Of a stretch of 64,000 bases of DNA, positions 1-64,000 are shown piece after piece. Numbering within the stretch: position 1 is the first letter of the stretch; every line of letters starts with the position of its first letter. The DNA lies in NCBI RefSeq assembly GCF_030273445.1, contig NZ_CP120678.1, positions 2,457,501-2,521,500 on the forward strand. The letters are read 5' to 3'. This DNA is from Selenobaculum gibii (lineage in GTDB: Bacteria; Bacillota; Negativicutes; ICN-92133). The translations under genes were made by a program, and so were the position numbers. The notes below the pieces were generated by a model, which worked only from the letters and a program-made list of their open reading frames with translations, ran no database searches and was not told the origin of the DNA.

Positions 1-50
1 ATTACACTAATATCAGTATATTCCCATCAAGTCTGATTGCTATTATTTCA

Positions 51-84
51 CAAAAACAAAGGAGTTTACCTAAAGGTAAACTCC
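51..84 (-). terminator. Intrinsic terminator of serS
   Basis: A perfect 10-bp stem (GGAGTTTACC with GGTAAACTCC, loop TAAA) lies just past the serS stop codon. Read on the minus strand it is followed by a T-rich run, the usual form of a Rho-independent terminator. Confidence 0.8.
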
Positions 85-94
85 TATTTTATAC

Positions 95-1438
<1,344 letters not shown>

Positions 1439-1449
1439 TTATCTAATTA

Positions 1450-1478
1450 ATTATATATACTATATAAAAACCTGTCAA
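1450..1478 (-). promoter_or_regulatory. Sigma-A promoter of serS
   Basis: On the minus strand TTGACA (1473-1478) and TATAAT (1450-1455) are separated by 17 bp, a perfect vegetative consensus about 75 bp upstream of the serS start codon. Confidence 0.85.
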
Positions 1479-1588
1479 ACATGCCTTTTGTAGCATATTT
1501 TTGTTCTTCAATCATAAAAATATGCATAGATTTTAAAAGATTCAGCTTTCCCCTTATACTTCATTATCATCATGTATCGGAGGTATTT

Positions 1589-2665
1589 ATGCCTAAACCA
1601 ATATCCACTATTTTTAAAACTGCATTTTTATTTGCGGGGACTATGCTTGGTGCAGGATTTGCCTCCGGTCAGGAGCTATTATACTTTTTTATTGCATATG
1701 GTAGTATGGGGATTTATGGCATCGTTACCGCTGGCATCTTTTTTTCCTTATTAGGCTATCGCCTGCTAAAAATCAGCAATCAATTTGAAACTACAGATTA
1801 TACGCTTTTTATCAATAAACTTTGTGGCAAGAGATTTGGATTCATTCTTAATTTACTACTCGGATTTTTCCTTTTTACTATTTTACAATTGATGTTAATT
1901 GCTGCGGGAACAATTTGCCGTAATTATTTCTATTTACCCTTTGCTCTTGGGTATACCTCGTTAAGTCTTCTCATCTTAGTCCTTGCACTTTTCGGAGTTC
2001 AAGGGATTATGAAAGTAAATCTAATTGCCACACCATTTCTTGCCCTTATCATCTTAATCATCTGTTTTTCTTCGCTGCATTATCATGAGTTTTCTTTCTC
2101 ACTCTTTGAGCATACGGTCTCACTTTCCAATCAGCCTGCACCACATTGGCTTTTATCGTGTTTATTATATGCCTCCTATAATCTTTCAATCAGCTTACCC
2201 TTACTTGTCCCTTTAGGAGCAAAAATCAAATGTAATCAAACGCGACTTCTAGGAAGCATTCTTGGTGCAACATTACTTATGAGTCTGGCTATTTGTATCA
2301 CTTTTACGATTCTTCTTCATTGTCCTTATATTTTAAATGCTCAAATACCGATGTTAGATATTTCCTGTTCGCAAAGTTTATTACATTCTTTTCTATATCT
2401 TATTATTTTTCTTTTGGCTATCTTTACAACCTCTTTATCCTGTTTATATGGCTGTGCATCACAACTAAAAAAGCACACAAATTTACCTTATCCCCTTTGC
2501 CTCATTTTTTTATTATGCATTAGTTTTTTCTTTATTAACCTTGAATTTAGCGAAATTATTCAAAGACTTTTCCCTTGGTTTGGTTATCTGGCCTTATTTA
2601 TCATGATTAAATTGCTTTTGGCTAAAGATGGAGGGCGAAATGAAAAAAACAATTCTCCATATTGA
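1589..2665 (+). CDS. YkvI-family integral membrane protein
   Basis: A hydrophobic protein of ~358 residues with about ten predicted membrane segments. The N-terminal stretch TMLGAGFASGQELLYFF resembles the YkvI family, distant relatives of the APC/NSS-type amino acid transporters. The substrate cannot be read from sequence. The open frame runs upstream to 1481, but the ATG at 1589 has CGGAGG 8 nt before it and starts a sensible N-terminus (MPKPISTIFK), so that start is chosen. The next gene begins inside its 3' end, so the two are probably translated from one mRNA. The family assignment is from remembered resemblance; transport function is inference. Confidence 0.75.
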   Translation: MPKPISTIFKTAFLFAGTMLGAGFASGQELLYFFIAYGSMGIYGIVTAGIFFSLLGYRLLKISNQFETTDYTLFINKLCGKRFGFILNLLLGFFLFTILQLMLIAAGTICRNYFYLPFALGYTSLSLLILVLALFGVQGIMKVNLIATPFLALIILIICFSSLHYHEFSFSLFEHTVSLSNQPAPHWLLSCLLYASYNLSISLPLLVPLGAKIKCNQTRLLGSILGATLLMSLAICITFTILLHCPYILNAQIPMLDISCSQSLLHSFLYLIIFLLAIFTTSLSCLYGCASQLKKHTNLPYPLCLIFLLCISFFFINLEFSEIIQRLFPWFGYLALFIMIKLLLAKDGGRNEKNNSPY

Positions 2666-2915
2666 CTATAAAGTACCTGCGTTTGTTTTATTTTTCAGCG
2701 GCATTTGTTTTGGTGAACTCATCGGCATTATCATTGCAATTTTAGACCGCGACTTTCTTGGTATTGTCACCGGTGCCTGCCTGGGGATTGGCCTAGGATT
2801 CGCCGGCGCAGCTTTTACGCTTCTTACACTCTGGATTTTTAATGTGTTTGCAGATAATTTGGGTGGCTGGCAAATAAAAATTAAGGATGAATACGCTAAA
2901 GAAACGAAAGAGTAA
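2640..2915 (+). CDS. Small membrane protein of unknown function
   Basis: 91 residues. It has two hydrophobic segments, roughly residues 10-35 (VLFFSGICFGELIGIII) and 38-68 (glycine-rich GACLGIGLGFAGAAFTLL), and ends in a charged tail (KDEYAKETKE). An upstream in-frame ATG at 2628 exists, but GGAGG lies 5 nt before the ATG at 2640, which favours the downstream start. It overlaps the preceding YkvI-type gene by 26 bp in another frame, implying translational coupling. I do not recognise the family; it may be a partner of the upstream membrane protein. Confidence 0.7.
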   Translation: MKKTILHIDYKVPAFVLFFSGICFGELIGIIIAILDRDFLGIVTGACLGIGLGFAGAAFTLLTLWIFNVFADNLGGWQIKIKDEYAKETKE

Positions 2916-2951
2916 AAGGTTCATTTCCTCACCTGAGGAAATGAACCTTTT
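2914..2951. terminator. Bidirectional terminator between the YkvI unit and alr
   Basis: An 18-bp perfect inverted repeat (AAAAGGTTCATTTCCTCA, loop CC) sits between two converging genes. The stem base is A-rich on one side and T-rich on the other, so it can end transcription from both directions. Confidence 0.85.
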
Positions 2952-2954
2952 ACT

Positions 2955-4061
2955 TTAGCAATATACTCTTGGTACACGTTTACTTATCATGCAGACAACT
3001 TCATAATTGATTGTCCCCAACCAGTTGGCAATTTCGTCCACTGAAAGCTTTCCATCACCAAATAAAATTACAGTGTCCCCTTGCTTCACCCCTGCAATAT
3101 CCGTAACATCTACCATACATTGATCCATACAAATTTTCCCCACGATTGGAGCAAGTTGATGATGAATCAAAACTTTTGCTTTGCCAGTTAATAAGCGTGA
3201 CCATCCATCTGCATAACCGATTGGCAGGGTTGCAATTAGACTTTTGCGTTTCGTTCTGAAAATCTGACCATAACTAATTCCATTACCCGTTTCTAATTCC
3301 TTTACATAAGCAACTTTTGCAATCAATTTCATTACCGGACGAAGATCCGTAGAATGCTTCACTTCATCTGACGGCCATAATCCATAAAGAATTACCCCTG
3401 CGCGGACCATATCAAAATGGGCCTGCGGCATTTCAAGAATTGCTGCACTATTGGCAATATGTTTTAAAGGAATGTTAATTCCCCTTTGTTCAATATCTGC
3501 AATTGCTTGATTAAATTTCTCTAATTGTTCACAAGCAAAAGTTTTATCTTCATAATCAGATTTTGCAAAATGAGAAAATACTCCGACGATTTCTACACCT
3601 GGAAGTGCAGCTATCGCTTCAGCAAATGCACCCACCTGATTCGGCTGAATTCCAATTCGATGCATTCCCGTATCCACTTTAATATGAACTCTTGCTCTTT
3701 TCCCCTGGCGCACTGCCTCTTTAGATAAAGCCTCTGCCGCTTGAAGCGTAAAAACAGCCTGCTCAATATCATATTCAACGAGTTGCTGCGTTTGTCTATC
3801 CGGTGTAAACCCTAAAATCAAAATTGGTTCTTTGAATCCTGCGTTTCTAAGTTCTAATGCCTCATCTAGTATTGCAACCGCCAAATAATCCGCACCAGCA
3901 GCAACGGCTTCTTTCGCAACCGCAACTGCTCCGTGTCCATAAGCATCTGCTTTCACAACCGCGCACATTTTCGCATTATTTTTTATGCAGCTTTTTATCA
4001 GCTTCACATTATGTCTTATTGCTGATAAATCAATTTGTGCATATACATCTCTATTTGGCAT
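2955..4061 (-). CDS. alr: Alanine racemase
   Basis: PLP-dependent interconversion of L- and D-alanine, supplying D-Ala for peptidoglycan. The PLP-lysine motif AVVKADAYGHGA is at residues 34-45, and the C-terminal catalytic Tyr region (GISYGQIF, GYADGW) is present. The length of 368 is typical. AGGAGA lies upstream of the ATG. It is downstream of the small spo0E-like gene on the same strand and could be cotranscribed with it. An alanine racemase beside SASP and Spo0E genes could contribute to spores, but nothing in the sequence separates a spore-specific enzyme from the housekeeping one. Confidence 0.96.
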   Translation of the reverse strand: MPNRDVYAQIDLSAIRHNVKLIKSCIKNNAKMCAVVKADAYGHGAVAVAKEAVAAGADYLAVAILDEALELRNAGFKEPILILGFTPDRQTQQLVEYDIEQAVFTLQAAEALSKEAVRQGKRARVHIKVDTGMHRIGIQPNQVGAFAEAIAALPGVEIVGVFSHFAKSDYEDKTFACEQLEKFNQAIADIEQRGINIPLKHIANSAAILEMPQAHFDMVRAGVILYGLWPSDEVKHSTDLRPVMKLIAKVAYVKELETGNGISYGQIFRTKRKSLIATLPIGYADGWSRLLTGKAKVLIHHQLAPIVGKICMDQCMVDVTDIAGVKQGDTVILFGDGKLSVDEIANWLGTINYEVVCMISKRVPRVYC

Positions 4062-4098
4062 TTACTCCATCTCCTAATTAATATATAAGCATATCGTA

Positions 4099-4275
4099 TC
4101 ATTTTTCTAATGAAATTTTACACCGTGTCTGTTGTACAATCAGATCATCAAGTTCTTCGCTCAAGCCTAAGACAGTATCATCAGTCATAATCCCGCCTTT
4201 TTCTGACACAAGCTTATTAAGACTTGCTCTTGTCGACTCAATTTTTTGATTGAGCTGCTCTAATTTTTTTTTCAT
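4099..4275 (-). CDS. Spo0E-like aspartyl-phosphate phosphatase (58 aa)
   Basis: A short intact frame starting MKKKLEQLNQKIESTRASLN and ending QTRCKISLEK. It contains LSEELDDLIV, matching the SxELDxLI signature of Spo0E-like phosphatases, which dephosphorylate Spo0A-P and restrain sporulation. The predicted two-helix hairpin and 50-85 residue length fit the family. The ATG at 4275 has GAGGGG 6 nt upstream. It lies between alr (same strand) and the SASP gene. The family call rests on one motif and size, but it sits well beside sporulation genes. Confidence 0.8.
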   Translation of the reverse strand: MKKKLEQLNQKIESTRASLNKLVSEKGGIMTDDTVLGLSEELDDLIVQQTRCKISLEK

Positions 4276-4460
4276 TGATATCCCCTCATTCTACCCATAA
4301 TCTAGGTGATCATGATTAGACTTCAGCCACTAATATATTTAATGTTTCGCCATTCTTTTACAGTTCCCTTCTCGTCTAAATAAATATAGGACAAAATGAC
4401 TCCTTTTATTTTCCAAAGAAAATCTTATTTTTTATGCCACTATTTACATCTTCCTGTTTC
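4276..4460. other. Intergenic between spo0E-like and SASP genes
   Basis: AT-rich spacer between divergent genes. It should carry the spo0E-like promoter, but I see no convincing match. Nothing else was recognised. Confidence 0.5.
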
Positions 4461-4490
4461 GCATAATGCATTTAAAAAATGTAGATAATA
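4461..4490 (+). promoter_or_regulatory. Possible forespore (sigma-G/F) promoter of the SASP gene
   Basis: GCATA at 4461-4465 and GATAATA at 4484-4490 with an 18-bp spacer resemble a forespore promoter (GCATA-type -35, CATnnTA-like -10), 30 bp upstream of the SASP start. The match is partial, and the call leans on the expected forespore expression of SASP genes. Confidence 0.4.
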
Positions 4491-4519
4491 GGATTACAAC
4501 GCGATGAGGAGGTGAGAAT

Positions 4520-4732
4520 ATGTCGAGAACAAACAAACCTGTAAACCCTGCAGCTCAAAATTCGCTTGATAAAATGAAATATGAAATTGCAAACGAATTA
4601 GGCATTGCTGACGCAGTTCGCCAAAACGGTTGGTCTACAATGACTTCCGCTGATTGCGGCCGTGTAGGTGGTCATATGGTTCGTAAAATGATCGAACAAT
4701 ATGAATCTTCTATGAATAAATCGCAATCCTAA
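4520..4732 (+). CDS. Alpha/beta-type small acid-soluble spore protein
   Basis: A 70-residue DNA-coating protein of the spore core that protects DNA and is degraded at germination. Diagnostic segments are the N-terminal helix LDKMKYEIANELGI, which contains the GPR protease site (E-IA), and the second helix SADCGRVGGHMVRKMIEQYE. A strong Shine-Dalgarno (AGGAGGTGA) precedes the ATG. The gene is monocistronic, with its own terminator and a possible forespore promoter. It is strong evidence that this organism makes endospores. Confidence 0.95.
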   Translation: MSRTNKPVNPAAQNSLDKMKYEIANELGIADAVRQNGWSTMTSADCGRVGGHMVRKMIEQYESSMNKSQS

Positions 4733-4741
4733 GATACGATT

Positions 4742-4769
4742 AAAAGGGCGGCCTTTTAGCCGCCCTTTT
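4742..4769. terminator. Terminator downstream of the SASP gene (bidirectional)
   Basis: An 11-bp perfect stem AAAAGGGCGGC with loop CTTTTA lies between the SASP gene and the converging penicillin-binding protein gene. T-runs occur on both strands. Confidence 0.85.
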
Positions 4770-4776
4770 ATTATTT

Positions 4777-6747
4777 TTAAATTCCTGTAAAATATACAGT
4801 TATTTCAGCTCCATTATCGACAAGCGTATTGACTGGAATACTTTGCCTTTGAGCAATTCCACTGCCTTCAGGAAGGACGATAAGACTTAGAGAATCTGCC
4901 AATTCTGCAACTTGTCGCATCGTTTTCCCTGTAAAATCAGGCACTAAAACTTTGCCTGGAGGTACTTGAATTGGTTTGGCAGGCTGTTGTAATTGAGCCA
5001 ATGGCCTTTTCACCGGCGCGCCTTCTAAATCATTATTTAACGGCTTAATATTCAAATAGCGTAAAACCTGTTCAAATATTTCCCCGGCAATCGGTGCAGC
5101 AATTTGCCCGCCGTAATAAATACCGTTTGGATCATCAATAATAACAAGCACTGTAATTTGGGGATCTTCAACTGGAGCAAAACCTGCAAATGAAGCGATA
5201 TAATGACCACTTAAGTATCCGCTTCCATCATCTTTTAATTTTTCAGCAGTTCCTGTCTTTCCAGCTATTCTATAGCCTTTCACCGCCGCTTTCGTCCCCC
5301 CACCAGAAGCAACAACTTGCTCTAACATACTAATTAATTTCGTCGCTGTATCTTCTTCAATAACTTGTCTTACTTGTGTAACTTCACTACTCTTACTTAT
5401 GCTTCCATCGGAGTTTCTAAATTCTTTGATAATTGTAGGTTTTAATAACATTCCTTTATTAGCAATTGCTGAAATAGCAGTTGCTAACTGCACTGGCGTT
5501 ACCGCAATACTTTGTCCAATCGACATCGTCGCAATATCTGAATCTCGCATATGCTTAGGATCAAATAAAATTCCATACTCCTCACCAGGCAATTCAATTC
5601 CCGTCAAAGCTCCAAAGCCAAAAGCATGGGCATAATCATTAAGTTTTTGCGCTCCTACCTGCATACCGACCTGAACGAAACCTGTATTTATAGAGTTTTT
5701 AATAATATCCGTAAAGCTTACATTGCCATAACTTTCACCATTCCAGTTTTGAATTCTTCGTCCAGATACCATTACATATCCCGGATCAACAAACCGTTTT
5801 TCCGGCGTAACGATACCTTCTTGTAATGCCGATGCCGCAACTATAGCCTTAAATGTAGAACCGGGCTCATATACAAAGGAAACTGCACGATTTCTCCACT
5901 CTTCTGGTGAATATTTATAAAACTCATTGGGATTATACGTTGGGCGATTTGCCATCGCCAATATTTCGCCATTCTTCGGATTCATGACGACTGCCGTAAC
6001 CGCCCGTGGCTTCGTATCTACCATCGCTTTTTCAAGCGTCTGCTCAACGATAAACTGAATATTGCTATCAATCGTTAAATAAAGATCTTTTCCACCTTCA
6101 TAAGTGTTTTTTGAAAAAACAGAATTGAAAATTGGTCTTCCATAAGTATCTGTCGACAAAAATTGTTCCGATGACTTCGCCTTTAAAACTTCATCTTCTG
6201 CCAATTCCATCCCATCAAGTCCAACGTCATCCATTCCTACAAAGCCAAGTACCTGTGAAGCTAACGCGTCATTTGGATAATAGCGTTTACTTTCTTCTAC
6301 AAAATTCAAACAATTTAGATTATACTTTTCAATCACTGCTTTTACTCGCGCCACCACATCTGGCTCTAACATACGCTTTAACCAAACAAACCTCCCGCCA
6401 TCGGCAATTCTACCTCTAATGTCTTGCTCTGACATTTTTAAAATAGGTGCCAATTCTGCCGCCAATGTTTCAGGATCTTTTACAACTTCCGGATCTACAT
6501 AAAGCGATTTTACCAGAATGCTAACCGCGAGCTCACGACCATTTCTATCGTAAATCGTGCCTCGGGGCGACTGTAGCGTGCGGCTCTCTTCTACTTGCCG
6601 CTTTGCCTTCATTGCTAATAGGTCGCCCTGTACAACTTGTATCCAAGCTACACGGCCAGCCAATATAAAAATTAAGCCAACCAATGCAAAAATAAATACT
6701 GCTATTCTTTTTTGCACTGGATTTCGTTTAACTGCCAATTCAGCCAC
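4777..6747 (-). CDS. Class B penicillin-binding protein with C-terminal PASTA domain (FtsI/SpoVD type)
   Basis: Peptidoglycan transpeptidase anchored by one N-terminal membrane segment (residues ~14-36). A dimerisation domain (~55-200) comes first. The transpeptidase domain has the nucleophile motif EPGSTFKAIVA, a second motif at SINTG and the KTGTAEK box. A PASTA domain (VPDFTGKTMRQVAELADSL) forms the C-terminus. The length of ~656 and single PASTA fit FtsI/SpoVD paralogues. The gene is outside a division cluster, so a sporulation or accessory role is possible. Start is uncertain: GTG at 6747 lacks a good ribosome site, while TTG at 6738 has AGGTGG 5 nt upstream. Confidence 0.9.
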   Translation of the reverse strand: MAELAVKRNPVQKRIAVFIFALVGLIFILAGRVAWIQVVQGDLLAMKAKRQVEESRTLQSPRGTIYDRNGRELAVSILVKSLYVDPEVVKDPETLAAELAPILKMSEQDIRGRIADGGRFVWLKRMLEPDVVARVKAVIEKYNLNCLNFVEESKRYYPNDALASQVLGFVGMDDVGLDGMELAEDEVLKAKSSEQFLSTDTYGRPIFNSVFSKNTYEGGKDLYLTIDSNIQFIVEQTLEKAMVDTKPRAVTAVVMNPKNGEILAMANRPTYNPNEFYKYSPEEWRNRAVSFVYEPGSTFKAIVAASALQEGIVTPEKRFVDPGYVMVSGRRIQNWNGESYGNVSFTDIIKNSINTGFVQVGMQVGAQKLNDYAHAFGFGALTGIELPGEEYGILFDPKHMRDSDIATMSIGQSIAVTPVQLATAISAIANKGMLLKPTIIKEFRNSDGSISKSSEVTQVRQVIEEDTATKLISMLEQVVASGGGTKAAVKGYRIAGKTGTAEKLKDDGSGYLSGHYIASFAGFAPVEDPQITVLVIIDDPNGIYYGGQIAAPIAGEIFEQVLRYLNIKPLNNDLEGAPVKRPLAQLQQPAKPIQVPPGKVLVPDFTGKTMRQVAELADSLSLIVLPEGSGIAQRQSIPVNTLVDNGAEITVYFTGI

Positions 6748-6875
6748 CTGCCAAAATCAAAATGTAAAAATTTTTTTATTTATTTTAGAATTCGTCCAAC
6801 TTAGATACATTCCTTTTTATTCAGGCAAAAAAGAAAATCTATTTTTACTTTTTTTGAAATTATTTTTTAAAATAT

Positions 6876-6904
6876 GTTACATCCTCTATTTATCCTGTTA
6901 TAAT
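6876..6904 (+). promoter_or_regulatory. Probable sigma-A promoter of the Lrp-family gene
   Basis: TATAAT at 6899-6904 is preceded at 17 bp by GTTACA (6876-6881), a weak -35. It lies about 48 bp upstream of the start codon. Confidence 0.45.
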
Positions 6905-6951
6905 ATATTAGATAACATCAAAGCATTGCTATAAAGATTGGTGGTTAAATT

Positions 6952-7398
6952 ATGGACGTCATTGATAAAAAAATACTTAAAAATCTACAAAAAAATGCCC
7001 GTATGACCATTTCTGACTTAAGTGCCGAAATATCACTTTCAATGCCCGCAATAAGTGAACGTTTGAAAAAATTAGAAGCATCAGGCGTAATTAAACAATA
7101 TACAGTTATTCTTGATCCTGCAATGCTAAACAAACATTTAATGGCTCTCATGTATGTCCAATTAGAAAATCCAACCCATGGGGATTCTTTTGCCAGTTTC
7201 GTCAAAGATGAACTCGAAATTAAAGAATGCTTCTATATAACTGGAGAATTCGACTACTCATTAAAAATTGTCACTGAAAGTACAAAAACATTAGAATTAT
7301 TGTTAAACCGTATTAAAAATCAACCTGGAATTCTAAAAACGCAAACCATTGTAGTCCTATCCTCAATTACAGATAACCCTTCAATCATTCCTGAATAA
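6952..7398 (+). CDS. Lrp/AsnC-family transcriptional regulator
   Basis: 148 residues. An N-terminal helix-turn-helix (IDKKILKNLQKNARMTISDLSAEISLSMPAISERLKKLEASGVI) opens in the classic AsnC manner. The C-terminal half has the alpha-beta RAM ligand and oligomerisation domain (ITGEFDYSLKIVTESTKTLE). Such proteins bind amino acids and regulate amino-acid metabolism or transport. No target gene is adjacent in the same direction, so the effector cannot be inferred. It has its own promoter and a terminator shared with the converging gene. Confidence 0.92.
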   Translation: MDVIDKKILKNLQKNARMTISDLSAEISLSMPAISERLKKLEASGVIKQYTVILDPAMLNKHLMALMYVQLENPTHGDSFASFVKDELEIKECFYITGEFDYSLKIVTESTKTLELLLNRIKNQPGILKTQTIVVLSSITDNPSIIPE

Positions 7399-7425
7399 AA
7401 AACCGCAGCTTTCGCTGCGGTTTTT
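7398..7425. terminator. Bidirectional terminator
   Basis: A 12-bp perfect stem (AAAAACCGCAGC, loop TTTC) between converging genes, with A/T runs on both sides. Confidence 0.85.
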
Positions 7426-7430
7426 ATTAT

Positions 7431-8129
7431 TTATTTTGTTGTGATTTTAATCCCTTGCACTAACTCTCGGCGTGATTTTTCATCAGCAACTGCAGCAGTC
7501 TGTTCAATACCAACAATAATTGCTTGCATTGAAGACTCTATATTTCCTAAAATAGAATTGATTTTTTTAGTCGCTTCAACACTATCTTCAGCTAATTTAC
7601 GCACCTCATTTGCAACAACGGCAAATCCACGACCTTGCTCTCCAGCCCGTGCCGCCTCAATTGCTGCATTTAGCCCAAGCAAATTCGTTTGCTGCGATAC
7701 TTTATTGATAAAACCAATAACTTCATGTGTATTATTAATATGCCCTTTTGCTTCATTCACCGCTCCTGATAAAGTATCTACCTTTGTTTTTAATTCTTCA
7801 TTAATCAACGCTTGAGACTTAATCAAATGATAAATTATATTTGTTAAATAAGTCTCTACTACTTTCACATTTTCTGGTACATATGTATTGATAATCTTGT
7901 TGACTTCCACATTACCTGTAACATTTAATATAACATCTAGTCCTGGCATTTTTACCGCTTCAGAAATGTCTTGAAACGTTCTAAGCCCCATTTTTTGCGC
8001 TAAGCGAATCGCAACCGCATCTGCCTTTACATCCGCTACAGCAACTATTTTTACATCAGGAATCTTTGTCGATAATTCTAATATACCGGCTCCACCTCTA
8101 CCGCCGCCAACCAATAATATATTTAACAT
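7431..8129 (-). CDS. Soluble Rossmann-fold / methyl-accepting chemotaxis signalling fusion
   Basis: 232 residues with no membrane segment. Residues 1-~115 look like a nucleotide-binding Rossmann domain ([13 protein letters not shown], then beta-strands KIVAVADV and LDVILNVTG) of the oxidoreductase/dehydrogenase type. Residues ~120-225 are a short MCP signalling hairpin with the conserved CheA/CheW-contact tip ([20 protein letters not shown] and [18 protein letters not shown]). The full-length cytoplasmic bundle, HAMP and transmembrane regions are missing. I infer a cytoplasmic receptor that senses NAD(P)(H) or a related ligand and feeds the chemotaxis kinase or a similar partner. No che gene is nearby. 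Confidence 0.75.
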
Positions 8130-8865
8130 TTTTACCCCTCCAATTTAATAAACTGGTTCCCCTATAAATTTTCTTAAATCATACTCACCACAATAAAACT
8201 TCGTGTCGAACAGTTTTATAATTACGTCAATTAAGTTCTATTTTTCCCTACATAAATCCTGCACATTTTTAGAAATATTATCAGATAAAAATTCAGTAAA
8301 ATTAAGGGTTTAAAGCTATTTTATTACTATTAATTCCATGTTATTACCTGACTATTTTAAACCATTCTAAAAAAAACTATCAATATTTCATCTTTTTACT
8401 TTAAATTATATAGTATTTCATCTGCAAACTTTGACAAACTGGCATAGATTTCCTTAGGAAGCTATTGCAACCACTATATCGACACTACTAGATAATCCTA
8501 CTTATTTTACTCCGTCATTGATCTTAAACTGCATTTTTTAATTACTACCCCAACATTTCTTTCAATGCGTCTTTTTCTATCACCTTAAATAATACACAAA
8601 ATTCAACGCTGCAAAATCCGACACTGAAACTTTTTTAAAATATCTTTTTTCGTTTTCTCAATACTCCTTACATTATCAAAATGAATATTTTTTGATAAAA
8701 TTTATTATTTTAATTATATACTGAATATATTTTAGTTAAAAGAACTTTTTCGATAAAAACATCTACTTTTACCAGCAAGCAAACAATTTTATCTATGAAT
8801 CAACATGCAATCATGCTAAAATGATAATGTTTTGTCATACACAAATTAATACCTAGGAGCATACT
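8130..8865. other. Long AT-rich intergenic region
   Basis: A 736-bp spacer between divergent genes with no intact ORF of note. It should contain both promoters; I see no clear consensus match. The middle holds a possible decayed gene on the minus strand, listed separately. Confidence 0.6.
8396..8680 (-). pseudogene. Possible decayed small gene, family unknown
   Basis: On the minus strand, protein-like pieces appear in succession in different frames. They run from EKTKKDILKKFQCRILQR, through VEFCVLFKVIEKDALKEMLG and VVIKKCSLRSMTE, to the terminal piece LPKEIYASLSKFADEILYNL and a stop at 8396-8398. AAGGAG lies upstream near 8670. Several frameshifts or stops would be needed to break one gene in this way. 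I cannot name the parent family, and chance open stretches in AT-rich DNA remain possible. Confidence 0.3.
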
Positions 8866-9792
8866 ATGCAAAATTATTTTAAAAAACATCTATTTGCAAT
8901 TTTTTCAATTATTACTTTTATTATCGTCACAATTCCACTTTATTTCGTAAACGAATGCCCCACCCCAGCTGGAGTTTCTGAATATACAGATGATGAAACT
9001 TTAAGTAAAGGGCAAAAAGAATCTGTTAAAACGCCCTTTATTATTAATGGTGATTTATCTGATTTTAAAACCCAAGACCCATTCCGACCTGTATATGACA
9101 ATTTTACAATCTCCCAGCGACAAAACCAAGGATTATCTACAGCGCTTCCAAAAATCGAACCTTATTATCATGAAAAAACTGTATATCTAACTTTTGATGA
9201 CGGACCTAATGACGATATTGAAATCGCTATTTTAGATATACTAAAACAAGAGCAAGTAAAGGCAACTTTCTTTTTATTAGGCAATAAACTACATGATTAT
9301 CCAGATGTAGTAAAGCGAATCTATAATGAAAATCATGCAATTGGGAATCACAGTTATACACACATTTATGAAAAATTATACGATTCTCCAGGCAGTTACA
9401 TCAAAGAATTACAACAAGCAGATGATATTTTTAAAGAAATCTTGGGCGTTCGTCCGCTTATTACAAGAGCCCCTGGAGGCATCGTTGGAAACTTTACCGA
9501 TGAATATTGGTTAGAGCTAGAACGGCTCGGATATATCGAAGTGGGCTGGAATATTAGTTCCGGAGATGCTTCAGATGGAACGGCAGAAGACTTAATTGAC
9601 AATATTATTCATCAACTCGATAACTTTCCAATTTTACAAGATCATGCAATTATATTGATGCACTCCTCACCTGGTCACGAAGAAACTATTAAAGCATTGC
9701 CACAAATTATTAAAATCCTAAAAGAACGTGGTTTTGCTTTTGGCGTAATTACACCTTCTACACCGCCCGCTTGGGAAAATAAAAAATCCTGA
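8866..9792 (+). CDS. Polysaccharide deacetylase (NodB domain), membrane-anchored
   Basis: 308 residues. An N-terminal hydrophobic segment (residues ~8-26) acts as signal or anchor, followed by a ~70-residue linker and a carbohydrate esterase 4 domain. Its motif 1 is TFDDGPNDD with the catalytic and metal Asp pair, motif 2 is HSYTH with the metal histidines, and LMHSSPGHEETIKALPQII lies near the end. The family removes N-acetyl groups from peptidoglycan, chitin or similar polymers outside the cytoplasmic membrane. In spore formers, related PdaA-type enzymes make muramic-delta-lactam of the cortex. The exact substrate is not resolved. The gene is monocistronic and terminated before kdpE. Confidence 0.88.
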   Translation: MQNYFKKHLFAIFSIITFIIVTIPLYFVNECPTPAGVSEYTDDETLSKGQKESVKTPFIINGDLSDFKTQDPFRPVYDNFTISQRQNQGLSTALPKIEPYYHEKTVYLTFDDGPNDDIEIAILDILKQEQVKATFFLLGNKLHDYPDVVKRIYNENHAIGNHSYTHIYEKLYDSPGSYIKELQQADDIFKEILGVRPLITRAPGGIVGNFTDEYWLELERLGYIEVGWNISSGDASDGTAEDLIDNIIHQLDNFPILQDHAIILMHSSPGHEETIKALPQIIKILKERGFAFGVITPSTPPAWENKKS

Positions 9793-9811
9793 TTCATTTT
9801 GAATCAGGATT
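9786..9811. terminator. Bidirectional terminator between the deacetylase gene and kdpE
   Basis: AATCCTGATTC pairs with GAATCAGGATT, followed by a T-run on the plus strand and an A/T-rich flank on the other. Confidence 0.8.
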
Positions 9812-9818
9812 TTTTATT

Positions 9819-10520
9819 CTACTCAATCCGAAGCATTCGATACCCTATTCCAATATGTGTCTGGATATATTCTACACCACTTTCACTCTTACAGAGTTTT
9901 TTTCTAAGCGACGTCATATAAACACGCAACGAGCCTAAATCACTTTCAATTGCATTTTTCCATACTTGATCTAATATGTAGTGATGTGTAAGTACCTTGC
10001 CTACATTTTTCGCCAATAAGCAAAGTAATTTATACTCAATTGGCATTAACTTTACCTCAGTATCGTTTACTTTTACTACCGCCGCGGTAAAATCTATGAC
10101 AAGCGCCCCATTATGAAAAACTTCCTCCACCTTACCATTTAGCGTTGACAAGTAGTTTAATCTTCGCCATACAACTCTTAGTCTTGCCAAAAGCTCCTCG
10201 ACACTAAACGGCTTTGTTAAATAATCATCGGCACCGCTATCAAGCGCCTCTATTTTATCTCGTTCATCACTTCTGGCACTAATCACGATAATCGGAATAT
10301 CCGACCAAGAACGAATTTTTCGAATCACTTCGATTCCATCTATATCCGGCAACCCTAAATCAAGTAGAATAACATCAGGCTTTACTGATGCCGTTGTCAG
10401 TAATGCCTGTGTACCGTTTTCCGCTGTGTAATATTTGTAATCTTGGGTTTCTAGTGTCGTCGTAATCAAATTTCTAACGGGAATATCATCTTCTATAACT
10501 AGAATCGTCTGATGGATCAT
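9819..10520 (-). CDS. kdpE: KdpE response regulator (OmpR family)
   Basis: 233 residues. A receiver domain has the phospho-acceptor Asp in DVILLDLGLPDIDG (~residue 54) and the conserved Lys in DYLTKPFSVEELLARL. A winged-helix OmpR-type DNA-binding domain follows (LLCLLAKNVGKVLTHHYIL to the GIGYRM end). It activates kdpABC when phosphorylated by KdpD under potassium limitation or osmotic stress. Its ATG overlaps the kdpD stop by 4 bp, so the two are translationally coupled. Confidence 0.95.
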   Translation of the reverse strand: MIHQTILVIEDDIPVRNLITTTLETQDYKYYTAENGTQALLTTASVKPDVILLDLGLPDIDGIEVIRKIRSWSDIPIIVISARSDERDKIEALDSGADDYLTKPFSVEELLARLRVVWRRLNYLSTLNGKVEEVFHNGALVIDFTAAVVKVNDTEVKLMPIEYKLLCLLAKNVGKVLTHHYILDQVWKNAIESDLGSLRVYMTSLRKKLCKSESGVEYIQTHIGIGYRMLRIE

Positions 10521-13201
10521 AATCTCACTTCTTCCACTTTTAAATTAAATTGAAATATCGTCCCCTGCGGTTTATTATCAGCAACTGTCAACTCACCACC
10601 ATGCGCATTGATAATCGACTTACATAAAGCCAGCCCTAATCCCATGCCACGTTTCCCATCAGCAGCGTTGGTTTTAGCAGAATAAAACATATCAAACAAT
10701 TTACTTTTAGCTTCATCCGTAATTCCTAAGCCATCATCGGTAATCTGTACAATTACTTCATCATTTACTTGCCTCGTGGTAATGGCAACTTGCGTTCCTT
10801 GCGGCGTATATTTTAAGGCATTATCTACGATGTTGGTAATGACCTGAATAATCATCCTGCCATCAGCTTTTACCATTAATAAATCATTCTCGTGCTCCAC
10901 GTGAATTGGCTGATGACTTAGCTTACGCTTTATGTGTTTTAATGCTTCATCCACAATATCACTTAAACTTTCAATATTCAGTTGCAATTTCATTGTACCA
11001 TTTTCTATCCTTGTTACCGATAACAAGTTTTCTACTAAATTAATTAACCAAATGGATTCATCATAAATATCCTCACAAAGTTTTTGTGCTTTTTCCCGCT
11101 TCATTTGATTTAAATTGTGAAGCAATACTTCTGCATTGCCAGAAATACAAGTTAAAGGTGTCCTTAAATCATGAGAAATGGAACGCAATAAATTTGCCCT
11201 CAGCTGTTCCTGTTTAAGTTGCAGACTCGCATTTTCTTGATCTTTTAACAGCTCATCCTTTTCTAGCGCAAATGCACATTCATTTAGAATTGCTACCATA
11301 ATGCCTTCTTCGTACGCAGGAATTCGCTGATTTTCCATATCAATCGCCACTACGCCAAATACCTTTTCTCCATTACGAATCGCTAAATACAAACACTTTT
11401 CCCCCGGTAAAGTCGTCGTAGAAAATCCAGCATGACGATTATTTTTAAATGTCCATTCTGCTACGGCCACCCAACGTTGATTATCAAAATTGTTTTGCAG
11501 CGCTTCATTACAAATATACGTAAATGGTAACGGATTTAAACGTGGATTCCCTAAATAAAAGTAGATATTCTTTTCTAGTAATGTGCCCAATTGTGCCACC
11601 GTCTGTTCGACAATTTCATATTTATCCGCGGCTTTCTGTAGCTTACGACTTGTCGCCAAAAGAATTTCCAATCGATATGCTTTCTGTGCGGATAACTTTG
11701 CATACTCTTTCACCTTATGCGTTAACCCTGCACAAATCATAGCAATAATAAACATAACGACAAATAAAATTATATGGCGAATATCCACGATTTCAAATGT
11801 ATACACAGGTCTAGTAAAACAAAAATTAAACAAAAGAACACTCAAAAAGCTAGCAATAATTCCATAAATTTTTCCTTTAGTAATAAATGTAGTAAAAAAT
11901 ACACCGATAATATAACTGGCTACGATAGAGACATCACCAAAGTTCCAATGTGATAACATATAGCCAAAAATCGTAGACACAGATAAAACACCAAACATCC
12001 ACATACTGTCGCTATAATCTTGTGTATAGCGTTGCAAGCCAATAGGCTTTACATACTTCTTATCATAATTATCTGGAATAAGAAAGATTTCCAATTGAGG
12101 TGATAAATCAGTCAAACGCTCGGAGAAACTCTCCTGCACAGAGAACAGCTTACGCTTCGTATACGATCTCCCCAAAACAATTTTAGAAACTCGCGCAACC
12201 TTTGCGTATTCCGCAATCTGCTCTACAATATCACTGCCGTAGGAAGTTACTGTATTAGCACCCAGTTCTCGTGCCAATCGCGTATTATTTTGCAGCCGTT
12301 CCTTATCTTTTTGCAACATATTATTAAAGTCAGGTGTTTCTACATAGATGGCTGTAAATTTTGCATGAAATGCCGCTGCCATCCGTGCCGCTTGACGAAT
12401 TACTTTCGGATTCGAAGGCGATGACGATAAACAAATCAAAATATGCTCTGCTGTAACTACAGATGTTAACGATTTTTCCCGATCTGCTTGCAGCTGCAAA
12501 GAATTAATATGATCAGCCATCCGCCTCAATGCGATTTCACGTAGAGAAATAAGGTTTTCCTCCGTAAAAAAGTTTCCCAATGCTTTATTAGCCTGCTTTT
12601 CCCGATAGATTTTCCCCTGCTTCAGCCGCTCTAATAAATCATCAGGATCAATATCTACAAGCTCGACTTGCGAATTATCATCAAAAACACTGTCGGGTAT
12701 TCTTTCACGAACAATAATACCAGTAATTTGCGCAACGACATCATTTAGACTTTCTAAATGTTGTACATTTACCGTTGTATAAACATCAATACCCGCATTT
12801 AATAACTCCTGCACATCCTGATACCGTTTTGCATGCCGACAAGTATTTGCATTCGTATGGGCAAATTCATCCACTAAGATAAGCTTTGGCTTGCGCTCTA
12901 ACGCTTTATCTAAATCAAACTCTTTTAATGTTACCCCATGATAAGCTACCTCAAGTGGCGGTAACACCTCAAGCCCCGTCAAAAGCGCCATTGTATCAGG
13001 CCTTGCATGCGGCTCAATATAGCCAACAACTACATCAATTCCTTCTTTTTGAGCATCATGTGCATCCGATAACATCGCATAGGTTTTTCCCGTTCCAGCA
13101 GCATAACCGAAAAATATTTTGAGTTTCCCCTTCTTTTTTTTCTTCTCTTCCTGCATAGCTGCCTCAAGAAACTTATGCGGATCGCGTTCATCTTCATCCA
13201 T
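10517..13201 (-). CDS. kdpD: KdpD potassium sensor histidine kinase with a c-di-AMP-binding USP signature
   Basis: About 894 residues. The order is an N-terminal KdpD domain with Walker A (GYAAGTGKTYAM), a universal stress protein domain (~250-370), four close membrane helices (~400-500), a GAF-like region, then HisKA (SISHDLRTPLTCISGN) and HATPase (NIVDNALKYTPQGT, GLGLALCKSI). The USP domain shows SSS, exactly 20 residues, then FTAIY, the SxS-X20-FTAxY motif reported to bind c-di-AMP in Staphylococcus aureus KdpD. The open frame extends to GTG 13210, but the ATG at 13201 has AAGGTG 6 nt upstream and is preferred. It lies downstream of kdpC behind a hairpin and is coupled to kdpE. Confidence 0.95.
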   Translation of the reverse strand: MDEDERDPHKFLEAAMQEEKKKKKGKLKIFFGYAAGTGKTYAMLSDAHDAQKEGIDVVVGYIEPHARPDTMALLTGLEVLPPLEVAYHGVTLKEFDLDKALERKPKLILVDEFAHTNANTCRHAKRYQDVQELLNAGIDVYTTVNVQHLESLNDVVAQITGIIVRERIPDSVFDDNSQVELVDIDPDDLLERLKQGKIYREKQANKALGNFFTEENLISLREIALRRMADHINSLQLQADREKSLTSVVTAEHILICLSSSPSNPKVIRQAARMAAAFHAKFTAIYVETPDFNNMLQKDKERLQNNTRLARELGANTVTSYGSDIVEQIAEYAKVARVSKIVLGRSYTKRKLFSVQESFSERLTDLSPQLEIFLIPDNYDKKYVKPIGLQRYTQDYSDSMWMFGVLSVSTIFGYMLSHWNFGDVSIVASYIIGVFFTTFITKGKIYGIIASFLSVLLFNFCFTRPVYTFEIVDIRHIILFVVMFIIAMICAGLTHKVKEYAKLSAQKAYRLEILLATSRKLQKAADKYEIVEQTVAQLGTLLEKNIYFYLGNPRLNPLPFTYICNEALQNNFDNQRWVAVAEWTFKNNRHAGFSTTTLPGEKCLYLAIRNGEKVFGVVAIDMENQRIPAYEEGIMVAILNECAFALEKDELLKDQENASLQLKQEQLRANLLRSISHDLRTPLTCISGNAEVLLHNLNQMKREKAQKLCEDIYDESIWLINLVENLLSVTRIENGTMKLQLNIESLSDIVDEALKHIKRKLSHQPIHVEHENDLLMVKADGRMIIQVITNIVDNALKYTPQGTQVAITTRQVNDEVIVQITDDGLGITDEAKSKLFDMFYSAKTNAADGKRGMGLGLALCKSIINAHGGELTVADNKPQGTIFQFNLKVEEVRL

Positions 13202-13241
13202 GTTATTCACCTTCTTTGCGTATTTAAATCTGCTTTAACCG

Positions 13242-13278
13242 ACAAAAATCTATACTGTATCGCAAGATACAGTATAGA
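13242..13278 (-). terminator. Terminator-like hairpin between kdpC and kdpD
   Basis: A perfect 13-bp stem (TCTATACTGTATC, loop GCAA) is followed on the minus strand by TTTTT. It may partly terminate kdpABC mRNA and keep kdpDE expression lower. Confidence 0.7.
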
Positions 13279-13294
13279 CCCTATCTAACTATCT

Positions 13295-13891
13295 TTATTT
13301 TAACAAACCATCTAAAGCTAAATTTACTTGGAGAACATTCACCACCGGCTCGCCGAAAACGCCAAGAAATTTATCTGTCGTATAATCATCAATAATCTTC
13401 TGAATTTCAGTTTCCGACATTTGACGTTCTTTTGCTAAACGTGGAATTTGATACTCTGCCGCTGCTAAACTGATATGCGGGTCAAGCCCGCTGCCAGAAT
13501 TCGTAACCAAGTCAACGGGAATACTGTCAATTCTTGCATCCGGGTTAGATTCTTTTATTTTTTGTACGCGCTGTGCCACTAAAGAATCATAATCGTTGCT
13601 GGCTGGACTTATATTATCAGGTGCTGCATAAAAATAACTATTTCCATTTTTATCGGTAAAAGATTCTGTATCTAATCTCATAATCCTTCCCCACATATAT
13701 TGTTTACCGGTAAATTGTTGTGCTAAAAATTTTGTTCCATAAACTTTATTATCTATTTTAATAATACTGCCATTTGCTTCATCCGGAAAAGCCGCTTGCG
13801 AAATTGCTGTTACTGCAAGTGGATAAATCCCTCCACATAGAAAAGTCATTACGCATAACATCCCAAACGCACGGTAGATTAAACTTTTCAT
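13295..13891 (-). CDS. kdpC: KdpC subunit of the potassium-transporting ATPase
   Basis: 198 residues. One N-terminal membrane helix (residues ~7-29) is followed by a periplasmic domain with family features QFTGKQYMWGRIMRL, a serine/asparagine-rich stretch around PASNDYDSL and SGSGLDPHISLAAAEYQIPR. KdpC stabilises KdpA-KdpB and raises ATP affinity. It sits between kdpB (21 bp gap) and kdpD, as in typical kdp operons. Confidence 0.96.
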   Translation of the reverse strand: MKSLIYRAFGMLCVMTFLCGGIYPLAVTAISQAAFPDEANGSIIKIDNKVYGTKFLAQQFTGKQYMWGRIMRLDTESFTDKNGNSYFYAAPDNISPASNDYDSLVAQRVQKIKESNPDARIDSIPVDLVTNSGSGLDPHISLAAAEYQIPRLAKERQMSETEIQKIIDDYTTDKFLGVFGEPVVNVLQVNLALDGLLK

Positions 13892-13912
13892 CTCATCAAA
13901 TCCTTTCTTGCT

Positions 13913-15949
13913 CTATACAAATAATGCAATAAAGAAATCTAGAACTTTTATTGCAATAAACGGTACAATGATCCCGCCCAATCCATAAACGAGCAAATTA
14001 TGTTTTAATAAATCCTCTGCCGGAACTTCTTTATAGGCTACACCACGTAAAGCTAATGGAATCAATGCAACAATAATAACCGCATTGTAGATAATCGCTG
14101 ATAAGATTGCACTTTCACTGCTATGCAAGCCCATAATATTTAGCATCCCTAATTGGGGGTATAGTGACATAAATAATGCAGGAATAATCGCAAAATACTT
14201 AGCCAGGTCATTGGCGATACTAAATGTCGTCAAACTACCACGCGTCATTAACAGCTGTTTGCCGATGCGCACAATTTCAATTAATTTTGTTGGTGAAGAA
14301 TCTAAATCAACCATATTCCCAGCATCCTTTGCCGCTTGCGTTCCGGTATTCATTGCAACAGCAACATCCGCTTGCGCGAGTGCCGGTGCATCATTTGTCC
14401 CGTCACCTGTCATTGCTACCATATGACCCTTACTTTGCAGCTCGCGAATCATCGCGAGTTTTCCTTCTGGTGTCGCCTCCGCAAGAAAATCATCTACTCC
14501 GGCCTCTGCTGCAATTGCCGCGGCAGTCAACGGATTATCTCCCGTAATCATTACTGTCTTGATTCCCATTTTCCGAAGATCAGCAAATTTTTCTTTTACT
14601 CCGGATTTAATAATATCTTTTAGATAAATGACACCCAAAATACTATCATCTTTTGCCACAACGAGTGGCGTTCCACCTACATTCGCGATTTTTCTTACCG
14701 CTTCGTCGCACTCATCACTATAAGTGCCACCACGATTTTCTACATAAGCTTTGATTGAGTCAGCTGCCCCTTTTCTTATTTCAGTTCCATTCATATTTAC
14801 ACCACTAAGTCGCGTCCGCGCAGAAAACGGAATAAATTCAATATTTAAGACATTAAGCGTTCTTTCACGAATATCAAATTTTTCTTTCGCTAAAATGACA
14901 ATACTTCTGCCTTCTGGTGTTTCATCAGGTAATGATGCAATCTGTGCAGCGTCGGCAAGTTCTCTTTCCGTATGATCATCTACTGGAACAAATGAACTGG
15001 CTTGGCGATTTCCAAGCGTAATTGTCCCTGTTTTATCTAATAACAACGTATCTACATCGCCAGCAGCTTCAATTGCGCGTCCGCTTTTTGCCAATACGTT
15101 TGCTTCATTTAAACGACTCATGCCTGAAATTCCGATTGCTGATAACAATGCTCCAATCGTTGTTGGCGCTAAACATACCAATAATGCAATTAGCGCTGTC
15201 ATCGAAGTTGGATTTTCTACGAAAAGCTGTTTTGCTGAAAAATCAGCGTAAGCATACAAAGTTATCGTAACTAGAATAAAGATAAGTGTTAAAGCGATCA
15301 ATAAAATTTGCAATGCAATTTCATTTGGTGTCTTGCGCCGCGATGCTCCCTCAACCATAGCAATCATTTTATCCAAAAAGCTTTCTCCAGCCTCATTGAC
15401 GACTTCAATCACCAACCAGTCGGAAACTACCGTCGTTCCTCCTGTTACGGCACTACGATCCCCGCCGGCTTCACGAATTACCGGCGCTGACTCTCCCGTG
15501 ATCGCACTTTCATCTACCGATGCAACACCTTCAATGACTTCTCCATCCGCTGGAATTGGTTCCCCAGCACTCACAATAACAATATCACCTTTACGAAGGT
15601 TAATCGATGAAATATCGGTATATATTTTTTTATCATTACGATTTTTTAATTTATGCGCAGTTACTGTCCTTTTTGCATTTCTTAACGCATCTGCCTGTGC
15701 TTTGCCACGCCCCTCAGCCAAAGCTTCAGCAAAATTGGCAAATAAAATCGTAAACCAAAGAATAATTGAAATACAAGCAGTAAATCCAATTGACGCATCT
15801 TTAATTCCGAAAATTGATAGACCACACAATCCTGTAGTAACAATTGCTGAAAGATATACAACAAACATTACCGGATTTTGTAATTGTACGGTGAAGGATA
15901 ATTTAGTAAAAGAATCCTTTAAGGCACGTTTTATTATTTTTTCATCCAT
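13913..15949 (-). CDS. kdpB: KdpB, catalytic P-type ATPase subunit
   Basis: 678 residues. It hydrolyses ATP to drive K+ uptake through KdpA. Visible motifs are the actuator TGESAPV, the phosphorylation loop [10 protein letters not shown] with catalytic Asp, the P-domain hinge [22 protein letters not shown], and flanking membrane helices. The Ser of TGES, phosphorylated for inhibition in E. coli KdpB, is conserved. AGGAGGTG lies 7 nt before the ATG. It follows kdpA by 13 bp. Confidence 0.97.
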
Positions 15950-15962
15950 TTATCTGCACCTC

Positions 15963-17702
15963 CTAATGAATCATCTGACAATATTCGGCAATTGGTCCCA
16001 AAGATAAAGCCGGGAAAAAGCTCAAAGCACCGACTAACAAAACAATTAAAATCAACATAAATATAAACATTGTATTACAGGTCGAAAGTGTTCCTGGTGT
16101 TACCGCAAGGCGTTTTTTCTCTACTAAACTACCTGCCATTGCAACAATTGCGATAATTGGTACAAACCGTGCAAATAACATACAGATACCCAAACTAACA
16201 TTTAAAAACACTGTATTAGCGCTAAAACCAGCAAATGCTGAACCATTGTTTCCACCTACGGAAGAATATGCATAAACAATTTCCGATAAGCCATGTGTCC
16301 CCGTATTGTTTAAACTATCCAACACACTTGGAACAACTACAGCAATCCCACTGCCAATTAAAATGGCAACCGGCGTTGCCAAACAGACAATGACGGAAAG
16401 TTTCATTTCTCGCGGCTCTATTTTTTTTCCTAAATACTCCGGTGTTCTGCCTACCATAAGTCCTGCGATAAAGACTGTGAGAATGACAAAGCTGATCATC
16501 CCATATAAGCCACACCCGACACCACCAAAGACAACTTCACCTAATTGCATAAGCACCATGGTAATCATTCCGCCGAGTGGCGTATAAGAATCATGCATTG
16601 AATTGACTGAACCATTCGATGCTGCCGTTGTAAAGGCAGCCCAAGTCGAAGACCCTACAATGCCAAAACGCGCTTCTTTTCCCTCCATGTTACCGCCTGC
16701 TTGATTTTCCATTCCAATATTTACAGCACCATTCTGTGCTAACTGTGGCGTAGCGATTTGTTCATTTATAGCAATACCAACAAGAGCAAGAATTAATAAA
16801 ATAAACATCGCTGAGAAAATTGCTTTTCCTTGTCTTTTATCGCCAATATTTTTTCCAAAAGTAAAACAAAGAGCTGCTGGAATTAACAATATAGATAAAA
16901 CTTCAATTAAATTAGATAATGCAGTGGGATTTTCCAATGGATAAGCGGAGTTCGTACCGAAATAGCCACCGCCGTTTGTGCCTAACTGTTTGATCGCAAT
17001 TTGACTTGCACCAGGTCCCATCGGAACAATCTGCTCAGTCACTTGGCTACCATTTTCTAAGGCAACCGGCTCAACAAGATTTACAATTTCATATGGGGCA
17101 AAATTTTGTACTACGCCTTGTGAAACAAGCGCAATTGAAACGATCATCGATAAAGGAATTAACACATATAAAACAATCCGCGTAATATCCACCCAAAAAT
17201 TGCCTAATCCTCTTTCTTTTACTTTAATAAAGGCACGAATTAAAACAAATAAAACGGCAATTCCAGTCGCTGCTGACACAAAGTTTTGTACGGTTAAACC
17301 AAACATTTGTGTAAAATAAGATAATGTAGATTCACCGCTATAAGCTTGCCAATTTGTATTTGTAACAAAACTAATTGCATTATTAAAAGCTAGATGCCAA
17401 CTTGTTCCATCCATATTTTGCGGATTTAACGGCAACAAATTTTGGCACATATGCATAAAAAATAATACCAAAAAGCCAAACCCATTAAAAAATAATACAC
17501 TCCACAAATACGACTTCCAATTCATTTCCTCCGTTTTATCAATACAAAGAATTTTATAAATCAGATTTTCTACAGGTTCTACCACCCTTGTCAGAAAAAC
17601 TTTTTCTCCATTCATTACTTTACCAATATACGCACCTAACGGAACAGCAAATATAATCAGTATTACTAAATACAGGCTGTACTGTAAGATCAAATTCATC
17701 AT
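15963..17702 (-). CDS. kdpA: KdpA, potassium-binding channel-like subunit
   Basis: About 579 residues with ten or more membrane helices. It carries selectivity-filter-like loops of the SKT superfamily (FVTNTNWQAYSGE, IKQLGTNGGGYFGTNSAYP, TTAASNGSVNSMHDS, VGGNNGSAFAGF). KdpA selects and conducts K+ in the KdpFABC pump. Of the possible starts, ATG 17702 has GGAGG 8 nt upstream; the longer frame from 17717 would place that ribosome site inside the gene. No separate kdpF was recognised. First gene of the kdp operon. Confidence 0.96.
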   Translation of the reverse strand: MMNLILQYSLYLVILIIFAVPLGAYIGKVMNGEKVFLTRVVEPVENLIYKILCIDKTEEMNWKSYLWSVLFFNGFGFLVLFFMHMCQNLLPLNPQNMDGTSWHLAFNNAISFVTNTNWQAYSGESTLSYFTQMFGLTVQNFVSAATGIAVLFVLIRAFIKVKERGLGNFWVDITRIVLYVLIPLSMIVSIALVSQGVVQNFAPYEIVNLVEPVALENGSQVTEQIVPMGPGASQIAIKQLGTNGGGYFGTNSAYPLENPTALSNLIEVLSILLIPAALCFTFGKNIGDKRQGKAIFSAMFILLILALVGIAINEQIATPQLAQNGAVNIGMENQAGGNMEGKEARFGIVGSSTWAAFTTAASNGSVNSMHDSYTPLGGMITMVLMQLGEVVFGGVGCGLYGMISFVILTVFIAGLMVGRTPEYLGKKIEPREMKLSVIVCLATPVAILIGSGIAVVVPSVLDSLNNTGTHGLSEIVYAYSSVGGNNGSAFAGFSANTVFLNVSLGICMLFARFVPIIAIVAMAGSLVEKKRLAVTPGTLSTCNTMFIFMLILIVLLVGALSFFPALSLGPIAEYCQMIH

Positions 17703-17782
17703 TATTCTAACCTCCATTACTTGTTGATATTGTTATTATAAAATCCCTCATCTTAAATCGGTGTTAAAAGATAAGTCCCTAT

Positions 17783-17804
17783 ATTAAAATTGCATTAAAA
17801 TTGC
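17783..17804 (-). promoter_or_regulatory. Tandem 11-bp direct repeat, candidate KdpE operator
   Basis: Two perfect, abutting copies of ATTAAAATTGC (17783-17793 and 17794-17804; GCAATTTTAAT on the coding strand) lie ~80 bp upstream of kdpA. Tandem T-rich half-sites one helical turn apart are typical of OmpR-family operators such as that of KdpE. Confidence 0.5.
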
Positions 17805-17818
17805 TTTTAACATACAAA

Positions 17819-17852
17819 AAGGACTTTCCATCGTATTAGACAGAAAGTCCTT
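17819..17852 (-). terminator. Terminator of the M18 aminopeptidase gene
   Basis: AAGGACTTTC pairs with GAAAGTCCTT around a 14-nt loop; on the minus strand TTTTTGT follows. It separates the aminopeptidase gene from the kdp operon. Confidence 0.75.
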
Positions 17853-17870
17853 CGTTCTATGAAAACAATA

Positions 17871-19250
17871 TTACGCTTGTTTCAAAAATGCGACATAGCC
17901 CTTTTTCGCTTCGTATAAGTCAGCCTTACTCGTAATTTCCCATGGTGCGTGCATATTTAATACCGCTACACCACAATCAATAACTTCCATCCCATAAAGT
18001 GACATAATATAGGCGATTGTTCCCCCACCTCCAATATCAACCTTACCCAATTCAGCAGTTTGATAGGCGATTTTATTATCGTCCATAATTTTGCGAATTT
18101 GTCCAAAATACTCTGCATTTGCATCATTCGATCCTGATTTACCACGTGAACCGGTGAATTTATTAAATACAATGCCTTTTCCTAAATAAGCCACATTTTT
18201 CTTGTCAAATACAGATTCATATAACGGATCAAAGCCTGCACTTACATCAGAGGATAACATTTTAGAATTTGCTAAACATCTTCTTAATTTTAAATCAGAA
18301 TATTCACCTTGCAAAGCCAAGAGCTCCGCAGTCATATTTTCAAAAAATTTCGATTGCATTCCAGTTGCACCGACACTGCCAATTTCTTCTTTATCAACGA
18401 GTAAGCAACAAGTCGTTTTATCCACTTTATCAACTTCAAGCATTGCAACAAGGGATGTATAGGCACATACGCGGTCATCTTGTCCATATGCCATAATCAT
18501 ACTGCGATCGAGCCCAGCATCTCTTGCTTTACCCGCTGGTACGACTTCTAATTCAGCTGATAGCAAATCTTCTTCAGTAAAATCATATGTGGATTGCAAT
18601 ATTGCCATGATTTTTTTGCTCACTGCTTCTTTTTCTTTATCATCTAACGGAATACTTCCAATTAAAACGTCAAGGTCTTCACCATCAATAACTTTATTCG
18701 CTTTTAACTCCTGTTGTTTCTGTGCTAAATGTACGAGTAAATCAGTCACGCAAAATACTGGGTCGCCATCCTTTTCACCAATTGTCAAATTGATTAAACT
18801 TCCATCTTTTTTTGCAATCACACCATGAATCGCAAGTGGCAATGTAACCCATTGATATTTTTTAATACCGCCATAGTAATGGGTATCGAAATAAGCCAAG
18901 CCACCCTTTTCATATAAAGGATTTTGCTTGATATCTAAACGCGGTGAATCAATATGTGCACCTAGAATATTCATGCCTTCATCCAACGGCTCTTGCCCAA
19001 TATTAAATAACACTATCGCTTTGTCCATATTGACAGCATAAACTTTATCGCCTGCTTTTAGTTGCGTTTTATCTTTTATGCATTGCGCTAAATCACGATA
19101 ACCGGCCTGTTTTGCAAATGCAACGCTCTGTTTTATGCATTCACGTTCCGTTTTCCCATTATCCAAAAATTCTCGATAATTTTTACTTAAAATCTCTAAT
19201 TGCAACTTATCTTCTTCCATATAATCTAACCAAGCAATTTTTCTTTCCAT
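17871..19250 (-). CDS. M18-family metalloaminopeptidase
   Basis: 459 residues. Removes N-terminal residues from peptides in the cytoplasm. The zinc ligands are in LGAHIDSPRLDIKQNP, the catalytic and metal acids in VDKEEIGSVGATGMQS, and the last metal region in NMHAPWEITSKADLYE. Length and motifs match clostridial M18 aminopeptidase 1 (aspartyl aminopeptidase group). It is a single gene with its own terminator. The exact residue preference cannot be read from sequence. Confidence 0.92.
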   Translation of the reverse strand: MERKIAWLDYMEEDKLQLEILSKNYREFLDNGKTERECIKQSVAFAKQAGYRDLAQCIKDKTQLKAGDKVYAVNMDKAIVLFNIGQEPLDEGMNILGAHIDSPRLDIKQNPLYEKGGLAYFDTHYYGGIKKYQWVTLPLAIHGVIAKKDGSLINLTIGEKDGDPVFCVTDLLVHLAQKQQELKANKVIDGEDLDVLIGSIPLDDKEKEAVSKKIMAILQSTYDFTEEDLLSAELEVVPAGKARDAGLDRSMIMAYGQDDRVCAYTSLVAMLEVDKVDKTTCCLLVDKEEIGSVGATGMQSKFFENMTAELLALQGEYSDLKLRRCLANSKMLSSDVSAGFDPLYESVFDKKNVAYLGKGIVFNKFTGSRGKSGSNDANAEYFGQIRKIMDDNKIAYQTAELGKVDIGGGGTIAYIMSLYGMEVIDCGVAVLNMHAPWEITSKADLYEAKKGYVAFLKQA

Positions 19251-19371
19251 AACTATTACCTCACCATCTACTTTATTAGTTATATTTTCCTAATCTATTG
19301 TAACACTATACATAACTTAGAACAAAATTATTGTAGCTAAAAATCAATGAAGTTATACAAATAATAAAGCG

Positions 19372-19495
19372 GCTACGATCCAGGAGAGGTTTTTACTCCA
19401 CCTGAATCCTAGCCGGCCTTATCCAGGGGCTAATCTGCTCTAAGACTCCCAGTTTCTATAAGTGGGAGTCTTAGAGCAGATTAGCCATCGGATAA
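19372..19495 (+). repeat. Structured intergenic repeat, full copy 1
   Basis: Two-part structure. First comes a hairpin around GATCCAGG...CCACCTG, then a conserved linker (CTAGCCGGCCTTATCCAG), then a 23-bp perfect stem (19428-19450 with 19464-19486) enclosed by TTATCC / GGATAA (19419-19424 and 19490-19495). The same layout with different stem bases recurs at 58644-58759. Confidence 0.75.
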
Positions 19496-19520
19496 AAAGC
19501 CACCTTAATGATGACTTTTT
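19494..19520 (-). terminator. Probable terminator of the cotJ operon
   Basis: On the minus strand AAAAAGTCATC pairs with GGTGGCTTTTT (two G-U pairs, short loop), directly after cotJC and abutting the structured repeat. Confidence 0.55.
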
Positions 19521-19529
19521 ATTGCCTAT

Positions 19530-20141
19530 TTACTGTTCTTTTGTTTCTTCTTGCTGTTCTACACCGGTCCAGACACGTTTGCATTTTGCCATCCATTCTT
19601 CTACGTCGTTTAATGCCTCACCAAATCTCTGAAGATGTACAACTTCACGTTGCCAAAGGAAACGAAGCATATCTTTTACCAAAGGATCACACGTCTGGGA
19701 AATCAAATGCTCATAAGTCACCCGCGCCCTTTGCTCCGCAGCCATATTCGAAGTTAAATCAGCAATTGGCTCACCAACACAGGAAACATTATTTGCAATC
19801 CAAGGTACACCGTTTGCATCCATCCAAAACATGCCCGGACCATTTTGCGCCCATTTAGCACTCCAACCTGCTTTTTCAAACTCTTTTGGCCCCGCACCAC
19901 AAGTTAGTTTATACACGAGAGAAGCAATCATTTCCTGATGTGCGAGTTCCTCCGTGCCGATATCAGTCAATACGGCTTTCGCCATATTTGTTGGCATCGA
20001 ATAACGTTGGTTAAGATATTGAAGTGATGCTGAAAGTTCTCCATTGGGGCCACCATATTGTGTAATAACCAATTTTGCGAAAGCTACATCTGGACAACTC
20101 ACACAAATTGGATGTTGTAATTTCTTTTCATAAATCCACAT
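19530..20141 (-). CDS. cotJC: CotJC, manganese-catalase-like spore coat protein
   Basis: About 203 residues of the ferritin-like manganese catalase family found in the spore coat. Metal-ligand segments are visible at GELSASLQYLNQRY (Glu), DIGTEELAHQEM (Glu and His) and REVVHLQRFGEAL (Glu and His). The upstream extension to 20171 overlaps cotJB and lacks a ribosome site, while ATG 20141 (MWIYEKKL) has AGGAGG 7 nt upstream. Last gene of cotJABC. Probably made in the mother cell. Confidence 0.94.
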   Translation of the reverse strand: MWIYEKKLQHPICVSCPDVAFAKLVITQYGGPNGELSASLQYLNQRYSMPTNMAKAVLTDIGTEELAHQEMIASLVYKLTCGAGPKEFEKAGWSAKWAQNGPGMFWMDANGVPWIANNVSCVGEPIADLTSNMAAEQRARVTYEHLISQTCDPLVKDMLRFLWQREVVHLQRFGEALNDVEEWMAKCKRVWTGVEQQEETKEQ

Positions 20142-20152
20142 GCCAAAACCTC

Positions 20153-20410
20153 CTACAATTCCCATGGCCACGGACTATTTATCCATCGCCACTCATCTTC
20201 CGTCTCTATACTTATCCCAAAGTTATATAGCGGTCCATATTTTTCTTCATACTTTTGAACCAATTTACAAGCAGCTTCCACCGCACAATTAAAATCGTTG
20301 ATTGCATCTTGATCACATGGATGTGTATCAAGATATAAATTTAACTCAAGCGCAACGAATTCCAACTCTTGAATTTTTACTAGCATCGCAGCTTGATGTT
20401 CACATCCCAT
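20153..20410 (-). CDS. cotJB: CotJB spore coat assembly protein
   Basis: 85 residues. Characteristic CotJB features are the helical N-terminus (LVKIQELEFVALELNLYLDTHP), then DQDAINDFN and the aromatic C-terminus WRWINSPWPWEL. GGAGGTG precedes the ATG. It lies between cotJA and cotJC with small gaps, as in Bacillus and clostridia. Role: coat protein incorporated with CotJC; biochemistry unknown. Confidence 0.93.
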   Translation of the reverse strand: MGCEHQAAMLVKIQELEFVALELNLYLDTHPCDQDAINDFNCAVEAACKLVQKYEEKYGPLYNFGISIETEDEWRWINSPWPWEL

Positions 20411-20427
20411 AGCTTAGCACCTCCAAT

Positions 20428-20610
20428 TTATTTAGGGATTCGATAAACACCCCATAATTCAGGGAATAATGTTCCTTTTGATAAAGCTTCACATGGCGAA
20501 AACGCCTTTTCATACCGCTGCCAAGGCACATAAGCATGCGCTAACATATAGCACTGGTTTTTCATCATTTTACTTTCGTGATCATGCGCTCGATTCGTTT
20601 CTTCTTCCAT
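20428..20610 (-). CDS. cotJA: CotJA-family spore coat associated protein
   Basis: 60 residues. The signature is LAHAYVPWQRYEKAFSPCEA followed by LSKGTLFPELWGVYRIPK, typical of CotJA. GGAGGGGG lies just upstream of the ATG. First gene of the cotJABC operon, preceded by a possible mother-cell promoter. Confidence 0.93.
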   Translation of the reverse strand: MEEETNRAHDHESKMMKNQCYMLAHAYVPWQRYEKAFSPCEALSKGTLFPELWGVYRIPK

Positions 20611-20640
20611 GTAAACCCCCTCCTTCTACTCTATATACTA

Positions 20641-20668
20641 TAGTTTATGTGAACTGCATAAAAAGGTT
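20641..20668 (-). promoter_or_regulatory. Possible mother-cell (sigma-K/E-like) promoter of cotJABC
   Basis: On the minus strand AACC (20665-20668) is followed, 16 bp after its AC, by CATAAACTA (20641-20649). This fits the sigma-K pattern mACm-N16-CATAnnnTA; the -10 also resembles sigma-E but no good sigma-E -35 is seen. It lies ~30 bp upstream of cotJA. Confidence 0.45.
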
Positions 20669-20677
20669 ACAATATAA

Positions 20678-20726
20678 AAAAGGAGTAGGAATAACGATAC
20701 ATAATATCATTATTCCTACTCCTTTT
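20678..20726 (-). terminator. Terminator of the ftsW/spoVE-like gene
   Basis: A long inverted repeat (AAAAGGAGTAGGAATAACGATA with one mismatch, 5-nt loop) starts at the stop codon of the rodA/ftsW-type gene and is followed by T-rich sequence on the minus strand. Confidence 0.8.
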
Positions 20727-21906
20727 ATGCGCCACGTTTTACCGCATCAGTCGCGATATACCTCTGACTTTTTGGCAATGGCATTTTGCCTTTTGGCGGA
20801 CGTGTTGGTACCTTACTACAATGTTTTTTCCCAACACTCGCTAAAATCCCCATACTCAACATATTCACAATCAGTGAAGTGCCTCCATAACTGATAAATG
20901 GTAATGGTACCCCAATAACGGGTAAGATTCCAATAACCATAGCAATATTTGCAACGCCTTGTCCAACAACAAGAATGGCTATGCCGATGACTAGCATTTT
21001 CCCAAATCCATCCGTCGTTTCTTTTGCAATTCGTCCACAATACCACGCCATAGCAGCTAATAAAATCAGCACAAGAAATGCACCAATAAACCCCATCTCT
21101 TGACACAAAATAGAAAAAGCAAAATCGGTATGTGCCTCTGGTAAATATGCAAATTTACTTGTTCCCATACCCAAACCTAAACCAGAAAATCCACCCGAAC
21201 CAATTGCAATCAAAGACTGCACCGTTTGATATCCAGATGTCGATTCATAAGACCAGGGATCAAACCATGCCTTCACACGATCAATCCGATAATCTGCTGA
21301 AAAGGTTAATATTCCTGCGCCTCCCAGTGCAATTGCACCTAATACAACAACTTCTCCTAGCGGTAATCCCGCCATGATATACAACAAAAAGGCAATCCCA
21401 ACAATAATTGCGGCCGTACCTAAATCCGGTTGCTTATATACCAACCCACCCATGAGCAAAATTGGCAGCCACACCTTATTTCCAATGCTAATCCGTAAGT
21501 TTTTATCTATCTTAGGTCCGAGGTAGCTTGCTATCAACAAAAGTGACGCTAGCTTTGCTACTTCAGATGGCTGAAAAGTCATTCCTATTTGAATCCACCG
21601 TTTTGACCCATTTACTTCTATTCCAATGAAAAAAACGGCAATCAGGCAAAGTACTGCAAAAACTGTAATAAGAAAAGAAAGCTTCCGCCAAACGCGGTAA
21701 TCTAAGCGCATTGCAAAAACTAGGGCAAAGATTCCAATCAGCAAAGAAATTAAATGCTTATTAACAAAATAATAGCCATTATCAAATTCATTACCGGCCA
21801 TTACAAAGCTAGAACTAAATACATTTATCGTTCCAATAATAATCAAAATAGCCATAATAAATAGCACGGCTTCTACGTTATTTATCCATAATCTTTTTTT
21901 TGGCAT
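20725..21906 (-). CDS. FtsW/RodA/SpoVE-family peptidoglycan glycosyltransferase
   Basis: 393 residues, about ten membrane helices. SEDS-family glycosyltransferase that polymerises lipid II. Signature segments are NGSKRWIQIGMTFQPSEVAK, KQPDLGTAAI, FAFSILCQEMGFIGAF and LPFISYGGTSLI. Its pairing with a class B PBP elsewhere in the window is plausible but unproven. Being adjacent to cotJ suggests, but does not prove, a SpoVE-like cortex role. A basic C-terminal tail (RPPKGKMPLPKSQR) is present. Confidence 0.9.
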   Translation of the reverse strand: MPKKRLWINNVEAVLFIMAILIIIGTINVFSSSFVMAGNEFDNGYYFVNKHLISLLIGIFALVFAMRLDYRVWRKLSFLITVFAVLCLIAVFFIGIEVNGSKRWIQIGMTFQPSEVAKLASLLLIASYLGPKIDKNLRISIGNKVWLPILLMGGLVYKQPDLGTAAIIVGIAFLLYIMAGLPLGEVVVLGAIALGGAGILTFSADYRIDRVKAWFDPWSYESTSGYQTVQSLIAIGSGGFSGLGLGMGTSKFAYLPEAHTDFAFSILCQEMGFIGAFLVLILLAAMAWYCGRIAKETTDGFGKMLVIGIAILVVGQGVANIAMVIGILPVIGVPLPFISYGGTSLIVNMLSMGILASVGKKHCSKVPTRPPKGKMPLPKSQRYIATDAVKRGA

Positions 21907-22027
21907 ATATACGCCTCCATATGAAATCTATTGTTAATTATACCAAAAAAAAATGTATTATTACAGTAAACCATGTACAAGTTTTATGAATATAATATAT
22001 TGTTACTAAAATAAAGGAGGGATCTAT

Positions 22028-22969
22028 ATGGAGTTAACAAATGCAAAATTATTGGCAATCGACCTTGGCACTTCAGAGGTGCTTAGTATTGATTTAACAA
22101 GCCAAGCGATATTATCTAGAATCCCTTATTTAAATACATATACCCCAACTGGACTTTTTATAAATGCAGCGAGAACAAAAGCTTGCCTTGCAGCGACAAC
22201 AAGTCATGAAGGGGCATTGTTTATTATTGATATTGCAACAAATTCATTATATAAACTCCCAATTCCCCTGCCCCATTTGTCACAAATCACATTAACTGAC
22301 GATTTTAAAACCGCATATTTTGTTGACCAGACTGCCACTTTGCATCATTTAGATACAACGACAATGAAAACTACCCCACTTGTTAATCCCGACATTACAA
22401 CTTGTCGATGTAATGGCATATGCATCTTGAATAATACGATTTATACCATTTGGGAAAATGACGATCAAGGAATTATCGCAGGTTTTTCTCCGCAAGGTCA
22501 AGTTGTTTTTGAACGATTCATCGGTGGAATTCCAACGAATCTTTTTGCCCTCCCCAATAAAGTCATGACGACTTTTACAAGAAATAAGCTTCACGGAGAA
22601 GGGTTGGCTATATTTCCACTTGACGAAATGGAAGCGCCAAACTACCTGGTAATTAATCCCGCAGATAATTGTGCAATTAGTGCGTACCCCTGCCATATTA
22701 CCTTGAATGATGAACAAACAATAGCTTATGTTACGAACGAAGACAGCGGTTCTATTAGCGTTATCGACCTTGAAACAATGCAAATCACAACTTCTATTCA
22801 AATTGGTCGGTCTATTACTACTTTCTCCCTTTTGTCAGATAGTCGATTTGCTATTGCAGGAAGCAATATGTTTGCTGATTTATCTTTAATTGATACTGTG
22901 AACCGTCGTTTAATGGCAGTCAGTGAAACTAGCGGTGAGCTAAGCAGCTGGTTTTGCCTATACAGCTAA
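22028..22969 (+). CDS. YncE-like beta-propeller protein
   Basis: 313 residues with repeated ~45-residue units of the propeller type (IDLGTSEVLSIDLTSQAILSR, FIIDIATNSLYKLPIPLPH, ISVIDLETMQITTSIQIGRS, LSLIDTVNRRLMAV). No signal peptide or catalytic motif is seen, so it may be a cytoplasmic or spore-associated scaffold. GGAGGG lies 8 nt before the ATG. It is a single gene with a strong terminator. The molecular function is not known to me. Confidence 0.75.
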   Translation: MELTNAKLLAIDLGTSEVLSIDLTSQAILSRIPYLNTYTPTGLFINAARTKACLAATTSHEGALFIIDIATNSLYKLPIPLPHLSQITLTDDFKTAYFVDQTATLHHLDTTTMKTTPLVNPDITTCRCNGICILNNTIYTIWENDDQGIIAGFSPQGQVVFERFIGGIPTNLFALPNKVMTTFTRNKLHGEGLAIFPLDEMEAPNYLVINPADNCAISAYPCHITLNDEQTIAYVTNEDSGSISVIDLETMQITTSIQIGRSITTFSLLSDSRFAIAGSNMFADLSLIDTVNRRLMAVSETSGELSSWFCLYS

Positions 22970-23007
22970 AAAGGTGTGAGTAATGATTCCATTACTCACA
23001 CCTTTTT
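22968..23007. terminator. Bidirectional terminator
   Basis: An 18-bp stem (AAAAAGGTGTGAGTAATG, loop ATTC) between converging genes, with T-runs both ways. Confidence 0.85.
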
Positions 23008-24424
23008 AATTTTTCCTTTCTTTGCCTAAAGCCCGTGGCATTCTCGCAGCTGGCGCTTTCATCGCCCTACTAATCCCTTGGATATTCGCAGCTGGTCCAT
23101 CTGCCATTAATTGAATCGGCACTGATTTATTTTCTGCAGCCTTTTGCAAAAAATCCGCCTTTACGTCACGCGCAAAAGCTTTTGCCGGCGTAGAAACTGG
23201 CAATATATCTTCAACTTTTTTACTTTGCTGAGCCTTCTTTTCTTCTTTTACAGACTCTTTTTTCGGCTCTTCTTTAACTACTACTTCTATTTCTTTAACC
23301 TCTTTTATTTTGCTGCGTTTCATCGCTGGCTCTATCTTCACCACTTCTATTGGCTCAGGTATTTCTTCAACCTCATGGACAGTTACCGGTTTTACCGGCT
23401 CTCGCATTTCTTCCGCTTTCTCTTCTACTGTTATTGCCGCCTCGGGTTTAGTATATTCATGATAGACATCCTCACCATCTAATTCATCATAGGGATCATA
23501 AGCAGTATTTCCGGAATAATACAAGATATCTTCCGGCTCTTGATGCACACATTTAGATTCTTCTTCATCAATTCTCCCTGGCAGATTCCAAGCAAATTCA
23601 TCAATATCATCATCGAATACGGGCGCACAATGTTTTGCCAAACCTTTTTCCAGCATCGCAACCACAGCAAAACAATGTTTTGCCTCTCGTCTCAAATGAT
23701 CTGCCAATTGTGGTGTTATAATCGTCAATAATTTACATTCATCAATTAATTCTTTTGCCATTTTATTAAAATCGCAAAATCTTTGTACATCACTCCTCAC
23801 ATCTTGTAAAAATCGTGAAAAAGCCTTCATTTCACCTTTATGACAATATAGCATCGCAGCAAAATCGCGCCCTTCTAAGCACAAATCATCAAAAAGTTCT
23901 GCAAAACCTCTAGCCTCTTTTTGCATCTGCCGTTCAGCAGGATCGATATACTGAGCAATCAAGCGCGTATGATCTGCCATAAATCTAAGCCAAGTAACAA
24001 CTTCTTGCGTCTGCGAACACGTATGTAGCATATTTTCTTTATTCGGCAAATTTAATAATTGCAAAAAATAATTTGCTTCACGCGCCAGATGTTCTAAAAA
24101 CGACGGAAAATGAGAACCACCTAGCTTACCTGTAATACGTAATGAGAGTAAATTTCGTTTATATTGATAAAAAGCTTCCATAACTTGGCACGTTTCTTGA
24201 TGAAAGGTCTCACATTGTTTTTGATTTTTTAATTTATCTAATTTTGATTGCAAGCTGGAAAATGCCTTTGCAAATTCTTTAGCCTCATCGCGAAATTCAA
24301 CGCATTCAGCCGGCAATCCAGCTTTAATAAATACCGTGTGATCCTTCATAATCATAAGCCAATATTTCATTTCTTCTTTGTTTACAGCCTCATAATAAGG
24401 CAAAGAAACCCTTGCTTGACGCAT
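23006..24424 (-). CDS. DUF2935 protein with long charged C-terminal tail
   Basis: About 472 residues. Residues ~1-275 hold two related all-helical units with His/Glu-rich faces (EEMKYWLMIMKDHTVFIKAG and EVVTWLRFMADHTRLIAQY; FLEHLAREANYFLQLLN and LADHLRREAKHCFAV), the DUF2935 pattern, possibly metal-binding. The remainder is low-complexity, first acidic, then Lys/Glu-rich (EEPKKESVKEEKKAQQSKK), ending in a basic tail (AAARMPRALGKERKN). The GTG at 24433 abuts the ribosome site, so the ATG at 24424 (9 nt after AGGAGT) is chosen. Function unknown. Confidence 0.8.
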   Translation of the reverse strand: MRQARVSLPYYEAVNKEEMKYWLMIMKDHTVFIKAGLPAECVEFRDEAKEFAKAFSSLQSKLDKLKNQKQCETFHQETCQVMEAFYQYKRNLLSLRITGKLGGSHFPSFLEHLAREANYFLQLLNLPNKENMLHTCSQTQEVVTWLRFMADHTRLIAQYIDPAERQMQKEARGFAELFDDLCLEGRDFAAMLYCHKGEMKAFSRFLQDVRSDVQRFCDFNKMAKELIDECKLLTIITPQLADHLRREAKHCFAVVAMLEKGLAKHCAPVFDDDIDEFAWNLPGRIDEEESKCVHQEPEDILYYSGNTAYDPYDELDGEDVYHEYTKPEAAITVEEKAEEMREPVKPVTVHEVEEIPEPIEVVKIEPAMKRSKIKEVKEIEVVVKEEPKKESVKEEKKAQQSKKVEDILPVSTPAKAFARDVKADFLQKAAENKSVPIQLMADGPAANIQGISRAMKAPAARMPRALGKERKN

Positions 24425-24487
24425 TTCTAGCACACTCCTTTAAGAATTAGCTATTAACATCATATGCAAGGGTTTCAAAAAATTCAC

Positions 24488-25138
24488 CTATTCAAAAGAA
24501 ACTTCACAACGATTAATTTTTTCGCCAAGGCCACTGAATTTCTTCTCATACTCCGTCATAATATTGTCTTCCATTCCACTATTATGCAAATCATAGGTTA
24601 AATTGTTTACCTTCAAACCAGCTTCCTCAAATTGTTCTAACGAAAAATCAAACAATGGTCTGTTATCAGTTTTAAAGAACAATTGCCCCTTAGGCGCTAA
24701 TAAGTGACGATATTTTTCTAAAAAGCTAACATGTGTTAAACGCCGCTTTGCATGACGCGCTTTTGGCCACGGATCGCAAAAATTAATAAAAAACCGATCT
24801 ACTTCATGTTCAGCAAACAATTCACTGATATTATTAATATCAAAACGAAGTAGTTTTAAGTTTTTCAGTCCCAATTCTTTCGCTTTTAAACCAGCATAAT
24901 AAATTACATCTTTCTGCACTTCAATACCGATAAAATTAACTTCCGGATAACGCGCTGCCATCTGTGTAATAAATCGCCCTTTTCCCGTACCAAGTTCTAC
25001 ATATAACGGAGCTTGTCTCCCAAATTCTTTTGTCCATTCACCTTTTTTGATCTGTTCGATTTGTGCAGTCTCTGTATATAGAAAATCACTAAATTCTAAA
25101 ATTGCTTCTTCTATCCAAGGTTTCTTTCTTAAACGCAT
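24488..25138 (-). CDS. trmB: tRNA (guanine-N7)-methyltransferase
   Basis: 216 residues. Methylates G46 of tRNA with S-adenosylmethionine. Motifs are the SAM-binding YVELGTGKGRFITQMA, the catalytic region NFCDPWPKARHAKRRLTH and the late FKTDNRPLFDFSLEQF. The length is typical. GGAGG precedes the ATG. The activator gene upstream ends 15 bp away on the same strand. Confidence 0.95.
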   Translation of the reverse strand: MRLRKKPWIEEAILEFSDFLYTETAQIEQIKKGEWTKEFGRQAPLYVELGTGKGRFITQMAARYPEVNFIGIEVQKDVIYYAGLKAKELGLKNLKLLRFDINNISELFAEHEVDRFFINFCDPWPKARHAKRRLTHVSFLEKYRHLLAPKGQLFFKTDNRPLFDFSLEQFEEAGLKVNNLTYDLHNSGMEDNIMTEYEKKFSGLGEKINRCEVSFE

Positions 25139-25153
25139 CTGCTTCCTCCGCTA

Positions 25154-27064
25154 TTATGATTTTTCTAAACCGTATTTTTTCAAGTATCTATATAAAGTTA
25201 CTCGGCTAACGCTGAGTAAGTTCGCTAATCTGCTTACATTTCCGCCCGCAGCCTGCCAAGCCTTCACAAAGACGTCCTTATCTTCTTTCCAACTGTTATC
25301 TGGTTTAATATCTCCCATAAGATTGATATCTTCCGGTCTGATTTCATTGCTCTTCGTATTAAAGAAAGCATATTCAATCACACCCTGCAATTGTTTAATG
25401 TTGCCTGGCCAATCGTAATCTTTTAATACTTCTGCAGTTTCAGGTAAAATAACTTTTTCTTCAATTTGATGCTGCGCAGCTAACTCACAAACGATATGTT
25501 TAGCCAACTGTGGAATATCTTCACGACGGCTTCTTAATGAAGGTACGCGAATCACACTTTTTGAAATAATTTCATAAAGGTGATGATCAAATGCCCCACG
25601 CTCTGTTAATCGTTTTAAATCACTATCACATGCACTGATAATTCTAACGTCAATTGGACGCTCTACAGTTTCACCAATACGGTGCATTTTCTGCGTAGTC
25701 AGTGCCTTCGCCAAGGAAGCAGTCAATGTCATTGGCAATTTTTCTATTTCATCCATAAACAACGTACCGCCGTTTGCAAGTTCCAATTTACCCGGATGAC
25801 TAATTTCAGCACTCGTTGATACACCAAATAATTCTTGCTCTAAGAGTTCAGGTGCTAAATCACCGCACCGAACAGAAATCAATGGTCCTGCAGCCCTAGA
25901 GCTTGCCTGATGAATCCCATGCGCCATGCGCTGTTTCCCCGTTCCAGATTCCCCTTGCAATAGGATATGGTTATGATTTCTCGCAATGCGCGCCGCTTTG
26001 TCTTTAGTTGTAGCAAAAGTTGATCCTTCACCGACCATAGAAGCAAGATTATACCGCGCTGTATAGCCAGCTGCATGTGCGACAAGCGTGCGCAAATCTT
26101 CAATTGGCATAGACACAGCAACAACACTGTTTACCGTTTGATCACTATCGCGTTCTAACGGAACAACAGTTGTAATATCTTCATATGTTTTCGCCTGTGT
26201 AATCCAAGTAACTTCTTTATTGTATGATGGTACGCCATTAAATCCTTTGTATATCGGTGTATGACGATAATTTAATACTACATCATTCAAATTAATCGGA
26301 TGTTCGTTCACATGTTTACCACCAATGCCTTCTAAACGGCTAAGCCCAAGCTTATTTGCATACGCAATTTCTCCCCCCGGCATCACATGATATACAGCAA
26401 ACGGTGTCGCATCTAAGATTGCTTCTTCCGCCTTAATTCTAAGTGATGCGCTTAAATGTTTTTCCATTGCGTATTTCATCGTCAACATCAAAGATACAAC
26501 AGCATTATGCGGTAACATTTCTTGGTCTACAGAAACCAATGTCAATATGTACTGCAACTCTCCATTTACAATTACGGGTGCCGAACACGCATCACCTTGC
26601 TGACATTCCTCAATCCACATTTCCGGCCCGAATAATAAAAATGGTGTCTTATGTTCATGCACTATACTGATACTTGATGTCCCGATATCCGCTACTCCGA
26701 CGCGAACACCCTCAATTTCCCCCGGTGTTTTTTGATAAAACGGTAAAGAATAACTTTTTAATACATAGCAATCTGAATCACTTAAAAGCAAGCTCAGATT
26801 ATACATTTGGAAGAACTCATGAATTTCCTTCGTTAATTCTTCTAAATAAGAAATTGCATTTTTATGATGTTCTTGATGCTCTTTCAAGGCCTCACTTGAC
26901 AAGCTTACGCCGAGCGGCATCGTTTTCGTATCTACATTATGCATTTTACTTTTTTGCCAAGACTCTGCAACCCAAGGGTGTACATTAGGATCAATAATCC
27001 CTTCCTCTATATACTTATGATAGTAATTCTCTAATTTGTTTCTGCTCCGTTGCTCTCTAATCAT
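25154..27064 (-). CDS. AcoR-like sigma-54-type activator lacking the GAFTGA loop
   Basis: 636 residues. The N-terminal ~200 residues are an AcoR-like GAF region (SDCYVLKSYSLPFY, VADIGTSSISIVHEHKTPFL), followed by a PAS-like segment (~220-320). The AAA+ domain has Walker A GESGTGKQRM, Walker B GGTLFMDE and the WPGNIKQLQGVIEYA sensor region. A Fis-type HTH ends it (NVSRLANLLSVSRVTLYRYL). After ELFG the usual GAFTGA loop is replaced by VSTSAEISHPGKLELA, so the residues that contact sigma-54 are missing. It may act on other promoters or work as a repressor. It is divergent from mgsA. Confidence 0.85.
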   Translation of the reverse strand: MIREQRSRNKLENYYHKYIEEGIIDPNVHPWVAESWQKSKMHNVDTKTMPLGVSLSSEALKEHQEHHKNAISYLEELTKEIHEFFQMYNLSLLLSDSDCYVLKSYSLPFYQKTPGEIEGVRVGVADIGTSSISIVHEHKTPFLLFGPEMWIEECQQGDACSAPVIVNGELQYILTLVSVDQEMLPHNAVVSLMLTMKYAMEKHLSASLRIKAEEAILDATPFAVYHVMPGGEIAYANKLGLSRLEGIGGKHVNEHPINLNDVVLNYRHTPIYKGFNGVPSYNKEVTWITQAKTYEDITTVVPLERDSDQTVNSVVAVSMPIEDLRTLVAHAAGYTARYNLASMVGEGSTFATTKDKAARIARNHNHILLQGESGTGKQRMAHGIHQASSRAAGPLISVRCGDLAPELLEQELFGVSTSAEISHPGKLELANGGTLFMDEIEKLPMTLTASLAKALTTQKMHRIGETVERPIDVRIISACDSDLKRLTERGAFDHHLYEIISKSVIRVPSLRSRREDIPQLAKHIVCELAAQHQIEEKVILPETAEVLKDYDWPGNIKQLQGVIEYAFFNTKSNEIRPEDINLMGDIKPDNSWKEDKDVFVKAWQAAGGNVSRLANLLSVSRVTLYRYLKKYGLEKS

Positions 27065-27216
27065 TTTTTACTTCTGCCTCCTATAGTCATTCTATTTCGT
27101 TGTGCTTTGTTAACATTTAATTAATACTTCTAATATGTTGTTTACCAATCCAGTAAAATACTATATACTTGAACTTGTAACTGGGAAATTTTTAAAAGAT
27201 AGGACAGGTGTTTATT

Positions 27217-27585
27217 ATGAAAACAATAGCTTTAATTGCTCACGATCGCAAAAAAGAAGAAATGCTTGAATTTGTCAATGCACATAAGGAAATGCTGTCT
27301 AATTATAAATTAATTGCAACAGCAACAACAGGACGATTAATAGGAGAAAAATGTGGTTTAGAAATAACTTCACTTATGTCTGGCCCCCTCGGCGGAGACC
27401 AACAAATCGGTGCATTAGTTGCAACTGAGCAAGTCGACTTAGTAATCTTCCTTCGCGATCCGCTCACAGCACAACCACACGAACCCGATATCAATGCCCT
27501 CCTTAGAATTTGCGATGTACATAGAATTCCACTTGCTACCAATGCAAATTCTGCACATATTCTTCTTCAATATTTCAACGAATAA
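27217..27585 (+). CDS. mgsA: Methylglyoxal synthase
   Basis: 122 residues. Converts dihydroxyacetone phosphate to methylglyoxal and phosphate, a bypass that relieves sugar-phosphate stress. Motifs are [14 protein letters not shown] at the N-terminus, [11 protein letters not shown] and the phosphate-binding [15 protein letters not shown], then [18 protein letters not shown]. The GTG at 27208 is upstream, but the ATG at 27217 suits the family N-terminus and has AGGACAGGTG before it. It is relevant to the dihydroxyacetone kinase locus elsewhere in the window, which makes its substrate. Confidence 0.96.
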
Positions 27586-27656
27586 TTCATATTTTACATT
27601 CTACCTTAGTTTGTACACTTTTTCCACAGAAAATGTAACTTTGTTTTTATAAATAT

Positions 27657-27705
27657 AAAAAGGAACTGTTCTTAGTGTAAAAAACTAGGCTACGGTTCCT
27701 TTTTT
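27657..27705 (+). terminator. Terminator downstream of mgsA
   Basis: AAAAAGGAAC pairs with GTTCCTTTTT, with an inner TAGT/ACTA helix, followed by T-rich sequence. Confidence 0.7.
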
Positions 27706-27760
27706 ATTTGAATTTAAATTTTATGTTAACTAAATTTAATATTCTACTTGAATTATTAAT

Positions 27761-28215
27761 ATGAGATTAACGTTTAGAGTTGATAGCTCATATCCACCAA
27801 CAAAAGTATCATTCATATCTTTTGATTCACCCACTCTAACAGGAATGGGTACAACCACTAAAACTTTTGGCGCTATTGGAATTACGAATCAACGTGATGC
27901 TACAATCTTCTGGAACAAAACCACGGGAATTCTTTTCGGCAATGCAATCGGTTGGCAAGATCGCCGTAACTTAAATATCATAGAACGTTTTTTTGAAAAA
28001 TTTGGTATAGAAATTGCCAATTCCGTTGAAAATACCTGCTTAGGTACAGCTTATTTAGCCGGTCTAGCAATTGGCTATGGGATTCATTAGAACAGCTTTC
28101 AAGCCAATGGCAACTAGACCGTTGTTTTGAACCAAAAATACCATCAGATCATCGCCAAACATTATGTGATCAATGGAAAAAATCAATTCGTCTTTCTTCA
28201 AAGTGGCTAAAATAA
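27761..28215 (+). pseudogene. glpK: Glycerol kinase remnant
   Basis: Pieces of the ~500-residue FGGY kinase remain. GAIGITNQRDATIFWNKTTG and NAIGWQDRRN correspond to GlpK residues ~80-115. An abrupt jump leads to NTCLGTAYLAGLAIGY near residue 430, then a frameshift, then the C-terminal piece LWDSLEQLSSQWQLDRCFEP and WKKSIRL up to the stop at 28213-28215. The ATP-binding N-terminus and most of the catalytic core are gone, so no active enzyme is possible. The decay fits use of the PTS dihydroxyacetone route, but other glpK copies may exist outside the window. Confidence 0.88.
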
Positions 28216-28242
28216 ATAGAGATGACTAAGTCACCTCTATTT
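28214..28242. terminator. Terminator at the hydE 3' end
   Basis: AAATAGAGATGAC pairs with GTCACCTCTATTT (one mismatch). It serves hydE on the minus strand and overlaps its stop region. Confidence 0.65.
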
Positions 28243-29253
28243 ATTATTTCTAAATCCATATCCTTCGGAAATTGTCCTACCAAGAGCCAATACCTTTTCA
28301 CAAATTACCGCTCTGCTCTTTTGCGGTGTATCATCTATTCCACTTTTACCTGGATAGAGCTGATATTTTTTTCTATATGATAAAGATGTAACATTTGGCA
28401 TGATGACGTTTGCACCACCTTGTAATGCACGAAATCTTGCCGTCTTATCCAGTGTTTCCATTGCTGTTGTTGCTGGAATATTAATGTCTGGCATTAACAA
28501 ACGAATGAGTGCAATCACTTTTAGACTCAATTCCAAATTGCCACTTCCACAATCTGCCAGCGGCGTTGCAGGATTTGGTATGAACGGCCCTAGTCCAACC
28601 ATATCTAAAGGAAATTCTTTAAAAAACAAAATATCCTCCGCGATGGATTCTAGCGTTTGTCCCGGCAATCCAATTAAACAACCTGAACCAACTTCATACC
28701 CAAGCCTTTGCAAATCTTCCAAACAACGCACACGATTTTCAAAGCGCATTCCTGGATTCAATTTATGATATAACGATTGATCTGTCGTCTCAATGCGAAG
28801 TAAATAACGATCAGCACCAGCCTCTTTATAAGCTTTATATTCTTCATAAGTTTTCTCGCCAATGCTAAGGGTTATCGCTACATCCATTGATTTTATCTGC
28901 TTTAATATCGCTGTCATTTTATCTACCGAATAGCTATCATCTTCGCCAGATTGCATTACAATTGTTCTGTATCCTAACGCTTTTGCCAGTTTTGCTTCCG
29001 CAACAATTTCTTCTGGAGATAATCGATACCGATCTACCTCTCTATTTTCACATCTTAATCCACAATAACAGCAATTCTGCTTACAGTGGTTAGAGAACTC
29101 AATAAGACCACGTAAATGCACTTCATCGCCAACGTACCTTTTCCGTACAGAATCTGCGGCATTTGCAAGTTCGCTATAATCACCTAAAAGGACTTCTACT
29201 ATTTCCGCTTTATTTAGCTGCTGGCTTTGCATCACTTTTTCGATTAAATTCAT
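28237..29253 (-). CDS. hydE: [FeFe]-hydrogenase maturase HydE (radical SAM)
   Basis: 338 residues. Radical SAM enzyme acting in assembly of the 2Fe subcluster of [FeFe]-hydrogenase. The cluster motif CKQNCCYCG (CX3CX2C) lies near residue 61, followed by the barrel (TIVMQSGEDDSYSVDKM, LRIETTDQSLYHKLNPGM, GCLIGLPGQTLE, GPFIPNPATPL). These patterns distinguish HydE from BioB and PylB. HydF, HydG and the hydrogenase are not in the window. GGAGATG precedes the ATG. Confidence 0.92.
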   Translation of the reverse strand: MNLIEKVMQSQQLNKAEIVEVLLGDYSELANAADSVRKRYVGDEVHLRGLIEFSNHCKQNCCYCGLRCENREVDRYRLSPEEIVAEAKLAKALGYRTIVMQSGEDDSYSVDKMTAILKQIKSMDVAITLSIGEKTYEEYKAYKEAGADRYLLRIETTDQSLYHKLNPGMRFENRVRCLEDLQRLGYEVGSGCLIGLPGQTLESIAEDILFFKEFPLDMVGLGPFIPNPATPLADCGSGNLELSLKVIALIRLLMPDINIPATTAMETLDKTARFRALQGGANVIMPNVTSLSYRKKYQLYPGKSGIDDTPQKSRAVICEKVLALGRTISEGYGFRNNK

Positions 29254-29296
29254 GTTTTCATCTCCATGACTGCATCATTGGCCAATTTAAATATAA

Positions 29297-30235
29297 TTAG
29301 CCAATTCCATTATTATAGAAAAGTTTCGTTAAGTCAAATGGTGTTTCTTGATATACATAATAATTTAACCAGTTTCCAAACAATAGATTAGCTACGCTGC
29401 GCCATTTTACTAATGGCACTTGCGTCGGATCATTATTCGGATAATAATTGCATGGAATATGCATATCCATTCCGGCTTTAATATCGCGATCATATTCCGC
29501 TTTTAGCGTCATTGGATCATATTCAGCATGGCCTGTAATGAAAAATTGTCGTTTCTCCAGATTTGCCACTGCATAAATTCCTGCTTCGCCCTCTGCCTCA
29601 GAAAGGATTGTAAGTTCTGGAATTTTCTCAATGTCTTCTTTGCGAACTTCAGTATGCCTGGAATGAGGCACATAAAACTCATCATCAAAGCCTCTAAATA
29701 ATGGCTCGTAATCTACATTTCTCGTATGTTTATATACACCAAACACCTTGGGGCTTACTGGATACTTTTTAATTCCATAATGATAGTATAAGCCCGCCTG
29801 TGAACCCCAACAAATATGAAATGTCGAATATGCATGCGTTTTACTCCATTCCATAATCTCACAGACTTCTTCCCAATAGTCAACTTCCTCAAACTCCATT
29901 TGTTCCACCGGAGCGCCAGTAATAATAAAGCCATCATAATTTTTATGCTTTACATCAGCAAAAGTCCCATAAAATTGTGTCAAATGCTCTTGAGATGTAT
30001 TTTGTGGTGTATAGCTTGCAGTATAAATAAAATCAACTTCTACTTGAAGCGGAGAATTTCCTAAGAGCCGTAATAATTGTGTTTCAGTTACAGATTTTAT
30101 CGGCATTAAGTTTAAAATTAAAATTTTTAATGGACGAATATCCTGACTGTACGCTCTATCATCATACATCACAAAAATATTTTCCTTTTCTAAAATGCTT
30201 GTCGCCGGTAAATTATTGGGAATCTTAATTGGCAT
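29297..30235 (-). CDS. metA: Homoserine O-acyltransferase, predicted acetyl-CoA type
   Basis: 312 residues. Activates homoserine for methionine synthesis. The catalytic Cys is in [17 protein letters not shown], His in [18 protein letters not shown], plus PHSRHTEV. In [16 protein letters not shown] the residue after TGAPV is Glu, the substitution tied to acetyl-CoA rather than succinyl-CoA use in MetA proteins (Gly in the E. coli enzyme), so I predict O-acetylhomoserine formation. It is preceded by a SAM-I riboswitch with a terminator. Confidence 0.95.
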
Positions 30236-30264
30236 AACTAAAACACTCCTTTATTCTCGTATAA

Positions 30265-30410
30265 AAAATCAAGTCCCTTTCTCAGAGAAAGGGACTTTTA
30301 TTGCCACACAATCTCATCTTTCAGGAATTCTCCTGCTGGAATTAGCACCACTGCACCACGTGCCGGTTGCTGGGTTTCATCGGGCCAGTCCCTCAACCTC
30401 TCTTGATAAG
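30265..30410 (-). ncRNA. SAM-I (S-box) riboswitch controlling metA
   Basis: On the minus strand, CTTATCAAGAGAGG opens the P1/P2 region and GGGACTGGCCC, GATGAAACCC and CAGCAACC follow, the conserved S-box core. It ends in a strong terminator stem (AAGTCCCTTTCTCT / AGAGAAAGGGACTT, 30271-30297) with a T-run. High SAM would terminate transcription before metA. Confidence 0.93.
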
Positions 30411-30468
30411 AAATTTATTTAATTTTTGATGAATATACTACCACAATCTAAACCGCTCGTCAATGATA

Positions 30469-31113
30469 TTATCCTGTAATTGATAAAGGTAAAACATAGC
30501 CAATAACAGCGATAAAATGCATCGCACTTCCAGCCAGAACAAACATATGCCAAATCGCATGATTATAAGGAACTCGTTTTGCCAAATAAAAGCCTGCACC
30601 TGCAGTGTAAGCAAGTCCACCAGCAATTAACCAATAAATCGTCTCAATCGGTACACTTTCCATTAATGGGCGAATAATGATTAAAGCAAACCACCCCATT
30701 AAAAGGTAACAAACCGTCGAAAAGATTTTAAAGCGTTTCACAAAGAAGGCTTTGAAAATAATTCCCGTCACAGCTAGTCCCCACATAAGTCCAAAAACAA
30801 TCCAACCTAAAGTGCCATGAAGTGGAATTAATGCAAAGGGGGTATAATTTCCCGCAATTAGCACATAGATTGCAGAGTGATCAAGGAATTTAAAGAAAGC
30901 TTTCTTTTTCTCATTAGTAAAACTATGATACAAAGTAGATGCTAAATATAATAAAATTAAAGATACTCCATAAATCGTACCACTTACTAAGTGCCACAAA
31001 CCACCATAGTTACCCGCAACAACAATCATTGCAATCAAAGCAGCTACAGATAATACAGCTCCAACACCATGCGTAATGGCATTAATTAGCTCCTCACATT
31101 TTGCTCTTAACAT
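30469..31113 (-). CDS. Hemolysin III / TrhA-family membrane protein
   Basis: 214 residues, seven membrane segments, PAQR superfamily. Conserved metal-site elements are STLYHSF (segment 2), LDHSAIYVLIAGNYTPFAL (segment 3) and HAIWHMFVLAGSAMHF near the C-terminus. Proposed roles are membrane-fluidity homeostasis (TrhA) or hydrolase activity; the old hemolysin name is not informative. GGAGGTAGC precedes the ATG. It is a single gene. Confidence 0.92.
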   Translation of the reverse strand: MLRAKCEELINAITHGVGAVLSVAALIAMIVVAGNYGGLWHLVSGTIYGVSLILLYLASTLYHSFTNEKKKAFFKFLDHSAIYVLIAGNYTPFALIPLHGTLGWIVFGLMWGLAVTGIIFKAFFVKRFKIFSTVCYLLMGWFALIIIRPLMESVPIETIYWLIAGGLAYTAGAGFYLAKRVPYNHAIWHMFVLAGSAMHFIAVIGYVLPLSITG

Positions 31114-31169
31114 GCTACCTCCAAATAATTTATTTATGATATATATTATACCTCCCTTATAAAAAAATT

Positions 31170-31210
31170 GAAACAGTATTCGGCTTGAAATACAAGCCGA
31201 ATACTGTTTC
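31170..31210 (-). terminator. Terminator of the YjcZ-like gene
   Basis: An 18-bp perfect stem (GAAACAGTATTCGGCTTG, loop AAATA), with a T-run on the minus strand. Confidence 0.8.
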
Positions 31211-31233
31211 TTTTTGAGCTAGCCCTCTATTCT

Positions 31234-31332
31234 TTAGCAGCCCCAGCCGCCGCCACAACAGCAGCATAACAATATTATAACGATAATAATAAACCAAACC
31301 CAATAGCAATTTCCACCGCCATAAAAGCCCAT
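31234..31332 (-). CDS. YjcZ/sporulation-type Gly/Cys-rich micro-protein (32 aa)
   Basis: Starts MGFYGGGNCYWVWFIIIVII and ends LLCCCCGGGWGC. The opening MGxYGGG, one hydrophobic helix and tiny size match the YjcZ-type sporulation peptides of Firmicutes. Four successive cysteines near the end are striking. AAGGAGG lies 9 nt before the ATG and a strong terminator follows, which supports a real gene. Function is unknown; such peptides are often spore-coat or membrane associated. Confidence 0.75.
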   Translation of the reverse strand: MGFYGGGNCYWVWFIIIVIILLCCCCGGGWGC

Positions 31333-31499
31333 AATAAAACGCCTCCTTGAAAGATAATGCAGCTCTTAGCTACTGTATACTATGAACCCAGACGCTTTTT
31401 TGCTACTATTACAATCATTACCTTCATAAAATTAAAGGAAACTAAAAAACAATAGCGAAAAAATAGTTGTTAAGCTATATCTATTGGAGGTAATCACTT
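31333..31499. promoter_or_regulatory. Intergenic between the YjcZ-like and DUF2157 genes
   Basis: A short divergent spacer that must hold both promoters. I see no strong consensus. The plus-strand gene has TTGGAGG before its start. Confidence 0.3.
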
Positions 31500-32801
31500 A
31501 TGAATCAGTCGCATTATGAATGGCTAAAATCACAAATTCCCATATTAATAGATAAAAAAATAATTTCATCAGATACAGCGCAAAATATCCTTAAACATTA
31601 TGATATCGAACAAGAGGAAAATGACGATAAATTCAATCGTATTGTAACTTTCATTGGCGTTATCTTTATCGGGCTTGGGTTGCTCCTTGTTTTAGCCTAT
31701 AATTGGGATAACCTAACTCGAGCATCTAGACTTTCAATCGCAGTAGGACTGTTATTCATTTCTCAAATCGCAATGTTTCTCGGAATCGTTTACAATAAAT
31801 TAACAAATACCTATAAGGAATCATTAGCCGCCTTCCAATCTTTAATGATTGGCGCTTCAATCTCTCTCGTTGGGCAAAATTATGAAATTGCACTACACCT
31901 GGATACAGTTCTACTCATCTGGATGTTTTTAATTTTACCACTTGCATATCTGACTAGAACTGTTTCACCAGCTATTTTATATAGCATTCTCAACATGATT
32001 TGGCTCATTGATAATTTCAGTACACCTCAAGCGATCAGCGTTTGGTTATTTATCATCCTGCTTATTCCAATTTATCGTCATTTTGATAAAAATATGATCA
32101 TTTCCTCAACCCCTTTAGCTTGGTTAATCGTAATTAATTCATTAGCTGCATTTATTCTTACCTTTGAAAAATATTTCAGCGATTTAATGATGCAATGTTT
32201 AACTTTGTTTTTCTGCTTTCTTTTTGTTATCGGTAGTCATCTCGAAGTAAAGACAGCCGTATCTCGCCGCCCATTAACAACCATTGGTGTTTTTGGGCTC
32301 ATCACTTCCTGTTATTCACTTATTTTTTCAATCTGTTGGCAAAACGTTCCTCAAAATTTCACAAATCCAGTATGGTCTATTATTCTAATCCTCAGCATAT
32401 TATCTTTAGGATTTAGTTATAAACTCTTCCAAGTCAGCAGCAATTTATTAACAAAACTTCTTTTAGCCTCACCTATTATAATTATCACTGCCTGTCTTCT
32501 CGCAGTATTTACAATGCAAGAAATTTATTCGGTTTCTTTAGCTAGTATTTATTTGTTGGCAATTGGACTTTTATTAATGGAAAAAGGATTTCGTCAAGCA
32601 AATTCTGCTCTATTAAATATGGGTATGCTTTTAGTTAGTTTTCTAGTAACAGCAAAATTCTTTGATTCTACAATTAGTTTCTGGAATCGAGGCATCGCAT
32701 TTATTATCATTGGGTTCATATTTATTTTAATAAATTTCCAGATGATAAGACAAAAGAAAAATATTGAAGGTAAAACATCTTTTTCCTCGAAAACAAAATA
32801 A
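31500..32801 (+). CDS. DUF2157 integral membrane protein
   Basis: 433 residues. A soluble N-terminal ~45 residues (HYEWLKSQIPILIDKKIISS then AQNILKHYD) resemble the DUF2157 opening. About twelve hydrophobic segments follow (VTFIGVIFIGLGLLLVLAYNWDN is the characteristic first). The C-terminus is short and basic. The family function is not established. Partner proteins with a GDYXXLXY domain often sit next to DUF2157 genes but none is here. Confidence 0.82.
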   Translation: MNQSHYEWLKSQIPILIDKKIISSDTAQNILKHYDIEQEENDDKFNRIVTFIGVIFIGLGLLLVLAYNWDNLTRASRLSIAVGLLFISQIAMFLGIVYNKLTNTYKESLAAFQSLMIGASISLVGQNYEIALHLDTVLLIWMFLILPLAYLTRTVSPAILYSILNMIWLIDNFSTPQAISVWLFIILLIPIYRHFDKNMIISSTPLAWLIVINSLAAFILTFEKYFSDLMMQCLTLFFCFLFVIGSHLEVKTAVSRRPLTTIGVFGLITSCYSLIFSICWQNVPQNFTNPVWSIILILSILSLGFSYKLFQVSSNLLTKLLLASPIIIITACLLAVFTMQEIYSVSLASIYLLAIGLLLMEKGFRQANSALLNMGMLLVSFLVTAKFFDSTISFWNRGIAFIIIGFIFILINFQMIRQKKNIEGKTSFSSKTK

Positions 32802-32858
32802 TTCAATGGGAATTAACCATATAAATCCATGTTTTTATGTTTTTTACCACTAAATCCA

Positions 32859-32887
32859 TTGCTTTTTGTGTTTTTCCCTAGTATAAT
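32859..32887 (+). promoter_or_regulatory. Sigma-A promoter of the riboswitch-diguanylate cyclase unit
   Basis: TTGCTT (32859-32864) and TATAAT (32882-32887) with a 17-bp spacer, ~45 bp upstream of the riboswitch aptamer. Confidence 0.7.
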
Positions 32888-32931
32888 AGTCCTACGAGTA
32901 TAAACACAGAATGAAGAGGGTTTAATATAAT

Positions 32932-33030
32932 TAAATAAACGGGCAAACTTTTCGAAAGATTAGGACGCAAAGCTACGGGTCTAATATACATGTTATTGTA
33001 TGACGACGGCTAAGTTGCATTTATTTAGGA
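32932..33030 (+). ncRNA. c-di-GMP-I (GEMM) riboswitch
   Basis: The conserved aptamer pieces appear in order: GGGCAAAC, TTCGAAAGAT, AGGACGCAAAGCTACGGG, CTAA, then GACGACGGCTAAGTTGC. These match the class I c-di-GMP aptamer, including the tetraloop and the GGACGCAAAG core. It is followed by a terminator hairpin and a diguanylate cyclase gene, giving a feedback circuit. Confidence 0.93.
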
Positions 33031-33061
33031 ACATGTTTTAATGTTTCTCGCTAGCATTTGC

Positions 33062-33093
33062 AGGCATTATCTTTTGATAATGCCTTTTATTTT
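33062..33093 (+). terminator. Expression-platform terminator of the c-di-GMP riboswitch
   Basis: AGGCATTATC pairs with GATAATGCCT (loop TTTT), followed by TTTTATTTTTT. It lies between the aptamer and the GGDEF gene. Confidence 0.8.
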
Positions 33094-33125
33094 TTATTAT
33101 TAAAACCAATAAAAGAGGTTGGGCT

Positions 33126-34922
33126 ATGGAAAATGTTGCGATATTTAAATATTTATCCACATTCATCTTAGTAGCTTTGATTTTTCTCCTATATAGGAAG
33201 AGCAAAGAAATAGAGAGATTAGAATCCGCGAAAGATGAATTATCAAATATCCAAAAAGATATGGGGCTATACTGTCAAAGAATTAGTGATGATTTATCTT
33301 TAACTTTACAACCCTCGGATGGACTTCTGTCTTTGACTGTTTATACCCCCGAAGATATTCTTCTTAAATTCAACAACCAATTTGCTGAATTAATCCACAC
33401 CAATGATAGACCTAAAGTCCTATCAGCATTTATTGAAGCAAAATCAACCAATCAAAATATCGAGATCAACTTTCGGTTGCGTCATAGAAAACTTAATATT
33501 ATATGGATAAAAAGCATCATTTCTTACTCATTGCAAGAAAAAAATTTTTGTTGTTTGATGGAAGATATTACAAAATACGTAGAATCAAATCAACGCTTAA
33601 AACAAGCTGAAGCGGATATCGAGACTATCACAAATAATATTAGTGGAGGCGTTGCAACTTTTAAATTTGATGATGATTTGACAATCCTGTATGCAAATGA
33701 TCGCTACTATAAAACGATTGGGTATTCCCAAGATGAAGTTTCGGCTATTTACAAGAATAAATCTATTTATTTTATTGCTCCAGATACCATTGAACAACAA
33801 CGTTACGTCATTAAAGAACAAATTAAAGAGAATAAACAACTTACTTTTGAAATGAAAATCTGTAAAAAAGACGGCTCATATCTTTGGCTTAGAGCTACTG
33901 GGCATCTAAAATACAATGCTAACAATGAAGCAATTTTCCCTTGCGTATTAATGGATATTACAAACCTAAAAAAAGCTGAAAATCAATGGCAATTAGAAAA
34001 TGAACGCTATCGCGTTGCAACAGAACTAACCAATGATACAGTCTTTGATTACAACATCATTACAGACACTCTAGTGCATACAAAACAAGATAACAATGCT
34101 TATCCCTGCACCCCAATTATTCCGAACTTTTCTGATAATATTTTCAATCTTCCGTTTATCCATCCAGATGACAAGTCAATTTTAAAAAGTTTTTGTTCCG
34201 ATTTACAATCTGGAAAATCGACTCTGCTTGCCGAACTTAGGCTTTTAGGCGAAAATAATCATTACATCTGGTGTAATATTAAAGGAAAAACGATTTATTC
34301 TGATGACAATATCCCAATTCGAGTGATTGGGAAAATTATTAATATTGATTCACAAAAAAAACAATTAGAGTATTTACGGCAAAAATCACAAAGTGACTCT
34401 TTAACAAACTTGTATAATAAAGCTACAACTCAGGAATTAATTGACCGTTACATCGCCACACATTCACAGAAACAAAATCATGCATTAATGATTATTGACA
34501 TTGATGATTTTAAAGCAATTAATGATACTTGTGGACATTTATTTGGTGATGAAGTTCTAATGCAAGTAACAACACAATTGAAAGCCTTATTTGGTAAGGA
34601 AGATATTGTAGGTCGCATTGGTGGAGATGAGTTTGTTGTCTTTATGGGGAATATCCAATCAATGAGAGATATTCAAGCTAAAGCATCTACCATTAGCCGC
34701 ATCTTTAGAGATACTTGCTATAGAGAAATGCAGCCACTCTCAATCTCTTGCAGCATTGGCATTTCCCTTTATCCAAATGATGGAATGACCTATGTTGAAC
34801 TTCTTAATAACGCAGATAAAGCACTTTATAGCACTAAACACAGCGGGAAAAACAGTTTTTCCGTATTTGATTCACAGGACAATATTGATTATTTTCTTGC
34901 CAGAGATAAAATGAGCTTCTAA
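33126..34922 (+). CDS. Membrane-anchored PAS-GGDEF diguanylate cyclase
   Basis: 598 residues. One N-terminal membrane helix (~8-22) and a coiled coil are followed by about three PAS-type domains (~60-160, ~165-285, ~290-415; WIKSIISY, ILYANDRYYKTIGYSQDEV, LWLRATGHLKYNA) and a GGDEF domain (~425-590). The active site is GRIGGDEFVVF, with the metal-site DIDDFKAINDTCGHLFGDEVL. The I-site RxxD expected five residues before GGDEF reads GKED, so product inhibition is probably lost. It is controlled by the c-di-GMP riboswitch upstream. Confidence 0.93.
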   Translation: MENVAIFKYLSTFILVALIFLLYRKSKEIERLESAKDELSNIQKDMGLYCQRISDDLSLTLQPSDGLLSLTVYTPEDILLKFNNQFAELIHTNDRPKVLSAFIEAKSTNQNIEINFRLRHRKLNIIWIKSIISYSLQEKNFCCLMEDITKYVESNQRLKQAEADIETITNNISGGVATFKFDDDLTILYANDRYYKTIGYSQDEVSAIYKNKSIYFIAPDTIEQQRYVIKEQIKENKQLTFEMKICKKDGSYLWLRATGHLKYNANNEAIFPCVLMDITNLKKAENQWQLENERYRVATELTNDTVFDYNIITDTLVHTKQDNNAYPCTPIIPNFSDNIFNLPFIHPDDKSILKSFCSDLQSGKSTLLAELRLLGENNHYIWCNIKGKTIYSDDNIPIRVIGKIINIDSQKKQLEYLRQKSQSDSLTNLYNKATTQELIDRYIATHSQKQNHALMIIDIDDFKAINDTCGHLFGDEVLMQVTTQLKALFGKEDIVGRIGGDEFVVFMGNIQSMRDIQAKASTISRIFRDTCYREMQPLSISCSIGISLYPNDGMTYVELLNNADKALYSTKHSGKNSFSVFDSQDNIDYFLARDKMSF

Positions 34923-34967
34923 CTTTTCTCTCCCAAATCATTTAAAGCATAATAGGAGTTGCTTGCC

Positions 34968-35099
34968 TTGAAAAAATATTTATCCGATCCCCTAAATCTT
35001 CTATATACAATGATTATCGTTCTACTTCTCGTTTTCACTTTTAATGAGTATGTATATAATGGATTTATTGATATAAATTTTATCTATTGGTTTAAGTGA
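34968..35099 (+). CDS. Small single-pass membrane peptide (43 aa)
   Basis: Starts at TTG with AGGAG upstream (MKKYLSDPLNLLYTMIIVLL) and has one long hydrophobic helix. It lies 45 bp after the diguanylate cyclase gene. Family unknown. The ribosome site and positive-then-hydrophobic layout support it, but it is short and unconfirmed. Confidence 0.45.
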   Translation: MKKYLSDPLNLLYTMIIVLLLVFTFNEYVYNGFIDINFIYWFK

Positions 35100-35112
35100 T
35101 CTCCCATTATAG

Positions 35113-35141
35113 TTGACATTTTATGAGAACAGGAATAAAAT
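35113..35141 (+). promoter_or_regulatory. Sigma-A promoter of tRNA-Thr
   Basis: TTGACA (35113-35118), a 17-bp spacer and TAAAAT (35136-35141), 14 bp before the mature tRNA. Confidence 0.8.
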
Positions 35142-35154
35142 ATATATTGTAATT

Positions 35155-35230
35155 GCTGATATAGCTCAGTTGGTAGAGCAGCTCATTCGTAATGAGCAGG
35201 TCGTAGGTTCGAATCCTATTATCAGCTCCA
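35155..35230 (+). tRNA. tRNA-Thr (anticodon CGT)
   Basis: A 76-nt cloverleaf. The acceptor stem is GCTGATA/TATCAGC and the D-arm region is TAGCTCAGTTGGTAGAGCA. The anticodon stem GCTCA/TGAGC carries loop TTCGTAA, giving anticodon CGT, which reads ACG. The T-arm has GGTTCGAATCC, and the 3' CCA is encoded. It is followed by a terminator. Confidence 0.96.
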
Positions 35231-35240
35231 TAGATAATTC

Positions 35241-35275
35241 AAGGCTTCCTAGCGTTTAGGAAGCCTTTTTATTTT
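35241..35275 (+). terminator. Terminator of tRNA-Thr
   Basis: AAGGCTTCCTA pairs with TAGGAAGCCTT (loop GCGTT), followed by TTTTATTTT. Confidence 0.85.
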
Positions 35276-35291
35276 GCTTAAAAGTGGTCTA

Positions 35292-35313
35292 TTGTCCCTT
35301 ATTTGTCCCTTAT
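35292..35313. repeat. Tandem 11-bp direct repeat beside tRNA-Thr
   Basis: TTGTCCCTTAT occurs twice without a gap (35292-35302 and 35303-35313), 60 bp past the tRNA 3' end. Short direct repeats next to a tRNA gene are typical of integrase arm sites or an old attachment site, but no integrase gene is present. Confidence 0.5.
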
Positions 35314-35346
35314 TGTGAAAAATCCCATCAAAAAACACCCTTTTCA

Positions 35347-35469
35347 TTAACTTTTATTCACTGCTTCATCTAAAATATTATCCATTGTATCCGCTAATTT
35401 TTTATGGGAGAAACACCGTCGTAGGGCTTTCTCTTCTCGATTACTTAGACAAAAGGCTGTAAACTCCAT
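35347..35469 (-). pseudogene. Small orphan ORF or gene fragment (40 aa)
   Basis: Intact frame starting MEFTAFCLSNREEKALRRCF and ending LADTMDNILDEAVNKS. It is charged and amphipathic and looks protein-like, but a stop codon lies directly before the ATG and no ribosome site is seen. It may be the C-terminal remnant of a mobile-element gene left between the tRNA and the phosphatase-like gene. I do not recognise the family. Confidence 0.35.
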
Positions 35470-35534
35470 TTATATTGACCGTTGAAGGCTCAGCGTATGT
35501 CTTTGCTATTTTCCAATTAATAAGATATGGTAAA

Positions 35535-36668
35535 TTATTTGTCGATTATTCCATTCTGATAATATTCAAATAGATATGATGAAATATCTTTATGATATTT
35601 ATAATTATTTTCTGTCTTCTCTGGATTAAAAGCTATTAAAGGGATTTCTCTTTCATACAGTGAGCCATGAGTCCTAGATTCCTGCGTATAAATAAATTCT
35701 TTTTCAATTTCACCAAAAGCAATGTCTTTTCCGGCAAGCAGTACATAATCTCCGATTTGTTCTATTGGAAGATGATATGTTTTCGCAGCTTCCTCTTTGG
35801 TAAGAATCTGCTCAATAAATGAATTTTCCTTTGCAAAATTATAAAAAGCATCCTCCTGTATCCGGTCTTTCAGGAACACATAAAGCATTCCTCCTTCCTG
35901 GTAAATGTGATTTTCAATGTATCTGTCCTTCAGCGGTGGCAGACAGTAAACATCAAAACCAGCATTGTTAGCGATTATTGAGAAGTTTACAATTGTTGTC
36001 TTTTGATTCATGCCATGGTCTGCCGTTATATAGATTTGCCGTTCCGGATCAAGTGAGGCGATTTTCTCAATATACTCATCTATGACTGCAATTTGTTCTC
36101 TTGCTTCTTTCTCCCCCGGAGCAAAATGGTGGAATACATAATCATTGGTTGTACAATAAACAAAATCGGGATTGTCCGTTTTGATGCAATGATATGCTGT
36201 TTCTATAATCCAGCGAGTAGCCTCTACGCTGTCAATCGCAGGAGGCATTTTTAAATTATATCGTTCCAACCATTTTCCGTTAGGAGATTGAGCACTGATT
36301 CCAATATCAACCCCATCCCCATATACACCGAGCACTTTTCCCTTTACAGTTAAAAGTGCTGTTGTTCCACCTAATTCCTGATAACGCTGTAAAATTGTTT
36401 TGGCTTTCATATAACCGCGTTCCTCAATAAATCCTTCCTGCTTGGTAGTTGGATTATAAAAATAGTTTCCTATGACTTTAGTTTCTTCTGGCCATTTTCC
36501 AGACAAAATGCAAGCATGATTTACATTCGTAACAGATGGCATAGCGCATTGTACGTTTTTAGCAAACCCCCTCTTTCTGGAAAGTTGAAATATATTTGGA
36601 GCAGTTTCCTTTGTTAAATAGTCAGGCCTACAACCATCAATGACAAGTACCATTACTTTTTTCATCAT
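35535..36668 (-). CDS. Alkaline phosphatase superfamily enzyme, phosphonoacetate hydrolase-like
   Basis: 377 residues, no signal peptide. Metal and nucleophile motifs of the nucleotide pyrophosphatase / phosphonoacetate hydrolase group are visible: VLVIDGCRPDY (metal Asp), MPSVTNVNHACILSG (Thr nucleophile), then NDYVFHHFAPGEKE, YITADHGMNQK and SRTHGSLYEREIPLIAFNP (metal His). PhnA cleaves phosphonoacetate to acetate and phosphate, but other phosphodiester or phosphonate substrates are possible. It is flanked by a tRNA with possible scar on one side and a tRNA-like fragment on the other, so horizontal acquisition is plausible. No phn genes are nearby. Confidence 0.8.
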   Translation of the reverse strand: MMKKVMVLVIDGCRPDYLTKETAPNIFQLSRKRGFAKNVQCAMPSVTNVNHACILSGKWPEETKVIGNYFYNPTTKQEGFIEERGYMKAKTILQRYQELGGTTALLTVKGKVLGVYGDGVDIGISAQSPNGKWLERYNLKMPPAIDSVEATRWIIETAYHCIKTDNPDFVYCTTNDYVFHHFAPGEKEAREQIAVIDEYIEKIASLDPERQIYITADHGMNQKTTIVNFSIIANNAGFDVYCLPPLKDRYIENHIYQEGGMLYVFLKDRIQEDAFYNFAKENSFIEQILTKEEAAKTYHLPIEQIGDYVLLAGKDIAFGEIEKEFIYTQESRTHGSLYEREIPLIAFNPEKTENNYKYHKDISSYLFEYYQNGIIDK

Positions 36669-36992
36669 ATATCCCTTTCTAAATGTAAGTTTATTTTTTA
36701 TATCTTGATAATAAAAAACTAATCCGCCTGTAACTCTTTTAGCTGGGTTCGAATGGTTAAAGTCACGTTCCTATCCCCGCACTCTTGCCTTTTTCCATTA
36801 TATCACCTATTCATAAGGTTGGAGAATCTTGTTTTTTAACTTTACATCCCTTAAGCAAAAAAATTCACACATTTTTTGTCGATTATGCATGAATTTATCT
36901 ATTTTTTTGTTATAATTATTCCATGATGAAATTCGCCCGATTTTTATCGGCAAATATCATTATAATCAGACTGAATACTTTGGAGGTATCCT
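36669..36992. other. Intergenic with a T-loop-like fragment
   Basis: 324 bp between divergent genes. Around 36738-36775 it contains GCTGGGTTCGAATGG and nearby GC-rich blocks unlike the AT-rich flanks. GGTTCGAAT equals a tRNA T-loop, but no cloverleaf can be folded. TATAAT near 36910 could serve the downstream gene, without a good -35. Confidence 0.4.
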
Positions 36993-37970
36993 ATGAAAAA
37001 GACGATAAAAATTGGCATCGTTGGTTACGGCAATTTAGGCAAAGGTGTCGAATTAGCCGCAACACAATGCGATGATATTGAATTAGTCGCTGTATTTTCC
37101 CGTAGGGAATTAACTGAAACGCAAAGCGGTGTTCCCGCTGTCAGCTTAGATAAAATTGCCGAATATCAAGGTAAAATTGATGTTATGTTATTATGCGGCG
37201 GATCTGCAACCGACCTTGAAGTACAGGGCCCGCTTGTTGCGCAGTATTTTAATACAATCGATAGTTTTGATACGCATGCAAAAATCCCTACATATTTTGC
37301 ATGCATGGATGAAACTGCGAAAAAAGCAAATACCGTATCCATTATTTCTGTAGGCTGGGATCCTGGTCTATTCTCTTTAAATCGCCTATTGGCTACTTCC
37401 GTTTTACCAAATGGGCAAGATTACACGTTCTGGGGTAAAGGGGTAAGTCAAGGTCATTCCGACGCAATTCGCCGTATCGCCGGAGTAAAAAATGCGAAAC
37501 AATATACGATCCCAAAAGAAGAAGTAGTCAATGCTATTCGAAGTGGTGAATGTCCTGCGATCAAAGGCAATGAAGTGCATTTGCGTGATTGCTATGTCGT
37601 TGCTGAAGATGATGCTGATTTAACTGCGATTGAAGCAGCGATTAAAACAATGCCAAATTACTTCGTTGGCTATGAAACTATAGTTCATTTCATTTCTGAA
37701 ACTGAATTTAATGAAAAGCACACAGGTATTCCTCATGGGGGATTCGTATTTAGAAATGGTCAAACTAGTCCAGGCACAAATCATGTGATTGAATTTGCCT
37801 TAAAACTCGACAGCAATCCTGAATTTACCTCAAGTGTATTAGTTGCTTACGCACGTGCAGCTTATCGACTAAAACAACATGGTGGTAGTGGAGCAAGTAC
37901 TGTATTTGATATCCCATTTGCATGGTTATCCCCAAAATCAGGAGAAGAGCTAAGAAAAGAATTATTATAA
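36993..37970 (+). CDS. ddh: meso-Diaminopimelate D-dehydrogenase
   Basis: 325 residues. NADPH-dependent amination of tetrahydrodipicolinate to meso-diaminopimelate in one step, feeding lysine and peptidoglycan synthesis. The N-terminal Rossmann motif is IGIVGYGNLGKGVE. The substrate-binding segments include VGWDPGLFSLNR, WGKGVSQGHSDAIRRI and PHGGFVFRNG. The length and motifs are typical. A strong GGAGG precedes the ATG. It is monocistronic with a strong terminator. Confidence 0.95.
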   Translation: MKKTIKIGIVGYGNLGKGVELAATQCDDIELVAVFSRRELTETQSGVPAVSLDKIAEYQGKIDVMLLCGGSATDLEVQGPLVAQYFNTIDSFDTHAKIPTYFACMDETAKKANTVSIISVGWDPGLFSLNRLLATSVLPNGQDYTFWGKGVSQGHSDAIRRIAGVKNAKQYTIPKEEVVNAIRSGECPAIKGNEVHLRDCYVVAEDDADLTAIEAAIKTMPNYFVGYETIVHFISETEFNEKHTGIPHGGFVFRNGQTSPGTNHVIEFALKLDSNPEFTSSVLVAYARAAYRLKQHGGSGASTVFDIPFAWLSPKSGEELRKELL

Positions 37971-37988
37971 TTTACTTTTACTTAATAC

Positions 37989-38037
37989 AAAAAGACGGAG
38001 TGAAAGCGTACATAATGTACGCTCACTCCGTCTTTTG
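37989..38037. terminator. Bidirectional terminator between ddh and brnQ
   Basis: A long inverted repeat (AAAAAGACGGAGTGA...TCACTCCGTCTTTT, inner AGCGTAC/GTACGCT) between converging genes. Confidence 0.85.
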
Positions 38038-38044
38038 CATTTTA

Positions 38045-39361
38045 TTATTTTCGAAAGAATGAAATGATATAACCTAATACCGCCCCAACAATAGATGGCA
38101 CTACCCAACCAAAATTAAATGTATATAACGGTAAATACTCTGTGCAAAGATGATGGATAAAATCAAAGTGAATGTTTGCAGCCTGCATTCCATCGAATAT
38201 ACTAAAGATAAAAGTCAAGCCTAAACTTCCCCAGTAAACTTCCCTTCTCTTTCCGAATAATTTTTCGGACATAGACAACAAGACTAGAACGATAACCATT
38301 GGATAGATGCCGACTAAAAATGGTACCGATAAATTAATTAGACTTGTTAATCCAATATTAGAAGCAGCCATGCTGAATAATACAAACGCAGTTAAGCATT
38401 GTTTATACGTAATTTTCTTATAAAATAAACCACTAAAGAAAGTGGCACAAGAAGCAGATAAACCGCAACTTGTCGTTAAGCAAGCAAAGCTAATAATAAT
38501 TGCTAAAATAATATTTCCCATATGTCCAAAATAAAGGTTTGCAACACTCGCTAAAATAATACCGCCATTTTCCGACTGCCCTAATACTTCTACGCTAGTT
38601 GCGCCTAGATACGCCAGCGAAACATACACCAGCCCCATCAAAGTCGCGGAAATTAGACCCGCAATTGTACAGTATTTCGTAATATCAGCGGGTTTATGAA
38701 TGCCTTTATCGCGCATTGAATTTACTACAATAGAACCAATTGCTATAAAGGCCAACAAATCCATTGTCAAATATCCTGATTGGACACCTTGCAAAAACGG
38801 CACATGGTAATATGCCTCCGTAGGTGATTCCAATGGGCCTAATGGTGCAACAATTCCCTGTAATACAAGCAATGCGATAAAAAACAATAAGATCGGCGTT
38901 AATAATTTTCCTACCCAATCGACTAACTTTGATGGATTTAATGCAAGAAAATACGTAAGCCCAAAGAAAATAAACGTATAAACAAACTGACCTATCGCAT
39001 CATATTCCGGGCTAAGGAATGGTCTAAATCCAACTTCAAACGATACCGCACCCGTACGCGGAATCGCAAATAAAGGCCCAATCGTCAAATTTAGAATAAC
39101 TAACATAGCAAGCATAAAATATCTATGCACTCTATTTTCTATCATCTGTGTATAATTACCACCTGCTAATCCAATTGCCAAAACCCCAAGCAAGGGCAAT
39201 CCTACACCAGTAATTAAGAATCCAGACATTGCCGAAAACATATTAGATCCCGCAGCTTGTCCTAAAGCTGGAGGAAATATTAAATTGCCTGCACCGAAGA
39301 AAATTGAAAATAACATCAATCCGAACGATATTATCTCAATCTTCGATACTTTTTTATACAT
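38045..39361 (-). CDS. brnQ: Branched-chain amino acid transporter, BrnQ/LIVCS family
   Basis: 438 residues, twelve membrane helices. Cation-coupled uptake of leucine, isoleucine and valine. Signature openings are MLFSIFFGAGNLIFPPALGQ, TGAVSFEVGFRPF and the C-terminal FNFGWVVPSIVGAVLGY. The start has only a weak ribosome site. It is a single gene. No T-box or other leader was seen. Confidence 0.93.
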   Translation of the reverse strand: MYKKVSKIEIISFGLMLFSIFFGAGNLIFPPALGQAAGSNMFSAMSGFLITGVGLPLLGVLAIGLAGGNYTQMIENRVHRYFMLAMLVILNLTIGPLFAIPRTGAVSFEVGFRPFLSPEYDAIGQFVYTFIFFGLTYFLALNPSKLVDWVGKLLTPILLFFIALLVLQGIVAPLGPLESPTEAYYHVPFLQGVQSGYLTMDLLAFIAIGSIVVNSMRDKGIHKPADITKYCTIAGLISATLMGLVYVSLAYLGATSVEVLGQSENGGIILASVANLYFGHMGNIILAIIISFACLTTSCGLSASCATFFSGLFYKKITYKQCLTAFVLFSMAASNIGLTSLINLSVPFLVGIYPMVIVLVLLSMSEKLFGKRREVYWGSLGLTFIFSIFDGMQAANIHFDFIHHLCTEYLPLYTFNFGWVVPSIVGAVLGYIISFFRK

Positions 39362-39417
39362 TTAGCATCAACTCCATAATTAAATTTTCCTTCAAAAGCA
39401 GTCCCTTCCATACGCAC

Positions 39418-39453
39418 AAAAAGACGCGTTAAGGCATTTCTGCCAAAACGCGT
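39418..39453 (-). terminator. Terminator of the tcdA transcript
   Basis: ACGCGTT / AACGCGT with an inner GGCA/TGCC helix, followed on the minus strand by CTTTTTGT. Confidence 0.7.
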
Positions 39454-39537
39454 GTCGGCATTCAATAAAATCACTTCAATTCCATGACAATTATTATAAC
39501 ATATCTTGCGTAAACTCGTAAACCTTTATTTTGGGCA

Positions 39538-40242
39538 CTATCTTACCAAATCTTTTACTACTTCCCCAGCAATAATCAATCCTGCAACAGAAGGAACAAA
39601 CGCTACACTCCCTGGAATCTGTCTTCTATATAGATCAAATTCCTCGGTTTCAAATGGCGTAATTGCAGGCTCCTGTGAGTAAACGACTTTTAATGACGGA
39701 ATTTCCCGCTTACGCAATTCTTTGCGCATGACCTTTGCTAATGGACAAATATTTGTTTTATAAATATCTGTTACCTCAAATTTCGTTGGATCAAGCTTAT
39801 TTCCCGCTCCCATACTGCTAATAATCGGAATGTTTCTTGACTTGCATTGCACAACTAAATCAATTTTCCCTGCTACTGTATCAATTGCATCAACCACATA
39901 ATCATAATTTTCTTGAAAAAAATCTTCTGCCACTTCAGGCAAATAAAACTTTTCTATCGCCGTGACCTCAACGTTTTCATTAATCGCTAAAATACGTTCT
40001 TTCATCACTTCAACTTTTGCTCTACCAATTGTCTCCGTTGTTGCATGCAATTGTCGGTTAAGATTTGATTTTGCAATCGTATCTTTATCAACCAATACAA
40101 GTTTACCTACGCCACTCCGCACCAATCCTTCAACGACATAGCTCCCAACACCGCCAATTCCAAATACAGCCACCTTACTATCATTTAACTTTTTCAACGA
40201 TTCTTTGCCGAGTAATCGCTCCGTACGCGAAAATCTATCCAT
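39538..40242 (-). CDS. tcdA: tRNA threonylcarbamoyladenosine dehydratase
   Basis: About 234 residues of the ThiF/E1-like family. Uses ATP to cyclise t6A37 of tRNA to ct6A. Motifs are the nucleotide loop VFGIGGVGSYVVEGLVRSG, DKDTIAKSNLNRQ, VDAIDTVAGKIDL and the C-terminal VPSVAGLIIAGEVVK. The open frame continues upstream, but the ATG at 40242 (MDRFSRTERLLG) matches the family and has GGTGA 4 nt before it. It lies 19 bp downstream of the large fusion gene and is probably cotranscribed with it. Confidence 0.93.
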   Translation of the reverse strand: MDRFSRTERLLGKESLKKLNDSKVAVFGIGGVGSYVVEGLVRSGVGKLVLVDKDTIAKSNLNRQLHATTETIGRAKVEVMKERILAINENVEVTAIEKFYLPEVAEDFFQENYDYVVDAIDTVAGKIDLVVQCKSRNIPIISSMGAGNKLDPTKFEVTDIYKTNICPLAKVMRKELRKREIPSLKVVYSQEPAITPFETEEFDLYRRQIPGSVAFVPSVAGLIIAGEVVKDLVR

Positions 40243-40261
40243 ACTATCACCTTTACTTTTA

Positions 40262-43200
40262 TCAGTTTGCATTTATCCAAAGCCATTTCAATCGATCCAA
40301 TTGTTCATGCAGTTTCTGGATCAATCGCAATGCGAATTCCGGCTTCGCTTTCATAAAATCACGAATTGCTTCCGCCTTAAATTCTAATATTAACACATCT
40401 TGATTCATTGCCTCAAGCGTAGTCTGTGAAATCGTTACTCCATCCGCTAAGCTCGCACTACCAAAAAAATCTCCATTTTTATAGATTCCTATAGAATTTT
40501 CCCAACCAATCACATTCCTCTTACTACTATCAACAAAGCCATCCCAAATAATGATAAATTTATCGTTAAAATCACCTTCCCAGGCAATGACCTCTGCCGG
40601 TGCATATAATACCTGCTTTCCTTTCTTCGCCAGACTAAATAATTCTGCCGAGTTGAAATCTTGTACGACTGGCAGCTTACTTAAAAATTGGATTCTCTTT
40701 GTTAAGGCGACTTCAACTAAAGCATCAAACACATCTAGATCAACTTCATGCCATTTAAAATTCAATTGTTCCAAATATTTCATCGTCTTTTCAGAGTCAA
40801 TACGATATTGCGTCACTTCCTTCTCCGAAATCCAATCCGATCTTGCAATGATGTTTTCAATATACTCTTTAAACCCTAGCCTACCAAAGTTTTTATATAA
40901 TAAATTTACAAATTCAATATTACTCACTTCTTGTAGTTCCATATGAATTGGTGCAGAATTCAATACATGCCCTAAGTTGATCACCTGCTCACTATGAACA
41001 TGAAAAGTATACTCTTTCTTGCCTTTTCTATTCTGTATTGCTACGATTGCTCGTGCAACATCATCTACACGACTAACCTTAGGATTTACAAAATCTCTAG
41101 GAACAATCCCTATATTTACATAGGCAGAAAACAAATTAAAAAAAGATATCTCCGCTAAATTTTGCGGCAATTTTCCTTTCGGCGCAGGTAATAACAAATC
41201 ACCAATTCGATAGATCGTCACAGAAAGTCCTTCCGCTCTTGCCTTTTCAAGTTCTTTTTCCGCCTGCAATTTTGTTTTAGCATAGTAAAATCTCATCTTT
41301 TGTCCAATATCACTGTCAAACTCATTAAAATGCACCAACAGTTTATCCTTAACATCGCCAGATGCGATAGACAAAGTGGACAGATAAACAACATCAACTA
41401 GATTTTCTATTTTTTTTGCAAACTCAATGAGATTTAATACTGCCTGGACATTTTCTACGTACAAATCCTTGTCGTTATCTAGTGGTATCGCCTGCACAGA
41501 ATTTAAAACCATATCAATATTCTGCGCGAGAAGCTGTGCATCTGCCCGCGATACCCCAAGGTTAGTTTTACATATATCACCCACGATTATGTGAACTCGA
41601 GGCGATTCCAAACAAAGTGTTGCCAAACTTTCACCTAAATAGTAATCTAGAATTCCCTTTATCTTCGCCTTAGCCATCTCTTCTTTTTCTGCTCCCACAA
41701 GAAGATATAACTCACATTTACTCTGATAAAACAGTTCATAAAATATATGTACGCCAACATATTCATCAGCACCAATAAGTAGTACTGCCTTATAGTCATT
41801 TTCTTCATTTTTTGAAAGTTCTTTTGGTACGGAACAATCATTTTTTTTTGCTTGCGCTGTCTTTTTACTACTATCTAGTTTTGGACTTTTCGTTAATCTT
41901 AATTTTATCTTTTGTAAGTGCGCTCTTTCCTTAACCATTGTCAGCCAAGTCGCAGCATCTTTACTATATGAGTTCTCATTTAAGTCTACTTGTCCTTTAT
42001 CTACTTTATTTTCAAATTCTACCTTGCTCCCCAGATCTGCTAGCGCTTGACTTGGCTCATCAATAATTACAGAAATATAGCGTTCAAATGCTTTTAGCCA
42101 ATTTTTTATCGTACTTTGCTTAAATAGCTTATTGTAATAAATAAATCCAATCGTTAAATGACTGCCCAAATCCTGTACCGTAAAAGATAAATCGAACCAA
42201 CTCGTCCTCACTGGGATTAAAAAGGGTATCGTCTCCAAAGCCCCATGCATTTTTGCACCACTATCTGGCAGAAATTCAAAGCTTACATCACAAAGCGGAT
42301 TTCGATCAGCTCGTTGTTGAACCTTGAGCTCCTCTAATAACGTGGTAATAGGATACGACTGATTTAATTTCGCTTCTTCTAAAAGCAAGTAGTTTTTTTC
42401 CAAAAAATCAATAAATGTTATTTTCTTATCAGGATTCGTACGAATTCCATGCATATTTGCAAACATTCCAGGAATATTTATCACATCTTTATACATTCTA
42501 CCTGCAAAAGGAATTCCAATAATAATATCCTCCTGCTGACTTAGTTGCGATAAAAGTCCAGAATATGCGCTAAAAAACAATGCACAAAGCGAAGTTTTCG
42601 TTTCACATACAAAACCTCTAATTTTTTCACTCAATTCCATACTTAAATCAAGACTCGCCTCTGAGCCACTACGATCCATGATTGCAGGACGCATATAATC
42701 CGTTGGCATATTCAATAATGGTAAATCCCCATTCAGCATTTCATGCCAAAACCGTCTGCACTTTTCATAATCTCTTTCATAAAACCGACGTTCCTGCCAT
42801 ACTGCAAAATCATGATAGGTTATCACTGGTTTATCCAGTGATTTACCACAATATAGCTTCATCAGCTCATCAAAAAGTATCATTAGCGAACGGTTATCTA
42901 AAATGCTGTAATGCCCTGCTAAAAATACATAATTTTCAGTTTTCGATACCTCAATTAAACCAAAGGAAAACAATCCCGGTTTATCCGTTTGAAATGGCTT
43001 TAACCAATCATAAATAACATAGGGAATATCCACTTTATTCGCAATAGTTTTAAAAAGTTTTTTATAATGCACTTTCCGCGCAACTTTTTGGTAGCCCCGC
43101 CCATCAACAGCGATAAAATATGTTCGCAAAATCGCATGACGTTCAACCAATTGGTCAAATGCAGCTGCTAACTTCGCTTTATCAAACTCCCCCTTAATGA

Positions 43201-43396
43201 AAAATACTTTTGATACATTATAACGTACTTCATGGTCCACCATTTTTTGCAAAATGTATAGCTGCTGTTGCTCAGGCGTAACGGGATATTTATTATAAGT
43301 AGATGCAACAGGAATTAGAGTGTCCTCACCATAATAAAATTGACTTGCTACATAACCGCTTTTATCATTACAACACCCATTTGATTTTTCCGTCAT
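40262..43396 (-). CDS. Condensation domain / thioester-reductase-like / cyclic-nucleotide-binding fusion
   Basis: About 1044 residues. Residues ~30-460 are a nonribosomal-peptide condensation domain whose HHxxxDG box reads HYSILDN (162-168): the second His is Tyr and the Gly is Asn. A charged linker (~460-545) follows. Residues ~545-890 resemble the NAD(P)-binding thioester reductase domain: the loop is GADEYVG instead of GxxGxxG, while the YxxxK pair (YAKTK) and the Ser in LSTLSIASG remain. Residues ~907-1044 form a Crp-type cyclic-nucleotide-binding barrel (VIAWEGDFNDKFIIIWDG, GIYKNGDFFGSASLADG). No adenylation or carrier domain is present. ATG 43396 is preferred over TTG 43402. Function unknown; a catalytic or a regulatory role are both possible. 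Confidence 0.85.
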   Translation of the reverse strand: MTEKSNGCCNDKSGYVASQFYYGEDTLIPVASTYNKYPVTPEQQQLYILQKMVDHEVRYNVSKVFFIKGEFDKAKLAAAFDQLVERHAILRTYFIAVDGRGYQKVARKVHYKKLFKTIANKVDIPYVIYDWLKPFQTDKPGLFSFGLIEVSKTENYVFLAGHYSILDNRSLMILFDELMKLYCGKSLDKPVITYHDFAVWQERRFYERDYEKCRRFWHEMLNGDLPLLNMPTDYMRPAIMDRSGSEASLDLSMELSEKIRGFVCETKTSLCALFFSAYSGLLSQLSQQEDIIIGIPFAGRMYKDVINIPGMFANMHGIRTNPDKKITFIDFLEKNYLLLEEAKLNQSYPITTLLEELKVQQRADRNPLCDVSFEFLPDSGAKMHGALETIPFLIPVRTSWFDLSFTVQDLGSHLTIGFIYYNKLFKQSTIKNWLKAFERYISVIIDEPSQALADLGSKVEFENKVDKGQVDLNENSYSKDAATWLTMVKERAHLQKIKLRLTKSPKLDSSKKTAQAKKNDCSVPKELSKNEENDYKAVLLIGADEYVGVHIFYELFYQSKCELYLLVGAEKEEMAKAKIKGILDYYLGESLATLCLESPRVHIIVGDICKTNLGVSRADAQLLAQNIDMVLNSVQAIPLDNDKDLYVENVQAVLNLIEFAKKIENLVDVVYLSTLSIASGDVKDKLLVHFNEFDSDIGQKMRFYYAKTKLQAEKELEKARAEGLSVTIYRIGDLLLPAPKGKLPQNLAEISFFNLFSAYVNIGIVPRDFVNPKVSRVDDVARAIVAIQNRKGKKEYTFHVHSEQVINLGHVLNSAPIHMELQEVSNIEFVNLLYKNFGRLGFKEYIENIIARSDWISEKEVTQYRIDSEKTMKYLEQLNFKWHEVDLDVFDALVEVALTKRIQFLSKLPVVQDFNSAELFSLAKKGKQVLYAPAEVIAWEGDFNDKFIIIWDGFVDSSKRNVIGWENSIGIYKNGDFFGSASLADGVTISQTTLEAMNQDVLILEFKAEAIRDFMKAKPEFALRLIQKLHEQLDRLKWLWINAN

Positions 43397-43539
43397 ACGC
43401 AATCGCTCCCTTCCGTATTCTCTTTAATATAGAAGAAGTATTTCATTAAGTTTTCTCATTTATATGGTAGAAACGGGAATTTTATCACCGTACTCTCTAT
43501 TGATTATATTCGCACTTTAACTTACAAATCCCCTTTAAT

Positions 43540-43586
43540 AAAACAAAAAAACTCCTCCGCCGCCAGCGAAGGAGTTTTTTTGTTTT
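43540..43586. terminator. Terminator of the symporter gene
   Basis: AAAACAAAAAAACTCCT pairs with AGGAGTTTTTTTGTTTT with a GC-rich loop. It ends the symporter gene on the minus strand and could act in both directions. Confidence 0.8.
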
Positions 43587-43590
43587 ATTC

Positions 43591-44814
43591 TTATTCGTCG
43601 TCTCTAAGTCCATCTACAATTGTTGCGCAAGCTGCATCACCAGTGATGTTAACTGCCGTTCTAAGCATATCAAAAATTCTATCTACACCAAATAGAATTG
43701 GCAACGCCACAATTGGAATGTTTGCCGCCATCAATACTGCAACAACAAGAAGCGTAGGTCCAGGAACACCCGCTTGCCCTACAGCACCTAATGTTGAAGT
43801 AACAATAATTGCAATATATTGCGCTGTTGTAAGCTCCATCCCAAACATCTGGGCAAAGAAACACGCGGCTAATGCATAATATGCTGCATTCCCATTCATA
43901 TTAATCGTAGCACCTAACGGAAGCGCAAAAGAAGTGGTTTCTTTCGACACTTTTAATTCATTTTGTACAGTTGCCATATTTAACGGTAAAGTGGCCATAG
44001 AAGATGCCGTCGAAAACGCAAATAATTGTACCTTATACATGCTTTTGAAAAATTGTGCAAATGTAACCTTTTTCGCAAACAACGCTACAGATCCACCAAT
44101 CATAACAAAGTTCACAAGTCCAAGCACCAAAATATAAATACCAACTAAATATGTAATCTTTACTAAAACGTCATAACCAAACGTACCTACAGCATCTGCC
44201 ATTAAAGCAAATACACCAATTGGCGCAACATACATAATTACTGTCATGATGTTAATTAATACCTCAGTCATATAGTTGAAAACATTAAGTAAAAATTCTC
44301 TCTTTTCTCCAGAAAATTTCGCAATTGAAAAACCAATAAATAATGCAAATACTATAATTTGTAGAATATTTCCTTCAGCAAGTGCGGCAAATGGGTTAGA
44401 TGGAACAAATCCAATCACTGTATCCCAAAAACCAGGTAATGCTCCTTTATCGGCAAATTCATTTGATGCGATTGCATTAAATGTTTCTAAGCTCATGCCT
44501 GCACCAGGTTTGAAAAGTTCGCCGAACAAAAGACCAATTACGACTGAAGCTATTGTTGTCACTGCATAATAAATAAATGTAACAATACCAATTTTCCCTG
44601 CCGATTTGGAATTTCCTAGAGAAGCGCCACCGCCAACTAACGAGAAAAAAACCATTGGCACTACAACCATTTTTATCAATTGCATAAATAAATCACCTAT
44701 AGGGGCAAACATTTTTGCCGATTCCCCCATTAGCAAACCAACTACAGCACCAAGGACCGTCGCCGCGATAATCCATGTGCCTAACTTGCTCAATGCGTCA
44801 TCTGACTTTGACAA
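43591..44814 (-). CDS. Dicarboxylate/amino acid:cation symporter (DAACS family)
   Basis: 407 residues, glutamate-transporter fold. Key elements are the serine-rich hairpin STASSMATLP, the sodium/substrate NMNGNAAYYALAACFFAQ, the second hairpin (GAVGQAGVPGPT) and NITGDAACA near the C-terminus. The substrate could be glutamate, aspartate or a C4-dicarboxylate. The TTG start at 44814 has GGAGG 7 nt upstream and no ATG fits better. It is a single gene. Confidence 0.9.
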   Translation of the reverse strand: MSKSDDALSKLGTWIIAATVLGAVVGLLMGESAKMFAPIGDLFMQLIKMVVVPMVFFSLVGGGASLGNSKSAGKIGIVTFIYYAVTTIASVVIGLLFGELFKPGAGMSLETFNAIASNEFADKGALPGFWDTVIGFVPSNPFAALAEGNILQIIVFALFIGFSIAKFSGEKREFLLNVFNYMTEVLINIMTVIMYVAPIGVFALMADAVGTFGYDVLVKITYLVGIYILVLGLVNFVMIGGSVALFAKKVTFAQFFKSMYKVQLFAFSTASSMATLPLNMATVQNELKVSKETTSFALPLGATINMNGNAAYYALAACFFAQMFGMELTTAQYIAIIVTSTLGAVGQAGVPGPTLLVVAVLMAANIPIVALPILFGVDRIFDMLRTAVNITGDAACATIVDGLRDDE

Positions 44815-44938
44815 TACAATCCCTCCTATAAAATATTATAGATAAACAGCTTATCTTGACTACACTATAACCTTTTTCCACAATTTTGTCCATTCAACAA
44901 ATAAAAACCATCAATATATTATGTGAAATCTATAAAAT
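44815..44938. other. Upstream region of the symporter gene
   Basis: AT-rich region upstream of the symporter gene. TATAAT-like sequence occurs near the start without a convincing -35. The collapsed repeat copy just beyond is listed separately. Confidence 0.35.
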
Positions 44939-44977
44939 TTTATCCGATGATTTAGCCGCCCCCCTCTGGAGTAACAA
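44939..44977 (-). repeat. Collapsed copy of the structured repeat
   Basis: On the minus strand GTTACTCCAGAGG is joined almost directly to GGCTAAATCATCGGATAA. These resemble the first-hairpin arm and the 3' end of the full repeats at 19372 and 58644, with the middle missing. Confidence 0.45.
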
Positions 44978-44997
44978 TCATCTTATTTATGTAAACT

Positions 44998-46215
44998 CTA
45001 AATAAACGCTCGCGCATCTTGATAATGCTCAAATAAAAGATCTATAATCTGCTTATCCAATCTGCGATACTTTGCCATTTTCCCCATGATATCCTTTACT
45101 TTTTCTTCAGATAGACTTTCTCTATAGGGACGATCTTCTGTCAGCGCCGTAAAAACATCTGCTACAGCTAATATTTTTGATCCTAAAGATAGAGAATCTT
45201 CTGATATACGAAATGGATATCCTGTGCCATCCAACGTTTCATGATGGTAAGCTGCCCATTGAGCAATTTTTTCAAAATTATCAATTCCTTGCAAAATACG
45301 ATAAGTATAATAAGTATGCTGTTTAATCAGTAAATACTCTTCCTCCGTCAACTTCTCTGGCTTTTCTAAAATCTCATTTGGTATCGCTAGTTTTCCCAAG
45401 TCATGCAAAAGGCCTGCAATTCTCATCTCTTTTACCTCAGATGGACTAAAACCTGCTTGTTTTGCTAAATACGCTGCTACTTCGGCAACTCCACGAGAAT
45501 GTTTTGCTGTATATCGACTCGTTTTATCAATAATAATCGAAAAAATATCTGCAATTTCTGTTACATCTTCTAATGTATAAGAGATTGAACCATAGACATC
45601 AAGACTGCTAAAAAATACTTCTTTATAATTTGGATTTATTAGATCTAGCCAAAAGGCTTCTGATTTCGCACATTGATTAAAAGCATCTACCAAATTTGGA
45701 TCAAATGCAGTACCCGATTTCTCATCTACATAATCTAAAATTTTGTTTTTCTGATCGAAAATATATGTACCCGGATAAATAGAAACTTCTATTCTATCCG
45801 CTAAATGGATAATTCGCGAAGCTAATGGAATTTTATCTCCTGCTAATCCAGATGGATTGCCCCCGCACCAATTATCATGATGATATCTAATGGGCTTCGC
45901 TAATTTCTCAAACCGTTTTGATAACAAAAGCAATTCATATCCTTCTTCAGCATGCAAATAAATCCGCTTAGAATTATCATCCATCGTTCTTAGTAATTTT
46001 CGTTCTTCCCAATTGGATACTGCACCAATATCATGAATCAAAGCAGCATAGACAACCTCCTGCCACTTTAACTCCTCCAGCTTCAATTCTTTTGCAATAC
46101 AATCTGCAATAAGCGCCGTCCGCCAATGATGCGTTGACATTCCATTTACCGTTAGCTCAAGTGCCATGGATAAAGACTTCATTAAATTCATAGGGTGAAT
46201 ATCAAAAAAGTGCAC
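44998..46215 (-). CDS. Tandem HD-GYP-type phosphodiesterase
   Basis: About 405 residues with two HD domains. The first (~20-190; HHWRTALIADCIA, ALIHDIG, YHHDNWCGGNPSG) keeps HD but has GNPSG where GYP is expected. The second (~210-400) is canonical: KHSRGVAEVAAYLA, LLHDLGKLAIPNEILEKP and HHETLDGTGYPF. The second domain should hydrolyse c-di-GMP; the first may be regulatory. There is no membrane segment. The open frame begins at TTG 46233, overlapping ung, but GTG 46215 has AAAGGGG 8 nt upstream and is preferred. Confidence 0.87.
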   Translation of the reverse strand: MHFFDIHPMNLMKSLSMALELTVNGMSTHHWRTALIADCIAKELKLEELKWQEVVYAALIHDIGAVSNWEERKLLRTMDDNSKRIYLHAEEGYELLLLSKRFEKLAKPIRYHHDNWCGGNPSGLAGDKIPLASRIIHLADRIEVSIYPGTYIFDQKNKILDYVDEKSGTAFDPNLVDAFNQCAKSEAFWLDLINPNYKEVFFSSLDVYGSISYTLEDVTEIADIFSIIIDKTSRYTAKHSRGVAEVAAYLAKQAGFSPSEVKEMRIAGLLHDLGKLAIPNEILEKPEKLTEEEYLLIKQHTYYTYRILQGIDNFEKIAQWAAYHHETLDGTGYPFRISEDSLSLGSKILAVADVFTALTEDRPYRESLSEEKVKDIMGKMAKYRRLDKQIIDLLFEHYQDARAFI

Positions 46216-46229
46216 CTTTTCAACCCCTT

Positions 46230-46922
46230 TCAAGTATCCGATTGAGGTCTTTCAGGAAGCTGCCAGTCAATCGGTGTTCTGCCATTTTTAATAAGATATG
46301 CATTTGCCTGTGAAAATGGTTTACTACCGAAAAATCCGCGATGGGCCGAAAGAGGACTTGGATGCGGTGATTTTAAAATTAAATGTTTTGAATTTGTAAT
46401 CATAGCTGCTTTTCGCTGGGCAGGACTACCCCACAAAATAAAAACCAGCGGCTCTGAATTTTCATTTAAGAGTTCAATTATACGATCGGTGAAAAACTCC
46501 CAGCCAACACCTTGGTGTGAATTTGCCTGCCGTTCACGAACAGTTAATACCGTGTTTAATAATAATACACCCTGCTTGGCCCACGAAGTCAAACAACCGT
46601 GACTTGGAATTTTGCAATTCAAATCGCTCTTAAGCTCTTTAAATATATTAATTAAGGATGGTGGTGGTTTAACTCCTGGACGCACAGAAAAACTCAAACC
46701 ATGTGCCTGTCCCGCGCCGTGATAAGGATCTTGCCCTAAGATGACAACTTTCGTCTCTTTATATGGAGTATAGTGAAGTGCATTAAAAATATCATACATA
46801 CTCGGGAAAATTCGCTGCTGACGATATTCATCAATTAGAAAAGACCGTAAACTTTTATAATACGGTTTTTCCAATTCTGTATTTAAAAGCTTTGCCCAAT
46901 CATTTTTAAATATTTCTGTCAT
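46230..46922 (-). CDS. ung: Uracil-DNA glycosylase, family 1
   Basis: 230 residues. Excises uracil from DNA. Motifs are the catalytic water-activating loop [18 protein letters not shown], the uracil-binding LLLNTVLTV, and the DNA-intercalation loop [13 protein letters not shown]. The length is typical. The gene lies just upstream of the HD-GYP gene on the same strand and likely shares a transcript. Confidence 0.96.
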
Positions 46923-46934
46923 TGTATCATTTCC

Positions 46935-46985
46935 TTAAAAAAAATCTTCTTATTTGTCTATTGTAACACAAATAAGAAGATTTTT
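46935..46985 (-). terminator. Terminator of the kor operon
   Basis: A 17-bp stem (AAAATCTTCTTATTTGT / ACAAATAAGAAGATTTT), followed by a T-run on the minus strand. Confidence 0.8.
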
Positions 46986-46992
46986 AATTTAT

Positions 46993-47514
46993 TTAATCAA
47001 TTGCATGATAACCAATCATTAATGCTTCCATATTTTTTTCAATCGTTGCTGGCGGCACACGCCTAGCCACCACTTCTTTTATGGTTTCCAGTTGAACTAA
47101 ATTCGATAGTTTTACTAATAATCCAAGTGCAACAACGTTGGCAAATAACGATTTTCCTAGCCCTTCGACAGCAAGTCTAGTAATCGGTACTTTTATTACA
47201 TTTGGATGATTCGGCACATGCGGAACAAGTTCTTCGTCAACGACAAGCAATCCCTCTGCAGACAAATCATGATAGTATTTATCGGCAGCTTTTTGCGTCA
47301 TTGCCAATACAATGTCCGGATGTGTTACTTTCGGATGATAAATAAAGCTGTTAGAAATAATAACCTCTGCTTTCGATGCACCACCGCGGGCCTCCGGCCC
47401 ATAAGACTGCGATTGCACAGCTTGCTTACCTTCCACAACTGCACCTTCAGCAAAAATAATCGCCGCTGTTATAACACCTTGCCCACCTGAGCCTGATAAT
47501 CTAATCTGTTTCAT
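46993..47514 (-). CDS. korC: 2-oxoacid:ferredoxin oxidoreductase, gamma subunit
   Basis: 173 residues, pyruvate/ketoisovalerate gamma domain. It opens IRLSGSGGQGVITAAIIFAEGA and has QSQSYGPEARGGASKAEVIIS, both typical. It completes the KorDABC complex that oxidatively decarboxylates a 2-oxoacid (or runs in the carboxylating direction) with ferredoxin. Its ATG overlaps the korB stop by one base (TAATG), so the genes are translationally coupled. Confidence 0.9.
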   Translation of the reverse strand: MKQIRLSGSGGQGVITAAIIFAEGAVVEGKQAVQSQSYGPEARGGASKAEVIISNSFIYHPKVTHPDIVLAMTQKAADKYYHDLSAEGLLVVDEELVPHVPNHPNVIKVPITRLAVEGLGKSLFANVVALGLLVKLSNLVQLETIKEVVARRVPPATIEKNMEALMIGYHAID

Positions 47515-48329
47515 TATTTTCCACCTCCAGCTAAGTCAATGACTTTTTGATAAGCTGTTGTGTATTCTGTTGTCGAAGCTTTATGCAAAATTCCGATAGG
47601 GAATTTATCTTCACGTTTTTCTTCAGGCAATTTATCAAAAGCAGCTTGCATTACAGCGTGTTCACTCATCCATTTTAACATTGCTGGGGCATCACCTAAT
47701 TTATTTTTTCTACCATAGGAAATAGGACATTGCGTAATTGCTTCAATAAAGGAGAAGCCGTCATTATCCATTCCTTGTGCAATCATATCAGCTAGATGCT
47801 TTACATGGAATGCCGTACTGCGCGCAATATACGTAGCCCCTGCTGCTCTCGCTAAGTCACATGGATCAAACGGACGATCAATTGAACCATATGGCGCTGT
47901 AGTTGCTTTCTTCGTAAGTGGAGTAAGCGGAGATGCCTGCCCACCGGTCATCCCATAAATATTATTATTGAACAAAATCACCGTTAAATCCACGTTTCTA
48001 CGACAGCCATGAATAAAATGATTTCCTCCAATTGCCGTACAATCTCCGTCACCTGTGATGACAATAACATTTAATTCGGGATTCGCTAATTTAATTCCCG
48101 TTGCAAATGGAATTGCTCTTCCATGTGCTGTATGCAAAGTATCGAAGTTCATATACCCTGACGCTCTTGAAGAACATCCAATCCCCGATACAATAATCGT
48201 TTTATCTTGATCTAAATTTTTCTTTTCTATCGCTTGCACAATCGCCTTCATTACAATCCCATTACCACAGCCAGGGCACCATAAATGAGGCAATCTGTTT
48301 TGGCGAAAATATTTATCGTAACTTCTCAT
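47514..48329 (-). CDS. korB: 2-oxoacid:ferredoxin oxidoreductase, beta (TPP) subunit
   Basis: 271 residues. The TPP-binding signature is GDGDCTAIGGNHFIHGCRRN, followed by LFNNNIYGMTGGQASP. The opening LPHLWCPGCGNGIV carries the conserved cysteine pair. The ATG overlaps the korA stop by 4 bp, with GGAGGTG upstream. The subunit order D-A-B-C and sequence match 2-oxoglutarate:ferredoxin oxidoreductase best, but substrate specificity is inferred. Confidence 0.92.
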   Translation of the reverse strand: MRSYDKYFRQNRLPHLWCPGCGNGIVMKAIVQAIEKKNLDQDKTIIVSGIGCSSRASGYMNFDTLHTAHGRAIPFATGIKLANPELNVIVITGDGDCTAIGGNHFIHGCRRNVDLTVILFNNNIYGMTGGQASPLTPLTKKATTAPYGSIDRPFDPCDLARAAGATYIARSTAFHVKHLADMIAQGMDNDGFSFIEAITQCPISYGRKNKLGDAPAMLKWMSEHAVMQAAFDKLPEEKREDKFPIGILHKASTTEYTTAYQKVIDLAGGGK

Positions 48330-49474
48330 TTCAGCACCTCCTGATCTAATTTTTCAATTGCTGAAGTAACTTCATCTGGCGTAAAGATTTCCGTATTATA
48401 TTTTGCTAATAGCTTGACTTTAGCCATCCCATTTGCTGCCCGTTCTACTTCATGAACTAATTGCCCATAGTTAAGTTCAGGTACCAAAATCGCTTTTACT
48501 TTTGTAGCAACTTCTTTAATTACTTTATCGGCGAATGGCCAAATCGTCATTAACCGAACCATACCTACTTTAATTCCCTTTTTGCGCGCAGTTTCAACCG
48601 CGGCATAGGCTGTACGGGCTGTACCGCCATAAGCAACGACAGCATACTCAGCATCTTCCATAAAAAATTCATCATAATGCGTAATTTCATCTTGTACACG
48701 CATAATCTTTTCATGCAAACGATGAATAGACTCTTCTGTTACTTTCGGACTTCCAGAAGGGAACCCCGTTTCATCATGAATAAGTCCCGTCACATGAATA
48801 CGATACCCTTGCCCAAAATCTGCAACATTTGGAACCAAGTCCTCTGTCGGGCGATATGGTTGATACCCTTCTGCACGTGTGCATGTTGGTTTACGCCGTG
48901 GATAAACCTCAATATCTTTTATTGCTGGAAGTTCTACACATTCTCTTAAGTGTCCAACAATTTCATCTAATAAGATAATAACTGGTGTTCTAAAACGTTC
49001 CGCATAATTTACTGCTTTTATCGTAACATCAAAAGTTTCTTTCACAGTCCATGGTGAAAGCGCAATCATTGGATGATCACCATGCGTACCCCAACGAGCT
49101 TGCATAACATCCCCCTGGGATGGTGATGTTGGCTGCCCTGTCGAAGGACCTACACGTTGTACATTGGCAATAACCATCGGAATTTCAGCAATTGCGGCAA
49201 ATCCTATCAATTCCTGTTTTAATGAGAACCCCGGACCCGACGTAGCTGTCATTACCTTTTTTCCTGCCAATGAAGCTCCTAGTATTACAGCTGCTCCACC
49301 AATTTCATCCTCCATTTGAATAAACTTACCACCGTATTTGGGTAACAAATCTGCCATTGTTTCAGCAATCTCCGTAGAAGGTGTAATTGGATATCCACCG
49401 AAAAAGCGAACTCCTGCAGCTAATGCGCCTTCTGCACAAGCCTCATTCCCCTGCATTAATCTAGCTTTACTCAT
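48326..49474 (-). CDS. korA: 2-oxoacid:ferredoxin oxidoreductase, alpha subunit
   Basis: About 382 residues. The N-terminal pyrimidine-binding domain has GNEACAEGALAAGVRFFGGYPITPSTEIAE (a long conserved run, residues ~8-38) and KVMTATSGPGFSLKQELIG; a transketolase-C-like region (VVAYGGTARTAYAAVE) follows. The ATG at 49474 has GGTGA 6 nt upstream and is preferred over ATG 49480. It overlaps the korD gene by 8 bp. Confidence 0.92.
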   Translation of the reverse strand: MSKARLMQGNEACAEGALAAGVRFFGGYPITPSTEIAETMADLLPKYGGKFIQMEDEIGGAAVILGASLAGKKVMTATSGPGFSLKQELIGFAAIAEIPMVIANVQRVGPSTGQPTSPSQGDVMQARWGTHGDHPMIALSPWTVKETFDVTIKAVNYAERFRTPVIILLDEIVGHLRECVELPAIKDIEVYPRRKPTCTRAEGYQPYRPTEDLVPNVADFGQGYRIHVTGLIHDETGFPSGSPKVTEESIHRLHEKIMRVQDEITHYDEFFMEDAEYAVVAYGGTARTAYAAVETARKKGIKVGMVRLMTIWPFADKVIKEVATKVKAILVPELNYGQLVHEVERAANGMAKVKLLAKYNTEIFTPDEVTSAIEKLDQEVLK

Positions 49475-49673
49475 TTGCATTCACCTTCTTATCTATATAA
49501 ATCGCATAATCTGGACAACGTAATTCACACAAACCACAAGCAATGCATGCCTCAGCATTTACCACTTGCACTTTGCCTAATGTATCTAAAGCTAATACAG
49601 CTTTAGGGCAAAAAGTTACACAAATCTTGCAACCTTTACATCTTGCTTCTTTAATCGTTATAGATACGCTCAT
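49467..49673 (-). CDS. korD: 2-oxoacid:ferredoxin oxidoreductase, delta (ferredoxin) subunit
   Basis: 68 residues with two 4Fe-4S motifs (CKGCKICVTFCPK and CIACGLCELRCPD). It is the electron-transfer subunit and first gene of korDABC. GGAGGAAGCTTT precedes the ATG. It overlaps korA, so the stoichiometry is probably set by coupled translation. Confidence 0.92.
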   Translation of the reverse strand: MSVSITIKEARCKGCKICVTFCPKAVLALDTLGKVQVVNAEACIACGLCELRCPDYAIYIDKKVNANE

Positions 49674-49680
49674 AAAGCTT

Positions 49681-50031
49681 CCTCCTATATCCTATCAAAA
49701 CATTCATCTTTAATTAAATGCCAAACCCCTAAAATACTTTCTTATAAGTGCACTATACAATAATAACAAAAAAATTATAAAAAAGCTATTATATTGTAAA
49801 TGTATTCAAAAAACATCCAATAATAACGTACATTTATATAACAATTGATCGGAATGCTAAATTATTTAAAGCAAATAAACTTCTTCTTCTCTAAAATAAA
49901 GCTATTATCGAGATTTTTCAAAATAAAACTTTAGATTCTCTGTATAATTTTGTTTCTTTAAGTATTATTTTTCTATTTTATGGAGGATATCATCTATAGA
50001 GAACGAATATTTTATTCATTGATTTTTATCT
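49681..50031. other. Divergent intergenic region korD / kinase-like gene
   Basis: About 350 bp, very AT-rich, holding both promoters. I see no consensus sigma-A or sigma-54 site. A short hydrophobic frame at 49980-50147 overlaps the next gene but lacks a ribosome site. Confidence 0.4.
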
Positions 50032-50046
50032 GTGGAGGTGCACTCC

Positions 50047-51729
50047 TTGCCCACACTTTTATCCGATTTTTCAACAACTTTATTTGCAGGATTTCCTTCA
50101 CTTATTGCAATATTTATTTTTGCGTATCTTTACTTATGTTATCGTAAAAAGTATCTTTTTCTTTGGTTATTCTCTTGTTTTGCTCATACATTTCGCATAA
50201 AATTTCTCACCATGGTTCCCCTTAATTTACCGTCTGATTTTTGGCAGATTTATCAGTTTACATGCATTATTTCTATCATTTTAGATTTATATACAACAAA
50301 TACTTTGCTAAAAATTAAAAATAGAAAATCTTGGCTATACTTTTTTTTCACATATATTACGTTTCTCATCCTTACGTCTATCTTCAACTTTCCATTTTAT
50401 ACCGTATTGACAATTTCGTATATTGCGCTTTCTTTTAGCTCTACTAGAAATGGTTATATGTTTTTAAAACATTTACCCAAAAGTATTCATGCGAAAAATA
50501 TCGCAGCATTTTCATTCATTGCTTCAGGTCTACTGTTTTTTATTTCAGCAATTTTATGCATAATAGAAATCAACCAAAAACTTTTTTTGTTAGTCGAAGT
50601 TTTTCTAAGAATCCTTATAATCATTGGATTACTTTCTGTGTTTTTAGAAAAGAACAATTACGATTTAACCAGTGAAAAAATTCGCTATCAACGATTAACT
50701 GAAAATTTACCTGATACAATTTGTCGATTTCATATTCACCCAAACCTTCGTATCGATTATATAAGCCTTGCTATCTTAAAATTAACGGGTTATCCCCCTA
50801 AAGAATTTTACGATAATCCTCACTTAATTTACAGCATTATATATCACGAAGATCATCATATTTTTAAAGTTTTAAAAAAACAACCTTCTACTTTTTGCTC
50901 TAATCATAATCCCCCAAAACAATACCGCATCATCCATAAAAGTGGTAAATTTATTTGGGTGGAACAGACCTTTTCTCCTTTTTTCGATAATAATAACAAT
51001 ATTATAGGATTTGAATCGCTTATTCGCGATATCAGTCTAAAGCGCTCTCTAGATAAAGAAATGCTTCACTTAAACAATATGAAAATCATCGGTCAAATGG
51101 CAACAGAGGTAGCCGATCGTGTCCGAAATCCTTTAACTACAATTTCCGGCTATTTGCAGCTCTTTTATATAAAACCCGAATTTGAAAAGCAACGCAGTAA
51201 ATTACGTCTTGCATTAAACGAAATAGAAAGCTGCAATAAATTTATTCAACAATATTTATTACTAAGTAAGCAAAAAAATCTTGAGCTGACAAAAAGCAAC
51301 CTAAATGACATTATTATAGATATTCAATCTATTTTAAATACAAAAGCTTGCAACCTTGATGGATCCCGCAGAATAAACATTCATTTAAATTTAAACCCAC
51401 TACCCGATCAAATGCTTGATATAAGCCAGATTAAACAGCTTCTCATTAATTTAGCTACAAACGCCTTTGATGCCATGCCCTACACTGGTACATTAACAAT
51501 CATCACCCTTGCAACACCAAATTCAGTCATTCTAACTATTCAAGATGAAGGTTTTGGAATTCCAGAAGAATTTCTTAAAAATATTGGTCAACCATTTTTT
51601 ACAACCAAAGAGATGAATTCAGGGTTAGGTCTATGTATTTGTTACAATATCGCAAACTTACATCAAGCTGAAATTAATGTCGTTTCAACTCCCACAGGCA
51701 CAACTTTTGAAATTACTTTTCCTTTATAA
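50047..51729 (+). CDS. Multi-pass PAS histidine-kinase-like protein lacking the phospho-acceptor His
   Basis: About 560 residues, layout like the KinB-type sporulation kinases. Six to seven membrane helices (~10-210) are followed by a PAS domain (~225-330) and a HisKA region. There the usual AHEIRNPL box reads ADRVRNPLTTISGYLQL: the His is Asp (codon GAT at 51115-51117). The ATPase domain looks intact, with the N box (LLINLATNAFDAM), DEGFGIP and the Gly lid (TTKEMNSGLGLCI). TTG 50047 with GGAGGTG 6 nt upstream is preferred over GTG 50032. It may be a regulatory pseudokinase. Confidence 0.85.
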   Translation: MPTLLSDFSTTLFAGFPSLIAIFIFAYLYLCYRKKYLFLWLFSCFAHTFRIKFLTMVPLNLPSDFWQIYQFTCIISIILDLYTTNTLLKIKNRKSWLYFFFTYITFLILTSIFNFPFYTVLTISYIALSFSSTRNGYMFLKHLPKSIHAKNIAAFSFIASGLLFFISAILCIIEINQKLFLLVEVFLRILIIIGLLSVFLEKNNYDLTSEKIRYQRLTENLPDTICRFHIHPNLRIDYISLAILKLTGYPPKEFYDNPHLIYSIIYHEDHHIFKVLKKQPSTFCSNHNPPKQYRIIHKSGKFIWVEQTFSPFFDNNNNIIGFESLIRDISLKRSLDKEMLHLNNMKIIGQMATEVADRVRNPLTTISGYLQLFYIKPEFEKQRSKLRLALNEIESCNKFIQQYLLLSKQKNLELTKSNLNDIIIDIQSILNTKACNLDGSRRINIHLNLNPLPDQMLDISQIKQLLINLATNAFDAMPYTGTLTIITLATPNSVILTIQDEGFGIPEEFLKNIGQPFFTTKEMNSGLGLCICYNIANLHQAEINVVSTPTGTTFEITFPL

Positions 51730-51731
51730 AT

Positions 51732-51769
51732 AAAAAGCGTTTACAAGCACTGTGCTGCAAACGCTTTTT
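51732..51769 (+). terminator. Terminator of the kinase-like gene
   Basis: AAAAAGCGTTT pairs with AAACGCTTTTT around a GCAC/GTGC-containing inner hairpin, then T-rich sequence. It could act both ways. Confidence 0.75.
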
Positions 51770-51838
51770 ATTTATTTTGGGAATAAGTTCGGCTAAGATT
51801 TAGATAAAATCAAAACTCCACTAAATCCCAACCTTATT

Positions 51839-53545
51839 TTATAGATTATTCTTCAGATACTCTTTTACTTCTTCGGCAGTCTCTAATTGTAGAACTGCTT
51901 CTAGGATAACTTTTGCTTCTTCAAAACTAATTTTACGGATTTTTTCTTTTACTTTAGGAATAGATGGTGCACTCATGCTAAGCTCATGAATTCCCATGCC
52001 TAAAAGCAATACTGCGGCAGCTGGATCACTCGCCATTTCACCGCACATACCAGCCCAAATATTATGATCTCTAGCTGCTTTAATCGTCGTATAAATTAAA
52101 CGCAAAACAGCTGGATGGAAATGGCTATATAAATAAGCAACATTATGATTTACTCTATCTACCGCAAGTGTATATTGAACCAAATCATTCGTCCCAATGC
52201 TAAAGAAATCTACATGTTTTGCCAGAACGGGTGCCATAACTGCTGCAGCTGGAGTCTCTACCATGATACCTAAAGATACATCCTCAGAATATTCTTTTCC
52301 TTCTGCAATCAATTCATTTTTTGCTTTTTCAAGCAGAGTTTTCACCTGATTGATTTCTGTAACACTGATAACCATCGGCAACATAATTGCTGCTTTTCCA
52401 TAAACACCTGCACGTAAAATTGCTTTTAATTGCGGAATAAATAAATCTTCTCTAGTTAAACTGATCCGTAGTGCCCGCCAACCCAAAAACGGGTTATCTT
52501 CCGGTGGTACATCAAGATATGCGAGTGGTTTATCTCCACCAATATCCATCGTTCTAATTACACAGATATTACCTGCACATTTTTCTACAGCTTTTTTATA
52601 AGCGAGATATTGATCTTCTTCCGTCGGAATATTTTCTTTTCCCATAAATACAAATTCTGTTCTAAATAATCCAACACCTTCACAACCATAAGTAAGTGCT
52701 GATTTCACATCGTCGGCGCTTCCAATATTTGCAGCAAGCTGCACTTTCACACCATCTGTTGTAATCGCTGGCAATGGTGCTAGCTGTGCATAATGTTCTT
52801 GCTGACGCTTTTGCTCTTCCAATCGTTTTTGATAACTGGTAATCGTCCGTTCATCAGGATTAATTAATACTTCTCCTTCGTCACCATCAATTAATACCAT
52901 TGTGCCATCTTTAATCGCTTCAACTTTTTTGCCTAAACCTACAACTGTTGTAATCGCCCGCGCTTTGGCAATAATAACAGCATGACAAGTCGTACTCCCC
53001 TGTCCTAAAATAACACCGCCAATTTTGTTAGATGGGATATTTGCTATAACGGAAGGCTCTATCTCATGCCCACAAAGGATTACTGCCTCATCACCAAGCT
53101 CAGGCTCAGGCACACCGAGTAACCGTTTCGCGATTCGCCTTCCAACATCGCGGATATCTACCGCCCGTTCCTTCAAATACGCATCATCCATTGCTTCAAA
53201 CATCGCCGCATATTCTTCACTTGCATCTAAAATCGCCCTTGGCGCTGACCCCGTACTCGTAACCTTATCAATAATTGCGCTTTCAAGTGATGAATCCTGT
53301 GCCATCATAAGATGAGCTTCCATAATCGCCGCTCTATCTATAGATTCTTTTGCTTTAAGCATTTCAACACTAGCTTCCAAATCAGCAACAACGTTACGAA
53401 TTGCTTCGTGGACTTTTTGAATTTCAGACTCACTATCACCAGCATCATACGCAGCAAGATATCCGTCTATATTTTGACTTACGAGCATGACTTTGCCGAT
53501 AGCAATTCCAGAAATAACACCCTTGCCTTGTAATACATCTGGCAT
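51839..53545 (-). CDS. ptsI: Phosphoenolpyruvate-protein phosphotransferase (PTS enzyme I)
   Basis: 568 residues. Takes phosphate from PEP on the His of GQGSTTCHAVIIAKARAI and passes it to HPr. The C-terminal PEP-binding domain has FRTEFVFMGKENIPTEEDQY, MDIGGDKPLAY, GIMVETPAAAVMA, SIGTNDLVQYTLAVDR and CGEMASDP. The length is typical. It lies downstream of dhaM and HPr and could act as a dedicated EI for dihydroxyacetone kinase as well as general PTS. Confidence 0.95.
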   Translation of the reverse strand: MPDVLQGKGVISGIAIGKVMLVSQNIDGYLAAYDAGDSESEIQKVHEAIRNVVADLEASVEMLKAKESIDRAAIMEAHLMMAQDSSLESAIIDKVTSTGSAPRAILDASEEYAAMFEAMDDAYLKERAVDIRDVGRRIAKRLLGVPEPELGDEAVILCGHEIEPSVIANIPSNKIGGVILGQGSTTCHAVIIAKARAITTVVGLGKKVEAIKDGTMVLIDGDEGEVLINPDERTITSYQKRLEEQKRQQEHYAQLAPLPAITTDGVKVQLAANIGSADDVKSALTYGCEGVGLFRTEFVFMGKENIPTEEDQYLAYKKAVEKCAGNICVIRTMDIGGDKPLAYLDVPPEDNPFLGWRALRISLTREDLFIPQLKAILRAGVYGKAAIMLPMVISVTEINQVKTLLEKAKNELIAEGKEYSEDVSLGIMVETPAAAVMAPVLAKHVDFFSIGTNDLVQYTLAVDRVNHNVAYLYSHFHPAVLRLIYTTIKAARDHNIWAGMCGEMASDPAAAVLLLGMGIHELSMSAPSIPKVKEKIRKISFEEAKVILEAVLQLETAEEVKEYLKNNL

Positions 53546-53577
53546 AACTATAACCTACCTTTCCAACAGTCTCTATT

Positions 53578-53838
53578 CTATTCTCCGAATTTAGATTCAA
53601 CTAATTCAACTAAAGCTTTTACCGCATCTTCTGCATCCGCGCCTTCTGCTTTAATCGTAAGTTCAGTCCCTTTCGTAAGTCCCATTCCCATAATCATTAA
53701 GATACTTTTTGCATCCACCGTTTTCCCTTTTGCAGTTACCGTAATTTTACTTTTAAATTTTGCAGCTGCCTGAACAAACATCGACGCCGGTCTAGCATGA
53801 ATTCCTGTTTCATTCACAATAATAACTTTTTGTTCCAT
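53578..53838 (-). CDS. ptsH: HPr phosphocarrier protein
   Basis: 86 residues. The active-site His is in ETGIHARPASMFVQ, and the regulatory Ser in VDAKSILMIMGMG is conserved, so it could serve both as PTS carrier and as HprK-type regulatory substrate. It sits between dhaM and ptsI, linking it to the DHA-PTS phosphate relay. Confidence 0.95.
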   Translation of the reverse strand: MEQKVIIVNETGIHARPASMFVQAAAKFKSKITVTAKGKTVDAKSILMIMGMGLTKGTELTIKAEGADAEDAVKALVELVESKFGE

Positions 53839-53888
53839 GATTGTATTCTCCTATTCTCTTCTTGCCTTTTTATTTGTAAAATCTAAAA

Positions 53889-54281
53889 TTATAATTTTTG
53901 CAACTTTCTGGCGCCTTCAGCCGTAGCAACAACAGTATCAAGCGGACTTCCTAATGAAGCCTCTACGGCTGCGCTAATTGCCCCTTCTAAAATTGGAGTA
54001 TCTGCTACTTTTACTCTTTCTTTTAATTCTTCATCTACGAGTTCCAATGCAACATCAGTACTTAAAACTGCACTTCCTAAATCCACTAAGACAAGTACAC
54101 CACTACCATCATCCGCAGCCTCAATTGCAGCTTGAATTTTCATTGCATCAGTACCGATTCCTCCGTCCTCCATACCACCAGCTGCAATGATTTTTTGTTC
54201 TGGGCGCGACATTTGCATCGCCATTTCTTTAATTCCTTCTGCTACTTTTGCACTATGTGATACGATTACAATACCAACCAT
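53889..54281 (-). CDS. dhaM: DhaM, phosphotransferase subunit of the PTS-dependent DHA kinase
   Basis: 130 residues, only the EIIA-mannose-type domain (His in IVIVSHSAKVAEGIKEMA); no fused HPr or EI domain as in E. coli, consistent with separate HPr and EI genes downstream. GAEDGGIGTD-like segment (GGMEDGGIGTDAMKIQAAIE) is typical. The frame extends to GTG 54290, but ATG 54281 has GGGTGG 5 nt upstream. Confidence 0.94.
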   Translation of the reverse strand: MVGIVIVSHSAKVAEGIKEMAMQMSRPEQKIIAAGGMEDGGIGTDAMKIQAAIEAADDGSGVLVLVDLGSAVLSTDVALELVDEELKERVKVADTPILEGAISAAVEASLGSPLDTVVATAEGARKLQKL

Positions 54282-54298
54282 ACTTACCACCCCACTTT

Positions 54299-54922
54299 TT
54301 ACTTTTTGTAATAATCATACAAAGCTTTAATCATTACAGTAAGTGAAGTTGCTCCTGCATCTTGATGACCAATACTGCGTTCGCCAACATAACTCGCTCT
54401 GCCTTTAGTTGCAATAATTGTCTTTGTGTATTCTACCCCATCTTCTGCTGCCTTAACCGAAGCTTCTAAACATTCTAATAATGATTTGCCTTTTTCTTTT
54501 CCTTCAATAAAACATTCATGGACTGGAATAAATACATCCAGCATTGTTTTTTCACCTTTTACAGCTTTGCCGCGATCTTGAATCCCCTTTACAGCTGCAG
54601 CAATCATTTGTTCCGCGGTGTCTACATCTAATGCAAATTTTCCCGTTGCTGGGACTGCCGCACGCATAAAAGCTGTACCATATAGAGGGCCTGCCGCTCC
54701 ACCAACACTTGAGATAAGTGTCATACCTACAGTTTTTAAAACCGCACCGATATCTTCGCCTTCACCAAGCACTTCAAGCTTCTTCTCTACCGCTTCAAAG
54801 CCACGCGCCATATTAATTCCATGATCCCCATCACCAATCGCTTGATCAAGTGCAGTCAAAAATTCTTTTTGTGCAATAACCGCTTTTCCTACAACTCCAA
54901 TTACTTCATTTATCTCAGCCAT
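54299..54922 (-). CDS. dhaL: DhaL, ADP/nucleotide-binding subunit of DHA kinase
   Basis: 207 residues. Its bound ADP is rephosphorylated by DhaM and donates phosphate to dihydroxyacetone on DhaK. The nucleotide/Mg motif is LDQAIGDGDHGINMARGFE; GGAAGPLYGTAFM and DVFIPVHECF follow, plus GRASYVGERSIGHQDAGATS near the end. First gene after the dhaK terminator, preceded by a 10-bp palindrome. Confidence 0.95.
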   Translation of the reverse strand: MAEINEVIGVVGKAVIAQKEFLTALDQAIGDGDHGINMARGFEAVEKKLEVLGEGEDIGAVLKTVGMTLISSVGGAAGPLYGTAFMRAAVPATGKFALDVDTAEQMIAAAVKGIQDRGKAVKGEKTMLDVFIPVHECFIEGKEKGKSLLECLEASVKAAEDGVEYTKTIIATKGRASYVGERSIGHQDAGATSLTVMIKALYDYYKK

Positions 54923-54943
54923 AAATTTCTCTTCCTTTTCCGT

Positions 54944-54970
54944 TGCAAATAATATGTTGTATTATTTGCA
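54944..54970 (-). promoter_or_regulatory. Palindrome upstream of dhaL
   Basis: A perfect inverted repeat (TGCAAATAAT, 7-nt spacer, ATTATTTGCA) 22 bp before the dhaL start. On the minus strand TTGCTT and TATAAA-like boxes lie upstream, so it may be an operator or a leader hairpin. Confidence 0.5.
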
Positions 54971-55054
54971 GTTTTTTATTTTATATCCACACAAACAATA
55001 AACTAAGCAACTTCACTAAAGAATATGCTTTATCACAAAAATTAGCCTGTGTTA

Positions 55055-55094
55055 TAAAAAGGGGCTTGTTCCAACATCACATTAGCACAAGCCC
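55055..55094 (-). terminator. Terminator between dhaK and dhaL
   Basis: GGGCTTGT pairs with ACAAGCCC (16-18-nt loop), followed on the minus strand by CTTTTTAT. It would limit read-through from dhaK into dhaLM-ptsHI. Confidence 0.65.
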
Positions 55095-55115
55095 TAATCA
55101 TGTTAATTAAAATAA

Positions 55116-56108
55116 TTAAAATTGAACTAACGCCGGAGTATCCGCTGGTGCTAACAACAATTTTTTCATTTCCGCATCTAGTTTTAGAACACTAATAGAG
55201 AAACCTGCCATTTCGAGAGAAGTCATATAATTACCAACAAAAGTTTTTACTGTCTCAATTCCTTTTTCAGCTAATATTTCTGCTACTTTACGATTTGCTA
55301 CATAAAGTTCCATAAGTGGAGTTGCTCCAAGACCATTTACCAGTACTGCAACTTCATCGCCACTATGAACGATATCCTCTGCCAAAATTTTATCAAGTAA
55401 GTGCGTAACGATTTCATCCGCAGTTTTGATTTCTTCACGATGTGTACCTGGTTCCCCATGAATACCCATACCAATTTCTACTTCTTTTTCACCTAGTTCA
55501 AAACTTGGTTTTCCTGCTGCTGGAACTGTACAAGGCGATAAAGCCATACCCATTGACCGAACATTTGCAATTACTTTTTCTGCAACTTCTTTCACTTCTG
55601 CAAGCGAGCCTCCAGCTTCAGCTTTTGCTCCAGCAATCTTATGCACAAACACTGTACCCGCAATACCACGACGGCCAACTGTCCATGTACTGTTCTCTAC
55701 TGCAACGTCATCAGCTACAACAACTTTTTCTACTTCAATCCCATCAGCGGCTGCCATTTCTGCTGCCATTTCAAAGTTCATTACGTCACCAGTGTAATTT
55801 TTAATTACAAGCAAAACACCTTTTCCACTATCAACAGCTTTTACTGCTTCATATACTTGATCTGGTGTTGGCGATGTAAACACAGCACCAGCAACAGCGC
55901 CATCTAACATACCTTTACCTACAAACCCACCATGTGAAGGTTCGTGACCACTACCACCACCACTTACTAAAGCTACTTTTTCACCTTTTTTCACTCTAAC
56001 TACAACATCTGCACCTTCAACTCTTTTCAAATATTGAGGATGTGCTGCGACCATACCTTGAAGCATTTCTTCAACAACATTTTCAGGAACATTAATAATT
56101 TTTTTCAT
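55116..56108 (-). CDS. dhaK: DhaK, dihydroxyacetone-binding kinase subunit
   Basis: 330 residues. Binds dihydroxyacetone covalently through the His in GMGIHGEPGTHREEI and transfers phosphate from DhaL-ADP. Other signatures are VSGGGSGHEPSHGGFVGKG and KNYTGDVMNFEMAAEMA. It is preceded by a sigma-54 promoter and an inverted repeat. The ATG has GGAGAGATGGAGAG upstream. Confidence 0.96.
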   Translation of the reverse strand: MKKIINVPENVVEEMLQGMVAAHPQYLKRVEGADVVVRVKKGEKVALVSGGGSGHEPSHGGFVGKGMLDGAVAGAVFTSPTPDQVYEAVKAVDSGKGVLLVIKNYTGDVMNFEMAAEMAAADGIEVEKVVVADDVAVENSTWTVGRRGIAGTVFVHKIAGAKAEAGGSLAEVKEVAEKVIANVRSMGMALSPCTVPAAGKPSFELGEKEVEIGMGIHGEPGTHREEIKTADEIVTHLLDKILAEDIVHSGDEVAVLVNGLGATPLMELYVANRKVAEILAEKGIETVKTFVGNYMTSLEMAGFSISVLKLDAEMKKLLLAPADTPALVQF

Positions 56109-56174
56109 CTCTCCATCTCTCCCTATAAAAAAATTTTGTTCACTATAGTACCGTGACTTTCACTTAATATATAT

Positions 56175-56190
56175 TGCAAGCAGCGTGCCA
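56175..56190 (-). promoter_or_regulatory. Sigma-54 promoter of dhaK
   Basis: On the minus strand TGGCACG (56184-56190), four bases, then TTGCA (56175-56179): a near-perfect -24/-12 RpoN promoter, 66 bp upstream of dhaK and next to a GAFTGA-containing activator gene. Confidence 0.9.
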
Positions 56191-56340
56191 AACGCAGTCG
56201 AATTCGACAATAAAGTTTGAAAAATTTGAAAAAACTCCTTTTCCCTCTTGATTTATCTCGCCCCGAACACCATCTATAAATAAGATATTTCTTTGTTTTT
56301 CCCAGAAAAATAATTCATTTATCCTATAAAACCCAAAACA

Positions 56341-56390
56341 CCTAGTAAAAAGTATCAATATTTCTTCTAATATTGATACTTTTTACTAGG
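56341..56390. promoter_or_regulatory. 22-bp perfect inverted repeat, enhancer site and/or terminator
   Basis: CCTAGTAAAAAGTATCAATATT is followed by a 6-nt spacer and its exact reverse complement. It is centred ~180 bp upstream of the sigma-54 promoter, a usual enhancer distance, and also directly follows the activator gene, so it may double as its terminator. Confidence 0.6.
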
Positions 56391-56410
56391 CGTTGATATT
56401 TTTTATCAAG

Positions 56411-58570
56411 CTACTCTTTCGTTAACCCGTATTTTTTTGCTTTTGTTGCAACTGTCTTATGTGTTAATTTCAACATTTTTCCTGCAGCATTAAAACTTCC
56501 ACATTTTTTTAATGCATTGCTGATAATTTGTTTTTCATACTCTTCCCAAGGCAACACTATATTATCATCAAATGCACCTCGTCTAGTCGCCTCAATTCTT
56601 TTGACCTCTCTAACTACTGTTTCACCTCGAATATAGGAAGGCAGATGCTCTAGTGAAATATATTCTACATCCATCAAAGTAATCACTCGTTCCATGATAT
56701 TTTCCAACTCCCGGACATTCCCCGGCCAACGATAATCAACTAAAACATCTAGAGCCTCCGTCGTGATTCCTTTTATTGGTTTATGCATCTCATTGCTGAT
56801 TTTTCCAATAAAATGTTCAATTAATAAAGGGATATCCTGTGCTCGTTCTCTAAGTGGTGGTAAAAAAAGTGGAATTACATTCAAACGATAATATAAATCA
56901 TCGCGAAATGTTTCCTTCTCCAACATTTCTTCTAAATTTCGATTCGTAGCGGCAATAATTCGCACATTCACTTTAACCGACGTTTCGCCACCAACACGAT
57001 AAAACTCGCGTTGCTGCAAAGCCCTTAACAGCTTTACTTGCATATTCCTGTCCATATCGCCAATTTCATCAAGAAAAATTGTACCGTTGTTCGCTAATTC
57101 AAACTTTCCAAGTTTCCGTTTCGTTGCACCGGTAAACGCACCTTTTTCGTGACCAAACAATTCGCTTTCAAGTAACGCAGATGGAATTGCTCCACAATTT
57201 ACACGAATAAATGGACCTTGCGCTCTACTGCTTGCATAATGAATCCCCTCGGCAATCAATTCTTTCCCCGTACCACTTTCGCCTCGAATCAATACCGTAG
57301 CACTACTTTTTGCAGCTTTTACCGCCATTGCCAATACATCAACAACTTTACCACTCGAACCGATATAATGAGCAAACGCTTTGTTATTTTTTTTCGTACG
57401 CAAAAGTTCCTGTTCCAAATACTCCGCTTTCGCAGAAACTTTCATTAGTTTCTCCATTAACTCTTGCACTTCCGTAATTTTTTTCACAACAGATACGACG
57501 CCAGCAATCTCGCCATCGACCATAATCGGATTTGTATTCGCTACGACAGTAACACCATTTTTCTTTTTTACAATACTGCCCATTTGCTGTTTTCCTGTCT
57601 TTAGAACTGTATTTCTTACACCATTTGGCGATATTTCCCGAATATTTTTCCCAATTAATTCAGCACTTTTTCGATCCACAATTTTCAAATACGCGGGATT
57701 CGCATAAATAATCTCGCCAACTTTATTTAATACGCAGATACCATCTTGCACAGTTTCCAAAATAAGTTGTAATCTTTCTTGCATTTCTTTAACTTCATAA
57801 AATTCCCACGTAACTTTTTCAAGCGCCGATACGTCTTCAAAAATTGCCGTTGTTCCGCGGACCTCTCCATCAATAATTATCGGCGTACGATTCGTTAACG
57901 TCATTGCACCATTAATCGCTTGTCTAGATGCGATTTCACCTAACCCAGTCTGATTGACAATATGCATTCTCGTATTTGGTACGACATCATAAACTCTCTT
58001 TCCGATTGCTTTAGTCGCGGGGATACCAATAAGACGCTCTGCTGCTGGGTTGCAAACAGTTATAATATCTTCTTGATTAGTTACAATTAAACCATTCGCC
58101 ATACTAGAGAAAATCTGTTCTGCCGTAAATGCATTTTCGTGTAAAAGTTGGTCAACCTCTTTTAACGCCGAAGAATTTCCTAAATTAAAATCTCCTTCAA
58201 GAAAAGTAACCATCTCTTCAACTGCTGAGAATTGTTTATCGTCATCTGTAGAAACCCAAATAGAATCTCCACAGCCAATCTTTAATGCAACCAAAGACAT
58301 TAAGGTTCGAATCTCAATTCGCTCACTATCCTTACTGCGAATATATAACTTGCATTGACGTGATTGATATATTTCATGTGATTTTTGCACAATCATTGCA
58401 GCAACCCTTGTATGCAGCCCACTCTCGTGATAAACTACCGCTTGTTTTTCAAACAAAACTCCCGCCTCACTTCCTGCACAGATTATAACGCCATTGTTCA
58501 AGATCTTCCGTAAGAAAATCTTATTTTGAGTTATATTCTCATTATACTTTATCTCATCATTTTCGACCAT
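56411..58570 (-). CDS. HPr-domain, PAS and sigma-54 activator for dihydroxyacetone metabolism (DhaR-like)
   Basis: About 719 residues. Residues ~42-128 resemble HPr: YHESGLHTRVAAMIVQK keeps the phospho-His (His53) and Arg55, and the Ser46 position is Thr. Two PAS-type domains (~150-255 and ~265-380) follow. The AAA+ domain has GESGTGKELI, the sigma-54 loop GAFTGA, GTIFLDEIGD and YRWPGNVRELENIMERV. A Fis-type HTH ends the protein (NAAGKMLKLTHKTVATKAKK). It lies upstream of dhaK, which has a sigma-54 promoter, so it is the likely activator. The HPr module suggests control by EI-phosphate. ATG 58570 is chosen over GTG 58576. Confidence 0.9.
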   Translation of the reverse strand: MVENDEIKYNENITQNKIFLRKILNNGVIICAGSEAGVLFEKQAVVYHESGLHTRVAAMIVQKSHEIYQSRQCKLYIRSKDSERIEIRTLMSLVALKIGCGDSIWVSTDDDKQFSAVEEMVTFLEGDFNLGNSSALKEVDQLLHENAFTAEQIFSSMANGLIVTNQEDIITVCNPAAERLIGIPATKAIGKRVYDVVPNTRMHIVNQTGLGEIASRQAINGAMTLTNRTPIIIDGEVRGTTAIFEDVSALEKVTWEFYEVKEMQERLQLILETVQDGICVLNKVGEIIYANPAYLKIVDRKSAELIGKNIREISPNGVRNTVLKTGKQQMGSIVKKKNGVTVVANTNPIMVDGEIAGVVSVVKKITEVQELMEKLMKVSAKAEYLEQELLRTKKNNKAFAHYIGSSGKVVDVLAMAVKAAKSSATVLIRGESGTGKELIAEGIHYASSRAQGPFIRVNCGAIPSALLESELFGHEKGAFTGATKRKLGKFELANNGTIFLDEIGDMDRNMQVKLLRALQQREFYRVGGETSVKVNVRIIAATNRNLEEMLEKETFRDDLYYRLNVIPLFLPPLRERAQDIPLLIEHFIGKISNEMHKPIKGITTEALDVLVDYRWPGNVRELENIMERVITLMDVEYISLEHLPSYIRGETVVREVKRIEATRRGAFDDNIVLPWEEYEKQIISNALKKCGSFNAAGKMLKLTHKTVATKAKKYGLTKE

Positions 58571-58643
58571 CCCCACCTAAAAATTAGAAATTGATACAGG
58601 TTTTTCGTTAAAATTGTCGAATTATTTTCTTTATATAAAGTAG

Positions 58644-58759
58644 GCTTGATCCAGGTGGAGTTTTACTCCACCTGGGTTCTAGTCACCCTTATCCAGAGAC
58701 TTAACTGCTTTTTTAACTCCCATAATTAGAAATCTTAGCGCAGGTTAGTCATCGGATAA
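58644..58759 (+). repeat. Structured intergenic repeat, full copy 2
   Basis: A perfect hairpin (CCAGGTGGAGT, loop TTT, 58651-58675), the linker TTCTAGTCACCCTTATCCAG, then a second stem (GACTTAACTGC / GCAGGTTAGTC) enclosed by TTATCC / GGATAA. The layout and linker match copy 1 at 19372, while stem bases differ but still pair. Confidence 0.75.
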
Positions 58760-58805
58760 AGTATCGAACAAAAATTTATTCATATAAAAAGTAGGAGGAT
58801 TTTAC

Positions 58806-59576
58806 ATGAAAAAAAGTATAAATATTCTAGGTTTACCTATCATAAGTATTATAGAATGTAGTGAACTTGGCACAAGTAAAGGTCTAATGATTGATGCGAA
58901 TAAAGGAATTGTTGCAGGTATTCTCATTGAAGACGACGAGTGGTTTCGCGGAGCTAAAATCTTACCATTTGATGCAATTACAGCAATCGGCAACGATGCA
59001 ATTACCATTATGAATGATACGGACATTATTCCATTAACGGAAGGTGCAGATTATGAACCACTATTAGTAGAAAATATAAAAATAATCGGTACAAAGGTCA
59101 TTACAAAAACAGGCCGCCTTTACGGAAAAGTAACGGAAATTATGATTGATGACGCCGGTAAAATTGCAGAATGCGAAATTATGAATAGTCACAACGTAGT
59201 TGTCACCTTAGCTGCTGATAAAATTTCTACGTATGGCAAACATGTTACAATTATTGAAAACGTAGAAATTGAGCCAATTGCGCCAGAACCGATTAAGCCC
59301 ACACCGCTTGCACAGCAAAGCAAAATTTTAAAATCGAATCAAATTGATCCAGCCCCAATCCATCCACCATTAATGAAAGCAACTTCCTTTATTAAACCAA
59401 ATCATATGTCAGATGACGAATACAAAAAGACTTTGCTTGGACACCGCGCAAAGTTTCGCTTAACAACGGATAGTGGTGTTGTCATTATTGAAGCTGGCGG
59501 CGAAGTTACGCAAGAAGTTCTACAAAAAGCTACTTTATCAAAAAAAATTCCTGAACTCGCGTTATGCCTTCAATAA
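58806..59576 (+). CDS. PRC-barrel domain protein
   Basis: 256 residues. Two PRC-barrel-type repeats (~8-75: LGLPIISIIECSELGTSKGL, and ~88-155: GTKVITKTGRLYGKVTEIMID) are followed by a proline/lysine-rich linker and a C-terminal ~60-residue segment. No membrane segment. PRC-barrel proteins act in RNA processing or as bacterial accessory proteins; the role here is unknown. AGGAGG lies 7 nt before the ATG. Confidence 0.82.
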   Translation: MKKSINILGLPIISIIECSELGTSKGLMIDANKGIVAGILIEDDEWFRGAKILPFDAITAIGNDAITIMNDTDIIPLTEGADYEPLLVENIKIIGTKVITKTGRLYGKVTEIMIDDAGKIAECEIMNSHNVVVTLAADKISTYGKHVTIIENVEIEPIAPEPIKPTPLAQQSKILKSNQIDPAPIHPPLMKATSFIKPNHMSDDEYKKTLLGHRAKFRLTTDSGVVIIEAGGEVTQEVLQKATLSKKIPELALCLQ

Positions 59577-59587
59577 CCCCACCTTAA

Positions 59588-59645
59588 TGCAGGGGGATTT
59601 TAACTCCATTTGCATTTTAAGATGACTAGCATCCCTTACTTCAGA
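59588..59645 (+). repeat. Degenerate copy of the structured repeat
   Basis: TGCAGGGGGATTTTAACTCC, ATTTGCA, then CTAGCATCCCTTACTTCAG recall the first hairpin and linker of the full repeats, without the second stem. It runs into the ribosome site of the VanW-family gene. Confidence 0.4.
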
Positions 59646-59659
59646 AAAGAGGAAATCTC

Positions 59660-61027
59660 ATTAAAAAGTTAATTTTTAACCAAAAGGCCTTAGTAGCTCT
59701 ACTTTTTCTCTGTATGGCTATTCTCTTTACTTTAACGATTTTATTTACTACCGGACTTGCATTGTTAAATTCCAATCGCATATTTTTTGGAGTTTCCACT
59801 CCTCTCGTACATGTTAGCAGCTTGACAACCACTGAAGCAGAGGCAAATTTACAAACCTACTTTCAAGAAAAAATCGTTCCTGCACCAGTGATAAAAATAG
59901 ATTGCAACAATAAAAGCTGGTCAATCACTGCTGACCAAATTGATTTAGAACTGGATAGTGCAGCTACGGCTCAAAAAGCTTTTTCCATCGGGCGAAATCC
60001 CAACATTTTTAAGCGAATTTATGAGCAAATTCAATGTTTTTCTTCTGGAATTATTATAGAACCGGAATTTCGCTGTAATAAAACAAAACTCACAGCAGTC
60101 CTAAAAAAAGTACATGCGCAATCTGGACAAGATACGGAAGATGCATATTGTCAATTAGACGGCGAAAAAGTCACGATTATCCCTGAAAAAATTGGACAAA
60201 AACCTAATTTTGATAAATTGATGAACGATTGTAGCCTCGATGCATTAAAAAAACAATTACCCCTAATCGTTCATCTCGATGTAGAAATCTCTTCCCCTCA
60301 GGTCACCGCTGATGCATTAAAGCAAATTGATACTTTACTTACAGAGTACTCTTCACAATTTAATGCAGAAAATGAAAATCGTTCTGAAAATATTCGTATT
60401 GCAGCTAAAAGCATTGATAAGCATTGCATTGTGTCCGGCGAAATCTTTTCTTTTAATGAACATGTCGGGTTACGTGTTGCAGAGGCTGGATTTAAAGAAG
60501 CGCCTGTCCTTATTAACGGCAAAAGCGTTCCCGATATCGGTGGCGGCGTTTGTCAAGTAAGCAGCACACTTTATAATGCGATATTGCTTGCCGACTTAAA
60601 ACCTATGAATCGGACTCCGCACTTTCACCCTCTAGGCTATGTACCTTTTGGACTAGATGCCACCGTTGCCGATAATTTGATTGATTTCACCTTTCAAAAT
60701 ACATTACCAAATAGTATTTATCTTCTAACAAAAGTTGCGAACAATACCTTAACAATTTATATACTCGGTAATCATCAAAGCCTTTCAAAAGAAACGATTA
60801 GCCTTGCTTCTTCTATTGATAAAGTCATCCCTCCAGCAGTCGTTGAACAAACAGACCCTTCCTTATCGAAAGGAGCAAGATTTATTGCAGATCCCGGGCA
60901 AGAAGGCTATGTTGTATCCTCTTACCGCATAAAAAGCTATCAAGGACAAGAAGTGAGCCGTGAACTCCTCTATGTCGATACCTACTCCGCAGAAGATAAA
61001 ATTATCCGAATCGGCACTGGAAAATAA
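59660..61027 (+). CDS. VanW-family protein with G5-like C-terminus, probable AUU start
   Basis: About 455 residues. A membrane anchor (residues ~8-36) is followed by a PG-binding-4-like segment (~45-200), the VanW domain (~205-360; SFNEHVGLRVAEAGFKEAPV, PDIGGGVCQVSSTLYNAIL) and a G5-like tail (VSSYRIKSYQGQEVSRELLY). The ATG at 59714 has no ribosome site and cuts the anchor. The ATT at 59660 has GAGG 7 nt before it and gives KKLIFNQKALVALLFLC, a normal anchor start, so a non-standard start is inferred. Cell-envelope role likely; function unknown. Confidence 0.85.
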   Translation: MKKLIFNQKALVALLFLCMAILFTLTILFTTGLALLNSNRIFFGVSTPLVHVSSLTTTEAEANLQTYFQEKIVPAPVIKIDCNNKSWSITADQIDLELDSAATAQKAFSIGRNPNIFKRIYEQIQCFSSGIIIEPEFRCNKTKLTAVLKKVHAQSGQDTEDAYCQLDGEKVTIIPEKIGQKPNFDKLMNDCSLDALKKQLPLIVHLDVEISSPQVTADALKQIDTLLTEYSSQFNAENENRSENIRIAAKSIDKHCIVSGEIFSFNEHVGLRVAEAGFKEAPVLINGKSVPDIGGGVCQVSSTLYNAILLADLKPMNRTPHFHPLGYVPFGLDATVADNLIDFTFQNTLPNSIYLLTKVANNTLTIYILGNHQSLSKETISLASSIDKVIPPAVVEQTDPSLSKGARFIADPGQEGYVVSSYRIKSYQGQEVSRELLYVDTYSAEDKIIRIGTGK

Positions 61028-61168
61028 ATTTAACGTATTAAAGCAAAAAATTTGTAAAATTTCTGTTACGAAACAGAAATTAACAATTTACACTTGACGA
61101 AAAATTATATATAATATCATTATAAGTAAGATTATAGGATATGATTATCCGAGATTTGTTGATAATCA
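61028..61168. promoter_or_regulatory. Leader region of the 61237 gene
   Basis: AT-rich. TTGACG at 61094-61099 and TATAAT-like boxes around 61110-61122 do not have ideal spacing. GATTATC/GATAATC (61143-61149 and 61161-61167) can form a hairpin just before the terminator listed next. No known riboswitch class recognised. Confidence 0.4.
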
Positions 61169-61210
61169 CGCAGTAACGCCATTTATTAATGGGTCAGTCT
61201 GCGTTTTTTT
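61169..61210 (+). terminator. Terminator or attenuator ahead of the 61237 gene
   Basis: CGCAG / CTGCG with an inner CCATT/AATGG helix and TTTTTTT. It follows no CDS for 140 bp, so it may end a short leader RNA or attenuate the next gene. Confidence 0.55.
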
Positions 61211-61236
61211 ATTGTTAAAGAAAAGGAGTCTTCGGC

Positions 61237-61476
61237 GTGAAAAGAGCTGTTATTGATGAAATTGCGAATCCAGAATTACGTTTTGTTTGCAAGTATATCG
61301 AAGAGGAAATTTTCGAACGTGGTTTTACGAACAACATCATCGAAATAGACTTTGAGAATATTTGCGAATGCGACAAAATAAAAAAAGCTTGTGAAATCCT
61401 TGGCTATAAACAAAAAATTGGCGCTAGCTATATGAAGCGATTACTGTCTACACATCGCTATCATCTAAAATGCTAA
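61237..61476 (+). CDS. Hypothetical protein (79 aa)
   Basis: GTG start with AAAGGAG upstream. MKRAVIDEIANPELRFVCKY and NIIEIDFENICECDKIKKAC suggest a small mixed alpha/beta fold; ILGYKQKIGASYMKRLLSTH is basic. No known motif or membrane segment. It lies behind a leader with a terminator and before a converging RND gene. I do not recognise it. The good ribosome site supports a real gene. Confidence 0.6.
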   Translation: MKRAVIDEIANPELRFVCKYIEEEIFERGFTNNIIEIDFENICECDKIKKACEILGYKQKIGASYMKRLLSTHRYHLKC

Positions 61477-61507
61477 GTAAATCTTATACATAGAGTTCTT
61501 TTATATG

Positions 61508-61543
61508 AAAAAAGTTCACTTCATTTCGGAAGTGAACTTTTTT
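61508..61543. terminator. Bidirectional terminator
   Basis: AAAAAAGTTCACTTC pairs with GAAGTGAACTTTTTT between converging genes. Confidence 0.85.
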
Positions 61544-61546
61544 ATT

Positions 61547-64000
61547 TTATTCATTTTCTTCTTTTACTTTAAACCACGCCGCATACATCGTTGGCAATAC
61601 CAAGAGGGTAAGTACAGTTGCACAGAATAACCCCCCTGCAATCGCAACTGCCATCGGGCCCCAGAAATTACTGCGCATCAATGGAATCATGCCTAAAATT
61701 GCCGCTGCTGCGGTCAGCATAATCGGTCTAAACCGCAAAATTGCCGAATCAATAATTGCATGCCATGGATCTTCACCATCAGCAATATGCTTTTCAATTT
61801 GATCAATTAGAATAACGGAATTTCGAATAATCATTCCACTTAACGCTAACACCCCAAGTTCTGCAACAAAGCCCATAGACTGATTGGTAATGAGCATACT
61901 TGTCGCAACTCCAATAATCCCAAGCGGTGCCGTCATTAACGTAATAAACATCAGCGACATCCGTTTCAACTGGAACATCAATAGAGTAATAATTACAATA
62001 ATCATTGCCGGAATTGGCACCATCATAAATTCAATAGATTTATCGCTACTTTCTAACGCACCTGCTGACTCAATTGTATACCCCGGTGGCAGATTATCTT
62101 GAAGCCCTTTTATTTTTTGTAAAATTTCATTCGCAACGTCATTTCCTGTTACGCCATCGATAATATTTGCTCCAAGTGTAATTGCCGGTTTCAAATCACG
62201 CCTTGCAATTTTTCCATCTTCTGCTGAATAGCTGACTTTTGCAATTTGTTCTAATGGAACATAACGGTTTCCAATATAAATCGGCATATCTTTAATTTTT
62301 GATAAATCTCCACGTGCATCGCTACTCATTCTAAAAACGATATCCACTGTTTTGTCGCCTTCGTAATATTCAGCTATCGCTGCACCTGACAATTGCGTTT
62401 GCAAGCTAAGTGAAAAAGTTTTTGCATCAATACCCAAATTTCTTAATTTATCTTGATCTAAATCAAGATGCATAACTTTGCTCTTTTCTTTCCAATTAAA
62501 CTTTACTTCTTTTACTTTATCATTTGTAACCATAATATTAGAAACTTCATCGGCTATTTCACGAACTTTTTCGTGTTCATATCCACTAACTCTAAACATT
62601 ACTGGATACTCCGCTGGTGGTCCAGTTTGAATCAACCGAATATTCCCAATGACATTTGAAAACTCCTCTGAAAATGATTGTTGGAACTTTGCAATAAGCT
62701 TTTCTCTTGCTTCATTGTCTTTCGCAACAACGATAAATTGTGCAAAATTCGTCGCCGGCAATTCCGGTGTCATTGTTAGAACAAATCGTGGAGATCCCTC
62801 ACCTGCATAATAACTATAATTTTCAATGCCATCCAATCCGTCAAGCATCGCAGCAAAACGATTTGCTGTCATATCCGTAGCTTTCATTGACGCCCCCTCT
62901 GGCAAAGTCAAAGAAACGATAATCTCCGGACGCGTTGAAGGCGGGAAAAATTCTTGTTTTACAAGTTTTAATAAGCCAATCGACCCAATAAAGCAAATAA
63001 TCGTACACCCTATGACTAGTACGCGATGACGCAAACACCAAGTCAATAGATTGCGAAAGAATTTATAAAATTTACTTTGATAAGGGTCTTTATCTTCTTG
63101 ATGCACTTTTACTCGAATTAAGTAATAGCCAAATAATGGCGCTACCATAACAGAAACAATCCATGAAATAATGAGCGCAATAGAGATTACGGGGAATAGC
63201 GAAGAAGTAAATTCTGCTGACATTCCTTTAGAAAAGCCTACGGGAATAAACCCTGCACAAGTAATCAACGTTCCTGTAAGCATTGGAACAGCAGTTACCG
63301 TATAGGCATAGCAAGCTGCTTCAAATCGTTCATACCCTTGTTCTAATTTCACTGCCATCATTTCCACGGCAATAATCGCATCATCAACTAAAAGTCCCAA
63401 TGCAATAATAAGCGCCCCCAACGAAACTTTATGTAACGAAATATTAAGCATATACATTGCTAAAAATACACCAGCAATAACTAAAGGGATACAGCCAGCT
63501 ACAACAAGACCAGTACGTACTCCTAAGCTTAGAAAGCTTACAAGTAAAACGATTGCAATCGCTTCCAAAAGAGTTCTGACAAATTCGCCAATCGAATTTT
63601 TTACTACTTTCGGTTGATTCGAAACTTGATTCAACTCTAATCCAAGCGGCAAATCTTTACTAATTTGATCTACTGTTTTAGAAAGATCATCGCCCAGCTT
63701 TAGAATATTACCACCTTCTGACATCGAAAGCGCAATCCCAATTGCTGGGTGTCCGTTAAAATACATTTTGGGTTCTGCCGGCTCTACATATTTTCTTTCT
63801 ACGGTTGCAATATCCCCAAGACGAAACGTCTTGCCATTGGCACGAATCGCTAGGTTTTGAATTGCTTCAACGCTATCAAACTGACCAGTCACACGCATAT
63901 AAACATCATCGGTCTGAGTTTCCACCATCCCGGCCGGATTCATGGCATTTTGATTTTTTAAAACGGAAGCGATTAAGTCAGGTGAAATTCCAAGCTGCGC
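61547..64000 (-). CDS. RND efflux permease (AcrB/MMPL-type), partial at the window end
   Basis: At least 817 residues of a ~1000+ residue RND pump. The coding frame continues upstream past the ATG at 63943 to the edge (AQLGISPDLIASVLKNQNAM), so the N-terminus lies outside. Proton-relay acids appear in LGLLVDDAIIAVEMM, the repeat-half elements in PMLTGTLITCAGFIPVGFSK, and the C-terminal SVILIDQIEKHIADGEDPWHAI and PIMLTAAAAILGMIPL. It is expected to partner with a membrane-fusion protein (not in the window). In a Firmicute this supports a diderm envelope. Confidence 0.93.
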   Translation of the reverse strand, partial: AQLGISPDLIASVLKNQNAMNPAGMVETQTDDVYMRVTGQFDSVEAIQNLAIRANGKTFRLGDIATVERKYVEPAEPKMYFNGHPAIGIALSMSEGGNILKLGDDLSKTVDQISKDLPLGLELNQVSNQPKVVKNSIGEFVRTLLEAIAIVLLVSFLSLGVRTGLVVAGCIPLVIAGVFLAMYMLNISLHKVSLGALIIALGLLVDDAIIAVEMMAVKLEQGYERFEAACYAYTVTAVPMLTGTLITCAGFIPVGFSKGMSAEFTSSLFPVISIALIISWIVSVMVAPLFGYYLIRVKVHQEDKDPYQSKFYKFFRNLLTWCLRHRVLVIGCTIICFIGSIGLLKLVKQEFFPPSTRPEIIVSLTLPEGASMKATDMTANRFAAMLDGLDGIENYSYYAGEGSPRFVLTMTPELPATNFAQFIVVAKDNEAREKLIAKFQQSFSEEFSNVIGNIRLIQTGPPAEYPVMFRVSGYEHEKVREIADEVSNIMVTNDKVKEVKFNWKEKSKVMHLDLDQDKLRNLGIDAKTFSLSLQTQLSGAAIAEYYEGDKTVDIVFRMSSDARGDLSKIKDMPIYIGNRYVPLEQIAKVSYSAEDGKIARRDLKPAITLGANIIDGVTGNDVANEILQKIKGLQDNLPPGYTIESAGALESSDKSIEFMMVPIPAMIIVIITLLMFQLKRMSLMFITLMTAPLGIIGVATSMLITNQSMGFVAELGVLALSGMIIRNSVILIDQIEKHIADGEDPWHAIIDSAILRFRPIMLTAAAAILGMIPLMRSNFWGPMAVAIAGGLFCATVLTLLVLPTMYAAWFKVKEENE

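Follow-up and report, generated by a model that had tools for sequence, protein, structure and literature searches.

A protein encoded within the window (the whole 64,000-nucleotide stretch of DNA that was analysed) combines a condensation (C) domain, a thioester-reductase-like (TR) domain and a C-terminal Crp-type cyclic-nucleotide-binding (CNB) barrel, and is best explained as a retained pseudoenzyme. Under this explanation, in which our confidence is slightly better than even, the C-A-T-TR-CNB terminus of a nonribosomal peptide synthetase (NRPS) first lost its adenylation (A) and carrier (T) domains, later its catalytic residues as well, and was kept as a non-catalytic protein, the role of which would probably be regulatory.

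The C-TR-CNB gene occupies 40262..43396 on the reverse strand and is a single open frame of 1044-1046 aa with no internal stop or frameshift. The ATG at 43396, which gives 1044 aa, is preceded by gggagcg, an alternative TTG two codons upstream (43402) fits as well, and the TGA stop lies at 40264-40262. A search of the whole genome recovered the same frame once, in a single-contig 2.68 Mb assembly that is 99% complete. The next gene (39538..40272, reverse strand, with a likely ATG at 40242, just past the C-TR-CNB stop) is ThiF/MoeB-like (TcdA-like) and is outside the C-TR-CNB system. No biosynthetic genes were present among the window neighbours examined, which encode a dicarboxylate/glutamate symporter, an HD-GYP-like protein, a uracil-DNA glycosylase and 2-oxoacid:ferredoxin oxidoreductase subunits in addition to the TcdA-like protein.

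Pfam profiles matched the protein above their curated cut-offs at residues 35-463 (Condensation, 4.9e-81), 542-784 (NAD_binding_4, 2.6e-26) and 930-1016 (cNMP_binding, 2.6e-9), and detected no A or T domain. The C domain (residues 35-463, 42008..43294, reverse strand, PF00668) is predicted to have an intact fold, with the AlphaFold2 model matching solved C domains at Z 33-39. The model is good for the C domain and the barrel only, the TR part, obtained by single-sequence modelling, being unusable, and the structure comparison returned C domains only and hence bears on the C fold. The TR domain (residues 538-887, 40736..41785, reverse strand) exceeds the cut-off for PF07993 and scores 118.3 bits (4.3e-34) against TIGR01746, below the curated cut-off of 213.35. 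The barrel and its C-terminal helix (residues 895-1044, 40265..40714, reverse strand) score 37.4 bits against PF00027, above the cut-off of 27.5, with pLDDT mostly 75-93. By sequence the barrel matches both Crp/Fnr-type barrels and the barrel of family 2B encapsulins (NF041163, far below cut-off), but the window protein has neither a helix-turn-helix nor a capsid fold, there being no DNA-binding domain behind the barrel, and its barrel is instead fused to NRPS domains.

When 380 genomes of the class were searched, two large NRPS frames in one of them (G493) proved to match window-protein residues 485-1041 and 510-1040, i.e. the TR domain and barrel. One of these NRPSs, of 2616 aa, has the architecture C-A-T-C-A-T-TR-CNB, the second, longer one ends alike, and both have intact motifs. 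The C-terminal barrel of the window protein aligns with those of the G493 proteins, and identity to them is 30-34% in each of the C, TR and barrel domains. When the window protein was aligned with the last G493 module, the only counterpart of the A and T region was a linker rich in Lys, about 75 residues long and of low pLDDT (residues 464-537, 41786..42007, reverse strand). When the class genomes were searched with a profile built from the TR end and the barrel, the TR-CNB junction was present only in the window's genome and G493. No further such junction was found in a sample of 398 phylum genomes, in which the matches outside the class were mostly Crp-size frames along with two frames of about 1000 aa ending in a barrel. 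An orthologue of the three-domain protein was not found in either set, nor was any relative detected by a pattern plus tblastn scan of genome contigs. The family- and order-level samples contained the window's genome alone, and the comparison rests on the class and phylum.

In a tree of 88 C domains, the window C domain grouped with 33 NRPS C domains (34 rows, SH-aLRT 96), and the window protein had branches roughly double the length of its relatives' branches in both the C and barrel trees. The architecture and the tree, with no intermediate found, make an NRPS terminus from which A and T were lost the most likely ancestor of the window protein. The order of its domains is that of the C-A-T-R termination module of the AusA/aureusimine type (TIGR01746; solved R domains 6vtj and 4f6c), with homologous C and TR domains, but the window protein is without A and T, has lost the motifs and carries an added terminal Crp barrel.

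Comparison with these relatives revealed changes in all three domains. In the C domain, the HHxxxDG motif of the G493 NRPSs (HHIVLDG/HHIVFDG) reads HYSILDN (H162-Y163-S-I-L-D167-N168; residues 162-168, 42893..42913, reverse strand). In the TR domain, the dinucleotide loop, GATGYLG in the relatives, reads GADEYVG (residues 542-548, 41753..41773, reverse strand), and two further conserved positions are lost, the Arg after strand 2 (VRA/IRG in the relatives, VGA here) and the H-x-AANV motif (HSAANVRHYG in the relatives, NSVQAIP here). Among the GxxGxxG loop, the Arg after strand 2 and YxxxK, only the last is kept (Y705-K709, 41270..41284, reverse strand); the Ser/Thr of STLS is likewise kept. The GADEYVG and VGA changes presumably affect NADPH binding, as judged from extended SDR enzymes. 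In the phosphate-binding cassette of the barrel, FGSASLADGVTISQTT, Glu is replaced by Ser and the Arg is absent. No single motif change proves the window protein inactive: a review cites an active C domain with an HQxxxDM motif (PMC11546977), and stand-alone C domains with a DHxxxDS motif are active (PMC13142362).

The initial annotation, made from the letters of the DNA, had given the limits of the gene, its composition of condensation, reductase-like and Crp-type domains without A or T, the motif readings HYSILDN, GADEYVG and retained YxxxK, and a neighbouring tcdA that does not explain it, all of which agree with the results above. Structure prediction, which it proposed, supports the C fold, and its concern that the barrel might be an unrelated fold does not hold, as the profile match identifies a real Crp-type domain. 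The survey it suggested for the same fusion located the TR-CNB junction elsewhere only at the two G493 NRPS ends. Its further caution, that homologues might split into normal NRPS modules, applies in part: the nearest architecture is an ordinary C-A-T-TR terminus, yet one that bears the barrel.

Profile searches were also used to judge the content of the genome. They recovered one PP-binding carrier, read as the fatty-acid AcpP because of adjoining fabG-like and enoyl-reductase-like frames, one AcpS-size phosphopantetheinyl transferase (AcpS), and AMP-binding matches consisting of one strong match to a CoA-ligase-like protein and two weak ones. These searches recognised no NRPS-type A domain, and neither another NRPS protein nor a second match to the window protein was found in the genome. 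With a single carrier (AcpP), a single AcpS and no other NRPS protein, there is no NRPS assembly line in this genome. It is the combination of the motif losses with this genome content that makes catalysis by the window protein appear unlikely.

The genome search yielded no class III nucleotide cyclase, and because both this enzyme and the phosphate-cassette residues are missing, gating of the window protein by a cyclic nucleotide would be a weak proposition. The barrel may depend on a cyclase of another class, or may bind another ligand such as c-di-GMP. The latter is a lead only, arising from the HD-GYP-like gene two genes upstream (window 44998-46233, reverse strand) and from a GGDEF gene (L064:15178-15921) directly behind a G493 NRPS with a TR-CNB end. 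A PAS-GGDEF protein is encoded in the same window at 33126-34922 (forward strand).

The open frame is an argument for retention. In this gene 6.7% of the possible non-silent single-base changes create a stop, and the chance of no stop is 1e-3 after 100 neutral changes and 1e-6 after 200, frameshifts not counted. About two thirds of the residues of the protein differ from those of its relatives, and the G+C and GC3 of the gene match those of its neighbours. Given the long branches, the gene appears to have evolved fast, yet its frame would have been protected for most of that time. Since neutral decay would hardly leave the frame open, the retained pseudoenzyme is the best reading. There is also a precedent, a separate family of C-CNB proteins described below, in which HHxxxDG was lost in nearly all sampled members and the genes are still open in about 110 genomes.

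We infer that the A and T domains were deleted from a C-A-T-TR-CNB terminus before the catalytic residues were lost, with subsequent selection for a non-catalytic role. The Crp-type barrel and C-terminal helix would form a dimerising, regulatory module, and the C lobe, possibly with the TR lobe, would keep its fold as a surface for binding acyl-ACP or another partner, with no chemistry. Such a mode would resemble that of the X domains of glycopeptide synthetases, in which a C fold with an altered motif serves partner binding and not condensation (PMC11546977). However, the X domain sits inside an NRPS and recruits P450s, whereas the genome of the window protein is without an NRPS. Against the retained-pseudoenzyme reading, no orthologue was found on which selection could be measured, the branches of the protein are long, selection may have been relaxed recently, and the reductase Tyr, Lys and Ser/Thr remain, altered motifs being no proof of inactivity.

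A possible but improbable alternative is that the protein is an unselected relic of a lost NRPS cluster in early decay, with its frame still open by chance or owing to a recent loss of function. The degeneracy of all three sites, the absence of any other NRPS part from the genome and the long branches are all consistent with this, as is the presence in the same genome of another decayed protein, a C-CNB pseudogene. It is opposed by a frame of 1044 codons that, for all its divergence, contains no stop or frameshift, and by the finding that each domain still keeps 42-52% of the residues common to the two G493 proteins.

Less probable still, and in our view unlikely, is a working stand-alone enzyme, in which the C domain would join an acyl-ACP or acyl-CoA to a free amine, or the TR domain would reduce an acyl-thioester, with the barrel as an allosteric switch. 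The retained YxxxK, the predicted intact C fold and the presence of AcpP are in keeping with an enzyme, and OaaC-type C domains, which like that of the window protein lie outside any NRPS module, use acyl-ACP in gut bacteria with the non-canonical DHxxxDS motif (PMC13142362). In OaaC-type systems, however, the second His is still present and the A and ACP proteins are supplied by the system itself, whereas the window protein has Tyr at this position and Asn for the Gly of the motif, with no cognate A or ACP seen; the paper describing them mentions no cyclic-nucleotide barrel. The TR cofactor site is also altered, at three positions, and no biosynthetic neighbours were seen. The initial annotation had offered two alternatives, a cyclic-nucleotide-gated acyl-transfer or reduction enzyme and a degenerate regulatory protein. 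The second fits better, and the first is opposed by the loss of the C catalytic His, the TR loop, the Arg and H-x-AANV, by the lack of NRPS carriers and A domains, and by the missing cassette Glu and Arg and class III cyclase.

The C-CNB family consists of frames of about 620 aa with a condensation domain and a terminal Crp barrel, and no A, T or TR domain (e.g. L097:3283-5256, reverse strand; L112:6534-8399; L130:8001-9854). A 26-member profile matched in 123 of the 380 class genomes; setting aside about a dozen matches that look like ordinary NRPS C domains leaves the family in about 110, including Anaerovibrio, Selenomonas ruminantium, Schwartzia, Quinella and a Massilibacillus MAG. Outside the class, C-domain matches came from Paenibacillus and Bacillus. 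HHxxxDG is lost in almost all of the members that were examined (VQAVLTN, AQLIADS, PQMIADG), and the confident predicted structure of an S. ruminantium member (mean pLDDT 85, pTM 0.83) has a C part that matches solved C domains. One member, in genome G685, keeps the second His (PHITFDG) and sits in an NRPS operon (L206:908-13567) with carrier domains, among them a T-T protein, and an Sfp-like transferase, which suggests that the family was born in an NRPS cluster of this kind. No NCBIfam family reaches its cut-off for the C-CNB proteins, which apparently form a separate, undescribed family.

Like the window protein, the C-CNB proteins combine a motif-lost C domain and a Crp barrel without A or T, but they are without a TR domain. 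Membership of the window protein in this family was rejected by both trees, the C-CNB clade excluding it in the C-domain tree (99) and in the barrel tree (98/73). Because the window protein falls outside the clade, loss of catalytic residues in C-barrel fusions has occurred at least twice in the class. The genome's own C-CNB copy is the pseudogene mentioned above (L096:10480-11046, equivalent to about 878,480-879,050 of G000:C1), with a stop, a frameshift and most of the C domain gone; its gene order is that of the intact Massilibacillus MAG copy, with which its barrel groups.

In Anaerovibrio and several Selenomonas, the C-CNB gene lies near genes for a Cache-HAMP-SpoIIE phosphatase, a STAS protein and an RsbW-like ATPase (L124, L128, L130, L132 and L141). 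This company is kept while gene order is rearranged, which argues for a functional link, although in a minority of the family and in related genomes. The window protein could by analogy be the output of such a partner switch, an effector possibly replacing the broken C-CNB copy, and this we consider very unlikely. It would accord with the several orders in which C-CNB occurs within four genes of SpoIIE/STAS/HATPase_c_2, and with the broken local copy, but the window gene belongs to a different lineage by the C tree and there is no partner-switching gene among the window neighbours examined; replacement of the broken copy is a guess. An assembly error or a chance joining of separate genes, for which no supporting evidence was found, can be practically dismissed, a contig-join artefact being discounted by the same frame on the single-contig, 99% complete assembly and a chance joining by the TR-CNB junction (not that of C and TR) occurring twice more in G493.

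NRPS domains have been studied as catalysts. If the retained-pseudoenzyme reading is true, a genome that has no NRPS has retained a C domain, together with a reductase, for a non-catalytic role. The fold would then have a new use, one that includes the C-CNB family across rumen Selenomonadaceae, partly tied to partner switching. More tentatively, and with considerable doubt, Negativicutes may at least twice have turned C(-TR)-Crp-barrel fusions into non-catalytic signalling proteins that outlived their synthetase, those of Selenomonas and Anaerovibrio taking the part of a sigma factor in SpoIIE/STAS/RsbW-type switching, and the window protein representing an independent case with a dead reductase. 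The open-access literature was not found to describe the domain combination of the window protein, nor to contain anything on a condensation domain with partner switching. Genome-mining tools may label such genes biosynthetic though no product is made. The TR-CNB ends of the full G493 NRPSs suggest in turn that chain release can be tied to a sensory barrel.

Several other genes were observed beside C-CNB proteins or with comparable barrels. In several Selenomonadaceae MAGs, the gene immediately downstream of C-CNB encodes a GmrSD-type restriction endonuclease (L145:9830-11557 and similar loci). At L213:405-4968, a frame of about 1000 aa, transporter-like by eye, ends in a Crp barrel and lies directly behind a gene whose N-terminus is RsbW-like, also by eye, and in L098 HEAT repeats and a barrel occur together in a frame of 1246 aa.

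Follow-up and report, generated by a model that had tools for sequence, protein, structure and literature searches.

An Asp-Arg pair in place of His-Glu points to a lineage-specific pseudo-histidine kinase in Selenobaculum gibii

Introduction

To our knowledge, few pseudo-histidine kinases that keep an intact fold have been described from nature. In DivL of Caulobacter crescentus, which has a kinase ancestor, the acceptor His is replaced while the HisKA and HATPase fold and the other boxes are kept; DivL, a protein conserved across the alphaproteobacteria, carries a Tyr at the acceptor position and several PAS domains (PMC4211667). PtpB of Clostridioides difficile is an orphan kinase-like sensor of a spore former that represses sporulation without needing its His, although the conserved residue is still there (PMC11210211). 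A ChrS pseudokinase variant of Corynebacterium glutamicum, in turn, is a kinase-dead sensor that shapes signalling via a paralogous kinase, its ATPase domain having been lost in laboratory evolution and its His kept (PMC9491836).

The two residues at the heart of the H-box do not serve both activities alike. The kinase reaction of CrdS and of three other HisKA kinases depends on the acidic residue that follows the His, and their phosphatase reaction does not (PMC3510030). Changing H to A, or E to A, D, G or Q, abolishes kinase activity, whereas phosphatase activity survives H371A and E372A and needs the Asn at His+4; an Asn or Thr at this position is needed for the phosphatase only (PMC3510030). 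The CrdS His-to-Ala mutant retains most of its phosphatase activity, but PleC without its His loses both activities, so the rule has exceptions (PMC3510030). Arg at the Glu position was not seen among these substitutions.

Here we describe a kinase-like gene in a 64,000-nucleotide stretch of Selenobaculum gibii DNA (contig NZ_CP120678.1, positions 2,457,501 to 2,521,500; the window). Unlike DivL, the window protein has Asp at the acceptor position, has also lost the adjacent Glu, combines a single PAS domain with a multi-pass membrane part and is known from a single genome. Compared with the ChrS variant it is the reverse case, and in nature. A literature search for a bacterial pseudo-histidine kinase with Asp at the acceptor position, judged by its listings, found none, and gave DivL and the laboratory ChrS variant.

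Results

Gene, domains and surroundings

The window kinase gene stands alone, between divergent upstream genes read as 2-oxoacid:ferredoxin oxidoreductase and convergent downstream genes read as ptsI and ptsH (names taken from the translations, with no search). Its features are collected in Table 1. The hydrophobic windows of the membrane part lie at residues 12-30, 97-122, 155-183 and 180-198, giving at least four strong stretches by hydropathy alone. All three Pfam domains score above their cut-offs: PAS_3 at 40.7 bits, HisKA at 35.5 (cut-off 26.9) and HATPase_c at 73.5 (cut-off 26.4). The ATPase boxes are kept, with N468 and N472 in the N box, D500-G502-G504 in G1, PFFTTK as the F box and GLGL (526-529) as G2. 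Residues 341-560, covering the DHp and ATPase domains, align with the KinB-type structure 3d36 (Sporulation kinase B; E = 1.7e-23), and the likeness to KinB-type sporulation kinases within these residues extends to the box type, HEIRNPLT; KinB differs in that its His-Glu pair is present. The inverted repeat that follows the gene is likely a two-way terminator, still putative; it is absent from the results of an inverted-repeat scan, whose loop limit is 8.

Table 1. Features of the window kinase gene (positions in the window)
Feature	Position	Strand	Remarks
Ribosome-binding site GGAGGT	50034..50039	+	7 nt ahead of TTG; read by eye
Pseudo-histidine kinase gene	50047..51729	+	560 codons, TTG start
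Multi-pass membrane sensor, residues 1-205	50047..50661	+	hydropathy alone
PAS_3 domain, residues 238-323	50758..51015	+	Pfam
DHp/HisKA domain, residues 346-412	51082..51282	+	Pfam
Asp357 (GAT), His expected	51115..51117	+	His in 37/37 relatives
Arg358 (CGT), acidic residue expected	51118..51120	+	Glu in 37/37 relatives
Asn361 (His+4), kept	51127..51129	+	Asn in 37/37 relatives; phosphatase role described in PMC3510030
HATPase_c domain, residues 458-560	51418..51726	+	Pfam
11-bp perfect inverted repeat, arms 51733-51743 / 51759-51769	51733..51769	.	between kinase gene and convergent ptsI; read by eye

An H-box altered at two positions

The H-box reads ADRVRNPLTTISGYLQLF, with the core A-D-R-V-R-N-P-L, and the sequence bears out the initial annotation in placing a GAT codon where His is expected. 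The same annotation held that one base change, C to G, explains the box. This is wrong, since the Glu codon has been replaced as well: CAT to GAT takes one change, GAA or GAG to CGT takes three, and any His-Glu codon pair needs at least four to become GATCGT. Its view that the rest of the region is sound holds for the His+4 Asn and the ATPase motifs, but overlooked the Arg that stands for Glu. The Pro and Arg of the box are also retained, and no His in a shifted box register lies within 10 residues on either side of Asp357.

Set against what is expected of a functional HisKA kinase, the window protein has domains above cut-off and lacks both the phospho-accepting His and its acidic neighbour. 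Asn361 supplies the Asn or Thr at His+4 by which HisKA phosphatases are recognised in sequence. Like a pseudo-histidine kinase, the window protein combines a kinase fold in which the N, G1, F and G2 boxes can be recognised with the lack of a phosphorylatable His.

Rarity of the box

The family alignment comprises 38 full-length kinases, drawn from 36 fetched loci. It excludes three further matches in these loci, namely two short pieces in L087 and, in L074, a kinase of a different type. At L087:4638-10143, in one relative, an acyltransferase gene separates two closely spaced full-length kinases of the family, and fragments of yet another copy come after them. Judged from this alignment, the Asp-Arg box is not chance family variation, because all 37 other full-length relatives carry both His and Glu.

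Searches of genomes gave the same picture, using patterns that require the rest of the box to be intact, so that more decayed kinases would escape them. Among 100 genomes of the class, the box pattern with His had 273 matches in 43 genomes (summed from the table), the pattern with a non-His codon beginning with A, G or T had one, the window gene, and the pattern with the remaining non-His codons had none. A stricter Asp pattern matched one of 380 class genomes, and an Asp pattern matched one of 299 genomes in a sample of the phylum; both times it was the S. gibii genome. No second genome with an Asp-Arg box was found among these 380 and 299, in which the window's order is represented by one genome. 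Nor did a group of Asp-bearing kinases turn up elsewhere in these genomes.

The S. gibii genome contains 15 HisKA domains, and a motif search found a His box in 12 of the 14 others. Read by eye, the kinase at L054 in this genome has the box SHELATP, a His box. The box at L063 (genome positions 2412365-2412562), also read by eye, is SQELRAP, with Gln at the place of the His, and L063 may therefore be a second kinase of this genome, of another type, without the acceptor His. At L065 (1555880-1556071), a HisKA kinase with a 388-residue open frame has the box AHHVRTPL, that is, His-His for His-Glu.

Ancestry of the locus

In a genome from another family of the class (G013), the same gene occupies the same place, in a row of ptsH, ptsI, the kinase, three oxidoreductase genes, ung and an HD-domain gene (names by reading). 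The proteins flanking the kinase are 51-81% identical between the two loci, the kinases themselves 37%. The box of this syntenic orthologue is AHEIRNPL (codons CAC GAA), and the two kinases are sisters in the family tree, with support of 98/98. The long and compositionally odd row of the window protein makes this placing less certain; the shared gene order supports it independently. Ser367 is apparently common to both proteins and is seen in one of the 37 other rows. The ancestor at the locus was very probably a normal His-Glu kinase, because the syntenic orthologue has AHEIRNPL. Shared neighbours in another family and the sister placement rule out the horizontal arrival of a divergent family. 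A scan of genome contigs with single-protein patterns, poorly suited as these are, found no orthologue; its 7 matches were distant relatives, with best segments of 23-34% identity.

HisKA kinases bind their regulator at the helix following the His-Glu pair. In the 16 residues past the Asp-Arg pair, 13 are identical between the window protein and its orthologue. At 2.33 changes per column, the window protein has the longest end branch of the tree; the orthologue has 0.78, and the median end branch is 0.35.

Selection or decay

Of the 74 columns with at least 95% conservation, the window protein retains 56 and is off in 18, where the other 37 rows are off in 0 to 5; its changes extend across the full length of the protein. 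Many of its substitutions, among them R to K, E to D and L to I, are mild, and the change of GT to NS in the ATP lid is also present in L099, whose box is normal. Two changes at conserved residues, Arg395Ser and Glu402Gln, fall in the second DHp helix. The changed conserved columns number 6 of 23 in the DHp domain and 8 of 37 in the ATPase domain, a difference that is not significant (p = 0.76), whereas the DHp branch measures 1.68 where the tree median is 0.12, with the other domains at 3 to 5 times the median. An acceleration specific to the DHp domain, hinted at by the branch lengths and unsupported by the column counts, is not relied on.

The 560 codons contain no stop or frameshift. At 0.05 substitutions per site without constraint, the probability of seeing no stop is 0.010 and that of at least four of the six box bases changing is 9e-5, by a simple binomial that counts substitutions only, for a box picked after the fact. 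Under free decay it would be very unlikely for the pair to go while all 560 codons stayed free of stops. The arithmetic argues against such decay and is compatible with weakened constraint. The gene has the lowest GC1 (0.362) and the protein the highest FYMINK share (0.396) of the genome's 15 HisKA kinases, a composition typical of weakly constrained, drifting genes. Taken overall, we consider it quite probable that the gene is still under some selection.

A recurrent partner gene in the family

In 29 of the 35 other fetched loci, the kinase adjoins a gene related to FeeM-type N-acyltransferases with a cyclic-nucleotide-binding-like domain (Pfam was run on two of these genes). The 29 are L069:9820-13087 of the S. 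gibii genome (2531219-2534486) and 28 others among L071-L104. The arrangement looks like a pair of signal synthase and sensor; a literature search on the pairing of kinase and acyltransferase found nothing. The partner is absent beside the window gene and beside its syntenic orthologue. A B12-binding gene, read as a radical-SAM protein, also lies near the kinase in 10 of the 35 loci. At L069:13271-14149, a collagen-like (GATGATGAT) repeat protein is encoded beside a His-Glu paralogue of the window kinase and its acyltransferase gene. Collagen-like repeat proteins of this kind occur on spore surfaces.

Discussion

The window protein in all likelihood has no autokinase activity. A dead kinase is predicted because of Arg358; the change of His to Asp alone does not decide the matter. 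Phosphatase activity could remain, if CrdS is taken as the guide. Our preferred reading, held tentatively and a little short of probable, is that of a lineage-specific pseudo-histidine kinase which acts on the response regulator of its ancestor as a phosphatase or as a binding partner. By its sequence, the protein descends from a normal membrane sensor kinase with His-Glu at the same chromosomal place. It no longer has the acceptor His or the catalytic Glu beside it, and it retains an uninterrupted frame, the boxes for nucleotide binding, the Asn at His+4 and the helix past the box. Autophosphorylation would then be impossible, as would phosphorylation of Spo0F or Spo0A in the manner of KinB, and input from the membrane part and the PAS domain would be directed at the regulator that the ancestor served. 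The target would most likely be the Spo0A branch, at the level of Spo0A or of an intermediate resembling Spo0F. Acting there as a phosphatase or a binding partner, gated by its signal, the protein would restrain this pathway and not drive it; the signal is probably restrained or tuned by the window protein instead of being passed on.

The genome has a Spo0A gene, and at L106:1453-1707 a Spo0B-type ORF of 84 aa lies between genes read as rpmA and obgE, the classical place of spo0B. A phosphorelay is likely to operate in this organism, because both the Spo0A gene and this ORF are present. A second very short Spo0B-type protein (73 aa; L105:1459-1680) is encoded away from rpmA/obgE, and both have an HDFxNH motif. 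The name "sporulation kinase" is plausible for the window gene, given the Spo0A and Spo0B-like genes of the genome, although most members of the family adjoin the acyltransferase gene. A narrower form of the proposal is that a kinase of the sporulation branch turned into a dedicated signal-gated phosphatase, kinase-minus and phosphatase-plus, which would hold the master regulator off until the signal disappears and would have been selected for this. In that form it appears somewhat unlikely. For the broader reading of a restraining role, PtpB, a His-independent repressor of sporulation, offers a precedent (PMC11210211).

Could the altered box be an artefact, or the mark of a different chemistry? 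It is very improbable that an otherwise working kinase was misread at 51115 or was hit there by a single-base mutation very recently. GAT is one base off CAT and the His is there in 37 of 37 relatives, but codon 358 differs by three bases too, and this second altered codon rules out an error as the full explanation. HisKA kinases without the acidic residue were kinase-dead in the tests described in PMC3510030. The recent mutation that the initial annotation offered as one of two possibilities also sits badly with the loss of the neighbouring Glu and with 16 other highly conserved columns that are altered. The comparison of orthologues that it recommended did find His in all relatives, which shows His in the ancestor only and not an error. 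Its other possibility, a pseudokinase, gains support from two dead box positions in an intact frame, the retained ATPase motifs and His+4 Asn, and the long branch. It is also hardly credible that Asp357 or another residue is phosphorylated instead, or that the protein is a new type of kinase. The ATP-binding boxes are kept, and subfamily 2 ethylene receptors, whose kinase domains have diverged, have been described as Ser/Thr kinases (PMC3611092), but no sequence feature points in this direction and the catalytic acid beside the acceptor is lost as well.

Two further explanations deserve more weight. The window protein might modulate a normal kinase by pairing with it, for instance with the full-length His-Glu paralogue at 2531366, 22 kb downstream, gating this partner or phosphorylating the partner's His through its own ATPase domain. 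The retained nucleotide-binding boxes and the presence of that paralogue in the genome would fit such a role, as would the reported ChrS/HrrS heterodimers, with the ChrS pseudokinase acting through HrrS (PMC9491836), and the hetero-oligomers proposed for PtpA and PtpB (PMC11210211). However, the DHp helices are no closer to those of the paralogue than expected of the family: 9 of 26 residues are identical in the second helix and 10 of 16 in the helix past the box, with medians of 10 and 10, and two conserved residues of the second helix are altered. We regard this explanation as unlikely. Alternatively, the protein may have lost its role and its catalytic pair, with the gene now on its way out and a first stop still to come. 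The longest end branch of the tree, the 18 changed conserved columns and the extremes of GC1 and FYMINK share all agree with relaxed constraint, but free decay that changed four of six box bases should leave stops, and the frame is open over all its codons, 56 of the 74 conserved columns are kept and every ATP-binding box is recognisable. Such a drift is about as unlikely in our estimate.

The preferred reading, a pseudo-histidine kinase acting on its ancestor's regulator, comes with a built-in control in the syntenic His-Glu orthologue, which makes the claim of a change from kinase to phosphatase or gate directly testable. The locus also calls for caution where sensor kinases are counted by domain hits, as a dead box scores well above the Pfam cut-off. 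If the phosphatase-plus reading is true, the window protein would be a natural, membrane-bound version of the laboratory point mutants.
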